A DNA stretch of 64,000 nucleotides from Gemmatimonadota bacterium. GTDB taxonomy: Bacteria > Gemmatimonadota > Gemmatimonadetes > Gemmatimonadales > GWC2-71-9. Positions 1 to 64,000 of this stretch are shown piece after piece. The stretch lies in the NCBI GenBank assembly GCA_003220795.1, contig QHTK01000049.1, positions 1 through 64,000 of the forward strand. The letters are read 5' to 3'. The notes below the pieces were generated by a model. That model did not search any database, was not told where the DNA came from, and saw only the letters and a program-made list of their open reading frames with translations. Position 1 is the stretch's first letter. Each line of letters starts with the position of its first letter. Made by a program: the position numbers and the translations under genes.

Positions 1-289
1 GCTCGATCGCATCGTCGAACAGGGCCTCTCGGCCGACTACGTGCTGCGCGAGACGAAGCGCGCGGTCGCGGGCGGCGGGCCGCGCGTCAAGATCTGGCCA
101 GGGATCGACATCGACATCCCTACGGGGCCGGCCGAGAAGAAGACCCAGCCCGAGGACGTGTACCAGGCGGTGCGCGCGGCGTTCCAGGGGGGCGCTCACG
201 GCGTGCTGCTGTCGCGGAAGTACTCGGAGATGAAGCTCGCGAACATCCGCGCCGCGGGGCGGGCGGTGCGCGAGCTGAAACCGGGATGA
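1..289 (+). CDS. C-terminal part of an unrecognised protein (5' end outside window)
   Basis: An open frame runs in from the left edge (codons in phase with base 2) and stops at 287-289, giving about 95 visible residues. The tail has an alternating strand/helix pattern, a stretch reading WPGIDIDIPTG, then an AFQGGAHGVLLSRKYSEM segment and a closing helix. This looks like the end of a TIM-barrel-type domain, possibly a glycoside-hydrolase-like protein, but too little is present to name a family. It is followed by 124 bases without a gene before the efflux cluster, so it is probably not part of that operon. The coding call rests on codon composition and the clean open frame. Confidence 0.6.
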   Translation, partial: LDRIVEQGLSADYVLRETKRAVAGGGPRVKIWPGIDIDIPTGPAEKKTQPEDVYQAVRAAFQGGAHGVLLSRKYSEMKLANIRAAGRAVRELKPG

Positions 290-413
290 CCATCGACAGT
301 CAGCTGTTGTTGCGATCACGCCACAGCGGCAATGCTTCGCAACGAAACTGATCCCGGCGGTGTCTAACAGTGGCTTGTCGCACCGTCCGGCCCCTGCCTC
401 GAGAGGAGCTCAC

Positions 414-1733
414 ATGCGCTTCCTTCCCACACGCCGGCACCGCATCGCTGCAGCCGTACTGACGCTCGTACTGCCCAGCGCCTGGCTCCTCGGGGGTGAG
501 CGCCGCGGCACGGATACGGTGATAGTGGCACCCGTGAAGCGCGGGCCGTTCACGGTAGTCGTCACCACGGCGGGCGAGCTGCGCGCGCGCCAATTCGTGC
601 AGGTCACTGCGCCGCCCGGCGGGCAGCAGGCCGGCGTCTTCCAGATGAAGATCTCTTCGATCGTGCCCGAAGGCACCGTGGTGAAGCAGGGGGACGTCGT
701 CGCCGAGCTCGACCGGACCACCGTCGCCCCGAAACTCCAGGAAGTGTCCCTCGCCCTGCAGAAGGCGGAGGCGCAGTACGAGCAGGCGATGCTCGACTCG
801 ACGCTCAACCTTTCCACGGCGCGGGAGAACATTCGCACGATGGAGCTCGGGCTCGAGGAGAAGCGGCTCGCCAAGGAACAGGCCGTCTACGAGGCGCCCA
901 CTGTCAAGCGCCAGGCGGAGATCGATTACGAGAAGGCCCAGCGCGCGCTGGCGCAGGCCAAGGCGGACTACGAGACGAAGACCGAGCAGGCGAAGGCCAA
1001 GATGCGCGAAGTCGGAGCGGAAGTTTCCCGGCAGCGCGGCTTGCTCAAGGCGGTGCAGGATTTCATGGCCGGGTTCACCATCAAGGCGCCCGCGCCAGGC
1101 ATGGTCATCTATGCGAAAGAATGGAACGGCAAGAAACGGACGACCGGTTCCCAGGTGAACGCCTGGGATCCCGGGGTCGCCCAGCTTCCCGACCTCACCC
1201 ACATGGAGTCGGTGACGTATGTCAACGAGATCGACGTCCGCAAGGTGGCGGTGGGGCAGCCCGTGGGGATCACGCTGGACGCCGATCCCACCAAGCGCCT
1301 CACCGGTAAGGTGACAAGCGTCGCGAATGTAGGCGAGCAACGCCCCAACGCCGACGCGAAGGTGTTCGAGGTGAAGGTACAGGTGGAGCAGTCGGACTCG
1401 ACGCTGCGCCCCGGCATGACCACCGGAAACGCGATCGAGACGCTCAAGGTCGCCGATGCGCTGTTCGTGCCGCTCGAGGCCCTGGGCTCAGAAGGCGGCG
1501 TGTCGTTCGTGTACAAGCAGGCGCGCGGGCGCGTCGTCAAGCAGGAAGTTGGCACGGGGGCGGTGAACGACGACGAGGTGATCATCGTCAGCGGCCTCGG
1601 CGTGGACGATCGGGTGCTGCTGTCACCGCCCGCCAACCATGAACGCCTCACACTCGTGCGGCTGCGGGCGGCCGGCGCCAGCGTGGCGACCGCGCCCGGC
1701 GACACCAGCAAGCAGGCGTCCATCAAGGATTGA
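414..1733 (+). CDS. MacA/HlyD-type periplasmic adaptor of an efflux system
   Basis: The product (439 residues) has an N-terminal signal/anchor segment (about residues 8-27), a biotinyl-lipoyl-like half followed by a long coiled-coil hairpin rich in Glu, Lys and Gln (about 105-215), the second lipoyl half, and a beta-barrel and membrane-proximal region towards the C-terminus. This is the build of membrane-fusion proteins that join an inner-membrane transporter to a TolC channel. I chose ATG 414 because GAGAGGAG lies just upstream; an in-frame ATG at 360 adds 18 residues without hydrophobic or conserved character. The FtsX-like permease starts 4 bases after the stop and a TolC-like gene follows, so the three form one tripartite efflux operon. 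The substrate cannot be deduced. The family is clear; the MacA subtype is inferred from the permease partner. Confidence 0.88.
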   Translation: MRFLPTRRHRIAAAVLTLVLPSAWLLGGERRGTDTVIVAPVKRGPFTVVVTTAGELRARQFVQVTAPPGGQQAGVFQMKISSIVPEGTVVKQGDVVAELDRTTVAPKLQEVSLALQKAEAQYEQAMLDSTLNLSTARENIRTMELGLEEKRLAKEQAVYEAPTVKRQAEIDYEKAQRALAQAKADYETKTEQAKAKMREVGAEVSRQRGLLKAVQDFMAGFTIKAPAPGMVIYAKEWNGKKRTTGSQVNAWDPGVAQLPDLTHMESVTYVNEIDVRKVAVGQPVGITLDADPTKRLTGKVTSVANVGEQRPNADAKVFEVKVQVEQSDSTLRPGMTTGNAIETLKVADALFVPLEALGSEGGVSFVYKQARGRVVKQEVGTGAVNDDEVIIVSGLGVDDRVLLSPPANHERLTLVRLRAAGASVATAPGDTSKQASIKD

Positions 1734-1737
1734 CCCC

Positions 1738-3135
1738 GTGCGCCTCGATCGCGCGACCCTGGCGCGGCTGCGCGCCGAACTCGGTCCCCAAGCGATCTTT
1801 ACATTCCGCACGGCGGTCGAGGCGCTGCAACACAACAAGCTACGTGCCTTCCTGACCTCGCTGGGCATCCTGTTCGGCGTCGCCTCCGTCATCGCCATGC
1901 TCGCCATCGGCAAGGGCGCCGAGCGCGAGATTCTCGAGCAGCTGCGCCTGCTCGGCTCCAACAACCTGCTGATCACCCCGCTGGTGCAGCAGAAGGAAGG
2001 GCCGATCGAGGAGCGGTCGGAGAAGGAAGTGAAGAAATTCTCACCGGGGCTCACCTACGCCGACGCGGAGGCGATCGCGCGGGTGATTCCGGCCGTCGAT
2101 GTCGCCTGCGCCGAGATCGTCTTGAACACGACGATCACCCGCGAAGGGCGGCATCGCTCCGGCAAGGTCGTGGGCGTGGACACGACGTACTTTCGCCTGA
2201 CGAACCTCGCGCTCGCGAGCGGGGATCCGTTCACGCCGCTGCAGGTGGAGCGCGGCCTGCCCGTCGCGATCATCGGGCTTGGCGTGCGGTCGCGCTTCTT
2301 CACCACGGAAGACCCGATCGGCAAGCCGCTCAAAGTAGGAAGCAACTGGGTCACCGTGATCGGGGTGCTGGCGGACCGGCGCGTGAGCACGCAGACCACC
2401 CAGAAGCTCGGTATCCGCGACATCAGCATGGACGTCTACGTCCCGGCGCGCACGCTGCTGCTGCGCTTCCGGAATCGCGCCCAGCTGACCCAGCGCGACA
2501 TCGAGACCGCGGCGCGCAGCTTCACCTTCGTCTCGGCCGACAGCGCCCCCGAGAGCGAAGCGGACCGCCAGGAGCGCCTCAATCGTAACCAGCTCGACCG
2601 CATCATCGTGCGGGTGAGCGACTCGAAGCTCGTCCCCTCTGTGGCGAGCGTCGTCCAGCGCATGCTCGCACGCCGCCACAACTCGGTCGTGGACTTCGAG
2701 ATCACTGTGCCCGAGCTGCTGCTGAAGCAGGAGCAGCGTACCAAGACCATCTTCAACGTCGTGCTCGGTGCCATCGCGTCCATTTCCCTGGTCGTCGGCG
2801 GCATCGGCATCATGAACATCATGCTCGCGTCGGTACTGGAGCGCATCCGGGAGATCGGCGTCCGCCGCGCGGTCGGCGCTACGCGGCGGGACATCCTGCT
2901 GCAGTTTCTGAGCGAGGCGGTGCTCATCAGCGTCGCCGGGGGTGGGGCGGGAATTCTCGTCGGCGGCGGTCTCAGCGCCGCCATCCAGCGATTCGCGGGC
3001 ATCCAGACGATCGTGTCGTACCTCTCGGTGGTAGTCGCCTTCGGCGTGTCGTTCACCGTGGGCCTGGCGTTCGGGATCATGCCGGCGCATCGCGCCGCGC
3101 GCCAAGATCCGGTCGTCTGCCTTCGCTACGAGTGA
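1738..3135 (+). CDS. MacB/FtsX-type ABC transporter permease (no fused ATPase)
   Basis: The product (465 residues) has one membrane segment near residues 38-60, a long periplasmic MacB-like domain, and three membrane segments in the last 120 residues containing the typical GGIGIMNIMLASVLER and REIGVRRAVGA stretches of FtsX-like permeases. It has no Walker motifs, so an ATPase must come from elsewhere; none is encoded next to it, which is unusual because macA-type clusters normally include a LolD/MacB-like ATP-binding gene. GTG 1738 is taken as the start, 4 bases after the adaptor stop; the longer open frame back to 1639 would read through the end of the adaptor gene and encodes Pro/Arg-rich out-of-frame sequence. 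The stop is followed at once by the TolC-like gene. The family assignment is firm; the transported compound is unknown. Confidence 0.87.
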   Translation: MRLDRATLARLRAELGPQAIFTFRTAVEALQHNKLRAFLTSLGILFGVASVIAMLAIGKGAEREILEQLRLLGSNNLLITPLVQQKEGPIEERSEKEVKKFSPGLTYADAEAIARVIPAVDVACAEIVLNTTITREGRHRSGKVVGVDTTYFRLTNLALASGDPFTPLQVERGLPVAIIGLGVRSRFFTTEDPIGKPLKVGSNWVTVIGVLADRRVSTQTTQKLGIRDISMDVYVPARTLLLRFRNRAQLTQRDIETAARSFTFVSADSAPESEADRQERLNRNQLDRIIVRVSDSKLVPSVASVVQRMLARRHNSVVDFEITVPELLLKQEQRTKTIFNVVLGAIASISLVVGGIGIMNIMLASVLERIREIGVRRAVGATRRDILLQFLSEAVLISVAGGGAGILVGGGLSAAIQRFAGIQTIVSYLSVVVAFGVSFTVGLAFGIMPAHRAARQDPVVCLRYE

Positions 3136-3140
3136 CTTCC

Positions 3141-4607
3141 ATGCGCCCTTCGAACCCCGCTCGGGCCGCGGCGGCTGTGGCCGCGCGCCTGATACTCGGC
3201 GGCCTCCGTCCGCTCGCCGCGCAGCAACCGATCACGCTCCCGCAGGCCGTCGCCCTGGCGCAGGAGCGAGGGCCGCAAGCCCAGGCCGCACGCGCCGCGC
3301 GCGACGCCGCCCGCTATCGCACCGGGGCGTTCACCGCGCGGCTCCTGCCGCAACTCTCGCTCGGCGGGACCGTGCCAACCTACAACCGGTCGATCATCCC
3401 GGTGCTGCAGCCCGACGGCAGCACCCTGTTTCGCCCCCAGGACCAGACAAACGCAGCCCTGAGCCTCAGCCTGTCCCAGACGCTTCCCGTGACCGGCGGA
3501 GCGCTGTTCGTCACTTCGTCGCTGGCCCGGCTGACGGTGAGCGGCCCGCAAGCGGTCGAGACGTGGTCCTCCACACCGGTCACCATCGGACTGCGCCAAG
3601 GCATCCTGCGCCCCAACGCGGCGGCGTGGGACCGCCGCGAGAACGCGGTGAGCGCCGAGCTCTCGGAGCGGCAATACCGCGAGGCGTTGGAGGACATCGC
3701 CCTCGCGACCACCGACCTCTTCTTCGACGTGTACGCAGCGCACGTCGCGCTCGACAACGCCGTCACGAACGCCGCTGTGAACGACACGCTCTACCGGTTG
3801 AACCAGGGCCGATTCGACGTCGGGAAGATCGGCGAGAACGACCTGCTGCAGAGCGAGCTGGCGCTGCTGCGGGCCCGGGCGGCGCTGGAGCGCGCGCGGC
3901 TGGACGATGAGCGCGCCACCGCCGCGCTGCGTCTCGCACTCAACCTCCCGCCGGGCACGCCCCTCGAGATCGCGGTGACACGGAACGTGCCGGAGTTCGA
4001 CGTCGACACCGCGCGCGCCGTGACCGAGGCCCTGCGCAACCGAGCCCTGGTGAGCGATGTGGAGTTGCAGGACGTGCAGGCGCGGCGCCGGGTGACCGAG
4101 GCCAAGCTCACGGGCGGCTTCGGCGCCACGGTCCAGGCCGCCTATGGATTCAACGCTACGGCGCCGAGCGCGAGCCTCGTGTATCAGAATCTGCTCGAGG
4201 CACGCCAATTCATGCTCTCGGTGCAGGTGCCGCTCGTAACGTGGGGCGCACACAAGGACGACATCCATGCCGCGGAGGCCGATCAGCGGCGCGTGGCGAG
4301 CCAGGCGCGGTCTGCCATTGACCAGGCGGCGCACGAGGCACACTTCGCGGCACTCCAGCTGTCGCAGGCGCGCCGCAACGTGGCGCTGCTGGCCAAAGCC
4401 GACACCGTGGGCCAGAAGCGATTCGAGGTGGCGTACAACCGGTACGTCATCGGGCGAATCGCGATCGACAATCTGTACATCGCACAGACCGAAAAGGACC
4501 AGGCCCTCACGAGTTTCGTGCAGGGACTGCGCGGCTATTGGCAAGCCCATTACTGGCTGCGCCGGGTCACGCTGTTCGACTTCGCGACCGGTCAGGTAAT
4601 CCGGTGA
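3141..4607 (+). CDS. TolC-family outer-membrane efflux protein
   Basis: The protein (488 residues from ATG 3141) begins with a hydrophobic export signal ending near LAAQQ and continues as two related halves of long amphipathic helices with Ala-rich heptads, as in outer-membrane efflux proteins that form the TolC trimeric tunnel. Its length is usual for the family. A GTG at 3132 overlaps the permease stop by 4 bases and would add three residues; either start keeps the gene translationally linked to the permease. With the upstream adaptor and permease it completes a periplasm-spanning export system from the inner membrane to the outside. Confidence 0.87.
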   Translation: MRPSNPARAAAAVAARLILGGLRPLAAQQPITLPQAVALAQERGPQAQAARAARDAARYRTGAFTARLLPQLSLGGTVPTYNRSIIPVLQPDGSTLFRPQDQTNAALSLSLSQTLPVTGGALFVTSSLARLTVSGPQAVETWSSTPVTIGLRQGILRPNAAAWDRRENAVSAELSERQYREALEDIALATTDLFFDVYAAHVALDNAVTNAAVNDTLYRLNQGRFDVGKIGENDLLQSELALLRARAALERARLDDERATAALRLALNLPPGTPLEIAVTRNVPEFDVDTARAVTEALRNRALVSDVELQDVQARRRVTEAKLTGGFGATVQAAYGFNATAPSASLVYQNLLEARQFMLSVQVPLVTWGAHKDDIHAAEADQRRVASQARSAIDQAAHEAHFAALQLSQARRNVALLAKADTVGQKRFEVAYNRYVIGRIAIDNLYIAQTEKDQALTSFVQGLRGYWQAHYWLRRVTLFDFATGQVIR

Positions 4608-4934
4608 AGTTGCCCCTTGCTCAAACCGCGGCGCCCTTCGTAGTTTGGTTTCAGCAGCATCACCAGAACCGAATCCAAAGGACTCTTCTGTGATGATCCG
4701 CATCCGCGACGCCTCACTCACGCTCCGCTGCCGAGCCGCCCGGGAATTCGTGTATCGGGCCGGCCCGCTGATGGGCGCTGACGGGCGTATTGCGTCTTAC
4801 GACGCCGCGGTGCGGCGCCGACGAGCCCCCTAGAAGGATAGGATCCATTGCCGTGATCCGGCTTCTCGGGGTGCTCCAGTGAACCCCGGGAGGCCGTTCT
4901 TGTTGTCTGGACACTCGAAACACGGATCACGCGC
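4608..4934. other. 327-base stretch without a convincing gene
   Basis: This gap separates the TolC-like gene from the ABC exporter gene. Short open frames cross it on both strands, but they lack ribosome-binding sites and their predicted peptides are Arg-rich and featureless. I see no tRNA cloverleaf and no strong hairpin followed by a T-run. It probably holds the end of the efflux transcript and the promoter for the exporter, but no promoter hexamers stand out. Confidence 0.5.
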
Positions 4935-7223
4935 ATGACGACTGACCTTCACAACCTCCAGCACCTCCACAACCTCGACACCGAGATTGTGGCGCGCTAT
5001 ACCGACCAGCCGCCCCGGCTGCCGGCCGAGCTGCGCCGGCAGATCGAGGCATCCTGGCACGGCGCCCCGGTGCAGCTCTACGCGTTCGCCGACCTGGACC
5101 ACGCTCTCCGGCTGACCCAGGTGTGGGTCGCGCTCGGCCCCGGGCAGCTGAGCGTGGCCCGGCCGTTGGAGCGCGGAGACCAGTGGGAGATCGAAAGCGT
5201 CGAGCGCGCCCACATTCAAGCGGTGCGCGAGGCCCCCGGTCTGTCCGCCAGCACGCTGACGATCCTGGGGCGCCCCGGCGACCCCCCACTCGCCGTGCTG
5301 CGCTACAGCCATCGCCAGCGGCGCGCGTTCGAGAACCTGAAGTTCGTGCTCGAAGAGGCGCTCGAGGGCCGCGCCGTCGCGGCGCCGGACGCGGACCAGG
5401 AATACGCGGCGAGCGTCGCGGGCCCGATTCGCGACGCCCAGGCCCTCGTGGCCGGTCGTCAAGTCGCGGTCATCAGGCGCCTGCTCGGCTACCTCGCGCC
5501 GTACCGCCGGCGGCTCACACTCGGTATGGCGGCGGCAACGCTGATCACGCTCGTGAGCCTGGTGCCGCCGTACCTCGCGGGATACGTGATCGACCGCGTG
5601 GTCCGGCCGGCGCAGGAAGGCCGGCTCGACGGCGGTCGCGCCGCAATGATCGCCTGGCTCGCCGTGGCGGCGATGGCGCTCGTGTATGTGGTGCGCCAGG
5701 CGGCGGCCCTGGTGCGGCTGCGGCTGATGGCCGTGTTGGGCGAGTGGGTGGCGCGCGACCTGCGCGCCGAGCTGTACGAGCACCTGCAGCGGCTCAGCCT
5801 CGCGTTCTTCTCGCGCAAGCGCACGGGCAGCCTGATCACGCGCGTGTCGGCCGACACCGACCGGTTGTGGGACTTTCTGGCCTTCGGTGTGGTGGACGTG
5901 TCGCTGTCGCTCGTGATGTTGGCGGGACTCGGCGCGGTGCTGGTGTCGCTCGACTGGCGGCTCGGTCTGGTGATGACGCTTCCCGTGCCGCTGTTCTGCT
6001 GGGCGATCTACCGGCATGGGGAAGCGCTCAACCGGGTGTTCCTGCGCGTGTGGCGCAAGTGGTCGCGGCTCACGGACGTGCTGTCAGACACCATGCCCGG
6101 GATTCGCGTCGTCAAGGCGTTCAACCAGGAGGCTCGTGAGGTCGCGCGGTTCGACGGTCACAACGACGACGTGACGGACGAGATCAACCGGCTGCACGGC
6201 CTGTGGACCACCTTCTGGCCGCTGCTCATGCTCGCGGTGCACGCCACCACGCTCGGCGTGTGGGTGCTGGCCGTGCCCCGCCTGCTGGGCGTCGGGCCGG
6301 CCCTGTCGGGGGGGACGTTCGTCTCGTTCCTCCTCTACACCACGATGTTCGTCGGGCCGATCGAGGTCATCGGCCAGATGGCGCGCACCATGCAGCGCGC
6401 CACGACGTCGGCCCACCGCGTGTTCGAGGTGCTCGACACCGAGCCCGAGATCACGGACGTGTCACGGCCGGTGCGGCTCGAGCCGGTCCGGGGCCAGGTC
6501 GAGTTCGAGAACGTGACCTTCGCCTACGACGGCGTCCGCCAAGTGCTCCGGGGCGTGAGCTTCGACGTGGCGCCAGGTGAGTTGATCGGTCTCGTCGGAC
6601 CCTCGGGTGGGGGCAAGACGACGATCGTGAACCTGATCGCGCGCTTCTACGACGTCACGGGCGGCGCGATCCGGATCGACGGCGTAGATCTGCGGCGGCT
6701 CGAGACCGGCCACTACCGCCGCCAGATCGGCATGGTGCTGCAGGACCCGTACCTGTTTCACGGGACCGTGCTCGAGAACATCCGCTACGGGCTGCCGAGC
6801 GCGTCGCTCGGGCAGGCCGTCGCGGCGGCGCGCGCCGCCAACGCGCACGACTTCATCTGCAAGCTGCAGCACGGCTACGACACCGTGGTGGGCGAGCGGG
6901 GGCACACCCTGTCGGGCGGCGAGCGGCAGCGCGTATCGATCGCGCGGGCGATCCTGCACGATCCGCGCATCCTGATCCTGGACGAGGCGACGTCGAGCGT
7001 CGACACCGAGACGGAGCGGGAGATCCAGGAGGCGTTGGAGCGGTTGATCGCCGGGCGCACCGTGTTCGCCATCGCCCACCGGCTGTCGACGCTGCGCAAG
7101 GCGTCCCGGCTGTTCGTGATCGCGGATGGGCGGCTGGTGGAAAGCGGCAGGCATGCGGAGCTGATGGCGAAGACGAACGGGAAGTATCGGAGGCTGTACG
7201 AAATGCAGGTGGAGCTGGCGTGA
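4935..7223 (+). CDS. ABC exporter, permease fused to ATPase, with extra N-terminal domain
   Basis: This 762-residue half-transporter carries about 180 residues of soluble N-terminal sequence, then six membrane segments (about 195-470) and an ABC ATPase. The ATPase has Walker A GPSGGGKTT near residue 555, the Q-loop LQDPYLF, the signature LSGGERQRVS near 660, Walker B LILDEATSSVD and the H-loop AHRLST, so it should be catalytically competent as a homodimer or heterodimer. The N-terminal extension is absent from MsbA-type exporters. The gene is followed 13 bases later by a DUF1854 gene; to my knowledge this transporter/DUF1854 pair recurs in bacteria and has been named after its association with cyanophycin metabolism, but no cyanophycin gene lies in this window. 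Substrate unknown. Confidence 0.88.
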   Translation: MTTDLHNLQHLHNLDTEIVARYTDQPPRLPAELRRQIEASWHGAPVQLYAFADLDHALRLTQVWVALGPGQLSVARPLERGDQWEIESVERAHIQAVREAPGLSASTLTILGRPGDPPLAVLRYSHRQRRAFENLKFVLEEALEGRAVAAPDADQEYAASVAGPIRDAQALVAGRQVAVIRRLLGYLAPYRRRLTLGMAAATLITLVSLVPPYLAGYVIDRVVRPAQEGRLDGGRAAMIAWLAVAAMALVYVVRQAAALVRLRLMAVLGEWVARDLRAELYEHLQRLSLAFFSRKRTGSLITRVSADTDRLWDFLAFGVVDVSLSLVMLAGLGAVLVSLDWRLGLVMTLPVPLFCWAIYRHGEALNRVFLRVWRKWSRLTDVLSDTMPGIRVVKAFNQEAREVARFDGHNDDVTDEINRLHGLWTTFWPLLMLAVHATTLGVWVLAVPRLLGVGPALSGGTFVSFLLYTTMFVGPIEVIGQMARTMQRATTSAHRVFEVLDTEPEITDVSRPVRLEPVRGQVEFENVTFAYDGVRQVLRGVSFDVAPGELIGLVGPSGGGKTTIVNLIARFYDVTGGAIRIDGVDLRRLETGHYRRQIGMVLQDPYLFHGTVLENIRYGLPSASLGQAVAAARAANAHDFICKLQHGYDTVVGERGHTLSGGERQRVSIARAILHDPRILILDEATSSVDTETEREIQEALERLIAGRTVFAIAHRLSTLRKASRLFVIADGRLVESGRHAELMAKTNGKYRRLYEMQVELA

Positions 7224-7236
7224 ACTGGGAGGCAAC

Positions 7237-7749
7237 ATGGACACAACTGCGGTCAGGAGACGTGAGCCCGACGAAAGCACTCTACCCGCCGGCGCGCTCA
7301 CTCTCGAGCGCCGCGCCGACGGCCGGCTCTGGGCCACCCGCGGCGACGCGGAGCGCGCCGTTTGGGTCCGCCGCTGCTTCCCGTGGTCCGAACCGGCTCG
7401 GTTCGTGTCGCTGCGGGACGATCAGGAGGCGGAGTTCGCGCTGGTGCGCGACCCCGCCGAGCTCGACGTCGCTTCGCGGCACGCGCTCGAGGAGGCAATG
7501 GCGGCGGCGGGATTTGTCTTCGAGGTCACACAGGTGACGGCGATCGAGGAGGAAGTGGAGATCCGGCACTGGCGGGTCGAGACCGTGCAGGGAACGCGCT
7601 CGTTTCAGACACGGCTCGACGCCTGGCCGCGGCTGTTGCCGCACGGCGGTCTGCTGCTCCGCGACGTGGCCGGGGACCTGTACCACGTGGCCGATCCGGC
7701 CGCGCTCGACAAGCAGAGCCGCACCCTGTTGTGGGCGTTCGTGGACTAG
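7237..7749 (+). CDS. DUF1854 family protein, partner of the ABC exporter
   Basis: The 170-residue soluble protein has no signal peptide or membrane segment and matches the general pattern I know for DUF1854 proteins: a compact beta-rich fold with an RCFPWSEP motif near residue 45, an EEEVEIRHWRVET segment near 105, and a C-terminal LLLRDVAGDLYHV stretch. ATG 7237 follows a good GGGAGG site. It is transcribed with the preceding exporter and presumably acts on it or on the exported material; its biochemical role is not known. Its stop codon shares bases with the stop of the opposing M61 peptidase gene (CTAG at 7746-7749), so the two transcripts converge with no spacer. Confidence 0.75.
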   Translation: MDTTAVRRREPDESTLPAGALTLERRADGRLWATRGDAERAVWVRRCFPWSEPARFVSLRDDQEAEFALVRDPAELDVASRHALEEAMAAAGFVFEVTQVTAIEEEVEIRHWRVETVQGTRSFQTRLDAWPRLLPHGGLLLRDVAGDLYHVADPAALDKQSRTLLWAFVD

Positions 7750-9617
7750 CGAGGGGACCCCGCAGCCCACTGCGCCCGGAGCCCGCGCTGCCGCTCCGTC
7801 GCGTCCGGGCTCTCCTCGAGCCGCACGACCGGTCGGTCGTAGCCGGCGACCACGACCGCCGTCCGCCACGCACCGGTCGGCCGTGCGACGTCGACTGTGG
7901 TGGTGTCGCCAATCCGCAGGCGGGTCACGATCGAGCGGAAGTCGGCCACGGTCGCGACCGCTACCCCGTTCAGCGCCGCGAGGCGGTCGCCGGTGTGCAG
8001 GCCTGCCCTGCCCCACGCGCCCGCCGGGTTGGTGATCACGAGGCTGAGCGCGCGCTCCGCCGGCGGCTGCCACGCGTACAGCCGTAGATCTGGCGTGGGC
8101 TGTCCGTCCCGGCCCAGCGCGGGGGTCCACGAGACGTGGGTGCGCATTCCAATGAGTCGCAGGTAGTGGTAGAAATCGATCGGCTTCGCTCCCCGGACGT
8201 GCGCCTCGAAGAAGGTGTGAACGTTGCAGGCGCATACGTCCGCGACGGTCCGCTCGACGTCCCGCCCGGTGAACCCCCGCGCTCCCGAGAAGCGCTCGAG
8301 CATCGCCCGCATCACGTCGTCGATCGAGCGGGCGCCGTTCGTCGCGTCCCGCACGATGAGATCGAGCATCGTGCCGAGCAGCTCACCCTGGAGGTGGGTG
8401 CTGGCGCTGTAGTCGCCGAGCGCCCCGGGGGCCGCCCCGTACGCGACGACGCTCACGCTCTCGGGAGAGAAGCGGGAGTTGCCCGGGCTCGCGAGGTAGC
8501 GGCCGATGAGTCCTTCCAGGTGCGCAGCACGGGTGGAGTCGGACACAGGCAGTCCCGCGCGCCGCAGCAGCAGGTCGGCGTAGAGCATGGTGAGCCCCTC
8601 GCTCCACCACAACCCGCGCGCCCGCGGTGGCGGCCGGTAGCTCACGTCGCCGTATTCCGCGGGATGGATGCGCATCAGGTTCCAGGTGTGGAAGTACTCG
8701 TGCGCGATCTCCATGAGCAGCCCCGTCGGATCGCGCGCGAGATCCGCGCTGGGCGCGCCGAGCGTGACCGAGCTGCGGTGCTCGAGCGCGCCGTAGGCAC
8801 CGTCCTCGAGGAGAAACGAATAGTCGCGATAGGGCGCGCGCCCGAACAGCGCCACCGCCTGGCGGCTGAGCCGCTCGATATTGCCCACCAGCGCCACCGT
8901 ATCGAACGGCGCCGCGTCGGGGAGTGGCCAGTACACCACGCGGTGCGGCACGCCGTCCACGGCGAACCGCCAGCTCCGCAGCCGCCCCACGAGCAAGGGC
9001 GAGTCCACCAGAACGCCGACAGTGGGCGCGAAGAACGTGTGCGGATCGAGGGTTGGCTCGAGCCCGGTCGCGATCTGCCACTCGGGAGGCAGCTCGAGCG
9101 TCACGTGCGACGAGCCGAGCGTCGCGCCGACGACGTACAGGAACGCGTGCGGCCCGCCGACCAGCCCGCCCGTGGGCGCGAGAAACGGACGCCACGCGGC
9201 CCGGGGGGACTCGGGCGCCGGGAGGCGCATCCGGTAGCGCACCAGCGCCTCGCCACCGGGGGCCACCACGCGCCACAAGGCACTGTCCTCGCGGGTCACC
9301 GTGGCCGCGCCGTGCGGTGTCTGGACCCGCAGCGCCTCGACGAAGCGCCAGTTGCGGTCGTCGTATTCCGGGTGCGCGACCATCGCCAGGCGGAACGTGT
9401 CGGGGACGTTGCGCAGCCGCAGCTCGACGTCGAACCCTGAAAGCTCGCCGGCGTCGACCCGCAGCGTGTAGCCGACGACCGGCTGGGTACGCGCGAACCG
9501 GATCTCCACGCCCTCCGTGTGATCGCGCAACGGATTCTGGGCCGACGCGGCCGTGCCGCGCGCGGCGAGCGTCACAACGGTGACGAAGCAGCCCGCCATC
9601 GTAGACGTGAGGGACAT
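7746..9617 (-). CDS. M61-family zinc metallopeptidase with PDZ domain
   Basis: The 623-residue protein opens with a signal peptide ending near ASAQ, then an N-terminal beta domain. The catalytic domain carries HEYFH (about residues 306-310) and, further on, the WSEG motif that supplies the third zinc ligand in M61 glycyl-aminopeptidase-type enzymes. A PDZ-like domain follows near residues 510-590 (AGLHTGDRLAALNGV). It is expected to act on peptides in the periplasm or outside the cell. The start at 9617 lacks a strong ribosome-binding site; an ATG six codons downstream is possible. The gene for an AAA ATPase lies 75 bases upstream on the same strand. Family assignment is firm, substrate unknown. 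Confidence 0.85.
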   Translation of the reverse strand: MSLTSTMAGCFVTVVTLAARGTAASAQNPLRDHTEGVEIRFARTQPVVGYTLRVDAGELSGFDVELRLRNVPDTFRLAMVAHPEYDDRNWRFVEALRVQTPHGAATVTREDSALWRVVAPGGEALVRYRMRLPAPESPRAAWRPFLAPTGGLVGGPHAFLYVVGATLGSSHVTLELPPEWQIATGLEPTLDPHTFFAPTVGVLVDSPLLVGRLRSWRFAVDGVPHRVVYWPLPDAAPFDTVALVGNIERLSRQAVALFGRAPYRDYSFLLEDGAYGALEHRSSVTLGAPSADLARDPTGLLMEIAHEYFHTWNLMRIHPAEYGDVSYRPPPRARGLWWSEGLTMLYADLLLRRAGLPVSDSTRAAHLEGLIGRYLASPGNSRFSPESVSVVAYGAAPGALGDYSASTHLQGELLGTMLDLIVRDATNGARSIDDVMRAMLERFSGARGFTGRDVERTVADVCACNVHTFFEAHVRGAKPIDFYHYLRLIGMRTHVSWTPALGRDGQPTPDLRLYAWQPPAERALSLVITNPAGAWGRAGLHTGDRLAALNGVAVATVADFRSIVTRLRIGDTTTVDVARPTGAWRTAVVVAGYDRPVVRLEESPDATERQRGLRAQWAAGSPR

Positions 9618-9692
9618 GAGAAGGACTCGTGGGTTCGAGACAAGTCGCTCCGGAACGTGCCTAGGATGCCGCCCGGGGGCGCAGGGTTTGGC

Positions 9693-10511
9693 TCAGCCGC
9701 CGTCGCGCAGCCGACGTAGATACGTCTGGGGATCGTTCAGGAACGCCCGCGTCAACGCCACGTGATCCAGGTCCGCGTACGCGACCGGCGCGATCGGGAG
9801 ACGATCGAAGCTGTAGATGGTCGCGCCGGGGAACGCGAGCAGGATGGGCGAGTGCGTCGCGATGATGAACTGCGCGTCGCGCTCGATCAGATCGAGCAGG
9901 ATGGCGAGCAAGCCGAGCTGGTTCTGCGGGGACAGCGGAGCCTCGGGCTCGTCCAGCAGGTACAAGCCGCCGGGTACGAACCGACTCTGAAACAAATTGA
10001 GGAACGCCTGCCCGTGCGAGCGCGCGTCCGGATCCCGTCCGTAGCGGCGCTCCATGTCGCCGAGTGACGCGCGCGCCGGACCCGCGGCGAGACCCTTGGC
10101 GTAACTCGAGCGGTCGCGATATTCATCATCGAGGTCGAGCAGGCGTTGCTCGAGCTCCTGGCGCTCCACGGCGAGCCGCCGCTGGAAGCCGAAGAAATCT
10201 TCGGCCCGCAGGAAGAACCCCCGGTGAGTGCGCTTCGACCAGGTGAGCCGCAGGGCTTTGGCGAGCCGGTGCTGTGCCTCGAGCGTACCGTCCCGCCCAA
10301 CCTCCGTCGCTCCCACGGTCGGCAGGGCGGCGGCCGCAGCGATCCCCTCGAGCAGCGTCGACTTCCCCGAGCCATTCTCCCCCACGAAACAGGTCACGCG
10401 CGCCGAGAGGTCGAGCGACGGCATGGTAGCAATGGCCGACACGGAAAACGGGAACGCCGGCTCGCCCGGGGGCGGGCCCTGCTTCAAGCCGACCGTGAGA
10501 AGATGGGGCAC
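9693..10511 (-). CDS. Stand-alone AAA/SMC-type ATPase
   Basis: A 272-residue cytosolic ATPase with Walker A GENGSGKST near residue 45 and a Walker B-like LYLLDEPEAPLSP near residue 190, followed by a FIIATHSPILL segment. This is the arrangement of RecF/SMC-like, OLD-related AAA_15/AAA_23 proteins, but there is no TOPRIM nuclease domain and no long coiled coil. Such small predicted ATPases are common and their role is mostly unknown. There is no toxin-antitoxin or defence partner beside it, so I do not assign one. It starts 76 bases from the divergent YceI gene, which suggests a shared intergenic promoter region. Confidence 0.75.
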   Translation of the reverse strand: MPHLLTVGLKQGPPPGEPAFPFSVSAIATMPSLDLSARVTCFVGENGSGKSTLLEGIAAAAALPTVGATEVGRDGTLEAQHRLAKALRLTWSKRTHRGFFLRAEDFFGFQRRLAVERQELEQRLLDLDDEYRDRSSYAKGLAAGPARASLGDMERRYGRDPDARSHGQAFLNLFQSRFVPGGLYLLDEPEAPLSPQNQLGLLAILLDLIERDAQFIIATHSPILLAFPGATIYSFDRLPIAPVAYADLDHVALTRAFLNDPQTYLRRLRDGG

Positions 10512-10587
10512 GGCGCTTATTGATGCCGCGGGCCGCGCGAGGAGTCAACGGCGCGGCGGAGTCGGCCACGGCGGGGTACCATTCGAG

Positions 10588-11217
10588 GTGCTCACCACCC
10601 CGAGCCGCCTGGCCGTCCTGACCCTGCTGGCAACGCTGGCGGCCCCCACCCCCGCCCCTGCCCAGCTCGGCGCTCGTGACTCGGTGGTGTATCGCGTCTC
10701 GCCCATCAGCCGCTTCGAGGTCAAGACTGGCAAGGCCGGCCTGTTCGGCTTCGCGGGCCACGAGCACGTGATCCGGGCCCGTGGTTTCTCCGGGTGCGTC
10801 ATGTACTCCCCCAACGCACCCTCGCTGTCTCGCGTCGAAATCACGGTGCCGGCCGACAGCCTGGAGGTCCTCACGCCCCCTGACACTGCGGAGATCCGCA
10901 AGGTGACGGAGGCGATGCGGACCGACATCCTGAGGGTCGAGCAGTATCCCACGATCTCGTTCACATCCAAGACCGTGACGGCGGTGGACAGCGGGTTTCG
11001 CCTCGTGGCCGAGCTGACGCTGGCGGGGCAGACGCGTGAGGTGCCGGTGGACGTGCGCGTGGCGATCGGGTCGGACACGCTGCGGGCTTGGGCCTCGTTC
11101 GCCGTGAAGCAGACCGACTTTGGGATCAAACCCTTCCGCGGCGGCCCGGCCGGAACGGTCCGCGTCGCCGATCGGGTGACGTTCGCAATCGAGGCGGTGG
11201 CGGTGCGGGTGCCCTAG
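10588..11217 (+). CDS. YceI-like exported lipid-binding protein
   Basis: From GTG 10588 the product has 209 residues: a signal peptide (hydrophobic core about 8-22, cleavage near PAPAQ) and then the YceI beta-barrel pattern with FEVKTGKAGLFGFAGHEH near the start, EAMRTDILRVEQYPTISFTS in the middle and KQTDFGIKPFRGG near the end. YceI-fold proteins bind long isoprenoid or amphiphilic ligands in the periplasm. The open frame extends upstream to 10228 but overlaps the ATPase gene on the other strand, so the later GTG in front of the signal peptide is preferred. Its TAG stop shares the CTAG at 11214-11217 with the opposing DHH gene. Confidence 0.82.
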   Translation: MLTTPSRLAVLTLLATLAAPTPAPAQLGARDSVVYRVSPISRFEVKTGKAGLFGFAGHEHVIRARGFSGCVMYSPNAPSLSRVEITVPADSLEVLTPPDTAEIRKVTEAMRTDILRVEQYPTISFTSKTVTAVDSGFRLVAELTLAGQTREVPVDVRVAIGSDTLRAWASFAVKQTDFGIKPFRGGPAGTVRVADRVTFAIEAVAVRVP

Positions 11218-12224
11218 TCCCCCCGCAGGTACCGCCGGGCCGCCGCGAGCACCTCCTGCTGTGCCTCGGCGATCGAGCCCTCGAGCGACGCTCCGGCCGC
11301 CCGCGCATGTCCGCCTCCGCCGAACCGATGCGCCAGTTCAGCCACGTCCACGTCCCCGATCGAGCGAAAGCTCACTTTGACCCGCCCGTTCGCGATCTGG
11401 CGGAACAGCAGCGCGAGCCGTACGCCGGCGATCGAGCGGGGATACTCGACGATCCCGTCCAAGTCGTCCGCCGTGGCGCCGTGGCGCTGTAGCGCGTCCG
11501 GGGGCACGGTCACCCACGCCAGGCCGACGTCCGGCTCGACCACGAGCGTCTGCAGCACCTCTGTCATCAGCCGCACGCGACCTTCGGGCGCGCTCGCGTA
11601 CACCGACTCGTAGATCGACTCGGGGCTGACGCCGCGCTCGAGCAGCGCGCCCGCGACCCGCAGCGCCCGCGGGCTGGTATTGGCGAACCGGAAGGCCCCC
11701 GTGTCCGTGAGGAGCCCGACGTACAACGCCCGCGCCGCCTCGGGACAAATCGACCAGCCCAGGGCGCTCGCGAGGTCGAATACCAGCTCAGCGGTCGCCG
11801 CCGCCTCGGGCGCGACCAGCCGCGGCCCGCCGGGGAGCGATCCCTGGCTAACGTGATGGTCGATGCACGCGACGGCGTGGGACTGTTTGATGGCGCGCTG
11901 CAGGTCGCCGAGGCGGCTCAACTCCGAGATGTCGAGTACGACGACGACGTCCGCTGCCTCGATCTCCTTGGCTGCCCGATCGGAGTGGTCGGCCCCGGCG
12001 GGAAGCAAAAAGGTGAACCGCTCGGGGACGGGCGTCGGGTTCGCGATCGCCGGTTTGAGTCCGCGCGCGGTGAGGAGGTGCCAGAGCGCCACCTCGCTTC
12101 CCACGCCGTCGCCGTCCGCGTTGACGTGCGTCGTGAGAGCGATGCGACGGCCGGGGGTCAGCACGGCTGCGACCGTCTGGGCCGCGCGGGCCCGCTCGGG
12201 AGGAACCGGAACACCGTTCAGCAT
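11214..12224 (-). CDS. DHH/DHHA1 phosphoesterase, NrnA-like (nanoRNase / pAp phosphatase)
   Basis: The product (336 residues) carries the DHH-family metal motifs: NADGDGVGSE near residue 35, a VLDIS aspartate, IDHH near 120, and the DHHA1 domain signature FGGGGHARAAG near the C-terminus. NrnA-type enzymes degrade short oligoribonucleotides and dephosphorylate 3'-phosphoadenosine 5'-phosphate in the cytosol. I use ATG 12224; upstream in-frame sequence to 12452 runs through the 13-base repeat array and is low-quality coding. The upstream 20 bases are AT-rich (TATCTT, TATAGT), which could place a promoter very close to the start codon. The NrnA versus other DHH subfamily call is inference. Confidence 0.83.
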   Translation of the reverse strand: MLNGVPVPPERARAAQTVAAVLTPGRRIALTTHVNADGDGVGSEVALWHLLTARGLKPAIANPTPVPERFTFLLPAGADHSDRAAKEIEAADVVVVLDISELSRLGDLQRAIKQSHAVACIDHHVSQGSLPGGPRLVAPEAAATAELVFDLASALGWSICPEAARALYVGLLTDTGAFRFANTSPRALRVAGALLERGVSPESIYESVYASAPEGRVRLMTEVLQTLVVEPDVGLAWVTVPPDALQRHGATADDLDGIVEYPRSIAGVRLALLFRQIANGRVKVSFRSIGDVDVAELAHRFGGGGHARAAGASLEGSIAEAQQEVLAAARRYLRGD

Positions 12225-12232
12225 AACTATAA

Positions 12233-12377
12233 GATACGTCGAGACTACAGAATACGTCGAGCAAAGGCGTAACACGAAGGCGTCACGCGACACCGTCACG
12301 CGACGGCGTACCGACGTCTCTGCGCGACGTTCTTGCGTGACGCCTTTGCGTGACGACTTTGTTAGACGCCTCTTTGC
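12233..12377. repeat. Inverted pair of 13-base tandem repeat arrays
   Basis: Right half 12313-12377 is five 13-base units in plus orientation with approximate consensus GACGNCTTTGCGT. Left half 12233-12297 is five 13-base units of the same family on the minus strand. A 15-base centre separates them. The last units run into the stop region of the downstream permease gene (stop at 12362). A single-orientation array of the same unit lies at 14725-14785, after the paralogous permease. Units are degenerate, so this is not a CRISPR array: there are no spacers. Confidence 0.85.
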
Positions 12378-13846
12378 AGTAGCGAGTGTTTGCGACCATA
12401 GGCGAAATAGATCGCCAGCCCGATCATGAGCCAGACGCCCAGTCGTATCCACGTGTCAACCGGCAGCGTCAGCATCAAGCCGACGCAGCACACGATGCCG
12501 AGGATGGGGACGGCCGGAACCCACGGCGTGCGGAAGGGGCGGTGCAGATCGGGACGCCGGGAACGGAGGATCCACACCCCGGCGCACACCAGCACGAACG
12601 CGAGCAGCGTACCGATGTTGACCCACGTCCCGAGCAGCTGCAGCGGCAACAGCCCGGTGGCGAAGCAGACGGCGATCCCGGTGTAGATCGTGGAAAGGTA
12701 GGGCGTGCGAAACCGGGGATGGACCTGGCCGGCCCAGCGGCCGAGCAAGCCGTCGCGCGACATCGAGTAGAAGACCCGAGACTGTCCCAACAGCATCACG
12801 AGAATCACCGACCCGATGCCCAGGACCGCGCCGACGTCGATCGAGACGCGAATCCACCACGGCGCGCCGATCCGCTCCATCGCGTACGCCATCGGCGCGG
12901 GGATGTTGAGCTCGCTATACGGGACCATACCCACCAGGACGGCCGATACGACCACGTACAGCAGCGTGCAGACCGCGAGTGAGCCGAGGATGCCGATCGG
13001 CATGTCGCGTTGGGGGTTCTTCGATTCCTGCGCGGCGGTCGAGACCGTGTCGAACCCGATGTAGGCGAAGAACACCAGGCCCGCGCCGCGCAACACGCCC
13101 GACCAGCCGTACGTGCCCCACTCCCCCGTGTTCGGCGGGATGAACGGTGTCCAATTGGCCCGACTCAAGTGCGACAGGCTGACCAGTACCACGAGCAGGA
13201 CGATCGCGACCTTGAGGATCACGATGACGCTATTGACCCGCGCCGACTCCCTGATCCCGATCACCAGCACCGCGGACATCACGGCGACGATGAGGACTGC
13301 CGGAAGGTTGACGATCGCGCCAGTCGGGTTCAGCCCAACGTGGGAGCATCCCGCCGCGTGGGCGGCCACCTGCGCGGCCGTACACAACTGCGTGGGCGGA
13401 GCCGTGAGGCTCGCGGGAATCTGTACGCCGAACAGCCCCAGCAGGGACACGAAGTGACCGGACCAGCCGACGCCCACCGTCGCGGCGCCGGCGGCGTACT
13501 CGAGCACCAGGTCCCACCCGATGATCCAGGCCGCGAACTCGCCCATGGTGGCGTACGCGTAGGTATAGGCGCTGCCCGCGACCGGCACGGCGCTCGCCAT
13601 CTCAGCGTAGCATAGCCCGGCGAATGCACAGGCGACGCCGACCAGGATCATCGAGAGCGGCACTGCGGGACCGGCGTACAGCGCGGCCACCTGCCCCGTG
13701 ATCACGAAGATCCCCGCGCCGATGACGGCGCCGATGCCGAGGGTGACGAGATTGAGCGGCCCGAGCGCCCGCACCAGGGCGTGCTCCCCGGTGGCTTCGG
13801 CTTCGGCGCGGAGGGTCGCGATCGGCTTGGTGGCGAAGAGGGGCAC
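12362..13846 (-). CDS. APC-superfamily amino acid permease (second paralogue)
   Basis: A 494-residue inner-membrane transporter with about 12 hydrophobic helices. It has the APC helix-1 motif GIGAVIGAGIFV near residue 35, the CYAEMASAVPVAGSAYTY stretch in helix 3 and VFFAYIGFD followed by AAQESKNPQRDMP in helix 6 and the loop after it, as in CAT-type cationic amino acid transporters. It starts with GTG 13846; GGAGGGG lies about 14 bases upstream. It is clearly paralogous to the permease at 14786-16297, with a LytTR regulator between them. The C-terminal end LLQRGV overlaps the last unit of the 13-base repeat array. Substrate is probably an amino acid, not further specified. Confidence 0.88.
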   Translation of the reverse strand: MPLFATKPIATLRAEAEATGEHALVRALGPLNLVTLGIGAVIGAGIFVITGQVAALYAGPAVPLSMILVGVACAFAGLCYAEMASAVPVAGSAYTYAYATMGEFAAWIIGWDLVLEYAAGAATVGVGWSGHFVSLLGLFGVQIPASLTAPPTQLCTAAQVAAHAAGCSHVGLNPTGAIVNLPAVLIVAVMSAVLVIGIRESARVNSVIVILKVAIVLLVVLVSLSHLSRANWTPFIPPNTGEWGTYGWSGVLRGAGLVFFAYIGFDTVSTAAQESKNPQRDMPIGILGSLAVCTLLYVVVSAVLVGMVPYSELNIPAPMAYAMERIGAPWWIRVSIDVGAVLGIGSVILVMLLGQSRVFYSMSRDGLLGRWAGQVHPRFRTPYLSTIYTGIAVCFATGLLPLQLLGTWVNIGTLLAFVLVCAGVWILRSRRPDLHRPFRTPWVPAVPILGIVCCVGLMLTLPVDTWIRLGVWLMIGLAIYFAYGRKHSLLQRGV

Positions 13847-13921
13847 CGGCCCAATCTGGGCCCCTCCCGCCGGAATGCCTGGAACGCGGGACGAGCGGGA
13901 TCGGGACGGGGACGAGCGGCG

Positions 13922-14722
13922 CTAAGACGTGCTGGGCGCGAGCAGGTTGTCCCGGTAGCGCCGGCTCAGCGTGACCCGCGCTCCCGTCTGGAGGATGATG
14001 ATCGCGTCCCCGTGAAACCACGGCTGCAGCTCACGCACCCGGTCGAGATTCACCACGGCGGACCGATTGATGCGCCGGAACCGCTCCGGATCGAGCCGCT
14101 GCTCGAGCGCCGAGAGGGTCGAGCGCAGCAGGTGCGTGCGATCGCCGACGTGGAGCCGCACGTAGTTCTTGGCCGCCTCGATCCAGTCGACGTCCGCCGT
14201 ACGCACGAAAAAACTGCGCCCGTCGTCCTCGACCAGCAGGCGATCGGCCGGCCGCGTCACGCGGCGCTGCTCCAGCGCATGATGGTAATCGTACGCATGG
14301 ACGACCGCCACGATCGCCCAGTAGATCAGGACATTCCAGTGAAAGTAGAGCGTGAAGTCATCGACCAGCTTCTGGGCGAACGGATACGGCCGTCCCGCCG
14401 CCGCGTGCAGCAGGTCCTGGATGCCGACGGCGGCCACGAGTTGCAGCAGCGCGATGTCGAGGCTGCCACCCAGATGAATGAAAAAATGCCGGCCGAAGTT
14501 GGCGCGATCCACCTGGAACCGCCGGGCCAGCCAGACCACGACGAGTGAGAGCAGCCCCCAGAGGTACCACGCGGGAAGACTCGCCTCGAGCGCTTGCCCC
14601 CAGCCCCACGGGTCGGGTCCGAGTCGCTGATGGGCGAAATACAGCTGCACGCTCGCGATGCCGCCGAGCGCGCTCCAGAAGCCGAACCATTTCAGCGACC
14701 GCACAACATGAGTGTCTGCCAC
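13922..14722 (-). CDS. Membrane-anchored LytTR-domain transcription regulator
   Basis: The 266-residue protein has an N-terminal half with about four membrane helices (residues 10-150) and a C-terminal LytTR DNA-binding domain (about 165-262), recognisable by VDWIEAAKNYVRLHVGD, RSTLSALEQRLDPERFRRINRS and NLDRVREL. It lacks a receiver domain, so it is a one-component membrane sensor-regulator rather than a response regulator. It starts at GTG 14722, with the 13-base repeat array directly upstream. It lies between two paralogous amino acid permeases and may control one or both; that link is inferred from position only. Confidence 0.82.
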   Translation of the reverse strand: MADTHVVRSLKWFGFWSALGGIASVQLYFAHQRLGPDPWGWGQALEASLPAWYLWGLLSLVVVWLARRFQVDRANFGRHFFIHLGGSLDIALLQLVAAVGIQDLLHAAAGRPYPFAQKLVDDFTLYFHWNVLIYWAIVAVVHAYDYHHALEQRRVTRPADRLLVEDDGRSFFVRTADVDWIEAAKNYVRLHVGDRTHLLRSTLSALEQRLDPERFRRINRSAVVNLDRVRELQPWFHGDAIIILQTGARVTLSRRYRDNLLAPSTS

Positions 14723-14724
14723 CC

Positions 14725-14785
14725 GACGATTCCGCGTGACGGTTTCTGCGTGACGATTCTGCGAGACGTCTCTGCTTGACGCCTT
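14725..14785. repeat. Tandem 13-base repeat array after the first permease
   Basis: About five direct units of 13-14 bases with consensus GACGNTTCTGCGT fill the whole interval between the LytTR start and the stop of the upstream permease (14786). The unit matches that of the array at 12313-12377, which lies just after the other permease. No coding sequence fits here. Confidence 0.8.
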
Positions 14786-16297
14786 CTAGCTTTTCGAAGC
14801 GAGCTTCGAGTGCCCCACGCCGTACGCGAAGTAGATCACGATGCCGACCACGAACCAGATGATCAGCCGCTCCCACGTGCGCCAGGGGAGGGCGACCATC
14901 AGCGAGAGCGCGGAGATGGCGCCGAGCGGGGCCACGAGCCACACCGCCGGCGTCTTGAAGGGACGGGGCAGGTTGGGCTCCCGCACCCGCAGGAACAGCA
15001 CCCCGGCCGAGACGATCACGAAGGCGAGCAGCGTCCCGATCGACACCAGGCTTCCCGCCTCCCGGACCGTGAGCAGCGAAGCGACGAAGGCCACGGCGAT
15101 ACCCGTCACGATCGAGGTGATGTACGGCGTCTGGAACCTGGGATGCACCTTGTTCACGAACTGCGGGAGCAAGCCATCGCGCGACATCGAGTAGAACACG
15201 CGCGACTGGCCCAGCAGCATCACCAGGATGACGGACGAGAGCCCGGCGATCGCACCCAGCTTGATGAGGGAGGACATCCACCCCAACCCGGCGTGGTCGG
15301 CGGCGACCGCGATCGGATCGGGGACGTTCAGCTCTTTGTACGAAATCACGCCGGTCGCGATCCCCGACACGAGGATGTACAGCGCCGTACAGATCAGCAG
15401 CGAGCCGATGATGCCGATCGGCATGTCCTTCTGCGGGTTCTTCGCCTCCTGCGCCGCGGTGCTCACCGCATCGAACCCGATGTAGGCGAAGAACACGATC
15501 CCCGCCCCCGTCATCACCCCCGACCAGCCGAACTCACCGCGCACGCCGGTGCTGGGCGGGATGAAGGGGTGCCAGTTGGCGGGGTTCACGGCATGCGCGG
15601 CACCGATGATGAACAGCAGCACCACGGCGACCTTCACGAACACGATGACGTTGTTGACGTTGGCCGATTCCTTGATGCCGATCACGAGCAGCGTGGTGAT
15701 GATGGCGATGATGATGATGGCCGGGAGGTTGAACACCGCCGTCACGTGCGGCAGGGTGTTCGGGTCGATCCCGCGGGCGGACACGGTTTGCAGCAGCGCG
15801 TCGGTCACCGCCTTCCAACCCTGGTCGGGGATGTGGATGAGCTGCGTGCCCCGGGCGGCCGAGAGGGCCGCGGGCACGTCGAGGCCGATGTCGTGCAGGA
15901 ACGACACGACATACCCGGACCAGCCGATGGCGACCGTCACCGCGCCGAGTGCGTACTCGAGCACCAGGTCCCAGCCGATGATCCACGCAAACAGCTCGCC
16001 CAGCGTGGCGTAGCCGTACGTGTAGGCGCTGCCCGCCATGGGCACGAGCGAGGCGAACTCGGAGTAGCACAGCGCCGCGAAGATCGACGCGACACCCGCC
16101 AGCACGAACGAGAGCACGACGGCGGGACCGGCGTTCAAGGCCGCGACCGTGCCGGTCAGCACGAAGATCCCCGTGCCGATGATGGCGCCGATCCCGAGCA
16201 TCGTGAGGTTGAGCGCGCTGAGGGCGCGCTTCAGAGAATGGTCGGTCAGCGCCTCGGTCTGCAGGTCGGTGATGCTCTTCCGTCGGAGCAGATTCAT
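14786..16297 (-). CDS. APC-superfamily amino acid permease (first paralogue)
   Basis: A 503-residue 12-helix transporter: helix-1 motif GIGAIIGTGIFVLTG near residue 37, CYSEFASLVPMAGSAYTYGY in helix 3, VFFAYIGFD with AAQEAKNPQKDMP near residue 270, and LGQSRVFYSMSRDGLLP around 360. These are features of CAT-type APC transporters. It is very similar along its length to the permease at 12362-13846, which indicates a duplication. The ATG start sits 93 bases after the guaB stop on the same strand, so it may be cotranscribed or have its own promoter in that gap. Confidence 0.9.
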   Translation of the reverse strand: MNLLRRKSITDLQTEALTDHSLKRALSALNLTMLGIGAIIGTGIFVLTGTVAALNAGPAVVLSFVLAGVASIFAALCYSEFASLVPMAGSAYTYGYATLGELFAWIIGWDLVLEYALGAVTVAIGWSGYVVSFLHDIGLDVPAALSAARGTQLIHIPDQGWKAVTDALLQTVSARGIDPNTLPHVTAVFNLPAIIIIAIITTLLVIGIKESANVNNVIVFVKVAVVLLFIIGAAHAVNPANWHPFIPPSTGVRGEFGWSGVMTGAGIVFFAYIGFDAVSTAAQEAKNPQKDMPIGIIGSLLICTALYILVSGIATGVISYKELNVPDPIAVAADHAGLGWMSSLIKLGAIAGLSSVILVMLLGQSRVFYSMSRDGLLPQFVNKVHPRFQTPYITSIVTGIAVAFVASLLTVREAGSLVSIGTLLAFVIVSAGVLFLRVREPNLPRPFKTPAVWLVAPLGAISALSLMVALPWRTWERLIIWFVVGIVIYFAYGVGHSKLASKS

Positions 16298-16390
16298 GGG
16301 CGCCTCGTGCGAGGGAGAGAGCCGGCCGTATCGGAGAGTCGGGCGCTAGAGTAGGCCCCGGCCCCCCAACCTGTCAAGGCGCGCCGATCG

Positions 16391-18182
<1,792 letters not shown>

Positions 18183-18186
<4 letters not shown>

Positions 18187-19193
18187 GGCAGCGTCTCCAG
18201 CGACATGAGGTCGAGCACCGGGTTGCCCAGGAACCGGGTACGACCGGCGCGCACACGCGCCGTGACTTGGACGGTCGCGAGCGGGGTGAGGGCGTCGAGC
18301 GGCGCGCGCTTCGCGTCGGGAACGACGACGTACACGAAGCCGCGCTCGGGCAGCGGCCCCCGCGCGAGCAGGTACGTCGCGCCGTTCGGAATGTCGGGGC
18401 GGAGCTCGTCGGCTTTCTGCACCGCGATGAACTGGAGCGTCCAGCGCAGCACCTGCCCCACGTAGCGCTGCGGCTCGGCGCGCAGCTCCGCCGCCGACAC
18501 CCCCACCAGCACGCCGGCGGGCGCCGCCTGCAGGTCGCCACTCCGCACCCACCCGTCGATCTCCACCCGCGTCCAATCGCCCGAGCGGCCCAGCACGCGC
18601 AGCGGCGCGGAGGGCGCGAGCGTTCCCGTCGGCGCCCCTTCGGGGGCTCGATACAGCACGGTGCGCCGCGCCGATTCAACGTGCGACGGGTCGGGGGAGG
18701 CGGGGCTCGTATCGGGGTCGGTCCCTGCCGCCCGCGAGCTCGCCACCTGCGCGACCGCCTCGACGTCGCCCTGTTGCACCCAGCCGGTGCGCGTCACGTG
18801 GACCCAGCGGTCCGCGTCCCCGTCGTTGACCTTCGTCAGGAGAAACCCCTGGGGCAGCTTGCCGACCAGCGCACCGGCGGGCGCCGAGCGCAGGTTCTCC
18901 TCGGGCGTGCGGGTGACCGCCAGGTCGAAGCCGGCGCGGGGAGTCGGCCCGACCGACGTCGCGAAGATCCAGCCCTCGAGGGTGACGGCGAGCCAGTCGC
19001 CCCGCGCGTCGCCGCCCGCGACCTGCGCTCCGCGGGCGAGGCGCGCCAGGCGCTTGCCGCCCGCCTCCTGGAAGAACCAGGCGCCGTCGGTGGTGATGCG
19101 GTAGCGCGCTTGGGCGGCCAGCGACGCATCCGGCGCGGCGGGCCCGAGCCAGAAGACAACTGGTAGGGCGCGGAGGGCCCGACTAAATTGCAT
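18183..19193 (-). CDS. Exported protein with three SH3-like repeats
   Basis: The 336-residue product begins with a signal peptide (cleavage near LAAQA) and then has three bacterial SH3-like repeats ending in LEGWIFATS, RTGWVQQGD and IDGWVRSGD (about residues 30-210). A C-terminal beta-rich domain follows with RYVGQVLRWTLQF. SH3b repeats usually bind cell-wall material or act as spacers in envelope proteins. The frame opens at a TTG (19202), but ATG 19193 is preferred. It lies only 11 bases from the start of the divergent gpmI gene. Function is unknown beyond an envelope location. Confidence 0.75.
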
Positions 19194-19204
19194 CGCTCTC
19201 AAAT

Positions 19205-20761
19205 ATGCCTAAGAGGGATGGGCCGCGCACCCCGGTCGTCTTGATCGTGCTCGATGGCTGGGGCTTCCGTCCCGGCCGCGAGGGAAACGCCGTCGAGCTG
19301 GGTGACACGCGCACCTGGCACCGCCTCTGGGCCAAAGCGTCGCGCACACTGCTCGACGCCTCGGGGCTCCCTGTGGGACTCCCCGCCGGACAAATCGGTA
19401 ACAGCGAGGTCGGACACCTGAATCTCGGCGCCGGACGCGTGGTGCCCCAAGACATCGTGCGCATCTCGCAGGCGATCCAGTCGGGAGAGTTCTTCCGCTT
19501 GCCGGCGCTCGTCGAGCTGTGCCGCGGCGTGAAGCGACGCGGTGCCACACTCCACCTCATGGGCCTGCTCGGGAACGGCGGCGTGCACGCCCTCGATCAG
19601 CACCTCGTCGCCGCGATCATGCTGGGCCACCAGCACGAGCTGCCGGTCGCGATCCACGCCTGGCTCGATGGGCGGGATACGCCGCCCCAGTCGGGGCTCG
19701 GGTTCATGCAGGAGCTGCTGGACGGAATCGGGGCCCGGGACCCGGCGCCCGGCCCCCCGGCCCCGGTCGTTTCCACTGTCGTCGGCCGGTACTACGCCAT
19801 GGACCGCGACAAGCGCTGGGAACGGACCAAGATCGCCTACGATGCCATGGTCCACGGGGTGGGCGAGCCCTCCCCGGACCCGATCGCGGCGATCCGCACG
19901 GCCTATGCGGCTGGCGAGACCGACGAGTTCGTGAAGCCGCGGGTCATCACGGGCACGCCCCGCATCCGGAGCGGGGATGGCGTCTTCTGCTTCAACTTCC
20001 GCGCCGACCGCATGCGCCAGATCGTGCGGGCCCTGGCGCTCGACGGCTTCGACGCGTTCGACACCGGCCGGCGACCGTCCGTGGAGCTCGTCACGATGAC
20101 GCAGTACGACGAGACCTTCTCCTTCCCGATGGCGTTCGGACCGATGGTGCTGTCGCAGATCGTCGCCCAAGTGCTGTCGGACCAGGGCAAGACGATGTTC
20201 CGCACCGCCGAAACCGAGAAGTACGCGCACGTCACTTACTTCTTCAACGGCGGCCTCGAGACGCCGTACCCGGGCGAGGAGCGGCTGCTCGTGCCGTCGC
20301 AGAAGGTGGCGACCTACGATCTCATGCCGGAGATGAGCGCGGCCGGCGTGACCGACGTACTCTGCAAGGCGATCCGCGCGCGTCACCACGACTTCATCCT
20401 GTGCAACTACGCCAACGGGGACATGGTCGGTCACTCCGGGGTACTACCGGCGGCAGTCAAGGCAGTGGAGACGGTGGACCAGTGCCTCGCGCGAGTACTG
20501 AAGACCGCCGAGCAAGCCGGCGCCACGCTGCTGATCACCGCGGACCACGGCAATTGCGAGCTGATGATCGACCCGACGACCGATGGCCCGCACACCGCCC
20601 ACACCACGAACCCCGTCCCTTTCCTTATCGTCGGGGATCACGCCACCACCCCGCTCCGCCACGGCGGCGCCCTGCGCGACGTGGGGCCCACCGTGCTGCG
20701 GATGCTGGGGCTCGAACCGCCGCCCGAAATGACGGGGCGGGATCTGAGGGAGACGGACTGA
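19205..20761 (+). CDS. gpmI: 2,3-bisphosphoglycerate-independent phosphoglycerate mutase
   Basis: This glycolytic enzyme interconverts 3- and 2-phosphoglycerate using two Mn ions and a phosphoserine. The 518 residues match the family: VLIVLDGWGFRPG at the start, the phosphoserine motif GNSEVGH near residue 73, AWLDGRDTPP, YYAMDRDKRWERT, NFRADRMRQI, EKYAHVTYFFNGG, YANGDMVGHSG and ADHGNCE with the metal-binding Asp and His. The start at ATG 19205 is forced because VVLIVLDGWG follows within ten residues. It diverges from the SH3 gene with only 11 bases between start codons. Its stop overlaps the ATG of the next gene by one base. Confidence 0.96.
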   Translation: MPKRDGPRTPVVLIVLDGWGFRPGREGNAVELGDTRTWHRLWAKASRTLLDASGLPVGLPAGQIGNSEVGHLNLGAGRVVPQDIVRISQAIQSGEFFRLPALVELCRGVKRRGATLHLMGLLGNGGVHALDQHLVAAIMLGHQHELPVAIHAWLDGRDTPPQSGLGFMQELLDGIGARDPAPGPPAPVVSTVVGRYYAMDRDKRWERTKIAYDAMVHGVGEPSPDPIAAIRTAYAAGETDEFVKPRVITGTPRIRSGDGVFCFNFRADRMRQIVRALALDGFDAFDTGRRPSVELVTMTQYDETFSFPMAFGPMVLSQIVAQVLSDQGKTMFRTAETEKYAHVTYFFNGGLETPYPGEERLLVPSQKVATYDLMPEMSAAGVTDVLCKAIRARHHDFILCNYANGDMVGHSGVLPAAVKAVETVDQCLARVLKTAEQAGATLLITADHGNCELMIDPTTDGPHTAHTTNPVPFLIVGDHATTPLRHGGALRDVGPTVLRMLGLEPPPEMTGRDLRETD

Positions 20762-21465
20762 TGGGACGAACGAATCAAGGTTGGAAGGTTGGACGGTGGC
20801 TGCTCCTTTCCATCCTTCCGGCCTTGCACCTTTCCGCTCAGGTCGGCCACGAGCCTTCGCACTCGCCCTACCACGATATCCGCCGGGGCGGGGTCGGCGT
20901 GATCACGGTTGGTTATCTGGGTGGCTCGCGGGGGGGCCCCGGGGTCGGGATCTCGGATGGGCCGACCGGCGGGCTGCGCTACGAGGTGGCCTTCGGGAAC
21001 GCGCTGGGCGCCTCCCTCGGGATCGCCTACGCGCAGACGACGCGGTTCGTCGTGGACCCGACCAAGGACTCCCTGTCGCGTCGCACCGGTCCGTTCAATA
21101 CCGACGTCGTGCTCGCCGATGTGGCGCTGCAGCTCGCCCTCACCGGCCGCAAGACGTGGCACGGCTTTGCGCCCTACCTGGGAGGCGCGTTCGGCGCGGC
21201 GATCGGCGGCGGCTCGCCGCCTGATCCGACCGGGTACGACTTCGGCACGAAGCTGACCGTCGCGCCGGGAGCGGGGCTGCGATGGTATCCCGCGCGGCGC
21301 GTGTCGGTCCGAACCGATTTCCGCCTGGTGCTGTGGCGGCTCAAGTACCCTCTCGACTACAAGAACCCGTCCCCCGACGGCAGCCGCGTGCTGCCGCTCA
21401 CCGCCCCGCTCACCGAGTGGACCGCCCATCCCTGGATCACGATTGGCCTGGGGTGGACTTTCTAG
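20761..21465 (+). CDS. Predicted outer-membrane beta-barrel protein
   Basis: The 234-residue product starts at ATG 20761, sharing its first base with the gpmI stop. A signal peptide (core LLLSILPALHLSAQ) is followed by alternating beta strands rich in Gly and aromatic residues, ending in ITIGLGWTF with a terminal Phe, the usual beta-barrel sorting signal. The amino end is encoded by an inverted pair of 8-base repeats at 20774-20836. It precedes and overlaps the tungstate-type permease gene, so it may provide an outer-membrane path in the same system, but that is inference only. Confidence 0.7.
   Translation: MGRTNQGWKVGRWLLLSILPALHLSAQVGHEPSHSPYHDIRRGGVGVITVGYLGGSRGGPGVGISDGPTGGLRYEVAFGNALGASLGIAYAQTTRFVVDPTKDSLSRRTGPFNTDVVLADVALQLALTGRKTWHGFAPYLGGAFGAAIGGGSPPDPTGYDFGTKLTVAPGAGLRWYPARRVSVRTDFRLVLWRLKYPLDYKNPSPDGSRVLPLTAPLTEWTAHPWITIGLGWTF
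20774..20836. repeat. Inverted pair of 8-base repeat arrays inside a signal-peptide region
   Basis: From 20774 three plus-strand 8-base units of the type TGGAAGGT run to about 20797. After a short centre, four units of the complementary type (CCTTTCCA, TCCTTCCG, GCCTTGCA, CCTTTCCG) run from 20805 to 20836. The repeat encodes residues 5-25 of the outer-membrane protein in frame, including most of its signal peptide. Confidence 0.65.
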
Positions 21466-22148
21466 GGGAGGGCCTGCGGCGCGCCTTCGCCCTCTTGCTC
21501 GGGGGCGACGCCGAAGTGAGCGGCGTCGTCTTGCTCACCTTGAAGGTCGCCGTCACGGCCACGCTGATCGCGTGCGCCTTCGGCCTGCCACTCGGCTTTT
21601 TCCTGGCGACCCGTCCGTTCTGGGGACGCCGCGCGGCGTTTACGCTCGTCAACACCGCGCTCGCCTTCCCCACCGTCGTCACCGGCTTGCTGCTGTTCGG
21701 CCTCCTGTCCCGGCGCGGGCCGCTGGGGGGCGTGGGGTGGTTGTACACGTGGCAGGCGATCGCGCTGGGCGACGTGTGCATCGCGCTCCCGATCGCCGCG
21801 GCGCTGTCGGCCGCGGCGGTTCAAGGAGTGGACCCGCGGATCCGCCGCACCGCCCAGACCCTCGGCGCCTCGGCGTGGCGCACGGCGTGGGCGGTCGCGC
21901 GCGAAGCGCGCTTCGCGCTGGCGGCGGTGATCACCGCCGCCTTCGGTCACGTGATCGCGGAGATCGGCTCCGCCATGATGGTCGGCGGCAACATCCGCGG
22001 CTCGACCCGGACCCTCACCACGGCCATCGCGCTCTACACCGGCCAGGGCGACTTCGGGCTGGCGCTCGCGCTCGGCGTCATCCTGCTGGTGCTCGCGCTG
22101 CTCGTCAACATCGCCCTGCAGGTGCTCCAGGGCCAAGGTCATGCTTGA
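21453..22148 (+). CDS. Tungstate/molybdate-type ABC transporter permease (TupB-like)
   Basis: The 231-residue protein has about five to six membrane helices and the inner-membrane permease EAA-like loop: RRTAQTLGASAWRTAWAVARE near residue 135. A GHVIAEIGSAMMVGGNIRGSTRTLTTAIALY stretch, characteristic of TupB/WtpB-like anion permeases, follows. GTG 21453 overlaps the end of the outer-membrane protein gene by 13 bases. It overlaps the ATPase gene start by 8 bases. No periplasmic binding protein (TupA) gene is adjacent. The tungstate versus molybdate preference cannot be read from the sequence. Confidence 0.82.
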   Translation: MDFLGEGLRRAFALLLGGDAEVSGVVLLTLKVAVTATLIACAFGLPLGFFLATRPFWGRRAAFTLVNTALAFPTVVTGLLLFGLLSRRGPLGGVGWLYTWQAIALGDVCIALPIAAALSAAAVQGVDPRIRRTAQTLGASAWRTAWAVAREARFALAAVITAAFGHVIAEIGSAMMVGGNIRGSTRTLTTAIALYTGQGDFGLALALGVILLVLALLVNIALQVLQGQGHA

Positions 22149-23157
22149 GCTCGTGGGCGTGCGCCACCGCTATGCGGCGCGCGTGGTCCTGGACCTGGAC
22201 CGGTTCGCCATCCCGCCGGGAGCCCTCATCGCGATGGTGGGACCCAACGGCTCGGGCAAGAGCACCTTGCTCCGGCTCCTCGCCCTGCTCGAGCGGCCGA
22301 GCGAGGGCGAGGTGCGGCTCGACGGCAAGGCCGTTTCCGGCGGACCGGCGCACGTCCGGCCCGGCACGGCGGCGCGCCGCCGGGTCACGCTGGTCGAGCA
22401 GCGGCCGATTCTGCTGCAGGGAACGGTCCGTGATAATATCGGATTCGGATTACGGGCGCGGGGGATGAGACGGGCAGAGGTGAACAGGTTGATAGAACAA
22501 GTCGCCGCGCGGCTCGGCGTGACGCCGCTGCTGGAGCGCCGCCGCCACGAGCTGTCGGAAGGCGAAGTGCAACGCGTCGCCGTCGCCCGCGCGCTCGCCG
22601 TCGAGCCCCAGGTCCTGCTGCTCGACGAGCCGGTGAGCTCGGCCGACCGCGCGGCGGCGCAAACGCTGTACGCCGCGCTGCGCGAGGAGCGCAGCCGCCG
22701 ACCGCTCGCCATCTGCCTCGCGTCGCACCAGCTCGAGGACGCCTACCGCTGGGCGGACGATGTGCGCGCCCTCGCCGAGGGGAAGCTCTCGCCCGTGACC
22801 CCCGAGAATCTGTTTCGCGTCGAGCTGCCGCAGACCGGCGCGGGGGACCTGAAGCACGTGCGCGTCGGCACGATCGAGATCGCCGCGATGACCGACAAGA
22901 CGGGGCCCGCGATCCTCGCCGTGCCGCCCACCGACATCCTGGTGAGCCGGGAGCCCCTCGCGTCTTCGGCGCGGAACGCGTTCCGCGGGCGGGTCACGCG
23001 GCTCGCCCGACAGCGTCCCGGAGCCGTGCACGTGACAGCGGACGTAGGGGTGGAGCTCGTCGCGGTGGTCACGGAAGAGGCCGCCCGCGATCTCCAGCTC
23101 ACGCCGGGGAGCCCGGTGGTGCTGGCGTTCAAGGCCAATGCGGTGCGGGTGTTCTAG
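22141..23157 (+). CDS. ABC transporter ATPase with C-terminal TOBE/MOP-like domain (TupC-like)
   Basis: The 338-residue ATPase has Walker A GPNGSGKST near residue 35, signature LSEGEVQRVAVARAL near 137, Walker B VLLLDEPVSSADRA, and ASHQLEDAYRWADD after it. Its last 70 residues (FRGRVTRLARQRPGAVHVTA to VLAFKANAVRVF) look like the TOBE/MOP oxyanion-binding domain used for feedback by molybdate and tungstate importers. It overlaps the permease gene by 8 bases, forming an importer core. The downstream cofactor genes support molybdate or tungstate as substrate. Confidence 0.85.
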   Translation: MLELVGVRHRYAARVVLDLDRFAIPPGALIAMVGPNGSGKSTLLRLLALLERPSEGEVRLDGKAVSGGPAHVRPGTAARRRVTLVEQRPILLQGTVRDNIGFGLRARGMRRAEVNRLIEQVAARLGVTPLLERRRHELSEGEVQRVAVARALAVEPQVLLLDEPVSSADRAAAQTLYAALREERSRRPLAICLASHQLEDAYRWADDVRALAEGKLSPVTPENLFRVELPQTGAGDLKHVRVGTIEIAAMTDKTGPAILAVPPTDILVSREPLASSARNAFRGRVTRLARQRPGAVHVTADVGVELVAVVTEEAARDLQLTPGSPVVLAFKANAVRVF

Positions 23158-23159
23158 GG

Positions 23160-23579
23160 ATGCCGATCAGCTATCTTACGCGTATCGTTGAGTTTACCGC
23201 GACGCACCGGATCCGGCGCGCCGACTGGACCGACCAGCAGAACCGAGCCGAGTTCGGCAAAGCGGCCGTTGATCACAGCCACCGCTACCAGTGCCGGGTC
23301 ACCGTGCAGGGACGGCTCGTGGCCGAGGCGGGTGGCGTGATGAGCCTGGCGGCGCTCGACGTCCTGCTCGCCGCGGAAGTGACCGCGCGGCTCGACGGGC
23401 GCAGCATCAATGACGCGTTGCCGGAGTTCGCGGACGGCCGGCGTCTCGCCACCGGTGAAGCCCTGGCCGTGTACGTCTGGGAACGACTTGCCGCGCGGCT
23501 GCCGCCGGGCGTGACATTGCACGCCGTGCGCGTGCAGGAAGGGTCGCACATTTACTCGGAGTACTTCGGTGAACGCTGA
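23160..23579 (+). CDS. QueD/6-pyruvoyltetrahydropterin-synthase-like protein lacking catalytic residues
   Basis: The 139-residue protein belongs to the tetrahydropterin synthase/6-carboxytetrahydropterin synthase fold: EFTATHRI gives the first zinc His, DHSHRY gives the other two, and VRVQEGSHIYSEYF gives the conserved Glu near the end. However, the position of the usual catalytic Cys, four residues before the first His of the HxH pair, is Ala (FGKAAVDHSH). The usual LDH motif of the Asp-His dyad reads LDG. The zinc site is therefore kept and the proton-transfer residues are not. It lies 2 bases after the tupC-like gene and before fdhD, not among queuosine genes. A non-canonical pterin role is possible but unproven. 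Confidence 0.8.
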   Translation: MPISYLTRIVEFTATHRIRRADWTDQQNRAEFGKAAVDHSHRYQCRVTVQGRLVAEAGGVMSLAALDVLLAAEVTARLDGRSINDALPEFADGRRLATGEALAVYVWERLAARLPPGVTLHAVRVQEGSHIYSEYFGER

Positions 23580-23586
23580 CCCATTA

Positions 23587-23608
23587 ACCCCGGGCTTGCG
23601 CCCGGGGT
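23587..23608. repeat. REP-like palindrome with CCCCGGGC arms
   Basis: A perfect 9-base inverted repeat (ACCCCGGGC and GCCCGGGGT) around the loop TTGC lies between the QueD-like stop and the fdhD start. The same element with loop TCAC occurs at 30341-30362. There is no T-run, so a simple intrinsic terminator is unlikely. Confidence 0.8.
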
Positions 23609-23646
23609 CAGCGCCAGCGCACGCCGCCGGCTCCCGGAGGGGCCGG

Positions 23647-24366
23647 ATGCTCGCCGACTCGGCCGTGGTCGAGGAGTGGCCCGTGTGGCTCGAAGTGAAC
23701 GGCGCGCCGGCGGTGACGTGGATGTGTACGCCCGACCAGCTGGAAGAGCTGGCGACCGGGTGGCTGCACGGCGAGGGCTACATCGAGACGCTCGACGACC
23801 TCGTCAAGCTGCGCCCCTGCGCGACGGATCTCGGTTTCTGGGCGGAGGTGAAACCGGAGCGCGTGACGCTGGTGCAGGGCGACGAACGGCGCCGGGTGCT
23901 CGCGTCGGGGTGCGGCGCGGTGTCCACCTTCCTGGCTGATCCGCCCGCGGTGCGGCACGCACCCGCCCGGCGCGAGCCCCCCTCTCCGGAGAACTTGCGG
24001 GCACTCTTCAAGGAGCTGTTCGCCCGCGGCGCGCGCTACAACGAGACCGGCGGAATCCACGCCGCCGCCCTGACCGACGACGCGGCGCTTCAGTTCCACG
24101 CCGAGGACATCGGGCGGCACAACGCCGTGGATAAGGTGATCGGCGCCGCCGTAATCGCGCGACACCCGATCGCCGGCCGGGGACTGCTCGTCACGGGCCG
24201 CATCTCGGCCGAGCTGGCGCATAAAGCAGCCCGCGCCGGCCTCGCGTACGTCGCGACGCCCAGCGTCCCGTCCACGCTCGCGCTCACGGTCGCCCAGCGC
24301 GCGGGCATGGTGCTCGTCGGACGCGCGGTGAGCGGGACGCCGCACATCCACCGGCCGGACGCATGA
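23647..24366 (+). CDS. fdhD: FdhD-family sulfur carrier for formate dehydrogenase
   Basis: FdhD passes sulfur from a cysteine desulfurase to the molybdenum cofactor and is needed for active formate dehydrogenase. The protein (239 residues from ATG 23647) has PDQLEELATGWLHGEGYI, then the Cys loop LASGCGAVSTF near residue 85, TGGIHAAAL, EDIGRHNAVDKVIG and GRISAELAHKAARAG. The Cys loop has a single Cys where E. coli has a CxxC pair. ATG 23647 has an excellent GGAGGGG site; an earlier GTG (23569) would read through the palindrome and is rejected. The gene overlaps the next one in ATGA. Confidence 0.92.
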   Translation: MLADSAVVEEWPVWLEVNGAPAVTWMCTPDQLEELATGWLHGEGYIETLDDLVKLRPCATDLGFWAEVKPERVTLVQGDERRRVLASGCGAVSTFLADPPAVRHAPARREPPSPENLRALFKELFARGARYNETGGIHAAALTDDAALQFHAEDIGRHNAVDKVIGAAVIARHPIAGRGLLVTGRISAELAHKAARAGLAYVATPSVPSTLALTVAQRAGMVLVGRAVSGTPHIHRPDA

Positions 24367-24773
24367 ACCCGGAGGCGCTGCGCGCCCTCCTGCGGGAAGC
24401 GACGACGATCGCGATCGTAGGCCTGTCGCCCAAGCCCTGGCGGGCCAGCCATCAAGTGGCGCGATACCTCCAGGAGGCCGGCTACCGCATCGTACCGGTG
24501 AACCCCGAGCACGAGGCCGTGCTCGGCGAGCGGAGCTACCCGTCGCTCACCGCGGCCGCGGCGGCGGGCTCCATCGATGTCGTAGACGTGTTCCGGCGCA
24601 GCGAGTTCGCGGGTGCGATCGTGGACGAGGCGATCGCCGTGCAGCCCCGTCTGATCTGGCTGCAAGTCGGCGTGGTGGACCCCGCGGCGGGGGGGCGTGC
24701 AGCCGCCGCCGGCATCCCGTGCATCATGGACCGCTGTCTCATGGTCGACCACCAGCAACTGCTCGAGGTGTGA
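24363..24773 (+). CDS. CoA-binding (YccU-like) domain protein
   Basis: A 136-residue single-domain protein with the CoA-binding Rossmann fold: TTIAIVGLSPKPWRASHQVARYL near residues 15-37, GYRIVPVNPEH, VDVFRRSEF, and PRLIWLQVGVVD followed by GIPCIMDRCLMVDH. These YccU-like proteins bind coenzyme A but have no settled physiological role. The ATG overlaps the fdhD stop, so it is coupled to the cofactor genes. Confidence 0.85.
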   Translation: MNPEALRALLREATTIAIVGLSPKPWRASHQVARYLQEAGYRIVPVNPEHEAVLGERSYPSLTAAAAAGSIDVVDVFRRSEFAGAIVDEAIAVQPRLIWLQVGVVDPAAGGRAAAAGIPCIMDRCLMVDHQQLLEV

Positions 24774-24774
24774 A

Positions 24775-25590
24775 GTGCCCGGCTCCCAGCCACGCCCAGT
24801 GCTTCTGCTGCTCGGCCTGCTCGCTGGCGTGCCCGCCCCGGGGCGGGCGGCCGTCCAGGTGGGGCCCCGGCCGACCCTCGTCCTGACGCTCGTCGCCGGG
24901 GTGGCGGACGGCGCCGGTCTGTGGACGGTTCCCCGACAGCCGTTCTGCCCGGTTTACTCGAGCGGCTCTTGCGCCGCGCCCAGCGACACGTTGCGCCTCG
25001 CGCGCGAGCAGAGCTCGAGCATCACCATCGGCGCGGCGGTGAGCTACTTTCCCGGCTCGAGCGTCGGCATCCAAGCCGAGATGGCCTACCTGGGCTTGCC
25101 GCTGCGCGACGCCTGCGCGGTGCTCAACCTCTCCCCCAGCCAGCCAAGCCGCCAGCTGTGCGCCAACATGCAAGGGGCGTCGCATTCCACAGGGGCGATC
25201 TCGTTCGCGGCGAGCGCCCTCGTGCGCGGGGCGTCTCGCGGGCAGCTCAGCCCATACCTGCGCGGCGGTGTCGGGCTCGTCACGTTCGATCACAGCCCGA
25301 TCGAGCTCGTGGGCGTCGACAGCGCGGCCAACTCGTATCAGGTCTTCATCGACGACTCGCCACAGCGGATCGCCGTGAGCTTCATCGCGGGCGCGGGTTT
25401 CACCATGGCGCTCGGAAGCGCGTACCGGTTCCGCCTCGAGGCGCGCGATGCCATGACCCGGTTCCAGCGCGTCACGGGCGCGTCGGACGCATCGCTCGTC
25501 CCCCCCACCGGAGCCAGGTTCTTCCACCACTTCGTGCTGACGATGGGACTCGACGTGGTGCTCGAGCAGAAGCGGGGGCGCCGCTACTGA
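24775..25590 (+). CDS. Exported beta-barrel-like protein
   Basis: The product (271 residues from GTG 24775) has a signal peptide (LLLLGLLAGVPAPGRA) and then alternating amphipathic strands: SSITIGAAVSYF, VGIQAEMAYLG, AISFAASALVRG, LSPYLRGGVGLV and a final HHFVLTMGLDVVLEQ. This is an outer-membrane beta-barrel pattern of the OmpW/porin-like size, without a terminal Phe. It starts 1 base after the CoA-binding gene stop and lies before mobA; a role in metal or oxyanion passage would fit but is speculative. Confidence 0.65.
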   Translation: MPGSQPRPVLLLLGLLAGVPAPGRAAVQVGPRPTLVLTLVAGVADGAGLWTVPRQPFCPVYSSGSCAAPSDTLRLAREQSSSITIGAAVSYFPGSSVGIQAEMAYLGLPLRDACAVLNLSPSQPSRQLCANMQGASHSTGAISFAASALVRGASRGQLSPYLRGGVGLVTFDHSPIELVGVDSAANSYQVFIDDSPQRIAVSFIAGAGFTMALGSAYRFRLEARDAMTRFQRVTGASDASLVPPTGARFFHHFVLTMGLDVVLEQKRGRRY

Positions 25591-25592
25591 GC

Positions 25593-26192
25593 GTGCGCGC
25601 GGCCGTCCTCGCCGGCGGCGCGGCACGCCGCTACGGCGGCCGTCCCAAAGGGCTCGTCGCACTCGGCGGGCGACGCATCCTCGACCGCGTGGTGGACGCG
25701 GTGCAAAGCGTCGCGGGCGAGTCGCCGCTGCTCGTCGCCAACGCCCCCGACGCGTCCACTTGGCGTCCCGACCTCCGCACGGTGCCCGACGTGCGCCCGG
25801 GGTGCGGCAGCCTGGGTGGGATCTATACGGCGGTCGTGTCGGGCTCCGGCCCGGTGCTGTGCGTGGCGTGGGACATGCCCTTCGTGAGTCCCGAGCTGTT
25901 ACAGGCGCTGCGGGATGGTGCCGCCGGCTGTGACGCCTACCTCCCGGAGAGCGGCTCGCGGCGCGGGGTCGAGCCCCTATGCGCCGTGTACGGCCCGGCG
26001 TGCGGCCCCGCTATCGAGCGCCAGCTGGCCGGGGGCGACCTGCAGGCGATCGGCTTCCACCGGTCCGTGAAGGTCGGTACACTACCCCTCGAGCGCGTCC
26101 GGGCGTTCGGCGACCCGGCCGTGCTGTTTTTCAACGTGAACACGCCGGAAGACCTGGAGCAGGCGGAGGCCCTGTGGCGGCGACGCGCATGA
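25593..26192 (+). CDS. mobA: Molybdenum cofactor guanylyltransferase
   Basis: MobA attaches GMP to molybdopterin to give the guanine dinucleotide cofactor used by formate dehydrogenase and related enzymes. The 199 residues show the nucleotidyltransferase motif LAGGAARRYGGRPKGLVALGG at the N-terminus, the GGIYTAV turn, AWDMPFVSPELL with the metal-binding Asp near residue 95, and EPLCAVYG. GTG 25593 is the earliest start that gives the proper N-terminus and follows the previous stop by 2 bases. It overlaps mobB by 4 bases. Confidence 0.93.
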   Translation: MRAAVLAGGAARRYGGRPKGLVALGGRRILDRVVDAVQSVAGESPLLVANAPDASTWRPDLRTVPDVRPGCGSLGGIYTAVVSGSGPVLCVAWDMPFVSPELLQALRDGAAGCDAYLPESGSRRGVEPLCAVYGPACGPAIERQLAGGDLQAIGFHRSVKVGTLPLERVRAFGDPAVLFFNVNTPEDLEQAEALWRRRA

Positions 26193-26707
26193 TCTCGATC
26201 ATCGGGCGCAAGAACGCCGGCAAGACCACCCTGCTCGTGGCCCTCGCGGCGGAGCTGGTGCGTCGCAAGTTCCGGGTTATGACCATCAAGCACGGCACCC
26301 ACCCGGCTGACATGGACCAGCAGGGCAAGGACACCTGGCGGCACTGGCACGAGGGGAAGGTCGAGCGGGTGCTGATGGAGGCCCCTGGCGAGCGCGTCCT
26401 GTTCGAGCGCACCCCGCAGGAGTCCGACCCGATCACGCTTGCCCGACGCTACCTCGACGGCGCAGACATCGTCCTCGTGGAGGGGTTCAAGCGCGCGCCG
26501 CTCCCCAAGGTCGAAGTGTATCGGCTGGTCGCTGGCCCGGAGCCGATCTTCGACGCCGCGGCCCATGACCCCGAGGATTGGGTCGCGATGGTCACGGACC
26601 ACCCGCGCTACCGCGCCGAGTTTCCCGTGTTCCGCTTCTCCGACACCGCGTGGCTCGTGACGCTGGCCAACCTGGCGTGGGACCGCGCCAAGATTCTGGC
26701 GCCGTGA
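26189..26707 (+). CDS. mobB: Molybdopterin-guanine dinucleotide biosynthesis GTP-binding protein
   Basis: This 172-residue P-loop protein starts MISIIGRKNAGKTTLL, giving Walker A GRKNAGKTT. It continues with TIKHGTHPADMDQQGKDTWR and DIVLVEGFKRAPLPKVEVYR, all typical for MobB. MobB assists MobA in guanylating the cofactor but is usually dispensable. The start ATG overlaps the mobA TGA in ATGA, and moeA follows after a single base. Confidence 0.93.
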   Translation: MISIIGRKNAGKTTLLVALAAELVRRKFRVMTIKHGTHPADMDQQGKDTWRHWHEGKVERVLMEAPGERVLFERTPQESDPITLARRYLDGADIVLVEGFKRAPLPKVEVYRLVAGPEPIFDAAAHDPEDWVAMVTDHPRYRAEFPVFRFSDTAWLVTLANLAWDRAKILAP

Positions 26708-26708
26708 G

Positions 26709-27962
26709 ATGCTGACCCCGCCCGAAGCGGCGCGCACCATCCTCGAGCACGTCGCGCCGCTCCCCACCGAGCGCCGGCCACTCAAAGAGGCGCTCGACCT
26801 GGTGCTCGCCGAGGACGTCATCAGCCCGATCGACCTGCCGGGCTGGGACAACTCGGCGATGGACGGCTACGCGGTCCGTGCCGAGGACGTCGGCGGCGCC
26901 ACGCCGGAGCGCCCCGTCACGCTCGCGGTGATCGAGACCGTCCCCGCGGGCCGCTTTCCCGCGAAGCCGGTGAGTGCGGGCGAGACGGTCCGGATCTTCA
27001 CGGGCGCGCCGCTTCCCGCGGGCGCCGACACCGTGATCCGCCAGGAGGACACCGAGCCGCTCGAGGGCGGCCGCGTCGCTGTGCGCGACGGCCGGGACGC
27101 CCGCAAGAACATCCGCCACCGCGGCGAGGATATCCGGACGGGAGCCGTCGCGCTCGCGACAGGCACCGCGCTCGGCCCCGCGCAGCTCGGGGTGCTCGCC
27201 TCGATCGCTCACGCTGCGCCCCTGGTGCATCGCCCGCCGCGGGTCGCCTTCCTGGGCTCAGGGGACGAGATCGTCGACTTAGACCACGCCGACGAGATCC
27301 TCGCCGGGACGAAAATCGCGACGTCGAACTCCTACACCCTGTTCGGCTCGATCCTCAGGGCCGGCGGGGTACCGCTCGACCTCGGCGTGGCTCGCGACAC
27401 GAAGCAAAGCCTGCGCGACCACCTCGCTCGGGCTCGGGAGGCCGACCTCCTAGTCACCACGGCCGGGGTCAGCGTGGGCGAGCACGACCTGGTGCGCGCC
27501 GTGCTCACCGAGCTCGGCTGCGACATGAAGCTGTGGCGCATTCGGATGCGTCCCGGCGCCCCGCTCGGGTTCGGGCTGCTCGACGGCAAGCCGTGGATCG
27601 GGCTCCCGGGGAACCCCGTGAGCACGATGGTGACGTTCGAGCTGTTCGTGCGCCCAGCGATCCGCAAGATGCTGGGGCACGCGTTGCCATTTCGGCGCGC
27701 CGTGCCGGTGTGCGTGGTCGAACCGATCACCCTCGGCCCCCGGCTGCGCCACTTCCTGCGGGCCGTGGTCAGCCCCGCGGACGGAGCGGGAGCGCTCACG
27801 GCGCGCTTGACGGGCCCCCAGGGTTCCGGCATCCTCACGTCCATGGCCCGCGCGAATGCGCTCCTGATCGTGCCGGAAGACCGTGCGTCGGTTGCGCCCG
27901 GGGAGACGCTCCGGGCCCTGCTCCTGGACGATCCGCATCACGTCGCCGAGGCGCCGTTCTAG
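26709..27962 (+). CDS. moeA: Molybdopterin molybdenumtransferase
   Basis: MoeA inserts molybdate into adenylylated molybdopterin. The 417-residue protein shows DNSAMDGYAVRAEDV near residue 50, AETVRIFTGAPLPAGADTV-type sequence near 95, IVDL and NSYTLFGSILRAGG in the MoaB-like domain, TTAGVSVGEHDLVR, and LPGNPVSTMVTFELFVRP near 300, followed by the C-terminal beta domain. It starts one base after mobB and completes the late-cofactor set. The early genes for precursor Z and molybdopterin are not in the window. Confidence 0.95.
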   Translation: MLTPPEAARTILEHVAPLPTERRPLKEALDLVLAEDVISPIDLPGWDNSAMDGYAVRAEDVGGATPERPVTLAVIETVPAGRFPAKPVSAGETVRIFTGAPLPAGADTVIRQEDTEPLEGGRVAVRDGRDARKNIRHRGEDIRTGAVALATGTALGPAQLGVLASIAHAAPLVHRPPRVAFLGSGDEIVDLDHADEILAGTKIATSNSYTLFGSILRAGGVPLDLGVARDTKQSLRDHLARAREADLLVTTAGVSVGEHDLVRAVLTELGCDMKLWRIRMRPGAPLGFGLLDGKPWIGLPGNPVSTMVTFELFVRPAIRKMLGHALPFRRAVPVCVVEPITLGPRLRHFLRAVVSPADGAGALTARLTGPQGSGILTSMARANALLIVPEDRASVAPGETLRALLLDDPHHVAEAPF

Positions 27963-28790
27963 GTGGCCCTCGCCCCGGACCTGCGCCGCGCCCTCCGCCT
28001 CGCAGGCGCTTTGGCGCTCAGCGCGTTGGTGTACTGGGCCAACGTGCGCACGCCGCCCGAGTTCCGCCTGGGCATCCTGTACGTCATACCCGTCCTGCTC
28101 GTGGCGTGGCACGACGGCTTGGCGTGGGGCAGCGGGTTCGCCGCCGCGACGACACTGCTCCGCTTCGTGATCGGGATCGACCAGATGCCGGCGGATACCC
28201 CCCTGATCGCGCGGCTCGTGAACGAGGTATCCTATCTCGCCGTCGTGGGCGTCGCGATCACCGGACTGTCACAGCTGCGGCGCACGCAGGCGCAGCTGCA
28301 GCAGCTCGCCACCCACGACCCGCTCACCAACGTGCTCAACGCACGGGCCTTCTCGGCGGAGCTGGCGCAGGAGCTCGGTCGCAACCGCCGCTACGGCCGT
28401 CCGCTGGCCGTGATATACCTGGATCTCGACGACTTCAAGAAGGTGAACGACGTACACGGCCACGCCACGGGCGATGCCGTGCTGCGGCTCGTGGCCGACG
28501 CAACGCGCAGCGCCGTCCGCCAGGCGGACGTGGTGGGCCGTCTCGGGGGCGACGAGTTCGGGGTTCTGATGCCGGAGACCGAGGGCATCGTCGCGCACGC
28601 CGCCGCCACCCGGCTCGCGGCGGGGATCCGCACGGTGTTCCGCGGCACGCCATCCGTCACGGCCAGCATCGGCGTCGTGTCCGTCACCGGCAGCGAGGCG
28701 GGGACCGACGAGCTGTTGCGCAAGGCCGACCAGGCGATGTACGAAGCGAAGCGGGGAGGAAAAGACCGCGTGGTGCAGGTGGCGCTGTGA
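27963..28790 (+). CDS. Diguanylate cyclase with canonical GGDEF motif
   Basis: The 275-residue protein has an N-terminal membrane part (about residues 10-100, several helices), a short helix and a GGDEF domain. The domain has DPLTNVLNARAF near residue 120, YLDLDDFKKVND, and RLGGDEFGVLMPE near 198, so it should make c-di-GMP. There is no obvious RxxD inhibitory site upstream of GGDEF. It begins with GTG directly after the moeA stop, which suggests cotranscription with the cofactor genes, though a functional link is not evident. It converges on the second GGDEF gene. Confidence 0.87.
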   Translation: MALAPDLRRALRLAGALALSALVYWANVRTPPEFRLGILYVIPVLLVAWHDGLAWGSGFAAATTLLRFVIGIDQMPADTPLIARLVNEVSYLAVVGVAITGLSQLRRTQAQLQQLATHDPLTNVLNARAFSAELAQELGRNRRYGRPLAVIYLDLDDFKKVNDVHGHATGDAVLRLVADATRSAVRQADVVGRLGGDEFGVLMPETEGIVAHAAATRLAAGIRTVFRGTPSVTASIGVVSVTGSEAGTDELLRKADQAMYEAKRGGKDRVVQVAL

Positions 28791-28811
28791 CGATCGGCTA
28801 GCCTTGCTGGC

Positions 28812-29486
28812 CTACTGGTGGGGCGGCATCGGGACGTCGAAGCTCGGCGGCAGGCGCCATGGCCGGCGCAGGCGCGCCGGCTCGAACCCCTCGAGCGGCT
28901 GAGGCGCCACCACCTCGGACCAGAAGATGTCCCGCCCCGCGCTCTTCGCTCCGTGCAGCAGCTGGTCGGCGCTACCCATCACCGTCTCCAGGCTCTCCGC
29001 CGGCTGCAGGCACGTCACCACGCCCCCGCTCACGGTCAGCGGCATGCCCGTCACCTGCGACGCTTGTCGCAGCGCCTGCTGCAGCTTGCGGATCACCGCG
29101 CTCGCGGCGTCGGCGCCGGCTTCCGGCAGCAGCAAGGCGAACTGGTCGGCCCCCAAGCGCGCTACGAGATCGCTGGCGCGAATCGCGTCTCGCGCGGTCT
29201 CGGCTACCAGGCGGAGTACACCGTCTGCTAGCTGGCGCCCAAACCGATCGTGCAATTCCCTGAAATCGTCAGCGTCGAAGTACGCCAGGGTGAACGGATG
29301 GTTGTACCGTCGTGCGCGCTCGAACTCCCGACTCGCACTCTGGTAGAACGCGCGTCGGTTGTCGATGTGCGTCACATCGTCGGTGTGCGCAAGCGCGCGC
29401 TCCCGGCGACGCCCCTGGGAGTGCAGGAATCCGATGTAGCCGAGCGCGAGCAGTAGCGCCGCCACAACGGTGATGTTCCAGGCCAT
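28812..29486 (-). CDS. Membrane-anchored degenerate GGDEF-domain protein
   Basis: This 224-residue protein has one N-terminal membrane helix (about 5-22) followed by a GGDEF-like domain: DDVTHIDNRRAF, LAYFDADDFRELHDRFGR, and RLGADQFALLLPE in place of the active GGDEF motif. The loss of the second Gly and the Glu argues against cyclase activity; it may bind GTP or c-di-GMP or act as a partner of the intact cyclase at 27963-28790, which is convergent and 21 bases away. No RxxD site is evident. The upstream small Arg-rich frame may be in the same operon. Confidence 0.78.
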   Translation of the reverse strand: MAWNITVVAALLLALGYIGFLHSQGRRRERALAHTDDVTHIDNRRAFYQSASREFERARRYNHPFTLAYFDADDFRELHDRFGRQLADGVLRLVAETARDAIRASDLVARLGADQFALLLPEAGADAASAVIRKLQQALRQASQVTGMPLTVSGGVVTCLQPAESLETVMGSADQLLHGAKSAGRDIFWSEVVAPQPLEGFEPARLRRPWRLPPSFDVPMPPHQ

Positions 29487-29505
29487 GGCGTACGGCGCCG
29501 GCTCA

Positions 29506-29739
29506 CTACATTTCTATGCGATGGAAGCCTTCGGGGTCCGAAATGCGGCGCTCGGCGCTAGCACGCCGTTGCCCGCCGGAGCGGCGGTCGACACCATCGC
29601 GGCGCTCGAACTGGACCGTGATCGTCTCACGGCGCCGATCGCGGATCATGCGGCGGCCCCCGAGATTCGTCCGCCGGTCCCACCCCCGTCGGTGGGGCCG
29701 TTCCCGCGCTGGATCGCTGAGCCTGGTATCGTTTACCAT
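29506..29739 (-). CDS. Small Arg-rich protein of unknown function
   Basis: A 77-residue frame from ATG 29739 with repeated DRR/GRR/ERR motifs, including ERRDGVDRRSGGQRRA. Such RR-rich segments occur at the edges of many bacterial signalling proteins, but I recognise no domain. An AAGGTGG site precedes the ATG, and the whole site-plus-ATG module is duplicated in a 22-base tandem repeat. It ends 19 bases before the degenerate GGDEF gene, which favours a real cotranscribed gene. The biased composition keeps confidence moderate. Confidence 0.45.
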   Translation of the reverse strand: MVNDTRLSDPARERPHRRGWDRRTNLGGRRMIRDRRRETITVQFERRDGVDRRSGGQRRASAERRISDPEGFHRIEM

Positions 29740-29776
29740 GTGAACCACCTTCCCCTACCATGTGAACCACCTTCCC
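29734..29776. repeat. 22-base tandem duplication containing a ribosome-binding site and ATG
   Basis: Two nearly exact copies with a 22-base period. On the minus strand each copy reads AAGGTGG, a six-base spacer and then ATG. Because 22 is not a multiple of three, the two ATGs open different frames. Confidence 0.85.
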
Positions 29777-29968
29777 TCGCCTGACGCCCTGTCGCGGCGT
29801 TCGTTCGCAGGCCGCACGAGCCTGTCTCTGCAAACGAGATGCACATGAAATGGACGATGGTTTCGCGCGGCGCCCGAAACTCGCTGCACGTTCGGGGCCA
29901 TATACCGACCGCGAGGCGCGGTAAACTATCTGGTTGGCAGGATTGGAGATGCCATGTGGCCACGTTTT

Positions 29969-29984
29969 GTGGTCAAATGACCAC
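29969..29984. promoter_or_regulatory. Operator-like palindrome in a gene-free stretch
   Basis: GTGGTCA and TGACCAC arms flank a 2-base centre, a perfect 16-base dyad. A related GTGGCCAC lies at 29956-29963. The site is within the roughly 300 bases (29740-30053) between the ETF-QO stop and the small Arg-rich gene, where I see no other gene. It could control the minus-strand small gene and GGDEF gene. No regulator is known for it. Confidence 0.35.
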
Positions 29985-30053
29985 GCACCAATCGTGTGCG
30001 AGGGGCCCCATTAATGGTGCGGCGACGCCGACGCAGCGGTGTTGCGCCTGCGC

Positions 30054-31727
30054 CTACATCCGCTTGTACTTCGGCCCGCTCCCCCCTTCCCGGGGCGTCC
30101 AACGGGGCCCCAGCACATCGGTCGCTTTGCAATCGATGCAGTTCGGCGCGTTCACACGCAGGCCGCCGTCCACCTGCTCATACACGCCCGCCGGACACAG
30201 ACGCGCATAGAACTCGGCCAGTTCGGCCGTCCCTTCCCAACCCACGATGAGGTGGCCAGGGATCGTGTCGCGGGTGACGTTCCCGGATTTGAACACCCCG
30301 TCGACCTTCGAGAAGGTGAGGCGGCCGTCGGGGACCAAGGGCCCCGGGCTCACGCCCGGGGCTATGTGACGGGCGACTTCGGCGTCGCGCTGCATGGTGA
30401 TCTTCCTCCCAGGGAAACGGCCACCCGTGAGAGTCATGAGCGCCGCCTTGAGCCCGCCCGCGTAGAACCCGTCTTTGAAGGCGAGCCGCATGTTCCGTGT
30501 GCGGTACAGGTCCTGCACGATGAAGGACTCGCTCACCATCCGGTCGTAGTCAGCGAGTCGGGCCGGGGAGACGTCACCCGCCTGCAGGGCGCCGAGGATG
30601 GCTCGTGCCGCGAGCATCCCCGACTGCATCGCGTAGTGGATCCCCTTGAGCGACGGCACGTCCACGAAGCCAGCCGCATCACCCAGGATAACCACGCCGT
30701 CCCCCGAGCGTCGCGCCGGTACGGAGTGGTAGCCTCCTTCGGGGATGGTCTTCGCGCCCCACTCGACCATCTCTCCGCCCTCGAGGTAGCGGCGGAACAG
30801 GGGATGCAATTTCATCCGCTGGAACAAGCTGTGCACGTCGAGCGCGCCGTCCCGGTAGTCGAGGCCGACCACGAGCCCGAGCGCGACGAGGTTGGGCGCG
30901 AGCGGGTACATGAAGCTCCCGCCGAAGGCGTCCCTCGGCAGCGGCCATCCCAGCGTGTGGATGATCCGGTCGAGCGGGTGCCGCGTCTCCCACAGCTCTT
31001 TGACGCCGAGGGCGAACAGTTGCGGATTCGCGGCCGTCACCTGCTGCCACGTGCACCACGCCTGCGACAGCATCCCGCGGGTCCCCTCGGCCAGTACCGT
31101 CACCTTCGCGGCGAGGTCATTGGGCGCGAGGTAGGTGGCGAGCGGCCGGCCGTCGCGGTCGAGGCCACTCGCCGCCGTGCGCACGCCCACCACGCGAGGG
31201 CCGTCCACGAGCAAGCTCGCGCCAGGGAAACCCGTGAAGACATTCACGCCCAGCGCCTCGGCCTTCTCGCCCAGCCAGCGGACGATCTCGCACAGCGATG
31301 CGATGTAGTTGCCCTTGTTGCGCATCGTGGGAGGGGTCGGAAGGCGCAGTCGGCTTTCGGCCGTCAGCAGATATACCGCCTCTTTGCGAACCGGCGCGCG
31401 GAATGGGAGGTCCGAATCCTGCATGTCGGGGAACAGCTCGCGAAACGCTCGTGGGTTGACGACGGCGCCGGAGAGTGAGTGCTCCCCCAGCGCCGCCGCT
31501 TTCTCGAGCACCCCGATGCTGAGCTCGGTGCTCGCGCCTTTGGCGAGCTGCGCCAGCTCGATCGCACAGGCCAGCCCTGCCGGTCCCGCCCCGACGATCA
31601 GCACGTCCAGCTCCATCCGATCGCCCGCGCCGGGGGAGCCATCCTTGAGGATGAGCCGGTCTAAAGGCAGCGCCGGCTGGTACTGCGCCGGCAGGAACTG
31701 CTCCCGGCTCCCTGCTCCCTCAGCCAT
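30054..31727 (-). CDS. Electron transfer flavoprotein-ubiquinone oxidoreductase
   Basis: ETF-QO takes electrons from reduced ETF and passes them to quinone at the inner membrane. The 557-residue protein has the FAD-binding LIVGAGPAGLACAIEL motif near residue 45, LSGAVVNPRAFRELFPD, a second nucleotide motif VVILGDAAGFVDVPSLKGIH near 350, and a C-terminal ferredoxin-like part with LCPAGVYE and NCIDCKATD. In known ETF-QO the last motif is CxxCxxC; here the third Cys is Ala, leaving three visible cluster ligands. ATG 31727 overlaps the etfA stop; an internal ATG at 31616 directly before the FAD motif is an alternative. The first 37 residues include a 7-base repeat array, and residues encoded at 30341-30362 come from a REP-like palindrome. 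Confidence 0.9.
   Translation of the reverse strand: MAEGAGSREQFLPAQYQPALPLDRLILKDGSPGAGDRMELDVLIVGAGPAGLACAIELAQLAKGASTELSIGVLEKAAALGEHSLSGAVVNPRAFRELFPDMQDSDLPFRAPVRKEAVYLLTAESRLRLPTPPTMRNKGNYIASLCEIVRWLGEKAEALGVNVFTGFPGASLLVDGPRVVGVRTAASGLDRDGRPLATYLAPNDLAAKVTVLAEGTRGMLSQAWCTWQQVTAANPQLFALGVKELWETRHPLDRIIHTLGWPLPRDAFGGSFMYPLAPNLVALGLVVGLDYRDGALDVHSLFQRMKLHPLFRRYLEGGEMVEWGAKTIPEGGYHSVPARRSGDGVVILGDAAGFVDVPSLKGIHYAMQSGMLAARAILGALQAGDVSPARLADYDRMVSESFIVQDLYRTRNMRLAFKDGFYAGGLKAALMTLTGGRFPGRKITMQRDAEVARHIAPGVSPGPLVPDGRLTFSKVDGVFKSGNVTRDTIPGHLIVGWEGTAELAEFYARLCPAGVYEQVDGGLRVNAPNCIDCKATDVLGPRWTPREGGSGPKYKRM
30341..30362. repeat. REP-like palindrome inside the ETF-QO gene
   Basis: The 9-base arms GCCCCGGGC and GCCCGGGGC surround the loop TCAC. 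It differs from the element at 23587-23608 only in the loop and the outermost pair. On the coding strand it contributes an APGVSPG segment in frame near residue 460. Confidence 0.8.
31699..31719. repeat. Three 7-base GGGAGCN repeats at the ETF-QO amino end
   Basis: On the minus strand GGGAGCA, GGGAGCC and GGGAGCA follow one another directly after the ATG and encode residues 4-10. A partial GGGAGCAGGG also occurs at 36937-36946 between the acyl-CoA dehydrogenase and metallophosphoesterase genes. Confidence 0.6.
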
Positions 31728-32691
31728 GCAGTTTCCTAATCTCTTCCGTCAGCTTCGGCACCACCTCGAACAGATCCCCCACGACCCCGTAGTCGGCCAC
31801 CTTGAAGATGGGTGCGTCCTTGTCCTTGTTGATCGCGACGATCACCTTCGAGGTGCGCATCCCGGCGAGGTGCTGGATCGCGCCCGAGATCCCCACCGCG
31901 ATATACAGCGTCGGGCTCACCGTCTTCCCGGTCTGGCCCACCTGATCGGCGTGCGGCCGCCAGCCGGCGTCCACTACTGCCCGCGAAGCGCCCACCGCGG
32001 CCCGGCCCCCGAACGCCGCCGCGAGCGCCTCGAGCACCTTGAAGTTGGCGGGCTCCTTCAGGCCGCGACCACCGGAGATGACGATCGACGCTTCGGCCAC
32101 GTCCAGTGCGCCTGCGGCGGCCTTGATTCCCGTCACCACCACGCGGCCCGCCGCCGCGTCCACCGGTACGATCTCCGCGGCCCCCGCCTTGGGGCGCTGC
32201 ACCGGCGTGAACACGTTGGGCCGCAATGACACGACCGCGGGCGTCGCCGTGAGCTTGAGCTTCAGAAGCGCCTTTCCCGCGTACACCGGGTGCATCACCG
32301 TCACGGCGCCGCCCTCGACGGTAACGTCGGTGATATCCTGGGCCAGGGCGACGCCCAAGCGGGCTGCCACCCGGGGCGCCAGATCCCGTCCTGCCGCGCT
32401 CGCGGCGAACACCACCGCTCGGTACCCACCCGCGCGCGCGCGGTCCGCGATCACCCGAGCGTAGCCCTCTGGCGCGTACCGCCCGAAGGCGGGATTCGCC
32501 AGGGTGATCACCTTGTCCGCCCCGAATCCGCCGAGCTGGTCCGCCCCCTGGACCGGGCCTGCGGCGACTACGAGCGCCTCCACGCGGGCGGCGAGGGCGT
32601 CCGCGAGCCGTCGCGCCCCCGTCACCACTTCGCTCGACACCTTCCGCAGCGCGCCCTCGCGCTGCTCGGCCACCGCGAGGACGTCGCTCAC
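31720..32691 (-). CDS. etfA: Electron transfer flavoprotein alpha subunit
   Basis: The alpha subunit binds FAD and accepts electrons from acyl-CoA dehydrogenases. The 323-residue product has the N-terminal [13 protein letters not shown] domain and the C-terminal FAD-binding domain with [51 protein letters not shown] and [14 protein letters not shown], all family signatures. GTG 32691 overlaps the etfB stop in GTGA. The ETF-QO gene begins within its last codons, so the three genes form one electron-transfer operon. Confidence 0.95.
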
Positions 32692-33440
32692 AGGACCTTC
32701 GCCTCTTCGCGGAGCAGTCGGAGCAGCTCGGGCACGGCGGCGGGCCCCTCGCCCACCACCTTGCCTTCCTTGCGTTGGGGCGGCGGGGTCATCGCGACCA
32801 CCTCGAGCCCGCCCGCCGCTGGCGTCGTGGGTTTTACCTCGAGCGGCTTCTTCTTCGCCGCCATGATGCCCTTCAGGGCGGGATAGCGCGGCTCGTTGAG
32901 CCCCTTGTCGGTGGTGAGCACGGCGGGAAGCGGGAACTCCACTATCTCGACCCCGCCCTCGATTTCCCGCTCGGCGCTCCCGCGCTGCCCCGCGATGTCC
33001 AAGTGCGCGACCGCGGTCACGCACGGCAGGTCGAGCAACTCCGCCACCATCGGTCCGACCTGATGGTTGTAGTCGTCGATCGCCATCCTGCCGAACAGGA
33101 CGAGATCGTAGCCGCCGTTCGTGAGCTCGGCGGCGAGCGCCTTGGCCACCTCCAGCCCGTCGGCGGGGATCCGATCGGTCTGCAACAACACGCCCCGGTC
33201 CGCCCCCATGGCCAGCGCGGTCCGGATCGTTTCCTGCGCGGCGGCGGGACCGAGCGACACGACCACGACCTCGCCCGTGCCCGCCTGCTCCCTGCGTCGC
33301 AGCGCTTCCTCTACCGCGAACTCGTCGTACGGATTGAGGATGAACTTGACGCCCGCTTCGTCGAGCGATTTGCCGTCGGAGGCGATCTTGACGCGGGTCT
33401 CAGAGTCGGGGACCCGCTTCACGCATACAGCGATCTTCAC
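32688..33440 (-). CDS. etfB: Electron transfer flavoprotein beta subunit
   Basis: The 250-residue beta subunit starts MKIAVCVKRVPDSETRVKI and contains NPYDEFAVEEALR, ALAMGADRGVLLQTD, FGRMAIDDYNHQVGPMVAELL and GIMAAKKKPLEV, typical EtfB segments that bind AMP and contact dehydrogenases. It leads the etfB-etfA-ETF-QO operon. Upstream are 115 bases with a long inverted repeat and no gene, which likely include its promoter. The acyl-CoA dehydrogenase at 35741-36925 is a plausible electron donor for this system. Confidence 0.95.
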   Translation of the reverse strand: MKIAVCVKRVPDSETRVKIASDGKSLDEAGVKFILNPYDEFAVEEALRRREQAGTGEVVVVSLGPAAAQETIRTALAMGADRGVLLQTDRIPADGLEVAKALAAELTNGGYDLVLFGRMAIDDYNHQVGPMVAELLDLPCVTAVAHLDIAGQRGSAEREIEGGVEIVEFPLPAVLTTDKGLNEPRYPALKGIMAAKKKPLEVKPTTPAAGGLEVVAMTPPPQRKEGKVVGEGPAAVPELLRLLREEAKVL

Positions 33441-33454
33441 TGAGTCCTCACGTG

Positions 33455-33548
33455 GTACGACGCTACGACGCTAGGTTGTACGAAAAGGCGTGGGGAAAAG
33501 AAACCTGACGACGTCTGGCTGGCAACCTTATACAACGTAGCGTCGTAC
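33455..33548. repeat. Inverted repeat between the TonB receptor and etfB
   Basis: GTACGACGCTAC at 33455-33466 is matched by GTAGCGTCGTAC at 33537-33548. GTTGTA and TACAAC nearby extend the pairing imperfectly. The left arm contains a second tandem ACGACGCTA. It fills the whole gap between the two same-strand genes and could be a hairpin after the receptor gene or a variant of the inverted arrays seen elsewhere. Confidence 0.65.
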
Positions 33549-33555
33549 AACGCCT

Positions 33556-35754
33556 TCAGAACTCCGCGCTCACGCTCACCTGCACATGCCGCGGCAGGCC
33601 GGGCGTGAGAAACCGCTGCACCGGCGAGCCCGGCGCGAGCGGGTTCGCCGCGAACGTTCCGAAGCTCGCGTATCGCCTGTCGAAGACGTTGCGCACCATG
33701 CAGCGCAGCTCGAACCGCTGCCACTCCAGGAGGAGCGACGCGTCGGCCGCCGCGTAGTCCGGGAGCCGCCGCGTCGTGTTGGCCTCGTCGCCCCGGAGCC
33801 ACTGGCGGCCGACGTAACGCGCGTCGACGCCGACGCGCAGCGACCGCCCCGTGGTCCCGCCCGCGACGACCGGGGCCTGAATCCCTGCGTTGGCTCGGCT
33901 GTCGGGGACGAGGGGCAACACGTCGCCCGGGACGACCGTCTCGCCCGCCGGGTCCCGCGGTGTCGCGAGCCGCGCCGCGCTCCGGAACGTTGCGGCGGTG
34001 TAGCCATAGTTGGCGTACAGGCGCACGCCCCCGCTCTCCCACTGACCCGCCAGCTCGATCCCCGCGCGCCGCGTCGCCCCGATGTTCTGGAAATAGCCCG
34101 CCGTGAGATTCGAGGCGACGAAGAAGATGTCGTCGGACACGTCCGTCCAGAACGCGTCGGCGCTCAGGTCCACGTGACCTCCGGGGCCGCGAAAGTGCCA
34201 CCCGCTCTCGTACGTGGTCGCGATCACCGGTCGGAGCGCCGGATCGGGCCCCAGCGCGAACGGCAGCGGGCACGCCGCCGCCGGATCCGCGCAGCCGATC
34301 TCGACGAGCGCCGGGGCGCGAAACCCCCGGCTCACCGACCAAAACAGCTCGTGCCCCGACCCCGCGCTCCAGGTGAGGCCCACCCGGGGGCTCAGCCGTC
34401 GAAAGATGTTGAGCCCGCTTTGGCCCGGATCGAGCAAGTCCTCGAACGGCACGCGGATGTAGTCGTAGCGCCCCGCCACCGTCGCGGTCAGCGCCGGCGC
34501 GAGCGGCCAGTTGGCGCCGACGAAGGCGCCCAGGTCGACTTCGTTCGTCAGCACCGACTCGGTGAGCGAGTCCGGGCTGGTCGATCGCACGGCGTAGAGC
34601 CGCACCGCCGTGTGCTGATAGGCGCCGTCCACGCCTGCGAGCCAGCGCAGCGGCCGCCCGGCCAGGGCCACGGAGCCCGAGACCTGCACCGCCCCTCCGC
34701 CGAGGCGCTCGCGATTGCGCTCGCGGGTGTCGGGCGGGCTCGCGTTGCGGTTGAACTGATCAGTGGTGAGGGCCCGGCCGAAGCCGTTGAGCGCGAGCTG
34801 CATCCCACCCACGAGGCGGTGTGCGTTCAGCGTGACCAGATGGGCCAGCGGGGCGAAATAGTCTCCCGGTGTGAAGTTCACGCGGGGCGCCGCGGCGTAC
34901 GCACTTTCGGGCAGGCTCCCCGCCTGGAAGATGCGGTTGTCGGCTGCCGCGTAGCTCAGCGTCGCATCCCACGTGCCGGAAGTGACGCCGAGCTTGCCGA
35001 ACAGCGTGGCGGTGCGGCTCGGGGTCGCGGCGCGCCAGCCATCCTCGTGCTCGTACCGCGTGCCGACGTAGTAGTCCCACATCCCGCGGCGATCCCCGGC
35101 GCGCGCCTTCAGCTCGTAGCGTCCGAAGCTGCCGCCGGAGACCTCGACCTCCCGCTCGGCCGGCACGGTGCCGCGTCGCGTCACGAGGTTCACTGCCGCG
35201 CCAAGGGAGTTCCGGCCCAGCAGCACCGAGGGACCGTAGGTCACGTCCACGTGGTCCACGTCCTCGAGCGGCAGCAGGTCGAAGTTCACCTCGTGGGCGT
35301 CGGGCTCATTCACCCGCACGCCGTCCAGGTACACCGTCACTCCTTGGGGCAGGCCGATGGTCGGCGAGACCTGAAATCCCCGGAGCGTCACGTCCAGCTG
35401 GCCCGGCGCACCGAGCTCGTCCGACGTCGTGATGCCCGGCAGCTGCTCGAGCGCGTCCGCGAGCGAGCGCACCCCGCGCGCATCGAGGTCCGCCGCGTGC
35501 AGCGTGGCGGTACGGCCGGCGAGCCCGCGCGCCAGCTCGCGCACGGTGGGGAGCCGGACGCCGCTGACCACGACGGCGGCCAGGGTGTCGGTGGGGAGGG
35601 AGTCGGGCTGCTGGGCGCCGGCGAGCGAAGGCAGCGAGGCGAGGATGAGTGCGCCGGCGAGCAATTGCGGATTGCGGATTGGGGATTGCGGACTTGCAGG
35701 ACGGACGGCCAATCCGCAATCCACAATCGCCAATCCGCAATCAGTTGAACGCAT
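33556..35754 (-). CDS. TonB-dependent outer-membrane receptor
   Basis: The 732-residue protein has a signal peptide (LLAGALILASLPSLAGAQQ near residue 45 of the open frame), a plug domain (about 60-200) with the typical LADALEQLPGI, GFQVSPTIG and VYLDGVRVNEPDAHEV stretches, a conserved TYGPSVLLGRNSLGAAVNLVTR motif, and a C-terminal 22-strand barrel ending in VQVSVSAEF with terminal Phe. The ligand is unknown; siderophores or cobalamin are usual for the class. The start at ATG 35754 overlaps the preceding dehydrogenase gene by 14 bases, and residues 4-34 are encoded by an inverted array of 7-base repeats, so the native start may have been altered. Confidence 0.88.
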   Translation of the reverse strand: MRSTDCGLAIVDCGLAVRPASPQSPIRNPQLLAGALILASLPSLAGAQQPDSLPTDTLAAVVVSGVRLPTVRELARGLAGRTATLHAADLDARGVRSLADALEQLPGITTSDELGAPGQLDVTLRGFQVSPTIGLPQGVTVYLDGVRVNEPDAHEVNFDLLPLEDVDHVDVTYGPSVLLGRNSLGAAVNLVTRRGTVPAEREVEVSGGSFGRYELKARAGDRRGMWDYYVGTRYEHEDGWRAATPSRTATLFGKLGVTSGTWDATLSYAAADNRIFQAGSLPESAYAAAPRVNFTPGDYFAPLAHLVTLNAHRLVGGMQLALNGFGRALTTDQFNRNASPPDTRERNRERLGGGAVQVSGSVALAGRPLRWLAGVDGAYQHTAVRLYAVRSTSPDSLTESVLTNEVDLGAFVGANWPLAPALTATVAGRYDYIRVPFEDLLDPGQSGLNIFRRLSPRVGLTWSAGSGHELFWSVSRGFRAPALVEIGCADPAAACPLPFALGPDPALRPVIATTYESGWHFRGPGGHVDLSADAFWTDVSDDIFFVASNLTAGYFQNIGATRRAGIELAGQWESGGVRLYANYGYTAATFRSAARLATPRDPAGETVVPGDVLPLVPDSRANAGIQAPVVAGGTTGRSLRVGVDARYVGRQWLRGDEANTTRRLPDYAAADASLLLEWQRFELRCMVRNVFDRRYASFGTFAANPLAPGSPVQRFLTPGLPRHVQVSVSAEF
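35661..35745. repeat. Inverted pair of 7-base repeat arrays at the TonB receptor start
   Basis: On the minus strand five 7-base units (GATTGCG, GATTGGC, GATTGTG, GATTGCG, GATTGGC) begin four codons after the receptor ATG. About four to five units of the same family follow in opposite orientation (plus-strand GATTGCG, GATTGGG and relatives, 35661-35693). A centre of about 15 bases separates them. All of it lies in frame within the receptor gene, before the hydrophobic signal core. Confidence 0.85.
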
Positions 35755-36925
35755 TCAGCCCCGTAATCTCCTGCCCCAAGATGAGTGTGTGGATGTCGTG
35801 CGTCCCTTCGTACGTATAGACCGACTCGAGGTTCGCGAGGTGGCGCATGGCCTGATACTCGGCGAGGATGCCGTTGGCGCCGAGCAGCCGCCGGGTCTCG
35901 CGCGCGATGTCGGTCGCCATGCTGACGTTGTTGCGCTTCGCGAGCGACACCTGCTGGGGCGTGACCTTCCCCTGATCCTTGAGGCGGCCGAGCTGGAGGC
36001 AGAGCAGCTGCGCCTTGGTGATTTCGGTGAGCATCTCGGCGAGCCGCGCCTGCTGCAGCTGAAAGCCGCCGATCGGCTTGCCGAACATCACCCGGGCCTT
36101 GGCGTAGCTCACCGCTTCGTCGTAGCACGCCATGGCCGAGCCCACCGCTCCCCACGCGATGCCGTAGCGTGCCTGCGTGAGGCACATCAGCGGCGACTTC
36201 AAGCCCGCCGATTTCGGCAGCACGGCGTCCTTCGCCACGCACACATCCTGTAAGACCAGCTCGCTCGTGTCGCTGGCGCGTAGCGACAGCTTCCCCTTCT
36301 GGTCCTTCGCCGAGAAGCCCTGCGTGTCGGTCGGGACGATGAAGCCGCGGATCGATTCCACGTCGTCGGGCTTGCCGGTCTTCGCCCAGATGATCGCCGC
36401 GTGCGCGGTCGACCCATTGGTGATCCACATCTTGGCGCCGTTCAGGATCCAGCCGCTCTTGGTCTCCCTGGCGACCGTAATCATGCCGGCGGGGTTCGAG
36501 CCGTAGTCGGGCTCCGTCAGTCCGAAGCACCCGATCACCTCGCCTGTGGCCATCTTCGGGAGCCAGTGCCGCTTCTGTTCCTCCGAGCCGAAGGCGAAGA
36601 TCGGGTACATCACAAGGGCGCCCTGCACTGAGGCGAACGAGCGCACGCCCGAATCGCCGCGCTCGAGCTCCTGCATGATGAGCCCGTAGGCGACGTGGTT
36701 GAGGCCGGCGCAGCCGTACTCTTCGGGCAGGTTGGCGCCGAACAACCCCAGCTCCGCCATCTGGGGCACCAGGTGCTTCGGGAACCGTCCCTCGAGGTAG
36801 TGCTCGGCGATCACGGGCATGAGGTTGTCGTCCACCCAGGCGCGCACCGTGTCGCGCACCGCACGCTCTTCCTCGGACAAGAGCCCGTCGACGTTATAGA
36901 AGTCGACGCCCTGGAACTTGGCCAT
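35741..36925 (-). CDS. Acyl-CoA dehydrogenase, glutaryl-CoA dehydrogenase-like
   Basis: The 394-residue flavoenzyme starts MAKFQGVDFYNVDGLLSEEE and has GLTEPDYGSNPAGM near residue 130, GAKMWITNGSTA, IGGFQLQQARLAEMLTEI and the C-terminal YTYEGTHDIHTLILGQEITG, in which the Glu of YEGT is the catalytic base position in glutaryl-CoA dehydrogenases. Its electrons would go to the ETF encoded nearby. The exact acyl substrate is not proven. The receptor gene overlaps its end. Confidence 0.9.
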   Translation of the reverse strand: MAKFQGVDFYNVDGLLSEEERAVRDTVRAWVDDNLMPVIAEHYLEGRFPKHLVPQMAELGLFGANLPEEYGCAGLNHVAYGLIMQELERGDSGVRSFASVQGALVMYPIFAFGSEEQKRHWLPKMATGEVIGCFGLTEPDYGSNPAGMITVARETKSGWILNGAKMWITNGSTAHAAIIWAKTGKPDDVESIRGFIVPTDTQGFSAKDQKGKLSLRASDTSELVLQDVCVAKDAVLPKSAGLKSPLMCLTQARYGIAWGAVGSAMACYDEAVSYAKARVMFGKPIGGFQLQQARLAEMLTEITKAQLLCLQLGRLKDQGKVTPQQVSLAKRNNVSMATDIARETRRLLGANGILAEYQAMRHLANLESVYTYEGTHDIHTLILGQEITGLNAFN

Positions 36926-36973
36926 GTGAGCCTCAGGGAGCAGGGTTCAACGTCGCGACTCGCGACTTGGAAC

Positions 36974-37831
36974 TTAACCGGCGACTTGCACCTGCGGCGC
37001 TGGCGCCTGGCGGCTAGTGCGGGCGAAGGCGACCGTATCCGACGCGCGGAATTTCCCGCGCTCCGTCTCCCACCGGAAGATGGTGACCTGCACCGCCGAC
37101 GGCTCGATGGTGACGAAGTTGAAGCTCGACGGTCGGCCGCCCCGGGTGCGGGTGGAGAGCGTCCCCGCGGCGGAGACGACCACGCGCCCCTGCAGCTGCT
37201 CCGCGACCTCCTGGTGGTCGTGCCCGCACAGCACCACCTCCGCACCGGACTCGACGATGCGGCGCTGCGCCTGGCGCCAGCGGGCGAGCCCCATGCGGCG
37301 CGAGATCTCCCCCCGCAGAACGTTGTGGTGCAGCACCAGGATGCGCGCCTGCTCGGGAGCCGCGGCCGCGAAGACCTGCTTCACCCGCGCCACCTCCCGC
37401 TTCGGCAGGTGCCCTTTGACGGCCAGGTCCCGCAGCCGGAGCGTGAGCGAGCCCCACGCCACCCCGTGCGACGTCAGGGCACCCACGATGACCGCGCCCC
37501 GCACGGTGAGCGTCGGCGCCAAGTCGGCGCCGAAATAGTGCACGTACTTGCGGTACAGCGCGTCCTTACCGAACGGGATGAGGGGCCGGGTCCACCACTG
37601 CACGTCGTGGTTCCCCGGGATCACGTGCACCGGAGCGGTTTCGGCCGCGAGGTTCGCGAACGCCCGGGCCCGTTGCAGCTCGCCGTGGCGGGCGCGTTGC
37701 GACAGGTCCCCGGCGATCACGGTGACATCGGGGCGGAGGTCCGGAATCATTTTCTCGAGCGCTTCGATCTTCCGGACGTCGGCGAGGCCGCCGAAATGCA
37801 GATCGGCGAGGTGCAGCAGCTGGACGGTCAC
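36974..37831 (-). CDS. Calcineurin-like metallophosphoesterase
   Basis: The 285-residue protein has the two-metal motifs in order: LLHLADLHFGG (D and H, residues 5-15), VIAGDLSQRA, VIPGNHDVQW, LVLHHNV and VLCGHDHQEV, ending in AAGTLSTRTRGG. It is cytosolic by sequence and probably hydrolyses a phosphodiester, substrate unknown. GTG 37831 overlaps the stop of the upstream DUF4139 gene in GTGA, indicating coupling. The longer frame to 37951 reads through that gene and is rejected. Confidence 0.88.
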   Translation of the reverse strand: MTVQLLHLADLHFGGLADVRKIEALEKMIPDLRPDVTVIAGDLSQRARHGELQRARAFANLAAETAPVHVIPGNHDVQWWTRPLIPFGKDALYRKYVHYFGADLAPTLTVRGAVIVGALTSHGVAWGSLTLRLRDLAVKGHLPKREVARVKQVFAAAAPEQARILVLHHNVLRGEISRRMGLARWRQAQRRIVESGAEVVLCGHDHQEVAEQLQGRVVVSAAGTLSTRTRGGRPSSFNFVTIEPSAVQVTIFRWETERGKFRASDTVAFARTSRQAPAPQVQVAG

Positions 37832-39228
37832 GATTCTGCCTGCACGGTATAGGTGAGCATCGCCGCGCCGCTCGCCGCCACGGGGATGCGGAAGCGCACC
37901 TCCGTCGCGGAGAGCTTCTCGGCGGGGAGGCTGCTTTCCACGATTTGCCACACGCCGTAGCGCGCTTCGCGCACGTCCACCGTGACGGCCTCCGGCTTCG
38001 CGTTGGTGATCGTCACCCGGTACGCCGCGGTGACACGCTGCCGCGGCGGCAGGCCGCGGCGCGGCGGCGCCAGCTGCTCCTGATTGTAATCAGTCTGCAC
38101 CCGCTCGGCAGTCACGTCGAAGGCCTCCCCAGACTGCACCCGGAGGTCGCGCCCCGGCGCGGTGTGATCGCTGCGTGCCTCGCCCACGAGCTGTACCCGG
38201 CCGGCGGAGTCCGCCTGATAGAGCTGCAGCGTGCCACCGGGCAACGGCCGATCGCCGAACGGCGTCCCACGAGGGCGCTTGAGCGTGTACCACACCTGCA
38301 CGGGCACGCGATTCGGCTCGGCGGCAGACTGCCCCAGAAAGCCACGCCACGGCAGCGCCCCGGGCACGCTTAGCTCCTGCGTGTACAGGACGGCGGCCCG
38401 GGGGAACAGGGCGGTCGTGACCGGGGCGCCGGGCTCGATCGAGAGGCGACCGGAGAGCTGGTACACGTGCGTCTCGCCGACGGCCTCCTCCGCGGCGCCC
38501 GCGAGAACGGGGGGCGACCCGATCACCATCCGCTCGGCTCGAGCGGTCTCGAACACGACCGGAGCCGGGCCCCGAGCCCGGCCGATCGACCCCGCCACGA
38601 GCTGCACCTCCGCGCTGTCGGCGGCGAGCGACTGGGACGTGATCGTGGCCGCCCCTGATACCTGACACCGGACACCCGTCAGTATCACTTGGTAGACCGC
38701 CTCCCAGCTCGCTCCTCGAGTGAGCCAGGCAAGCTCGGTGCGCGGCCGTGCCCGCGCTGCCTCGAGCACCACCGTCGCCTCGGGCGCCGTGCGGACCAGC
38801 TCCGCGGGGAACATCGGCTCACCCGGCTCCGACAAGACGAAGCGCCCGTCGGACAGGCGGTACTGCGGCGGGCTGGCCCGAACCACGGTCGCCCGCACGG
38901 TATCGCTCCTGCCGTCCTCCCGCCGCCGCACGAACGCGAGCGTCTGCCCTGCGGCGCGCCGCAGTGCGCCGTCCCGATCCGTGGGCGTCCGCGCGATCGC
39001 CGACAGGAGCGCGACGCCCGTGTCCGGAGAGAAGAGCGTGGCCGGGTCCAAGTCCTCGACCCTCAGCGTGAGGGTGTTCCGCCCCTTCTCGAGCGCCTGG
39101 GCCAGCGTGCGCCGCACCACCACCCGGCCGTCTGAGTAAATCGAGAGGGATGTCTGGCCGGCGAGCGGCACCGCGACGGCCAGCCCTGCGAGCACGTGCA
39201 ACATGCGACGTGCGACGGGAAACGTCAT
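37828..39228 (-). CDS. Exported DUF4139-type protein
   Basis: The product (466 residues from ATG 39228) carries a signal peptide (HVLAGLAVAVPLAGQ) and a long beta-rich region. The later part has ELAWLTRGASWEAVYQVIL near residue 180 and KPEAVTVDVREARYGVWQIVES near 430, which match the pattern of DUF4139 proteins. Their function is unknown; they are exported. The start overlaps the upstream zinc-ribbon gene in ATGA, and the end overlaps the phosphoesterase start, so three genes are coupled. Confidence 0.75.
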   Translation of the reverse strand: MTFPVARRMLHVLAGLAVAVPLAGQTSLSIYSDGRVVVRRTLAQALEKGRNTLTLRVEDLDPATLFSPDTGVALLSAIARTPTDRDGALRRAAGQTLAFVRRREDGRSDTVRATVVRASPPQYRLSDGRFVLSEPGEPMFPAELVRTAPEATVVLEAARARPRTELAWLTRGASWEAVYQVILTGVRCQVSGAATITSQSLAADSAEVQLVAGSIGRARGPAPVVFETARAERMVIGSPPVLAGAAEEAVGETHVYQLSGRLSIEPGAPVTTALFPRAAVLYTQELSVPGALPWRGFLGQSAAEPNRVPVQVWYTLKRPRGTPFGDRPLPGGTLQLYQADSAGRVQLVGEARSDHTAPGRDLRVQSGEAFDVTAERVQTDYNQEQLAPPRRGLPPRQRVTAAYRVTITNAKPEAVTVDVREARYGVWQIVESSLPAEKLSATEVRFRIPVAASGAAMLTYTVQAES

Positions 39229-39551
39229 CGCAGCCATTCGAGCGCGATCCTCATGGCAATCCGATAGGTCAGCAGGTACCACGCCACCACGGCGACCGCT
39301 CCCACGGTCCGCGCGGTCGCCTGCCAGTCGGGGGAGACGGATCGGAGCGTAAGCATCACGTACCCCGCGAGCAGCACTGTAGTTACCAGCGCCACTAGAC
39401 GTCCTATGCGTGACGCCTTTCCCGTGACGATTTGGGCACAGCGGCCGCAGAGACCACCTATCTCGATGCCCCCGGTGGTCTCCCCGCAGCGGCTGCAGGG
39501 GTGGCTAGAGCCGCCGGACCACGGCGCGGGCGAACTCGGTGGTCGAAGCAC
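39225..39551 (-). CDS. Small zinc-ribbon membrane protein
   Basis: The 108-residue frame has a CSRCG and CGRC pair (about residues 19-38), suggesting a zinc ribbon, then two membrane helices (RLVALVTTVLLAGYVMLTL and TVGAVAVVAWYLLTYRIA). No ATG is available; GTG 39551 makes it overlap the isocitrate dehydrogenase gene by 47 bases on the same strand in another frame. A 13/14-base repeat array (39398-39436) is read in frame between ribbon and first helix. The domain pattern supports a real gene; function is unknown. Confidence 0.6.
   Translation of the reverse strand: MLRPPSSPAPWSGGSSHPCSRCGETTGGIEIGGLCGRCAQIVTGKASRIGRLVALVTTVLLAGYVMLTLRSVSPDWQATARTVGAVAVVAWYLLTYRIAMRIALEWLR
39398..39436. repeat. 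Short array of GACG-type repeats inside a small gene
   Basis: Two 14-base units, GACGTCCTATGCGT and GACGCCTTTCCCGT, plus a partial third (GACGATTTGGG) resemble the 13-base units at 12313-12377 and 14725-14785. The array is in frame in the zinc-ribbon protein (IVTGKASRIGRL). Confidence 0.55.
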
Positions 39552-40518
39552 TGCCTCCCAGGTCTTTCGTGCGAACGTTGTCCTTGACGATGGCGGTTTC
39601 GAGCGCCCGGCGCAGCCGGTCCCCCGCCTCGAGCTCGCCGATGTGATCGAGCATCATCGCCGCTGCGAGCAGCTGCGCCGACGGGTTGGCGATCCCCTGC
39701 CCCGCGATATCGGGTGCGGAGCCGTGCACCGCTTCGAAGATCGCGGCCGTTTCCCCGATGTTCGCCCCGGGGGCGAGTCCCAGGCCGCCCACCAGACCCG
39801 AGGCCTCGTCCGACAGGATGTCGCCGAACAGGTTCGTCGTCACGATCACGTCGAACTGTGCCGGGTTGATCACCAGCTGCATGGCGGCGTTGTCCACGAT
39901 CTTGTCATCCGAGGCGATCTGTCCCTCGTATTCCTGCGCGATCTGCCGCGCCGTTTCGAGGAACAACCCCGACGTCGCCTTGAGGATGTTCGCCTTGTGG
40001 ACCACCGTCACCTTCTTGCGGCCGTGCCGCTTGGCATACTCGAAGGCGTAGCGCACGATGCGCCGGCACCCGTCGCGCGTCATCACCGAGGTTGCCTGCG
40101 CGAGCGCCTTGGGATCGCCCCCGACCTTGAACGTGCGATCCATCCCGACGTACAGCCCCTCGGTGTTCTCGCGGACGATGACGAGGTCGACGTTCTGGTA
40201 ACGCCCGCCCGGCACGATGGACTTCACCGGGCGCACGTTGGCGTACAGCTCGAACTCCTGCCGCAGCGCCACGTTGACCGACCGGTATCCGCCGCCTACC
40301 GGCGTGGTGAGCGGGCCCTTGAGCGCGAGCCCGGTGCGGCGGATCGAGTCGAGCGTGGCGTTGGGGAGCGGCGTGCCGGCCTTCTCGATGGCGCTCATCC
40401 CGCCGTACTCCTCGTCCCACTCGATCCGTACCCCCAAACCGTCCAGCACCTGCAGCGTTGCCTGCGTGATCTCGGGTCCGATTCCGTCGCCGGCGATCAG
40501 CGTCGCCTCGCGCGTCAC
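39505..40518 (-). CDS. NAD(P)-dependent isocitrate/isopropylmalate dehydrogenase family enzyme
   Basis: The 337-residue enzyme starts TREATLIAGDGIGPEIT and has LALKGPLTTPVGGGYRSVNVALRQ near residue 75, VRPVKSI, VIVRENTEGLYVGMD, the VHKANILKATSGLF Lys, TTNLFGDILSDEASGLVGGLG and EAVHGSAPDIAGQGIANP. The SVNV segment and the short length fit NAD-type isocitrate dehydrogenase more than LeuB, but the distinction is inferred. GTG 40518 overlaps the stop of the upstream lipoprotein gene in GTGA. Confidence 0.88.
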   Translation of the reverse strand: MTREATLIAGDGIGPEITQATLQVLDGLGVRIEWDEEYGGMSAIEKAGTPLPNATLDSIRRTGLALKGPLTTPVGGGYRSVNVALRQEFELYANVRPVKSIVPGGRYQNVDLVIVRENTEGLYVGMDRTFKVGGDPKALAQATSVMTRDGCRRIVRYAFEYAKRHGRKKVTVVHKANILKATSGLFLETARQIAQEYEGQIASDDKIVDNAAMQLVINPAQFDVIVTTNLFGDILSDEASGLVGGLGLAPGANIGETAAIFEAVHGSAPDIAGQGIANPSAQLLAAAMMLDHIGELEAGDRLRRALETAIVKDNVRTKDLGGSASTTEFARAVVRRL

Positions 40519-41228
40519 GGCAGCCCCGGCGTGAGGCTCTTCACGGCGCCCGTCAGCGCCGACCAGGGATCGTCGCCGTCGCCGCGCGCCGTGGTCCGGA
40601 ACCCCAGGCGCCCGGTGCGCACGTCGACCATCACGATTGTCAGCTCCGCCGTCGCGGGCGGGCGGTCGGGCGGACGGGCGGCCGGGAGGGGCGGCGCCGC
40701 GACCGGCCGCCCGTCCGCCTGACCGCCCGCCCGCCGGTAGACCAGCGCCGCCGGCACGAGCGCGTAGCGGCCGCCGTTCGCGGCCAGCGCCACCAGGGTG
40801 CGTAGCTCGCCGCGCAGCGGGTCGGGCACGATCTCGATGTTCGGCGCCCGCAGGAGCGCGGTGCCCATCTGGTCCGGATCGGGTGCGATCCCGGGGGCGC
40901 GGCGCGCCGCCTTGCGCAACGCTTCGGGGAGCACCCACGTCACCTCCGGTGCACGCGCCGTGAGCAGCGTGCCGATCACGCTGTCGGCCTGGGCCAGCGC
41001 CGCACGCCGGTCCGCGAACTTGGCCTGCCAGTGCAGTGAGTCTTCGGCGGCGAGCAGGGTGAGCGGCAGCACGCTGACCTGTTGGGCGGCCAGCCCGGCG
41101 GTGGGGAGTGGCTGAGTGGGCGCTGGAGTCTCGACGTGCTGCCGGCCGCCGCAGCCGGCGAGCAACGCGATGGCCACGCCGCACCGGGCACCACGCACTA
41201 AGTTTTTGATTTGTAAGGGATTAGTCAC
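40515..41228 (-). CDS. Lipoprotein of unknown function
   Basis: The product (237 residues from GTG 41228) has a signal peptide with lipobox LLAGC near residue 26 and a globular domain with IVPDPLRGELRTLVALAANGGRYALVPAALVYRR and TAELTIVMVDVRTGRLGF, reminiscent of lipoproteins that assemble around outer-membrane or transport complexes. A second GTG at 41198 directly before RGARCGVAIALLAGC is an equally good start, and the AT-rich bases before it could be promoter. Residues from 40654-40734 (GGQADGRPV to RPPDRPPA) derive from a near-perfect inverted repeat. No family recognised. Confidence 0.6.
   Translation of the reverse strand: MTNPLQIKNLVRGARCGVAIALLAGCGGRQHVETPAPTQPLPTAGLAAQQVSVLPLTLLAAEDSLHWQAKFADRRAALAQADSVIGTLLTARAPEVTWVLPEALRKAARRAPGIAPDPDQMGTALLRAPNIEIVPDPLRGELRTLVALAANGGRYALVPAALVYRRAGGQADGRPVAAPPLPAARPPDRPPATAELTIVMVDVRTGRLGFRTTARGDGDDPWSALTGAVKSLTPGLP
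40654..40734. repeat. Inverted pair of 8-base GCGGNCGG arrays inside a lipoprotein gene
   Basis: The arms 40654-40683 and 40705-40734 are 30 bases each and pair with one mismatch around a 21-base centre. Each arm consists of nearly four 8-base GCGGNCGG units. The coded stretch is Pro/Arg/Ala/Gly rich and looks like an inserted loop between two strands. Confidence 0.85.
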
Positions 41229-41259
41229 GGCGCCAATATCGTGAGCGCGCCTGGGTTTT

Positions 41260-42099
41260 TCAAGAAGCGAGTGTCAAGCCGCCGTCCACCACGATCACCT
41301 GCCCGGTGATGTGCCGCGCCGCCTCGCTGCACAGAAACACGATGACGCGCGCCACGTCCTCCGGGTCCGCCACCCGCCCCAACACCGACTCGTGCTCAGC
41401 CCGTTCCAGCACTTCGCGTGGCAGCTTGGACAGCAGATCGGTCTTGACGAACCCAGGGGCGACCGCGTTGACGTTGACGTTGGAGGGGCCGAGGTCGACC
41501 GCCGCCGACTTGGTGAGCCCGATCAGTCCCGCCTTGCTCGCCGCGTAGTTCGCGATCCCGAACCCGGGCCGGAACGCCTGATGGCTCGCGACGTTGACGA
41601 TCTTGCCGAAGCGCTGGGCGCGCATCGGCTGCGCCACGGCCTGAATACAGTTGAAGGCGCCGGTGACGTTGGTGTCCAGCACCTCCTGCCAAGCGTCCGG
41701 CTCGAGCCGCCACAGGGCGCCGTCATGGGCCACGCCGGCATTGTTGACCAAGTAATGCACCCCGCCCAGCCGCTCGCGCACCGTGCCGACGAACTTGGCG
41801 ACTTCAGCGTGGTTGCGGACGTCGCAGCGGGCGCAGTAGACCGGCACCCCCAGGGCGCGGATCGCGGTCTCGGTGAGCAGCGCCTGGGCGCCGACGTCGC
41901 GCTCCGGGAGCTCGACGTAATTGATGGCTACCGCCGTGCCGCGTTGCGCGAACTCGATCGCGGTGGCGCGACCCAGGCCTGTCGCGCCGCCCGTGACGAT
42001 CGCCACCCGGCCCTGCACGGTCTCGGTCAGGCGGAGCGGATCGGGGCGCGTCTCCGTCGCCGGAGCACCGACGGCCGATGCCCCGCGGGACGCGAGCAC
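41260..42099 (-). CDS. Short-chain dehydrogenase/reductase, FabG-like
   Basis: The protein has the NAD(P)-binding TGGATGLGRA motif about 35 residues from the start, NNAGVAHDG, the catalytic Ser of VNVASHQAF, the YAASKAG Tyr-x3-Lys motif and APGFVKTDLL, ending in GQVIVVDGGLTLAS, as in FabG-type 3-oxoacyl reductases. The start is uncertain: ATG 42150 would put a promoter and operator palindrome into the coding region and has AT-rich codons, so I use GTG 42099; GTG 42018, right before QGRVAIVTGG, is also possible. It diverges from cstA. Substrate unknown. Confidence 0.8.
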   Translation of the reverse strand: MLASRGASAVGAPATETRPDPLRLTETVQGRVAIVTGGATGLGRATAIEFAQRGTAVAINYVELPERDVGAQALLTETAIRALGVPVYCARCDVRNHAEVAKFVGTVRERLGGVHYLVNNAGVAHDGALWRLEPDAWQEVLDTNVTGAFNCIQAVAQPMRAQRFGKIVNVASHQAFRPGFGIANYAASKAGLIGLTKSAAVDLGPSNVNVNAVAPGFVKTDLLSKLPREVLERAEHESVLGRVADPEDVARVIVFLCSEAARHITGQVIVVDGGLTLAS

Positions 42100-42108
42100 C
42101 CACGACGC

Positions 42109-42137
42109 TTGAGTCGTCAAGATTTCGAACCTATGTT
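42109..42137 (+). promoter_or_regulatory. Sigma-70-like promoter for cstA
   Basis: TTGAGT at 42109-42114 and TATGTT at 42132-42137 are separated by 17 bases. The expected transcript start is near 42144, leaving a short leader before ATG 42179. The -10 element lies within a palindrome. Confidence 0.5.
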
Positions 42138-42143
42138 CGAAAT
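42122..42143. promoter_or_regulatory. CGAAC-N4-GTTCG operator palindrome over the cstA -10 element
   Basis: ATTTCGAAC and GTTCGAAAT are perfect 9-base arms around CTAT. The core CGAAC-N4-GTTCG has the form of the LexA/SOS box of Gram-positive bacteria. The location on the -10 hexamer is where a repressor would block transcription. Whether LexA or another regulator binds is not known. Confidence 0.5.
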
Positions 42144-42178
42144 TGAACATCGGCAAGGCACGGCGTAACTTGGGCCCC

Positions 42179-44215
42179 ATGAACCGGATCGGCGTGCTGC
42201 TCGTGTGGGGCGGGATCTCCGCGCTGGGCGCCGCCGCCTTCGGGGTGCTGGCGCTGTCCCGCGGGGAGACCATCAACGCCGCCTGGCTGCTCACCGCCGC
42301 CGTGTGCACCTACGCGGTCGGTTATCGCTTCTATTCCCGGTTCCTCGCGAGCAGCGTCTTCGGACTGGACGACCGTCGCGCCACTCCGGCGGAACGGTTC
42401 AACAACGGCCGGGACTTCGTCCCGACCAACCGGTGGGTGTTGTACGGACACCACTTCGCGGCGATCGCCGGCGCGGGCCCGCTCGTGGGGCCGGTGCTCG
42501 CCGCGCAGTTCGGCTTCCTGCCGGGTACGCTGTGGCTCGTGATCGGCGTGGTGCTGGGGGGCGCGGTGCAGGATTTCACGATCCTGTTCTGCTCGCTACG
42601 GCGCGACGGCAAGTCCCTGGGCCAGATGGCAAAAGAAGAGATCAACCAGTCCGCCGGGATCACCGGGATGCTGGCCGTCCTGTTCATCATGATCATTCTG
42701 CTCGCCGTGCTGGCGCTGATCGTTGTGAACGCACTCAAAGCGTCGCCCTGGGGGTTGTTCACCATCACGTGCACGATCCCGATCGCCCTCCTGATGGGGT
42801 GGTGGATGAAGCGGTGGCGCCCGGGCAAGGTGGGCGAGGCCTCGTCGGTGGGAGCCGTGCTGCTCCTGGGCGCGCTGGTGGCGGGGGGATGGGTGGCGGC
42901 TCAGCCCCAGCTCGCACCCGTGTTCACGCACTCCGCCACGGCGCTCACCTGGATGATGGTCGCCTACGGGTTCGTCGCGTCGGTGCTCCCGGTGTGGATG
43001 CTGCTCTGCCCGCGGGACTATCTGTCCACCTTCCTCAAGATCACGACGATCGTCGTGCTCGCGCTCGCGATCCTAGTGATCCTGCCCCCGCTCAAGATGC
43101 CCGCGCTCACGCCCTTCGCGCGGTTGGGGGAGGGACCGGTGTTCGCGGGGAAGCTGTTCCCGTTCGCCTTCATCACGATCGCGTGCGGGGCGATCTCGGG
43201 GTTCCACGCGCTCGTCGCCTCGGGCACGACGCCCAAGATGATTGCCCGCGAGTCGGACGCCCGCCTCATCGGCTATGGCGGGATGCTGATGGAGTCGTTC
43301 GTCGGAGTGATGGCGATGATCGCGGCGTGCACGCTCGACCCGGGCGTGTATTTCGCGATGAATACGACCCCCGCCGGCCTGGCGCAGGCGTCGCAGGTGC
43401 TGAGTCAGGCAGGATTCGTCGTCACACCGGACGTCATGCACCAGCTCGCGACCCAGATGGGCGAGCAGACGCTGATCGCGCGCTCGGGCGGTGCGCCCTC
43501 GCTCGCCGTCGGGATGGCCCAGATCTTCGCCGGCGTGACCTCGGCGCTGGGCGGCCGGACGCTCACCGCTCTGTGGTACCACTTCGCCATCATGTTCGAG
43601 GCACTGTTCATCCTGACGACGATCGATACAGGCACGCGCGTCGGGCGGTTCATGCTGCAGGAGATCGTGGGCCACGTGTGGCCGCGCTTCGGGGAGACGT
43701 CGTGGTACCCGAGCGTCCTCGCCTCGAGCGCCCTGATCGTCGCGGGATGGGGGTACTTCCTCTACCAAGGCGTGGTGGACCCCTTGGGCGGGATCAACTC
43801 CCTCTGGCCCCTGTTCGGGATCTCGAACCAGCTGCTCGCCGCGGTGGCGTTGTGCGTCGGCACGACGATTCTCATCAAGATGGGCCGGGCGCGTTTCGCC
43901 TGGGTCACGCTCACGCCGCTCGCCTGGCTCGTGATCGTCACGATGACGGCGGGGTGGCAGAAGGTGTTCTCGCCCGATCCGCGGCTCGGCTTCCTCGCCC
44001 ACGCCGCGTCGCTCGCGGGCTCGTCCAATCCCGATGCCGCGCGACTGATCTTCAACGACCGGCTGAACACCTTCGTGGCGCTGTTGTTCATGACGGTGGT
44101 GGCGGTGCTGATCGTCACGTCGCTGCGCGAGTGGTGGCTGGTGCTGTCGCGACGCAAGCCGGCCCTGGTGCACGAGGCGCCATTCGTGGAGAGTGCGTAT
44201 GCGACGGGAGACTGA
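42179..44215 (+). CDS. cstA: Carbon starvation protein CstA family transporter
   Basis: This 678-residue membrane protein has about 16 helices and the CstA motifs NRWVLYGHHFAAIAGAGPLVGPVLAAQFG near residue 80, DFTILFCSLRRDGKSLG, ITIACGAISGFHALVASGTTPK near 325 and the late LWPLFGISNQLLAAVAL. CstA/BtsT-type proteins take up pyruvate or peptides during carbon limitation. ATG 42179 follows a promoter and operator palindrome. The small YbdD-like gene overlaps its end, which is the conserved arrangement for this family. Confidence 0.95.
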   Translation: MNRIGVLLVWGGISALGAAAFGVLALSRGETINAAWLLTAAVCTYAVGYRFYSRFLASSVFGLDDRRATPAERFNNGRDFVPTNRWVLYGHHFAAIAGAGPLVGPVLAAQFGFLPGTLWLVIGVVLGGAVQDFTILFCSLRRDGKSLGQMAKEEINQSAGITGMLAVLFIMIILLAVLALIVVNALKASPWGLFTITCTIPIALLMGWWMKRWRPGKVGEASSVGAVLLLGALVAGGWVAAQPQLAPVFTHSATALTWMMVAYGFVASVLPVWMLLCPRDYLSTFLKITTIVVLALAILVILPPLKMPALTPFARLGEGPVFAGKLFPFAFITIACGAISGFHALVASGTTPKMIARESDARLIGYGGMLMESFVGVMAMIAACTLDPGVYFAMNTTPAGLAQASQVLSQAGFVVTPDVMHQLATQMGEQTLIARSGGAPSLAVGMAQIFAGVTSALGGRTLTALWYHFAIMFEALFILTTIDTGTRVGRFMLQEIVGHVWPRFGETSWYPSVLASSALIVAGWGYFLYQGVVDPLGGINSLWPLFGISNQLLAAVALCVGTTILIKMGRARFAWVTLTPLAWLVIVTMTAGWQKVFSPDPRLGFLAHAASLAGSSNPDAARLIFNDRLNTFVALLFMTVVAVLIVTSLREWWLVLSRRKPALVHEAPFVESAYATGD

Positions 44216-44411
44216 GCGGGAAACGGGAAAGGGGAAAGGGGAAACGTGGGTGAGGCGCGCCCTTCGGGCCGCTCGGCGCGTCCTGGGGGCGCCGGATTAT
44301 GACGCGTACCTCGAGCACTGCCGCGTGGCCGGGCACGAGCCCGGCATGAGCGAGCGGGAGTACGTCGCGCAGTTCTTCGAGGCAAAGGGAAAGGGCCTGC
44401 GCTGCTGCTAG
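44199..44411 (+). CDS. YbdD/YjiX-like small protein, CstA partner
   Basis: The 70-residue product contains RRVLGAPDYDAYLEH, a MSEREYVAQFFEAK segment and the C-terminal CC, matching the YbdD/YjiX family always found next to cstA and needed for its transport function. ATG 44199 lies inside cstA and has a GGAG site at good spacing; GTG 44250 is the other candidate and would exclude the repeat-coded ETERETGKGKGETW stretch. The tail is TGC TGC TAG, so there is no selenocysteine codon. The usual length is about 65 residues. Confidence 0.8.
   Translation: MRRETERETGKGKGETWVRRALRAARRVLGAPDYDAYLEHCRVAGHEPGMSEREYVAQFFEAKGKGLRCC
44218..44245. repeat. Four 7-base GGGAAAN repeats at the start of the ybdD-like gene
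   Basis: GGGAAAC, GGGAAAG, GGGAAAG and GGGAAAC lie in tandem directly after the cstA stop. They are read in frame in the small gene. The same unit occurs at 60359-60379, and a variant at 60078-60105. Confidence 0.8.
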
Positions 44412-44452
44412 CGCTCGCTGACTACTCCCGCTTCGGCATCGCGTGGGTCGCG

Positions 44453-44815
44453 TTGTGCGTGGCGCTCGCGATCCACGTGGCGGACGAGGCGTTAACGGAT
44501 TTCCTATCGGTTTACAATCCCGCCGTACAGGCGATCCGAGCGCGGTTTCCCTTCCTTCCACTACCGACCTTCACGTTCGGTGTCTGGCTCGGCGGGCTGA
44601 TCGCGATGACCGTCCTGCTGCTCGCCCTGTCACCGGCGGCATTCCGCGGGGAGCCCGGGATGCGACCGGCGGCCTATTTGTTTGGCCTAATGATGGCGGG
44701 AAACGGCCTGCTGCACCTGGTCGGGTCGATCTATATGAAGAAAGCGATGCCGGGGGTGCACTCGGCGCCGCTCATCCTCGGCGCCGCGCTGTATCTGCTC
44801 GCGTCCGTGCGCTAG
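44453..44815 (+). CDS. Small polytopic membrane protein, HXXEE-like
   Basis: The 120-residue frame encodes about four helices, with IHVADEALTDFLSVYNP near the start and LMMAGNGLLHLVGSIYMKK later. The H-x3-E pattern and topology resemble HXXEE-domain proteins, but the match is loose. The frame opens at TTG 44453 with GTG 44459 as another option and no strong ribosome-binding site. It follows the ybdD-like gene by 41 bases. Function is unknown. Confidence 0.55.
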   Translation: MCVALAIHVADEALTDFLSVYNPAVQAIRARFPFLPLPTFTFGVWLGGLIAMTVLLLALSPAAFRGEPGMRPAAYLFGLMMAGNGLLHLVGSIYMKKAMPGVHSAPLILGAALYLLASVR

Positions 44816-44824
44816 GCCGCCAGC

Positions 44825-44853
44825 TTGACGCCCCCCCTCCTGGGTGCATATTG
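44825..44853 (+). promoter_or_regulatory. Sigma-70-like promoter before the six-repeat lipoprotein
   Basis: TTGACG at 44825-44830, then 16 or 17 bases, then CATATT or ATATTG (44847-44853). Transcription would begin near 44860, giving a leader of about 145 bases before ATG 45005. Confidence 0.5.
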
Positions 44854-44929
44854 AAACCAGCTCAGGTGCTATGAACCCCGTGGCGCGATGTCGTGCGGCT
44901 CGCCAATGCCTCGGGGGGAGCGAATCGCG

Positions 44930-44968
44930 AAACCGGCTGAGTGGGGCACACCCATTCGGCCGGTTTTT
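44930..44968 (+). terminator. Terminator-like hairpin inside a leader
   Basis: Arms 44930-44945 and 44951-44966 pair over 16 positions (two G-U pairs) around the loop GCACA. TTTTT closes the structure at 44964-44968. It lies 26 bases before the GGAGG site of the lipoprotein gene, so it may end a short RNA from 44860 or act as an attenuator. Confidence 0.65.
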
Positions 44969-45004
44969 CATTCGTTGCGTGGCGAGCCGAACCCGGAGGC
45001 GTCC

Positions 45005-47545
45005 ATGCGCACTCGCTTCGCACTCGTGGCTCTCGCCGTCGCCCTCTCCACCGCATGCGGGGAGGGGCCGTTGGTCCCAACCAGCGGCGCGATCCGCATC
45101 GTGCTTACGACCATCGGAGCGGATCCGGATGCGGACGGCTACGCCGTAACGCTGGACGGTGCCGCCCCACGCACGGTCGGCGTGAACGGGACGCTGGTGC
45201 TGCGGGACTTGGGTACTGGGGCTCACTCGGTCACGCTGGCAGGACTGGCGGCCAACTGCACGGCGGGCGGGGAAAATCCCCGCGCGGTCACCGTCAGGGC
45301 CGGCGACACCCTGCAGGTCGCCTTCGCGGTCGTGTGCGTCGCGGTCACCGGCACGATCGAGATCAAGGCTGCGACGTCCGGGGCCGATGTCGATCCCGAC
45401 GGCTACACCGTCCAGGTAGACGGCGGCACGACCGCGGCGCTGGCCGTGAGCGGCACCACCAGGTTCGAGGGACTCTCGGCGGGGAGCCATACGGTCACGC
45501 TGGCAGGCGCCGCGACGAACTGCCCGGTCGCCGCTGACAACCCGCGCACGGTGAGCGTCACGACGGGCGCCGTCAAACGCGACACCGCGCGGACGACGTT
45601 CCAGGTCATCTGCGTCGCCACGACGGCGGTCATCGAGGTCGCCGCCGTCACCTCGGGGATCGATCTCGATCCCGACGGCTACACCGTCCAGGTGGACGGT
45701 GGCGCCTCCCGGGCGCTCGCCGTGAGCGGCACCATCAGGTTCGAGGGTCTCGGCGCGGGGAGCCACACGGTCACCATGACCGGGGCGGCGGCGAACTGCC
45801 CGATCGCCCCGGACAACCCGCGCACCGTGAACGTCACAACGGGCGCGGTCACGCGTGACACCGCCCGGACGAAGTTCCAGGTAACCTGCGGGGCGGCGAC
45901 CGGCAGCATCCAGGTCACGACGGCGACCTCGGGAATCGATCTCGATCCGAACGGCTACGCGATGCAGATCGATGGCGGGTCCCTGCGGCTACTCCTCGGA
46001 GCCGGGACCGTCACGATCGACGGTCTCGCCGGAGGAGACCACAGCGTGGTGCTATCGGGCGCCGCCGGGAACTGCACGGTCGGCGGGGACAATCCCCGCG
46101 TGCTGCATGTGATCACCGGTGGCGCCGCGCGCGACACGGCACGGACCCTGTTCCAGGTGACCTGCGTCGCCGTGACCGGCAGCATCGAGGTGAAGGCCGC
46201 GACCACGGGAGTGGATTTCACTCCTAACGGCTACACCGTCCTGATCGACGTCGGATCGCTGGCACCGCTGCCCGTGAACGGAGCAGCGACCATCGGGGGC
46301 TTGAGCGCCGGGGATCACACCGTCCGACTGGTCGGCTCGGCAGGGAACTGCACGATCACCGGCGATAATCCGCGCGCCGTGCATGTGACGACGGGCGGCG
46401 TTACGCGCGACACGGCACGGACGACCTTCAGTGTGAGCTGCGTCGCGGCGACCGGCAGCATCCAGGTCACGACGGCGACCGCGGGAATGGATCTGGACCC
46501 GGACGGCTACACCGTGCTCCTGGACAACGGGCAGCAGCGCCCGCTCGGCGACAACGGGACGACCGTCATCGAGGGGGTGAGCGCGGGGGATCACAGCGTC
46601 ATTCTGTTCGGCGCGGTGGGGAACTGCGCGCTGGCCGGTAACAACCCGCGCACCGTGCACGTGACCACCGGCGGGTCTACGCGCGATACCGTGCGCACGA
46701 CGTTCCAGCTCACCTGCGTGCGAGTGGAGAAGATCGCCTTCCAGTCCGGGGCGTCGGTCGACCAGGCGATCATCGCCGTGGCATACGCCGACGGCTCGAA
46801 CACGGTCACCCTCGCGAGGGGCACCGGGCCGAGCTGGTCGCCGGACGGCACGAAGATCGCGTTCGCCGCGATAGACTACTACTGTGACTATTACTACTAC
46901 GATTGCTACTATTATCCCGTCGGGTTAGCCGTAATGAGCGCCGACGGCTCGGGCCTCGTGTTCCTCACGAACGAAGCCTCGGATGCTCAGCCGACTTGGT
47001 CCCCCGACGGCACGAGGATCGCGTTCATCAGCTCGCGCAATGGTCGCAGCGGCGTGTACGTCCTGAACGCCGGCGTCCCTACCCTGCTCACCAACACACC
47101 TCGCGCCGTGTCCAAGCCTGCCTGGTCGCCGGACGGCACCCGGCTGGCGTTCACGTGCGAGGTTGACAGCGGCAACAGCGATATCTGCGTCATCAACGCG
47201 AATGGTACCGGGTTTACCCGGCTGACGAGCGATCCGGGGCAGGACGCCGGGCCCGCCTGGAAGCCGGACGGCTCACGGATCGCGTTCGCCACCACTCGGT
47301 ATGCGGGGGCGTACGAGCTCGCTTCGATGACCCCTGACGGCGGCGACGTTACGAGACTCAGCCCGGCAACCGCCGCCTCGGAACCCGCCTGGAAGCCGGA
47401 CGGCACCAAGCTCGTGGTCGCGAACCTCGTTTGCGGTTCGTCCTCCGGATGCTCCTCGCGCGGGTTGCTGGTGATGACTGCCGGTGGCACGGGATTGACC
47501 ACGGTCTCGGCCGGCGCCGACTATGCACCCGCCTGGCGGCCGTGA
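45005..47545 (+). CDS. Large lipoprotein: six tandem domain repeats plus PD40 propeller
   Basis: The 846-residue product starts at ATG 45005 with a perfect GGAGG site and has lipobox STAC at residue 18. Six copies of an about 90-residue repeat follow (residues about 29-575), each with a DPDGYTVQVDGG-like start, a GAGSHTVTLAG middle and a NCPIAPDNPRTVNVTTG end closing in VTCVA. The rest is a six-bladed PD40/TolB-like propeller with PSWSPDGTKIAF-type strands. One blade carries the insert YYCDYYYYDCYYYP. Repeats of this kind act as surface spacers or binding modules. A promoter and a terminator-like leader precede the gene. Specific role unknown. Confidence 0.82.
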   Translation: MRTRFALVALAVALSTACGEGPLVPTSGAIRIVLTTIGADPDADGYAVTLDGAAPRTVGVNGTLVLRDLGTGAHSVTLAGLAANCTAGGENPRAVTVRAGDTLQVAFAVVCVAVTGTIEIKAATSGADVDPDGYTVQVDGGTTAALAVSGTTRFEGLSAGSHTVTLAGAATNCPVAADNPRTVSVTTGAVKRDTARTTFQVICVATTAVIEVAAVTSGIDLDPDGYTVQVDGGASRALAVSGTIRFEGLGAGSHTVTMTGAAANCPIAPDNPRTVNVTTGAVTRDTARTKFQVTCGAATGSIQVTTATSGIDLDPNGYAMQIDGGSLRLLLGAGTVTIDGLAGGDHSVVLSGAAGNCTVGGDNPRVLHVITGGAARDTARTLFQVTCVAVTGSIEVKAATTGVDFTPNGYTVLIDVGSLAPLPVNGAATIGGLSAGDHTVRLVGSAGNCTITGDNPRAVHVTTGGVTRDTARTTFSVSCVAATGSIQVTTATAGMDLDPDGYTVLLDNGQQRPLGDNGTTVIEGVSAGDHSVILFGAVGNCALAGNNPRTVHVTTGGSTRDTVRTTFQLTCVRVEKIAFQSGASVDQAIIAVAYADGSNTVTLARGTGPSWSPDGTKIAFAAIDYYCDYYYYDCYYYPVGLAVMSADGSGLVFLTNEASDAQPTWSPDGTRIAFISSRNGRSGVYVLNAGVPTLLTNTPRAVSKPAWSPDGTRLAFTCEVDSGNSDICVINANGTGFTRLTSDPGQDAGPAWKPDGSRIAFATTRYAGAYELASMTPDGGDVTRLSPATAASEPAWKPDGTKLVVANLVCGSSSGCSSRGLLVMTAGGTGLTTVSAGADYAPAWRP

Positions 47546-47549
47546 GGTG

Positions 47550-48989
47550 ATGGGCACGACCCGTGGGTGCGGCCCGCCGCGCGGGCCCGACGCGTCGCGC
47601 CGCAGAGGCCTGCTCGTAGCGGCGCTGCTCAGCGGCGTCGGGTGCGGGACGGACGGCGGCGTGACGCCTGCTCCGACGCCTGCAATCCTCGCGAGTGCCG
47701 TGGCTGACAACCCGAGCAATGTGCTGAGCGCCGTGGTCACGGGCCGAGTCCGAGGCGCCGACAGCGTCGCGGTTCGCTACGGCGTCGCGGGGTCAGCGCT
47801 CGACAGCGCCACGCCGGCCGTGACCCTGGCGGTCGACTCCGTCCTGGTCCCCGTGCTCGGCCTCCTTCCCGATACCCGCTACCTCTTGCGGTTCGTGGCG
47901 TACGCGGGCGATCAGACCATCCTCGGCGATACCGTCGGCTTCGCTACCGGCACGCTTCCGGCCGACCTGCCGCGCTACGTCGCGGACGGCGCGGATCCCT
48001 CGCCCGGGTATGTCGTCTTCGCCACCGGCTTGTACGGCCTGGTGATCGACAACGGCGGGCGGGTGGTGTGGTATCACCGCTTCTCCCCGTACGGCCCCGG
48101 GCTCAACTTCGAGGCCCAGCCCACTGGACGCTACGTCGCCCGACCCTCGGTCCCCGACCCGACGGTTCTCCCTCACTGGGTCGAGATCGATCCCCTCGGC
48201 ACCGTGACGCGGACCTTCGGCTGCGCGGGAGGCCTCTCGCCCCGCTTCCACGATCTGATCGCCGAGCCGGACGGCGCGTACTGGATCATGTGCGACGAGA
48301 CGCGGACCATGGACCTCTCGGGGCTGGGCGGCGTCGCGAACGCGCAGGTGATGGGCACCGTCGTCCAGCACGTCAGCTCGGAGGGCGACCTGTTGTTCCA
48401 GTGGGATCCGTTCGACCACTTCGAGATCACGGACTTGGTGCCGGCGAGCCGGACCGGGCCGAGCGTCAACTGGATGCACGGCAACTCGCTGGACCTGGAC
48501 ACCGACGGCAACCTGATCGTCTCGTTCCGGAGCCTGAGTGAGATCACCAAGATCGACACGCGAACCGGCGCGGTGCTGTGGCGTATGGGCGGCCTCAAGA
48601 ACCAGTTCGTCTTCCAGGACGCCGGGGCCCCGGCCTTCTCGTTTCAGCATGGAGTTCGGCTGACGGCGCCCGCGCACCTGCTGCTGCTCGACAACCTCGG
48701 TGATCCCACAGCCAGCCGGGCCGAGCGGTATGTCTACGACGCGGAACTTCACACGGCCCAGTTGGTCGCGTCCTATGGGCCGAGCCCGGGGGTAACGGCG
48801 CAACTCGGCGGCAGCACGCAGGACCTGCCCGGCGGCCGCACCCTCGTGTCGTTCGGGCCGGCGGGCCGCGTCGAGGAGTACGACGCGTCAGGGCAAGTCG
48901 TGTGGCACATCGAGGGCAACCCCGGCTACGTCTTCCGCGCGCAACGGATTCGCTCATTGTATCGCCCTGGGGTTGGCTCGCCCCGGTAG
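47550..48989 (+). CDS. Arylsulfotransferase-like exported lipoprotein
   Basis: The product (479 residues from ATG 47550) has a lipobox-like SGVGC segment near residue 32, a fibronectin-like beta domain (about 45-135) and a propeller with motifs of the arylsulfotransferase (ASST) type: YVVFATGLYGLVIDNGGRVVWY, FHDLIAEPDGAYWIMCDE, WMHGNSLDLDTDGNLIVSFR, ITKIDTRTGAVLWRMGG and FSFQHGVRL. ASST enzymes transfer sulfate between phenols using a His; conserved His residues are present here, but catalytic function is not shown. Start 47550 overlaps nothing and has GAGGTG ahead of it. Confidence 0.75.
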   Translation: MGTTRGCGPPRGPDASRRRGLLVAALLSGVGCGTDGGVTPAPTPAILASAVADNPSNVLSAVVTGRVRGADSVAVRYGVAGSALDSATPAVTLAVDSVLVPVLGLLPDTRYLLRFVAYAGDQTILGDTVGFATGTLPADLPRYVADGADPSPGYVVFATGLYGLVIDNGGRVVWYHRFSPYGPGLNFEAQPTGRYVARPSVPDPTVLPHWVEIDPLGTVTRTFGCAGGLSPRFHDLIAEPDGAYWIMCDETRTMDLSGLGGVANAQVMGTVVQHVSSEGDLLFQWDPFDHFEITDLVPASRTGPSVNWMHGNSLDLDTDGNLIVSFRSLSEITKIDTRTGAVLWRMGGLKNQFVFQDAGAPAFSFQHGVRLTAPAHLLLLDNLGDPTASRAERYVYDAELHTAQLVASYGPSPGVTAQLGGSTQDLPGGRTLVSFGPAGRVEEYDASGQVVWHIEGNPGYVFRAQRIRSLYRPGVGSPR

Positions 48990-49089
48990 CCGCGACGAGC
49001 CGCCAGTTCTCGGCCTGGTCCACTCGGTCAACGTCGGCCCGCTCGTGAAGACGCCTGATAAGTGATTACGACGTATTCAAGGAGGTCTT

Positions 49090-50154
49090 ATGGCAACCGC
49101 GTCCACCGTCAGAGCATCGTTCCTGCTCACTCTACTCGTCGCCTGCGCAACGGACTCGGGCACGCTCCCGTCGCAGCCCGGGCCGGCGCTCCGCATCCTC
49201 GCGCAGCGCATTGCATCCGATTGGTCGCCGTGGTCCGACCCCGTGCATCTCGACGCGCCCATCAATTCTCCGTGCCAGGACCAGACCCCAACGCTCTCAC
49301 GAGACCAGCTAGCCCTGTACTTCATGTCGAACAGGCGGGGTGGGCTCGGCGCCGACACGCCGGACGGTTGCCAGGATACCTTCGACCTCTGGGTCGCCCG
49401 TCGCGCTTCGCACGACAGTCCTTGGGAAACACCCGTCAATCTGGGATCACCGGTCAATACACCGGTCAACGAGGCGGGACCTGCGTTGTCTCCCGACGGA
49501 CGCCTGCTCTTCTTCTACCGCTGGGAGGGTGCTGGCGGACAGCGCGACATCTACGTCGCGCGGCGTGCCCACCAGAAGCAGGACATGGTCTGGGAGGCCC
49601 CGGTGAATCTCGGCCCTGACGTGAACACGACGGACACGGAAGAAGGACCGAGCTACCTACGGCATGGATCAGATGGGACTGCCGTGCTGTTTTTCGACCG
49701 CGGAGCGACCTCCCTCGCGACTGACATCTATTCGGTGCCGGTTGACCGGAACGGCATGCCTCGCGGGCCGGCGCTGCCCGTCTCGGAGCTCAACTCGAGT
49801 GTCGAGGACAACCATGCCTCGGTGCGCGCCGATGGACGGGAGATCTTCTTCGACTCGCGCCGCCCCGGTGGCATGGGCTTCGATATTTGGACGTCCACGC
49901 GCCCTAGCGTCCACGATGACTGGTCCGCGCCCGTGAACCTGGGAGCGCCGGTGAACTCCCAGTTCGCCGAGTTTCACCCCAACGGGTCGTTCGACGGTCG
50001 CACGCTGCTGTTCATTGCCGGCGGGAATCGGAAGCCCAATCTCGGTGGGTTCGATATCTGGATGACGACGCGCGCGCCACTTGGCGACTTGGACGACGAC
50101 GATAACGATGCGCAGGGGGATCGCGACCACGAAAGCCCCAGGAGCTGGAGGTGA
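49090..50154 (+). CDS. Exported PD40-repeat lipoprotein
   Basis: The 354-residue product has a lipobox LLVAC at about residue 19 and then TolB/WD40-like PD40 blades: QTPTLSRDQLALYFMSNR, AGPALSPDGRLLFFYR, and the repeated WEAPVNLGPDVNT / WSAPVNLGAPVNS motif, ending in an Asp-rich tail (DLDDDDND). It is preceded by a strong AAGGAGG site. It belongs to the run of exported propeller proteins that begins at 45005. It probably binds proteins or glycans in the periplasm; no enzyme activity can be inferred. Confidence 0.78.
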   Translation: MATASTVRASFLLTLLVACATDSGTLPSQPGPALRILAQRIASDWSPWSDPVHLDAPINSPCQDQTPTLSRDQLALYFMSNRRGGLGADTPDGCQDTFDLWVARRASHDSPWETPVNLGSPVNTPVNEAGPALSPDGRLLFFYRWEGAGGQRDIYVARRAHQKQDMVWEAPVNLGPDVNTTDTEEGPSYLRHGSDGTAVLFFDRGATSLATDIYSVPVDRNGMPRGPALPVSELNSSVEDNHASVRADGREIFFDSRRPGGMGFDIWTSTRPSVHDDWSAPVNLGAPVNSQFAEFHPNGSFDGRTLLFIAGGNRKPNLGGFDIWMTTRAPLGDLDDDDNDAQGDRDHESPRSWR

Positions 50155-50278
50155 CCGTCCCGACTCCCCCCGGCGGTGCGTGGTCCCCCGTTCCACGGGG
50201 GGCTAACGCCTGGCTGCCCTCGCGCGTATTTCTTTCGGTGCGCCGTCGCACCCTTCCACTTCACTCCTTGAGGCCGTC

Positions 50279-53200
50279 ATGTCCCTACGCCGCTGGGCCC
50301 GTTTCGTCGTCCTCGCGCTCGTCTCCCCCGCCCTGCCGCCGCTGGCCGCGCAGACCACCGCTCCCCTCGACTCCACCCTGCTCGCCGGGTTCCGGTGGCG
50401 TAACGTCGGGCCTGCCAACATGGGCGGTCGTGTCTCGAGCGTGGCCGGCATTCCCAGCCCTTCGAAGACGTTCTTCGTCGCCGGCGCGGCGGGCGGGATC
50501 TGGAAGACCACCAACGCCGGAACGTCGTTCCGACCGGTGTTCGACAACCAGCCCTGCATCTCGATGGGCGAGCTGGCGATCGCGCCGAGCGACACGCTGC
50601 AGGTATGGGCGGGCACCGGCGAGGAAGACTCCCGCAACACGATCTCCCCGGGCTGCGGCATCTTCAAGTCGACCGACGGCGGGCTCACCTGGAAGCTCGC
50701 GGGCCTCGAGAAGACCGGCGCCATCGGCCGCATCGTGGTGCACCCGACCAACCCGAACATCGTGTACGTCGCGGCGCTCGGCCAAGCCTGGACCGCGAAC
50801 CCCGAGCGCGGGCTCTACAAGACCACCGACGGTGGCCAGACGTGGCAGCTCGTCAAGTTCATCAGCGACAAGGCAGGGTTCATTGATATCGCCATGGACC
50901 CCACCAACCCCGAAGTGCTGTTCGCCTCGAGCTGGGAGCGGGTGCGCGGGCCCTACTTCCTGAAGAGCGGCGGCCCCGGCAGCGCTCTGTGGAAGACCAG
51001 CGACGGCGGCAAGACGTGGACTGAGGTGAAAGGCGGCGGGTTCCCCGAAACGATGAAGGGGCGCATCGGCCTCGCGATCGCACCGAGCGATGCGAAGGTG
51101 GTGTACGCCCTGGTCGAAGCGGATACCGCGCCCAATCCAAAGGTCGACAAGACTAAGCCCGCGCAGAAGCGGCCCTCCGGTCTGTATCGCTCTGCCGACG
51201 GCGGAGCGACGTGGACCAAGACGAACGACAACGACGTCCGCCCCTTCTATTACTCTCAAGTCCGCGTCGATCCGAAGGACCCGAATCGCGTATACTGGTC
51301 GTCCACACCGGTGAACTACTCCAACGACGGGGGTAAGACCGTCGGCCTGGCGACCCAGGGCATCCACGTGGACCATCACGCCATGTGGATCGACCCTAAC
51401 GACGCAGGTCACTTCATCGTGGGCGATGACGGCGGCGTGTCGCAGACGTGGGACAAGGGTGGGAACTTCGACTTTCTGAACGTCATCACGATTGCGCAGC
51501 CGTACATCGTCAGCTACGACATGGCGTTCCCCTATCACGTGTGCGCGGGGCTCCAGGACAACGGCTCCTGGTGCGGCCCGAGCCGTCATCGCCAGGGCGC
51601 CGTGACCAACGCCGACTGGATCACCATCGGCGGCGGGGACGGCTTCTACACCGCCCAGGACCCGACCGACCCGAACATCGTTTACTCGGAGTCGCAGGGC
51701 GGGAACATGGGACGGCTGAACCTCGCCACCGGCGAGCGGACCTCGCTCCAGAAGCCCAACTGGCGGCCGCGCTACCAGATCTTCGAGGATTCCATCCTCA
51801 TCGAGCGCCCCGATACGACCAAACCGCCCACATCGACGCAGCAGAAGCGGCTCGCCGACCTGCGCCGGCGCCAGCTCGCCGACTCGGCCGAGGTGGACCT
51901 GCGCTGGAACTGGAACACCCCGTTCTTCCTCTCACCGCACTCGCCGACCACGTTCTACGCCGGCTCGAACAAGGTGATGAAATCCACCAACCGCGGCGAG
52001 AACCTGTCGGCCATCTCGCCCGACCTGACCACGCGCGATAGCATGAAGATCGTGGTCAGCACGCACACGACCGGCGGGATCACGCCCGATGTCACCGGTG
52101 CGGAGACGTTCTGCACCATCGTGGCGCTCGCCGAGTCGCCGGTGCGGCCGGGCCTGTTGTACGCGGGCACCGACGACGGCAACGTCTGGCTCACGCGCAA
52201 CGACGGCGGGACGTGGGAAAACCTCACGGGCCGGTTCCCCGGCGCGCCGGCGGGCACCTACGTGAGCCGCATCGAGCCCTCACACTTCGACACGGCCACC
52301 TTCTACGTGACGTTCGACGGCCACCGCACCAACAACTTCACCCCCTACGTGTACGTCACCACCGACTTCGGCAAGACGTTCACGGCGATCAGCCACAACC
52401 TGCCGACCGGGGGGCCGGACTACGTCCACGTGGTGCGCGAGGATCCGTTCAACCGGAACTTGCTGTATGTCGGCACCGACGTGGGCGCGTACGTATCGCG
52501 CGACCGCGGGGCGTCGTGGCAGAAGTTCATGACCGGCCTGCCCGTCGTGCCGGTGCACGACCTCAAGGTCCACCCGCGGGAGCACGAGCTGATGGCGGCG
52601 ACGCACGGCCGGGGGATCTGGATCGTGGACGTCGCACCGCTCGAGCAGCTCGCGGACAGCGTGCTCGCGGCGAGCGCGTACCTGTTCGAGCCCAAGACCG
52701 CTTACGAATACGGCGAGGCCGTGCGGGCGAATACGAGCGGAGGCCACAAGCAGTTCGTCTCGCCGAGCCCGCAATACGGCGCCGAGATCGTGTACCGGCT
52801 GACGAGCGGCGACCGCCGCACGCAGACCAAGGTGGTGATCCGGGACGTACGCGGCGACACGGTGCGCACCGTCAACGGCCCGGGCGGCCCGGGACTGCAT
52901 CGCGCCACCTGGGGATTCCAGGGACGGACGCCGCCCCCGCAAACGCTGTCGCCGTCGCAGCGGCGGGACTCGACGCTGATCGTGCGCCGCATCCAGCTCG
53001 TGTTCGATTCGCTCGAAAAGGCGGGCACCAATGCGCAAATGCTCGGGCCCTTGAAGACGGCCCTGCTGGCCGGTGATCTGCAGGGCCTGGCGCAGCGATT
53101 CGGGTTTGGAGGGGGTGGAGGTGGTGGCGGCGGTGGCGGCGGGGGAGGTGGCGCCGCCGCCGCGGCGGGACGCTTCGTCGAGCGGCCGGGCGAGACGACG

Positions 53201-53602
53201 CCCCGCACGCCGGGCGCGGCCGGGGGCCCGCAGGGCGGCGCAGCTCAGCAAGAAGGCGGTGAGGCGGGCACGGAGCAACCCGACGTAGGCTTCCTCGGCA
53301 CGCTGGGCCAGCTGATCCGCGTCGCGCTTCCGAACCAACGCGGGCCCGGTGGGGGCGGCGGCGGCGGTTTGGGCGGACTCGGCTTCATCGCCCAGGCGTT
53401 TGGTCGCACGGCCGGGGGCGGGGGCGGGGGCGGGGGATTCGGCGGGTTCGGCGGAGCGGCCGCCGTCTCGAGCGGCGACTACCTCGTGAGTATCACCGTG
53501 GACGGGAAGACCCTCTCCCGGGTGCTGCGCGTCGAGCGGGCGAGCGGGACGGGCGCTGGCGCGTCGTTCGCGTTCGACGACGACGAGGACGCCGACCCGT
53601 AG
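50279..53602 (+). CDS. VPS10/BNR-repeat protein with glycine-rich tail
   Basis: The 1107-residue protein has a signal peptide (RFVVLALVSPALPPLAAQ) and two long runs of BNR/sortilin-like propeller repeats: GIWKTTNAGTSF, GIFKSTDGGLTW, LYKTTDGGQTW, ALWKTSDGGKTW, LYRSADGGATW and later VWLTRNDGGTWENL. The middle holds a catalytic-looking but uncharacterised region. The C-terminal 170 residues contain runs of 7-15 Gly separated by Phe, encoded by GGC/GGT repeats. Such exported VPS10-type proteins are abundant in Gemmatimonadota and Acidobacteriota; their substrate is unknown. TGAGG precedes ATG 50279. Confidence 0.87.
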   Translation: MSLRRWARFVVLALVSPALPPLAAQTTAPLDSTLLAGFRWRNVGPANMGGRVSSVAGIPSPSKTFFVAGAAGGIWKTTNAGTSFRPVFDNQPCISMGELAIAPSDTLQVWAGTGEEDSRNTISPGCGIFKSTDGGLTWKLAGLEKTGAIGRIVVHPTNPNIVYVAALGQAWTANPERGLYKTTDGGQTWQLVKFISDKAGFIDIAMDPTNPEVLFASSWERVRGPYFLKSGGPGSALWKTSDGGKTWTEVKGGGFPETMKGRIGLAIAPSDAKVVYALVEADTAPNPKVDKTKPAQKRPSGLYRSADGGATWTKTNDNDVRPFYYSQVRVDPKDPNRVYWSSTPVNYSNDGGKTVGLATQGIHVDHHAMWIDPNDAGHFIVGDDGGVSQTWDKGGNFDFLNVITIAQPYIVSYDMAFPYHVCAGLQDNGSWCGPSRHRQGAVTNADWITIGGGDGFYTAQDPTDPNIVYSESQGGNMGRLNLATGERTSLQKPNWRPRYQIFEDSILIERPDTTKPPTSTQQKRLADLRRRQLADSAEVDLRWNWNTPFFLSPHSPTTFYAGSNKVMKSTNRGENLSAISPDLTTRDSMKIVVSTHTTGGITPDVTGAETFCTIVALAESPVRPGLLYAGTDDGNVWLTRNDGGTWENLTGRFPGAPAGTYVSRIEPSHFDTATFYVTFDGHRTNNFTPYVYVTTDFGKTFTAISHNLPTGGPDYVHVVREDPFNRNLLYVGTDVGAYVSRDRGASWQKFMTGLPVVPVHDLKVHPREHELMAATHGRGIWIVDVAPLEQLADSVLAASAYLFEPKTAYEYGEAVRANTSGGHKQFVSPSPQYGAEIVYRLTSGDRRTQTKVVIRDVRGDTVRTVNGPGGPGLHRATWGFQGRTPPPQTLSPSQRRDSTLIVRRIQLVFDSLEKAGTNAQMLGPLKTALLAGDLQGLAQRFGFGGGGGGGGGGGGGGGAAAAAGRFVERPGETTPRTPGAAGGPQGGAAQQEGGEAGTEQPDVGFLGTLGQLIRVALPNQRGPGGGGGGGLGGLGFIAQAFGRTAGGGGGGGGFGGFGGAAAVSSGDYLVSITVDGKTLSRVLRVERASGTGAGASFAFDDDEDADP

Positions 53603-53606
53603 CAGC

Positions 53607-55190
53607 CTAGGGGAGAACGCGTGAAGGCGCGCGGGGCGCACGCTCCGCCCGCCACACTGGGAATTCGCGTCCCGCCGAGGCGCCGAGCTGCATACCGGGC
53701 GCCCGGCTGAACGCACCCCAGCGCGCCAGCCCGAACCCCTCCGGCTCGAGCAGGGCGAAGACGAGCCTGCCGAGCGGTTGCGCCGTGGACACGAAATAGC
53801 ACCCCGCCGGCACGCTGCGCGGCGTGCGCGCCCACGTCCCCGTCACCTCCAGCAGATGGTGTCCCTGGAACTCCCGCGTCGCCCAGTTGAGCTCGGTCCC
53901 GGTGAGGACTTCTACCGTGTCCGTCCACTCTCGGGCGAGCCGCTGCACTTGGATGCCGTGGAGGCGGAGCAGGGCGGCGCCGTCGCTGTCGGCCGCCGGC
54001 AGGAAGTAGCCTGCCGGCAACGGGCGGGTGAGCGAATCAACGAAGCGGTCCCTTACTGGCAGCCGGTAGGTGCGGACCTGCTGCATCACCTCGAGCCGAA
54101 CGGCCTCGACGCCGCGCGACGCCAGCCTGTAGGCGACCGCCAGCGACGGCCGCGGGGCTGAGCTCGCCCCTTCCAGTGCCGTCTGGCGGTCGGCTGCGCG
54201 CTCGAGACGGCGGATCTCGTCGCCGTGCCGCCCCGTGTACTCCAGGATCTCCACCAGGAAGTCGTGCGTCACCTGCACGCGCGTCTTGAAGTCGGCGTGC
54301 GAGTATGCCTCCGACAGGATCGCCATCCGCCCTCGCAGGCCCACGTAATTCGTTCCATACCAACCGAGCGGAGCGTAGGTATCCCAGCTCTGCGGCGCCT
54401 GCGGCGTCTCCACGTTGCCGTAGTCGAAGATCGACTCGTGGTACTTGTCCTGGAGCGTCTTGCGAAGCGCGGGGAGCATCCGGTCCCGCACGAAGGTACT
54501 GGGCCCCGCCGGCCCGTTGGGATCGAGCGGCGGCGCGTAGGTGAGTTGATAGCCGTGCAGGGTCCCGTCTGTGGTGTGGAGGTCCACCATCAGCGCTGGG
54601 TCCCACGTGGTGTACACCCGGGCGAGCGACGCGCGGGTTTCGGGTGCTTCGGCCTTGAAGTAGTCCCGGTTCAGGTCGAGGTTCTTCCCGTCGGCGCGCT
54701 GTCCGATCAGGGCGGGGCCGCTCTGCTCGGAGCGGTTCACCGCCTGCGGGCCGAGGGCGTCGTTGCCGTCGGGGTTGTAGTCCGGCGCCACGAGGATCAC
54801 GAGGGTCCGCAGCAGCTCGCGGCGCGCTCCCGCCAGCTCGCGCAGCAGTGCGAGCACGGCTTCCTTCCCCTCTACTTCCCCTCCGTGGATGTTCGCCTGC
54901 AGGTACACCACCAACTTTCCGGACGCCGCCGCTTCGCCCGGGGACGTCACCGTCGGGTCGGAGGCGATCACGAAGTAGATCGGCTTGCCGAGCGCGGAGG
55001 TGCCCATCTCGGAGACTCGGACGGGCGCCCCGGCGAGCTCGAGACTATCGAGGAAAGCGCCTACCTCTGCGTTGGTGGACGTGGCCGCGTAGTCTGTCCG
55101 CTCGGCCGTCGTCTGCGGCAGCGCCTGGGCCGCTAGCCCCGGTGCGGCGGCGGCGAGGGCCGCGAGGACAGCGCGGAACGGAAGGCGCAT
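53607..55190 (-). CDS. Exported M14-family zinc carboxypeptidase
   Basis: The 527-residue protein has a signal peptide (ALAAAAPGLAAQ) and an M14 metallopeptidase domain: IHGGEVEGKEA near residue 102 gives the first zinc His and Glu, and VDLHTTDGT near 205 gives the other His. The C-terminal part is a beta-rich domain with an odd Pro/Arg tail. It would trim peptides in the periplasm. The gene converges with the VPS10 protein gene with a 4-base spacer. The subfamily is not resolved. Confidence 0.85.
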   Translation of the reverse strand: MRLPFRAVLAALAAAAPGLAAQALPQTTAERTDYAATSTNAEVGAFLDSLELAGAPVRVSEMGTSALGKPIYFVIASDPTVTSPGEAAASGKLVVYLQANIHGGEVEGKEAVLALLRELAGARRELLRTLVILVAPDYNPDGNDALGPQAVNRSEQSGPALIGQRADGKNLDLNRDYFKAEAPETRASLARVYTTWDPALMVDLHTTDGTLHGYQLTYAPPLDPNGPAGPSTFVRDRMLPALRKTLQDKYHESIFDYGNVETPQAPQSWDTYAPLGWYGTNYVGLRGRMAILSEAYSHADFKTRVQVTHDFLVEILEYTGRHGDEIRRLERAADRQTALEGASSAPRPSLAVAYRLASRGVEAVRLEVMQQVRTYRLPVRDRFVDSLTRPLPAGYFLPAADSDGAALLRLHGIQVQRLAREWTDTVEVLTGTELNWATREFQGHHLLEVTGTWARTPRSVPAGCYFVSTAQPLGRLVFALLEPEGFGLARWGAFSRAPGMQLGASAGREFPVWRAERAPRAPSRVLP

Positions 55191-55197
55191 CGGCTAC

Positions 55198-55638
55198 TCA
55201 GCCCGCCGCCGTCGCCAGACATTCGATCTCCACCCGCGCGCCGAGCGCCAGCCCGCTCCCCGCGACGGTGGAGCGCGCCGGTGGATCCTTCGAGAAGTAG
55301 GTCGCGTACAGCTCGTTCATCTTCGCATAGTCCTTGATGTCGACCAGGAACACCGTGCACTTCACGACCCGGTCAAGCGAACTCCCTGCCGCGGCGAGCA
55401 GCGCCTTGACGTTCTCGAGGGCCTGGCGCGTCTGACCCGTGATGCCGGTGTCGGCGAGCTCGCGCGTGCCGGGGCGATTCCCGATCTGGCCGGACAAGTA
55501 CACCATGTTCCCGACGCGCACCGCCGGGGAGAACGGCAGACCGACGGCTGTGCCGGGGGGACTGATGACCTGGCGTTGCTGCGCGGCGACGGGGAGCGCG
55601 ATGGCAAGACCTAGGGCGAGCAATGCGCTGGCTTTCAT
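55198..55638 (-). CDS. Exported RidA-family protein
   Basis: The 146-residue protein starts MKASALLALGLAIALPVAAQ, a clear signal peptide, followed by a RidA/YjgF domain: SPAVRVGNMVYLSGQIG, QALENVKALLAAAGSSL, and PPARSTVAGSGLALGARVEIE with the Arg that binds the substrate carboxylate in active RidA enzymes. RidA deaminates reactive enamines in the cytosol; an exported version is less usual but known in several phyla. The gene lies 7 bases before the M14 gene. Confidence 0.85.
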   Translation of the reverse strand: MKASALLALGLAIALPVAAQQRQVISPPGTAVGLPFSPAVRVGNMVYLSGQIGNRPGTRELADTGITGQTRQALENVKALLAAAGSSLDRVVKCTVFLVDIKDYAKMNELYATYFSKDPPARSTVAGSGLALGARVEIECLATAAG

Positions 55639-55705
55639 GGTCGGCTCCTGTTGGGGAGATGTAGGATCTGGTGTCGTCCGGAGAATCTCGTGTCGTGTGT
55701 CTTGT

Positions 55706-55723
55706 GAGGGACTGAAGTCCCTC
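55706..55723. terminator. Hairpin between the MFS and RidA genes
   Basis: GAGGGACT and AGTCCCTC form a perfect 8-base stem with a 2-base loop, 50 bases after the MFS stop on the minus strand. There is no T-run, so termination is only suggested. Confidence 0.35.
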
Positions 55724-55772
55724 ATAACCCCACCACTAGGGGACATACCGTTTAGTCGCCCGTTCCGCCACT

Positions 55773-56951
55773 CTAGGCTACCCGTCGCAGCATTACCACC
55801 GGCCATACCACCGTCAATGCAAGCCCGCCCGCCGCGCTGCCGAAGAAGGCCGGGCCTGCACCGTACGCCTGAAACACCGCGCCCAGCCCGATGCCGCCGG
55901 CGAGCGCCGCCAGCCCGGTCACGCCGTGATACATCCCGAATCCGCTCCCCTGGCGCGCACCGGCGAGCTGCGCGACGAGGGCCCGCTCGGGGCTTTCGGT
56001 GAGGCCGGCCACTGTCCCGAATGCCAGGAACAGCGTCCACGCCGCTCCGGCGCTGCGCGCCAGCGCGAAGCCAGCCGCTACGCCCGCGTAGGCGAGCCAT
56101 CCCAGCCACATGGTACGACCCGCGCCGATGCGGTCGGTGAGGCGGCCGCCCGCGAAGCTCGCCGACGAGCGCACCACGTGCAGCGCGGCCCATAGCAACA
56201 GCACCGCCGCCGTCGAGACGCCGAGCTGCTGGCATCGCAGGATCAGGAGCGTCTCTGGCATGCGGAGGAGATAGAAGGCGGAGATCCCGAAGAGAGGGAA
56301 GATCCGTGATGGTTGGTGGAGGTTGGTGAAGGATTGTGGAGGTGCCACCATCCTCCACCATCCTCCACTGTCCTTGACGGCCCAGACCGCCAGCACCAGG
56401 ACCGCCACTCCCGGCGCCAGACTCGCTCCGATCACCGTCCGCACGTCCGCGCTCCCCGACGTCAGCAGCCACCACGCGGTGAGCGGACCGAGCACCGCGC
56501 CTGCGTGGTCCATCCCCCGCTGCAGGCCGAACGCTCGACCCAAGAGCGGCGCGGGCGTGACATCCGCCATGAGGGCATCGCGCGGCGGCGTGCGGATGCC
56601 CTTGCCGATGCGGTCCACCACCCGCAGCCCGATCACCTGCCACGCGGCCCCAGTGAGGGCGATGATCGGCCGCACCAGCACGGCGATGGCGTAGCCCAGC
56701 ACGATGAGCGGCCCGCGGCGCGCTGTCCGATCCGCCAACCGACCCGCGCCAAACTTCACGACCGACGCCGCGAACTCGGCCACACCGTCCAGTGCGCCGA
56801 GCGCCTGCGGGCCCGCGCCGAGCACGCCCGTGACGAACGCCGGCAGCAGGGGATAGATCATCTCGCTCGCGAAGTCGTTCAGCAGCGAGACGAACCCGAA
56901 CAGCTTCACGGGCCGCGGCAGCCGCGCTACCGCGGCGCCGCTAGCGGTCAT
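55773..56951 (-). CDS. MFS transporter
   Basis: The 392-residue protein has about 10-12 membrane helices, with LADRTARRGPLIVLGY in the first half and DRIGKGIRTPPRDALMAD in the second motif, matching drug/sugar efflux-type MFS proteins. A cytosolic loop near residue 200-230 (GGWWRMVAPPQSFTNLHQPSR) is encoded by an inverted pair of 10-base arrays and looks inserted. The start overlaps the DUF885 stop by 11 bases. Substrate unknown. Confidence 0.8.
   Translation of the reverse strand: MTASGAAVARLPRPVKLFGFVSLLNDFASEMIYPLLPAFVTGVLGAGPQALGALDGVAEFAASVVKFGAGRLADRTARRGPLIVLGYAIAVLVRPIIALTGAAWQVIGLRVVDRIGKGIRTPPRDALMADVTPAPLLGRAFGLQRGMDHAGAVLGPLTAWWLLTSGSADVRTVIGASLAPGVAVLVLAVWAVKDSGGWWRMVAPPQSFTNLHQPSRIFPLFGISAFYLLRMPETLLILRCQQLGVSTAAVLLLWAALHVVRSSASFAGGRLTDRIGAGRTMWLGWLAYAGVAAGFALARSAGAAWTLFLAFGTVAGLTESPERALVAQLAGARQGSGFGMYHGVTGLAALAGGIGLGAVFQAYGAGPAFFGSAAGGLALTVVWPVVMLRRVA
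56311..56373. repeat. Inverted pair of 10-base repeat arrays inside the MFS gene
   Basis: Plus-strand units GGTTGGTGGA, GGTTGGTGAA and GGATTGTGGA (56311-56340) are followed by a 10-base centre. Two and a half units of complementary type, TCCTCCACCA and TCCTCCACTG, follow from 56351 to 56373. Frame is kept in the MFS protein. Confidence 0.8.
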
Positions 56952-58563
56952 CGAGCCCCAGACCCCACCGGATCAGCGTGACGGGCAGGCCGCCGTATCT
57001 GAGGATCGCATCGTGGAAGCCGCGCAGCGTGTACGCCGCGCCGCGCGCCATGCGAAAGTCGTCCCTGAGGGTGAGCAGCTCGCGCCGCCCCACCGCATAG
57101 CTCAGCGGGTATGCCGGCTCGGCGCAGTAGCGCCGCACCTCCCCCTCCGCGTTGGCCCGCTCCACGTTGACGTGCGTCGTGAGATAGTCCACCGCCTGGG
57201 CGAACGTCATCCCCCGGGTGTGCAACCCTACGTCGAGCAGCACCCGGACCGCGCGCCACAACAGGTGCACCCGCTGGAAGAACTGCTCCTCCTCCGACCG
57301 GTAGAATCCCTCCTCCCCCATCATGTCCTCGCAGTACAGCGCCCACCCTTCGACCGTGACCGGTGTCCACACGTTCTTCCGCGTCTCAGACCGCTGTTGC
57401 TGCGCGTGCACCAGCTGGAGGTGATGGCCGGGGTAGCCTTCGTGGAGCGCCGTGGCGGCAAGCTCGTGGCGGCAGTGGTCGCGGAGGATCCGCTCCTGGG
57501 CGCTCGCCGGGAGCGCCGGATCAGGCAGGGTCACGTAGAACCACCCGGTCCGGTCCGTCGAGTAGGGGCCGGGGCTGTCGTAGGCGGCGAAGGGAATCAG
57601 CGGCCGCATGAAGGCCGGCGTGGGCACGACGTCGAGCGGGGCGTTGGGGATCGGCGCGAGGCCGCGCTCCGCCACGAAGTCGCGCGCCCGCACCATCTCG
57701 CGAGCATACGCTTCCACCAGCCCGGCGGCGGGGGGGTGGTCGCCGCGCAGCCGCTCTGCGACGTCCTGCCAGCGCTTGCCGCCGTCGAGCCGGGCCGCGC
57801 GGCGCCCCAGATCGGCCTCGACCTCCTCCTTCAGATGAAGCCCATAGCGCCATAGTTCCGGCGCGGTGTCGCGCAGCGCGTGCTCGTAGTGCAGGTGGAA
57901 GTTGAAGTCCTCTTCGCCCAGTGCGAACTCTTCCGAGGCCGTCTCGAGCCAGCGCTCGAGATCCCGCTCGAAGCCCGTCATCGCGTCCGCCGCCTGCTCG
58001 ACCGCCACCCGTAAGGCGTCGCCCGGTCCGGGGGGCGCGTCCGGAATAGCGGCGCCGATGCCGCGCACCAACTGCAGCCCCCCCGCATTGATCCGCAGCG
58101 CCGTTTCGACGAACACCCGGACCGGCTGCACCAGCGCTGCGCGCGCGTCGTCCAGCAGCCGCGGCACGTCCTCGAGCCGCCCGATCAGAGCGCGGGCCCG
58201 CTCTTCGTCGCTCCGGTCGCCGCGCCCCAGCAGAAAGTGCAGCCCGCCGAGCAGGTGGTTCAGCCAGAACGCCGGACTCTTCGCCTGCGGCCGTTCGCGC
58301 TCGAAGCGGCGCAGCACCACGCGGATGTCGTTCAGCAGCGCGGTCCGGTCGATTTCGTCTTCCAGCTCCTCGGCAGACGTCTCTTCCAGCGCCGCCGCGA
58401 GCGACTTCAGCGCGGCGACGTGGGGCACGAGCGCCGGCGGGCTGTAGCGCCCGTAGCGGTCGTCGTACGTCTGCACTCCGGCCTGCGTGGCGGCGACGGG
58501 GTCGAAGTGCCACCGCAGGTCGAAGTACGCCTTCTCGATTTCGTGGAGCGTCCCTACCGCCAT
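56941..58563 (-). CDS. DUF885 family metallopeptidase-like protein
   Basis: The 540-residue cytosolic protein has the DUF885 zinc motif HEGYPGHHLQ near residue 385 and VEGWALYCEDMMGEEGFY after it, plus helices typical of the family. These proteins are predicted metallopeptidases of unknown substrate. ATG 58563 lies in the end of the LeuA-like gene (10-base overlap), and the MFS gene overlaps its stop, so three genes are coupled. The lack of a signal peptide separates it from exported DUF885 proteins. Confidence 0.85.
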   Translation of the reverse strand: MAVGTLHEIEKAYFDLRWHFDPVAATQAGVQTYDDRYGRYSPPALVPHVAALKSLAAALEETSAEELEDEIDRTALLNDIRVVLRRFERERPQAKSPAFWLNHLLGGLHFLLGRGDRSDEERARALIGRLEDVPRLLDDARAALVQPVRVFVETALRINAGGLQLVRGIGAAIPDAPPGPGDALRVAVEQAADAMTGFERDLERWLETASEEFALGEEDFNFHLHYEHALRDTAPELWRYGLHLKEEVEADLGRRAARLDGGKRWQDVAERLRGDHPPAAGLVEAYAREMVRARDFVAERGLAPIPNAPLDVVPTPAFMRPLIPFAAYDSPGPYSTDRTGWFYVTLPDPALPASAQERILRDHCRHELAATALHEGYPGHHLQLVHAQQQRSETRKNVWTPVTVEGWALYCEDMMGEEGFYRSEEEQFFQRVHLLWRAVRVLLDVGLHTRGMTFAQAVDYLTTHVNVERANAEGEVRRYCAEPAYPLSYAVGRRELLTLRDDFRMARGAAYTLRGFHDAILRYGGLPVTLIRWGLGLDDR

Positions 58564-59792
58564 GCCCCTTGCCTGACCAAGCGGTGGCACTCGTCGTCCG
58601 AGAGCACGCGGTCGGTGCGTTTCGCCGCCTCGAACAGCACGCGGCACGCCGCTTCGTCTTCGGCGTCGTAGCCGTGGGTCTCGAGCCAGTACTTCACATT
58701 GGACAGCCCCGAGACGGGGGAGATCTCGATCTTCTGCTCGAGCCCGAACTCCTCGGCGGGCACCGAGCTGTACACCCGGTCGGCGAGCCACGCGTGGCCC
58801 TTCTTTTTCGCTTTGATGATCGCCGCCGCGTGCACCCCGGTGCCGGTACGAAACGCGTCCGCACCCAGCACCGGGTAGTTCACCGGAATTGGCACCCCCA
58901 CGGCGTCCGCCACCAGGCGGCAGTACTGCGGCAGCTTGGTGATGTCGTGCCGATGCGCGCCCAGCAGCTTCAGGTTGACGATCAGGAGATCCATCTCGGC
59001 GTTGCCCACCCGTTCGCCCACCCCCAGGGCCGTAGCGTGGACGCGGTCCACCCCGGCCTCGATCGCCGCGAGACAGTTGATCAGTCCCAGCCCGCGGTCG
59101 CGGTGCCCGTGCCAGTCGATCGCCACCCGTTTGTCCGTGACGATTTCACGCTTGACGAATCCCACCAACGCCTTGACGCCATCGGGAGTCGCATGGCCGA
59201 CGGTGTCGGCGAGACAGATTCGTGTCGCGCCGCAATCGATCGCGGCGCCGTACAGCGCCTTGAGGGCCTCGGGCCTGGCCCGGGTCGTGTCCTCGGTGAC
59301 GTACATGACCGGCAGGCCGTGCTTGACAGCGTACGTCACCGCCTCCTCGCTGGCCGTGAGGATGCGATCCAGGGTCCAGTCCTCGGCGTATTGCCGGATC
59401 GGGGAAGAGCCGATGAAGGTGGCGGCCTCTATCGGAATCCCGACCTCCTCGGAGACCCGGACGATCGGCTCGACGTCCGCGATCACCGTGCGGGCCGCGC
59501 AGTTGGGAAAGATGGGGAGCTTCTGGTCTCGGATTTCCCGGGCGAGCACCCGCACCTGCTCCACCACGCGGGGCCCCGCCCCGGGGAGCCCGATATCCGC
59601 CGCCACGATCCCGAGGTCCGCCATCAGGTGGAGCAGCCGCCGCTTGACCTCGATGGAGGGATCCCGCACCGAGGGGGACTGCAGCCCGTCCCGCAACGTC
59701 TCGTCGTTCAGCTCGACCCGTGCCCGCGACCAGTCGAGCGCCGTCCCGCCGCCCCTCTCGTTCCAGTCGTAAATCAGCTCGCGCTCGTCCAT
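58554..59792 (-). CDS. HMGL-like acyltransferase of the LeuA/homocitrate synthase family
   Basis: The 412-residue enzyme has ELNDETLRDGLQ near residue 28, the metal-binding region, IDWHGHRDRGLGLINCLAAIEAG near 215 and ALGVGERVGNAEMDLL near 245, all shared by 2-isopropylmalate and homocitrate synthases. The C-terminal EQKIEISPVSGLSNVKYWLE belongs to the same group. It condenses acetyl-CoA with a 2-oxo acid; which acid is not known. The frame could start earlier, but MDERELIYDWN at ATG 59792 is the natural amino end. Confidence 0.83.
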   Translation of the reverse strand: MDERELIYDWNERGGGTALDWSRARVELNDETLRDGLQSPSVRDPSIEVKRRLLHLMADLGIVAADIGLPGAGPRVVEQVRVLAREIRDQKLPIFPNCAARTVIADVEPIVRVSEEVGIPIEAATFIGSSPIRQYAEDWTLDRILTASEEAVTYAVKHGLPVMYVTEDTTRARPEALKALYGAAIDCGATRICLADTVGHATPDGVKALVGFVKREIVTDKRVAIDWHGHRDRGLGLINCLAAIEAGVDRVHATALGVGERVGNAEMDLLIVNLKLLGAHRHDITKLPQYCRLVADAVGVPIPVNYPVLGADAFRTGTGVHAAAIIKAKKKGHAWLADRVYSSVPAEEFGLEQKIEISPVSGLSNVKYWLETHGYDAEDEAACRVLFEAAKRTDRVLSDDECHRLVRQGAWR

Positions 59793-59845
59793 GACCCTAG
59801 TGTCGCCCTCTCGCCGGGCACCGTCAAGGCAGTTAGTGTGCAGGG

Positions 59846-61078
59846 GTGGATCAGACCATCTCACGCCTGCTCGCGCACGACTGCGTCCGCGCCGCGCGCT
59901 CACACCTCGAGCGCAGCGACGAAGTGACGCTCGCGCGCCAAGCCGCGCTCTGCGCGATTCCCGCGCCGACGGGTGCTGAGGGCCGCCGCGCCGCGCACGT
60001 GGCCGAGCTGTTCCGCACCGTCGGCCTGCACGACGTCGCGATCGACGAGGTCGGGAACGTCTACGGGTGGACGGCCCGGGAAGGGGGAAGGGGAAACGGG
60101 GAAGGCGCCGCGCCGGTGGTGTTATCCGCCCACCTGGACACCGTATTCGGCCCCGAAGTCAACGTCGCCGTCGCGCGGCGTGGCCAGCGGCTCGAGGGCC
60201 CTGGCATCAGCGACAACGCGCGCGGCCTGGCCGCGCTCGTCGCCGTGGCTGAAGCCATGGTCGTCACGCGCGTGCCCACAGCTCGGCCGGTGCTGTTCGC
60301 CGCCACCGTCGGCGAAGAAGGATCGGGGGATTTGCGGGGCGTCAAGTACCTGCTGAACGGGAAACGGGAAACGGGAAACGGCAAGCCCGCCGCCTTCATC
60401 GCGCTCGACGGCGCGGGGCTCGAGCGCGTGGTGCACCGGGCGCTCGGCTCCAAGCGCTACCGCGTCACATTTCGCGGGCCCGGCGGCCACTCGTGGGCCG
60501 CGTTCGGCGTCGCCAATCCCGCGAACGCGGTCGGCCGCGCCACCGCGCTGCTCGCCGACTTGCCCAGCCGCGCCGCCCCCCCCGCTCCCCGCACGACCTG
60601 CGCCGTCGTGCGGCTCGGCGGAGGTACCGGACTCAACTCCATCCCCCAGGAGGCGTGGCTCGACCTGGACCTGCGGAGCGAAGACCCGAAGGCGCTCGCC
60701 CAGCTCGACGTCACCGTGCGCGCCGCCCTCGACCGTGCGCTCGACGACGAGAATCGCCGCCGCGCGCCCGGCACGCCGCCGCTCACGCTCGAGCACCAGC
60801 CCGTCGGCGACCGACCGTCGGGCGTCACGCCGCGCACCCACCCCCTGGTCCTCGCGGCGGTCGCGGCCAACCGGGTGCTGGGCCGCGACGCCGAGTTGGC
60901 CAGCGCGTCCACGGATGCCAACGTGCCGATCGCCCTCGGCATCCCGGCGATCGCGCTGGGGGCGGGCGGCAAGGCCGGCGACGCGCACCTCGCGACCGAG
61001 TGGTATGAAAACACCGAAGGCGCGCTGGGAATCGTGCGCGCCCTGTTGGTGACGGTGGCGATGGCGGAGCTCGCGTGA
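59846..61078 (+). CDS. M20-family metallopeptidase (ArgE/DapE/peptidase T-like)
   Basis: The 410-residue cytosolic enzyme has the two-zinc motifs LSAHLDTVFG near residue 95, PGISDNARGLAAL near 118, VGEEGSGDLRG near 155 and a late ASTDANVPI. A dimerisation domain begins at RYRVTFRGPGGHSW. GTG 59846 starts it; the divergent LeuA-like gene begins 54 bases away. Two 7-base repeat arrays (60078-60105 and 60359-60379) are read in frame as GGRGNGEG and NGKRETGNGK in surface loops. Substrate unknown. Confidence 0.87.
   Translation: MDQTISRLLAHDCVRAARSHLERSDEVTLARQAALCAIPAPTGAEGRRAAHVAELFRTVGLHDVAIDEVGNVYGWTAREGGRGNGEGAAPVVLSAHLDTVFGPEVNVAVARRGQRLEGPGISDNARGLAALVAVAEAMVVTRVPTARPVLFAATVGEEGSGDLRGVKYLLNGKRETGNGKPAAFIALDGAGLERVVHRALGSKRYRVTFRGPGGHSWAAFGVANPANAVGRATALLADLPSRAAPPAPRTTCAVVRLGGGTGLNSIPQEAWLDLDLRSEDPKALAQLDVTVRAALDRALDDENRRRAPGTPPLTLEHQPVGDRPSGVTPRTHPLVLAAVAANRVLGRDAELASASTDANVPIALGIPAIALGAGGKAGDAHLATEWYENTEGALGIVRALLVTVAMAELA
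60078..60105. repeat. GGGAAGG-type 7-base repeats inside the M20 gene
   Basis: Two GGGAAGG units, a GGAAAC remnant and GGGGAAGG are in tandem. They encode a Gly-rich loop just before the first zinc motif. Confidence 0.65.
60359..60379. repeat. Three GGGAAAC repeats inside the M20 gene
   Basis: Three perfect 7-base GGGAAAC units plus a partial fourth (GGCAAG). The unit is identical to that at 44218-44245. They encode a loop (NGKRETGNGK) after the second Glu motif. Confidence 0.85.
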
Positions 61079-61085
61079 CGGCGCG

Positions 61086-61580
61086 TCAGAATACAGCCTC
61101 CGTGAGCGCCGCCAGCGCCTCGAGCGCCACCCGGCTGTGCCTGGTGGCGCGCACTTGCGAGGAGTACGTGTGCCGCACCACGCCGGCCTGATCGATCACA
61201 TACGTCACTCGGCCGGGCAAGAAGCCCAGCGTCTTCTCGACGCCATACAGCTCGCGCACGCTGGCGCCACGGTCGGAGAGTAAGAGGAACGGCAGCCCGT
61301 GGCGCGCCGCGAACCGGCGGTGCGCCGCGACCGAGTCCGAGCTGATGCCCACGACTTCCGCGCCTCGGGCGGTGAACCGGTCGTAGCTGTCCCGGAAAGC
61401 TCGGGCTTCGAGCGTGCATCCGGGGGTCTCGTCCTTCGGGTAGAAGTACAGCACGACGGTGCCGCGGCCCAGCAGATCCCGCAGCTGCACCGGCTTACCC
61501 GTTTGGTCCGGCAGTGTGAAATCCGGCGCGCGATCCCCGACGCGTACTTTCTTTTCTTTCCTCACAGAGACAGGCTCCAT
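61086..61580 (-). CDS. Peroxiredoxin, BCP-like with a single Cys
   Basis: The 164-residue protein has the AhpC/BCP fold with PDFTLPDQTGKPVQLRDL, VLYFYPKDETPGCTLEA (peroxidatic Cys near residue 55) and VVGISSDSVAAHRRF. There is no Cys at the usual resolving position five residues later and none elsewhere, so it is a 1-Cys enzyme recycled by another thiol. It reduces peroxides in the cytosol. It converges with the M20 gene 7 bases away. Confidence 0.9.
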   Translation of the reverse strand: MEPVSVRKEKKVRVGDRAPDFTLPDQTGKPVQLRDLLGRGTVVLYFYPKDETPGCTLEARAFRDSYDRFTARGAEVVGISSDSVAAHRRFAARHGLPFLLLSDRGASVRELYGVEKTLGFLPGRVTYVIDQAGVVRHTYSSQVRATRHSRVALEALAALTEAVF

Positions 61581-61599
61581 TCGCTTGGGACAACGTGTT

Positions 61600-63183
61600 T
61601 CAATGCGCGGCGGCGCCCCCCGGCATCCCCTTGCTCTTGTGCATCAGCAGCAAGAGCGGCAGGGACAACACGAAGCACGCCCCGAACAACAGGAACAGCT
61701 GTTCGAACGAAAGCATCATCGCCTGCCGCGTCACCTGGCCGTTCAGCACCATCAGCGCCTTCGACTCGGCGAGCGACGCGGGCGTGCCCGTGGCGACGAG
61801 TCGGGTCATGATCCCGGCGAGCCGCTCGCGCGTCACTTCCGAGTACTGCGTGACGTTGGCGATCAGGTCGGCCCGGTGGATCGCCGTGAACCGCTGCACC
61901 AGCGTCGCCGAGATCGCGATCCCCACGCTCCCCCCGAGCTGGCGCATCAGGTTGAACAGCCCGGTGCCGTTCGGGATCTTGCTCATCGGCAGGTCGGCGA
62001 GCGCCAGATTGGTGAGCGGAACGAAGATCAGCCCGAGCCCCACCCCTCGGAAGATCAGCGGCCAGAAGAAGTCGGACATGCCGCTGTCGGTGGTGAAGTG
62101 GGCGTGCTTCCACATCGACAGGGCGAAGATCGAGACCCCGGCGAGAATCGAGAGTCGCGCGTCGAACTTGCCCGCAGTTCGCCCCATCGTGGCCATCGTG
62201 AACGCGCTGGCGAGCGCACCCGGCAGGATTACGAATCCGGTCTGCTCCGCGGTGAAGTTCTGAAGGGTCTGTAAGTACACCGGCAGGACGAACACCGTTG
62301 CGTACAGACAGATCCCCAGCACCCCGCCGAACACCACGCCCACGGCGAGCTGCCGGCTGTTCAGGATGCGGAGGTCCACGACCGGATGCTCGGTCGTGAG
62401 CTCGTGCCACACGAACGCGATCAGGGAAGCCGCGCTGATCACGCCGTACAGCGTGACCTCCCGTGAGTCGAACCAATCCAGCCGCTCGCCCCGCTCCAGC
62501 ATCGTCTGCAGGGTGCCGATGCCGATGGCGAGCAGCAGCAGACCCGGGTAGTCCACCTTCTCGGCCTTCACCTGGTAGCGCGAGTTCTGGATGAAGCTGA
62601 GCGATAGCGCGAGCGCCAGCATCCCGATCGGGATGTTGATGTAGAAGATCCACGGCCAGCCGAACGCATCGGTGATGTAGCCACCGAGGGTGGGCCCCAG
62701 CGTGGGACCGACCATCACCCCCACCCCGAAGATCGCCATGGCGGTGCCGTACTCCTCGCGCGGGAACTCCTCATACAGGATCGCCTGCGAGGTGGAGAGC
62801 AGCGCCCCACCGCCCAGGCCCTGGATGATCCGCCAGAACACGAGGGCGACGAGCGAATGTGCGTTGCCGCAGAAGAACGACGAGACCACGAACAGCGCGA
62901 TCGAGCCGGCGAAATAGCTGCGCCGCCCGAAGAACGCCGACAGCCAGCCGGTGATCGGCAGGATGATGACGTTGGCGACGATATAGCCGGTCGACACCCA
63001 GGCGATCTCGTCGAGCGTCGCCCCCAGGTTCCCCATCATGTGTGGAATCGCCACGTTTACGATGCTGGTGTCGAGCAGCTCCAGCACCGACGCGAGCGAC
63101 ACCGTGATCGCGATGATGTAGCGGTACCTGTACCGGTCGGCGTCCGCGCCGAGGGCGGGTACGGGCAGGGCGGCAGTGGCCAC
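61600..63183 (-). CDS. DHA2-family MFS drug exporter, EmrB-like
   Basis: The 527-residue protein has 14 predicted helices and DHA2 motifs: LDTSIVNVAIPHMMGNLGA near residue 40, WVSTGYIVANVIILPITGWL, and GWPWIFYINIPIGMLAL near 175. EmrB-type proteins pump toxic organic compounds with an EmrA adaptor and a TolC channel. The gene starts at GTG 63183, 8 bases after the adjacent EmrA-like gene, forming the usual pair; a TolC-like gene is only at 3141-4607. Confidence 0.9.
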   Translation of the reverse strand: MATAALPVPALGADADRYRYRYIIAITVSLASVLELLDTSIVNVAIPHMMGNLGATLDEIAWVSTGYIVANVIILPITGWLSAFFGRRSYFAGSIALFVVSSFFCGNAHSLVALVFWRIIQGLGGGALLSTSQAILYEEFPREEYGTAMAIFGVGVMVGPTLGPTLGGYITDAFGWPWIFYINIPIGMLALALSLSFIQNSRYQVKAEKVDYPGLLLLAIGIGTLQTMLERGERLDWFDSREVTLYGVISAASLIAFVWHELTTEHPVVDLRILNSRQLAVGVVFGGVLGICLYATVFVLPVYLQTLQNFTAEQTGFVILPGALASAFTMATMGRTAGKFDARLSILAGVSIFALSMWKHAHFTTDSGMSDFFWPLIFRGVGLGLIFVPLTNLALADLPMSKIPNGTGLFNLMRQLGGSVGIAISATLVQRFTAIHRADLIANVTQYSEVTRERLAGIMTRLVATGTPASLAESKALMVLNGQVTRQAMMLSFEQLFLLFGACFVLSLPLLLLMHKSKGMPGGAAAH

Positions 63184-63191
63184 TGGATCGC

Positions 63192-64000
63192 CTACTTCGT
63201 CGTGATGGTCACGTTCACGCTCATCCCCGGCCGGAGCGGATGCGCGGCGTCATTCTTCCCGTCGAGCCGGATCCGCACAGGGATCCGCTGCACGACCTTC
63301 GTGAAGTTCCCGGTCGCGTTGTCGGGCGGCAGCAGCGAGAACTTCGCCCCGGTCGCGGGCGAGAGACTCTCCACGTGCCCGCTGAAGTGCCGGCCGGGGT
63401 ACGCGTCGACGGTGAAGTCCGCGGGGTCACCCGGGCTCACGTCGGCCGTCTGCGTCTCCTTCAGGTTCGCGGTCACCCACACGTCGCCCAGCGGCACCAG
63501 GCTCATGAGCGGCTGACCGGGCTGCACCAGCTGCCCAACCTCGACCGTCTTCTTGCTCACGACGCCCTCGGCGGGCGCGGTGATCCGGGTGTACGACAGG
63601 TTCAGCGCCGCCTGGTCGCGCGCCGCGCGGGCCGCGCCCACCCGGGCGTCCGCACCCAGCAGTGCGGCCTGGGCGGCGGCGAGGGCCGCGTCGGCCGCGC
63701 GTGCCGCGGCCTCGGCCGCGTCGAGCGCCTGCTTGGGAACGATGTCCTTCTCGGCGAGCGGCTTGATCCGCTCGAGGTCGGCATGCGCCTTCTCGGCGTT
63801 CGCCTGGGCCTGCGCCACCTGTGCCTCCGCCTGGCCCACCCGCTCGCGATTGCTCACACCGGCGAGCGCCACCGCGAGGTCGGCTTCCGCCTGCGCGAGC
63901 CGTGCCTTGTAATCGCGGTCGTCGAGCACGACCAGCGTGTCGCCCGCCTTGGCCGGCCGATTCTCGTCGGTCCGCACCTCCAGCACGTAGCCACCCACTT
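63192..64000 (-). CDS. EmrA/HlyD-type adaptor (5' end outside window)
   Basis: About 269 residues are visible: a biotinyl-lipoyl half (GGYVLEVRTDENRPAKAGD), a long Ala-rich coiled-coil hairpin (about residues 40-125) with QAEAQVAQAQANAEKAH, the second lipoyl part (ITAPAEGVVSKKTVEVGQLV) and a beta-barrel part with VTANLKETQTADVSPGD. The upstream portion with the membrane anchor lies beyond the right edge. It pairs with the EmrB-like exporter 8 bases downstream. Confidence 0.88.
   Translation of the reverse strand, partial: VGGYVLEVRTDENRPAKAGDTLVVLDDRDYKARLAQAEADLAVALAGVSNRERVGQAEAQVAQAQANAEKAHADLERIKPLAEKDIVPKQALDAAEAAARAADAALAAAQAALLGADARVGAARAARDQAALNLSYTRITAPAEGVVSKKTVEVGQLVQPGQPLMSLVPLGDVWVTANLKETQTADVSPGDPADFTVDAYPGRHFSGHVESLSPATGAKFSLLPPDNATGNFTKVVQRIPVRIRLDGKNDAAHPLRPGMSVNVTITTK

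Follow-up and report, generated by a model that had tools for sequence, protein, structure and literature searches.

Genes at the locus

The window, a 64,000-nucleotide stretch of a contig from a Gemmatimonadota MAG, holds a gene for a 139-residue protein of the PTPS/QueD fold that lacks the catalytic Cys and His (Table 1). It is the third gene of an operon that runs from a TupB/ModB-like permease and an ATPase through the PTPS-like gene to fdhD, a CoA-binding protein, mobA, mobB and moeA. Its ATG follows the ATPase stop by 2 bp, and its 3' side abuts or overlaps fdhD: the GTG start of fdhD gives an overlap, and an internal ATG is a possible alternative start. An earlier note, made from the sequence without database searches, had placed the gene between a tungstate/molybdate importer and fdhD, and the profile searches agree, with the TupB/ModB-like permease and the WtpC/ModC-like ATPase on one side and fdhD on the other.

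As a matter of routine, annotation labels COG0720 proteins PTPS or QueD. The window protein belongs to this COG0720/PF01242 superfamily: it scores 71.7 bits against the Pfam PTPS profile PF01242 (gathering cut-off 22.4), carries the three zinc His and has a T-fold, its AF2 model matching PTPS. In a scan of genome contigs that detects close relatives only, all matches were from Gemmatimonadota; a plasmid search gave no match.

Three further observations concern the surroundings. A GC-rich inverted repeat, ccccgggcttgcgcccgggg (window 23580-23610), stands right behind the stop of the PTPS-like gene, ahead of fdhD. At window 20779-22148 the permease/ATPase pair has no directly adjoining gene for a substrate-binding protein. 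Almost all of the loci read have, upstream, a gene that by eye is of outer-membrane type.

Table 1 Features of the molybdenum-cofactor operon and of the PTPS-like protein, in window coordinates
Feature	Position	Strand	Basis
TupB/ModB-like ABC permease, start uncertain	21435..22148	+	NF038017 211.6 bits; TupB NF041773 193.6 bits, below its cut-off 320
ModC/WtpC-like ABC ATPase with TOBE domain	22141..23157	+	profile matches
PTPS/QueD-fold protein without catalytic Cys and His, 139 aa	23160..23579	+	ATG start; PF01242, alignment, census, AF2 model
His16, zinc ligand 1	23205..23207	+	conserved in 128/128 orthologues, intact and dead
Ala35, replacing the nucleophilic Cys (QueD Cys27 / PTPS Cys42)	23262..23264	+	alignment, census
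His39-Ser-His41, zinc ligands 2 and 3	23274..23282	+	alignment, census
Asp79-Gly80, where the triad has Asp-His	23394..23399	+	alignment, census
Glu100, invariant residue	23457..23459	+	census
Glu127, pterin-anchor Glu (QueD Glu110)	23538..23540	+	alignment, census
fdhD	23569..24366	+	PF02634 184.2 bits
CoA_binding_2 protein, conserved operon member	24363..24773	+	PF13380; synteny
mobA-like guanylyltransferase, start uncertain	25593..26192	+	profile matches
mobB	26183..26707	+	TIGR00176 105.3 bits, above cut-off
moeA	26709..27962	+	profile matches

Active site, fold and relation to known families

We assigned residues from an alignment that included E. coli QueD and some 130 relatives. The earlier note had read the three zinc His and the pterin Glu as kept, the nucleophilic Cys as Ala and the His of the LDH motif as Gly; the alignment identifies these residues as H16, H39, H41 and E127, and as Ala35 and Gly80, with Asp79 of the LDH motif retained.

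The AF2 model of the protein (pLDDT 96.9, pTM 0.90) has human and rat PTPS as its best PDB matches (3i2b and 1gtq, TM 0.90). The original label "QueD-like" is thus right as to superfamily, but the fold is nearer to PTPS than to QueD, which makes "PTPS-like" the better name. The likeness to PTPS-II (human and rat PTS) extends to the fold, the three zinc His, the pterin Glu and an FGK segment at 33-34% identity, whereas the triad Cys and His are replaced, two residues are deleted ahead of HxH, and the gene lies in a molybdenum-cofactor (moco) locus rather than in the folE-SDR locus of PTPS-II. The PTPS-II motif CxxxxxHGH (PMC5041015) with its Asp-His is absent from the window protein. With QueD, the 6-carboxytetrahydropterin synthase (PTPS-I), the protein has in common the PF01242 family, the zinc site and the +4/+6 spacing from the Cys position to HxH; it differs in lacking the Cys of CxxxHGH and the LDH His, and reaches 34.5 bits against the QueD model TIGR03367 (equivalog cut-off 89.25). 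As in PTPS-III, the malarial type with Glu for Cys (ExxHGH), the Cys is replaced, but the residue three positions ahead of HxH is Ala rather than Glu and the LDH His is lost too. PTPS-V is a COG0720 subfamily of unclear function (PMC5041015); the likeness here is that of an uncharacterised COG0720 subgroup, in a comparison made without a PTPS-V motif. Our literature search found neither a moco-linked PTPS nor a dead PTPS pseudoenzyme, and nothing on SCO6650. We are not aware of any member of the PTPS family that handles Moco.

Loss of the catalytic residues among orthologues

We scored the Cys and His in 131 orthologues from the same locus in the window's order: 76 are intact, 52 have lost both residues (hereafter dead) and 3 are mixed. 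By family, there are 51 dead and 8 intact copies in the window's own family (f1), 63 intact, 1 dead and 2 mixed in f2, and 5 intact and 1 mixed in f3. In most of f2 the gene at this locus presumably specifies an active enzyme, so a dead protein is no requirement of the locus. The 52 dead and 76 intact copies at one locus form a clean natural set on a pterin synthase that stops being an enzyme.

In the dead set R8, A14, H16, H39, H41, E100 and E127 are invariant (52/52). The Cys site holds A, L, T, V or a gap, and the His site is Gly in 50 of the 52. Such a double loss in 52 orthologues from some 20 genera, all of them with unchanged binding residues (100%), and a dN/dS near 0.18 go beyond chance. 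The latter value, obtained for the PTPS-like gene in the window's clade, compares with 0.03-0.21 for the neighbouring moco genes, so the gene is maintained and not decaying. A large lineage within one order has thus lost the catalytic residues of a PTPS and kept its binding site under selection, in a molybdenum-cofactor operon.

To follow the dead state we built a tree of 97 rows across the phylum with the trait columns excluded. The best tree has five changes, at least three of them forced by well-supported branches; within the order alone the best tree needs three, of which only one is forced by such branches. Judged by these trees, the dead state has several origins within the phylum. The independent pairs were too few for an assessment of correlated Cys and His loss. 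Triad-dead relatives also occur outside any moco locus in two other families, f9 (L101, L102, L105, L108) and f5 (L125, L126), with other substitutions: A with HN, ND or DQ, and Q with EG.

A putative pterin-binding pseudoenzyme

Residue losses, invariant binding residues, purifying selection, predicted fold and conservation of the locus within the order can all be read from the sequences, and from them we infer, with a probability of roughly 45%, that the window protein is a non-catalytic zinc- and pterin-binding pseudoenzyme derived from PTPS-II that acts stoichiometrically. Lacking the Cys/Asp/His triad, it should be unable to carry out the reaction of PTPS or of QueD. Binding of a reduced 6-substituted pterin, by contrast, is expected to persist and is plausible for the window protein, since it retains the T-fold, the His3 zinc site and the Glu to which the pterin ring is anchored. 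Acting as carrier, buffer or sensor, the protein would hold the reduced pterin for the enzymes encoded alongside it; the ligand might perhaps be an intermediate of Moco or the dihydroneopterin related to it. The small protein encoded among the moco genes of these soil Gemmatimonadota is probably a pterin-binding protein, and it offers a candidate, open to testing, for a factor that holds pterin near MoeA.

A more doubtful reading is that of an enzyme with changed chemistry, in which the zinc site and some other residue catalyse a different pterin reaction. The zinc site is wholly kept, the nearly uniform change of His to Gly suggests a selected pocket shape, and in Plasmodium PTPS the exchange of Cys for Glu gave a new product (PMC2229834). 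The earlier note had named alternative catalytic residues in the family alignment as the finding that would speak against its view. When all columns were scanned for ionizable or hydroxyl residues that are fixed among the dead copies and not among the intact ones, only R124 and an acid at position 134 stood out, and no substitute was evident. The acid is present in all 52 dead copies and R124 is enriched (92% of the dead set against 41% of the intact); acid 134 acting with R124 would be one candidate. The acid also occurs, however, in the intact f1 and f3 orthologues read and was thus retained rather than gained. Nothing replaces the Cys either: three positions ahead of HxH the dead copies mostly have A, P, T or S, also V, and the Glu of the malarial type in only 3 of 52. 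We accordingly set the replacement residue aside, and the non-catalytic pseudoenzyme remains our preferred reading.

Linkage to molybdenum-cofactor genes

Within the order the association with moco genes is extensive. The gene lies at a moco locus in about 132 of 151 genomes, and 119 of the 135 best hits are within 4.8 kb of moeA; several of the remaining best hits fall at contig ends or represent the canonical paralogue. In many genera the gene sits inside the operon, and in the window's clade it stands tightly between modC and fdhD in several genera. About 19 of the 151 genomes are without the gene, and those examined retain the moco operon. The earlier note's tie to molybdopterin handling, for which a lack of moco association elsewhere was to count as refutation, is borne out in part: the locus is conserved within the order, but in four other families of the phylum the relatives lie away from moco genes, and gene order and the genomes without FdhD also weigh against it.

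As to gene order, gpmI and the outer-membrane-type gene are linked to the PTPS-like gene as strongly as the moco genes are. The gpmI-omp-PTPS-moeA block is conserved as a whole across the order, and inherited gene order hence explains much of the moco linkage. Five loci (L204, L215, L227, L237 and L240) keep the block even though they no longer contain modBC, fdhD, mobA or mobB. In family f2 (L069, L070, L081-L083 and L087), a gene that looks by eye like a DacB-type D-Ala-D-Ala carboxypeptidase lies between the PTPS gene and moeA.

As to FdhD, 17 of the 20 listed genomes without it keep the gene. Among those that keep it are six of genus g4, where nothing but the PTPS gene and moeA is left at the locus. 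Dead copies, too, are retained where FdhD is missing altogether. Because the gene survives in such genomes, a role specific to formate dehydrogenase is not supported and is unlikely; the protein may have a link to MoeA or to general pterin handling.

The same data bear on the reading that the protein binds pterin or acts as a regulator with no relation to molybdenum, its position being inherited gene order. The block that outlasts the loss of the other moco genes, the families without moco neighbours and the retention in genomes without FdhD all point this way, against which stand the tight placement between modC and fdhD in the window's clade and the persistence of the gene beside moeA even where the locus is most reduced. 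We consider this reading unlikely. Somewhat less probable still is a narrower role, that of a carrier of molybdopterin (or Mo-molybdopterin) passing the cofactor to MoeA or MobA; here Glu127 would serve as the anchor of the pterin, the His3 zinc would bind the side chain or dithiolene, and Gly80 and Ala35 would give room.

Paralogues and the rest of the genome

Most genomes of the order have a separate canonical PTPS-II, which in the loci read adjoins folE and/or the gene of an SDR reductase, at times with a QueD-type gene. The window genome (assembly 92% complete) has none and appears to have lost it. On one of its contigs (G000:C36, L159:1399-2759) folE is followed by the SDR gene with PTPS-II missing, as in a truncated PTPS-folE-SDR operon. 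The sole other COG0720 protein of this genome (L001) is distant, of different length, and has the motif CETLHGH, a PTPS-I/III hybrid by the criteria of PMC5041015.

The claim that the window protein is not a queuosine enzyme stands. Both catalytic residues are absent, the score is below the QueD cut-off, separate COG0720 paralogues exist, and QueC has only a below-cut-off match in the window genome (E 8.5e-4), its absence being likely but, at 92% completeness, not certain. With QueC below cut-off and the paralogues at hand, a queuosine role is very unlikely; the paralogues and the missing QueC likewise led us to reject a BH4 role.

The PTPS catalytic triad is intersubunit (Burgisser 1995, as cited in PMC2229834). 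Since the active site thus lies between subunits, it is conceivable that the window protein is a subunit pairing with an active COG0720 paralogue, for which the CETLHGH protein would be at hand; with no canonical PTPS-II in the genome, where the folE-SDR pair stands without it, and the remaining paralogue distant and unlike in length, such pairing is highly improbable. That the gene is a decaying relict, as its clean absence from some relatives with an intact operon might suggest, is scarcely credible: the copies read have open frames, the binding residues are invariant and dN/dS is near 0.18.

The window genome also encodes a formate dehydrogenase alpha subunit (G000:C90:7443-9095, L162) in which an in-frame TGA takes the place of the selenocysteine codon (...QARIUHSSSVPGLG...); a selenoprotein formate dehydrogenase is therefore probable in this organism. 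A second formate dehydrogenase, of the Cys type, is on C20 (L161).
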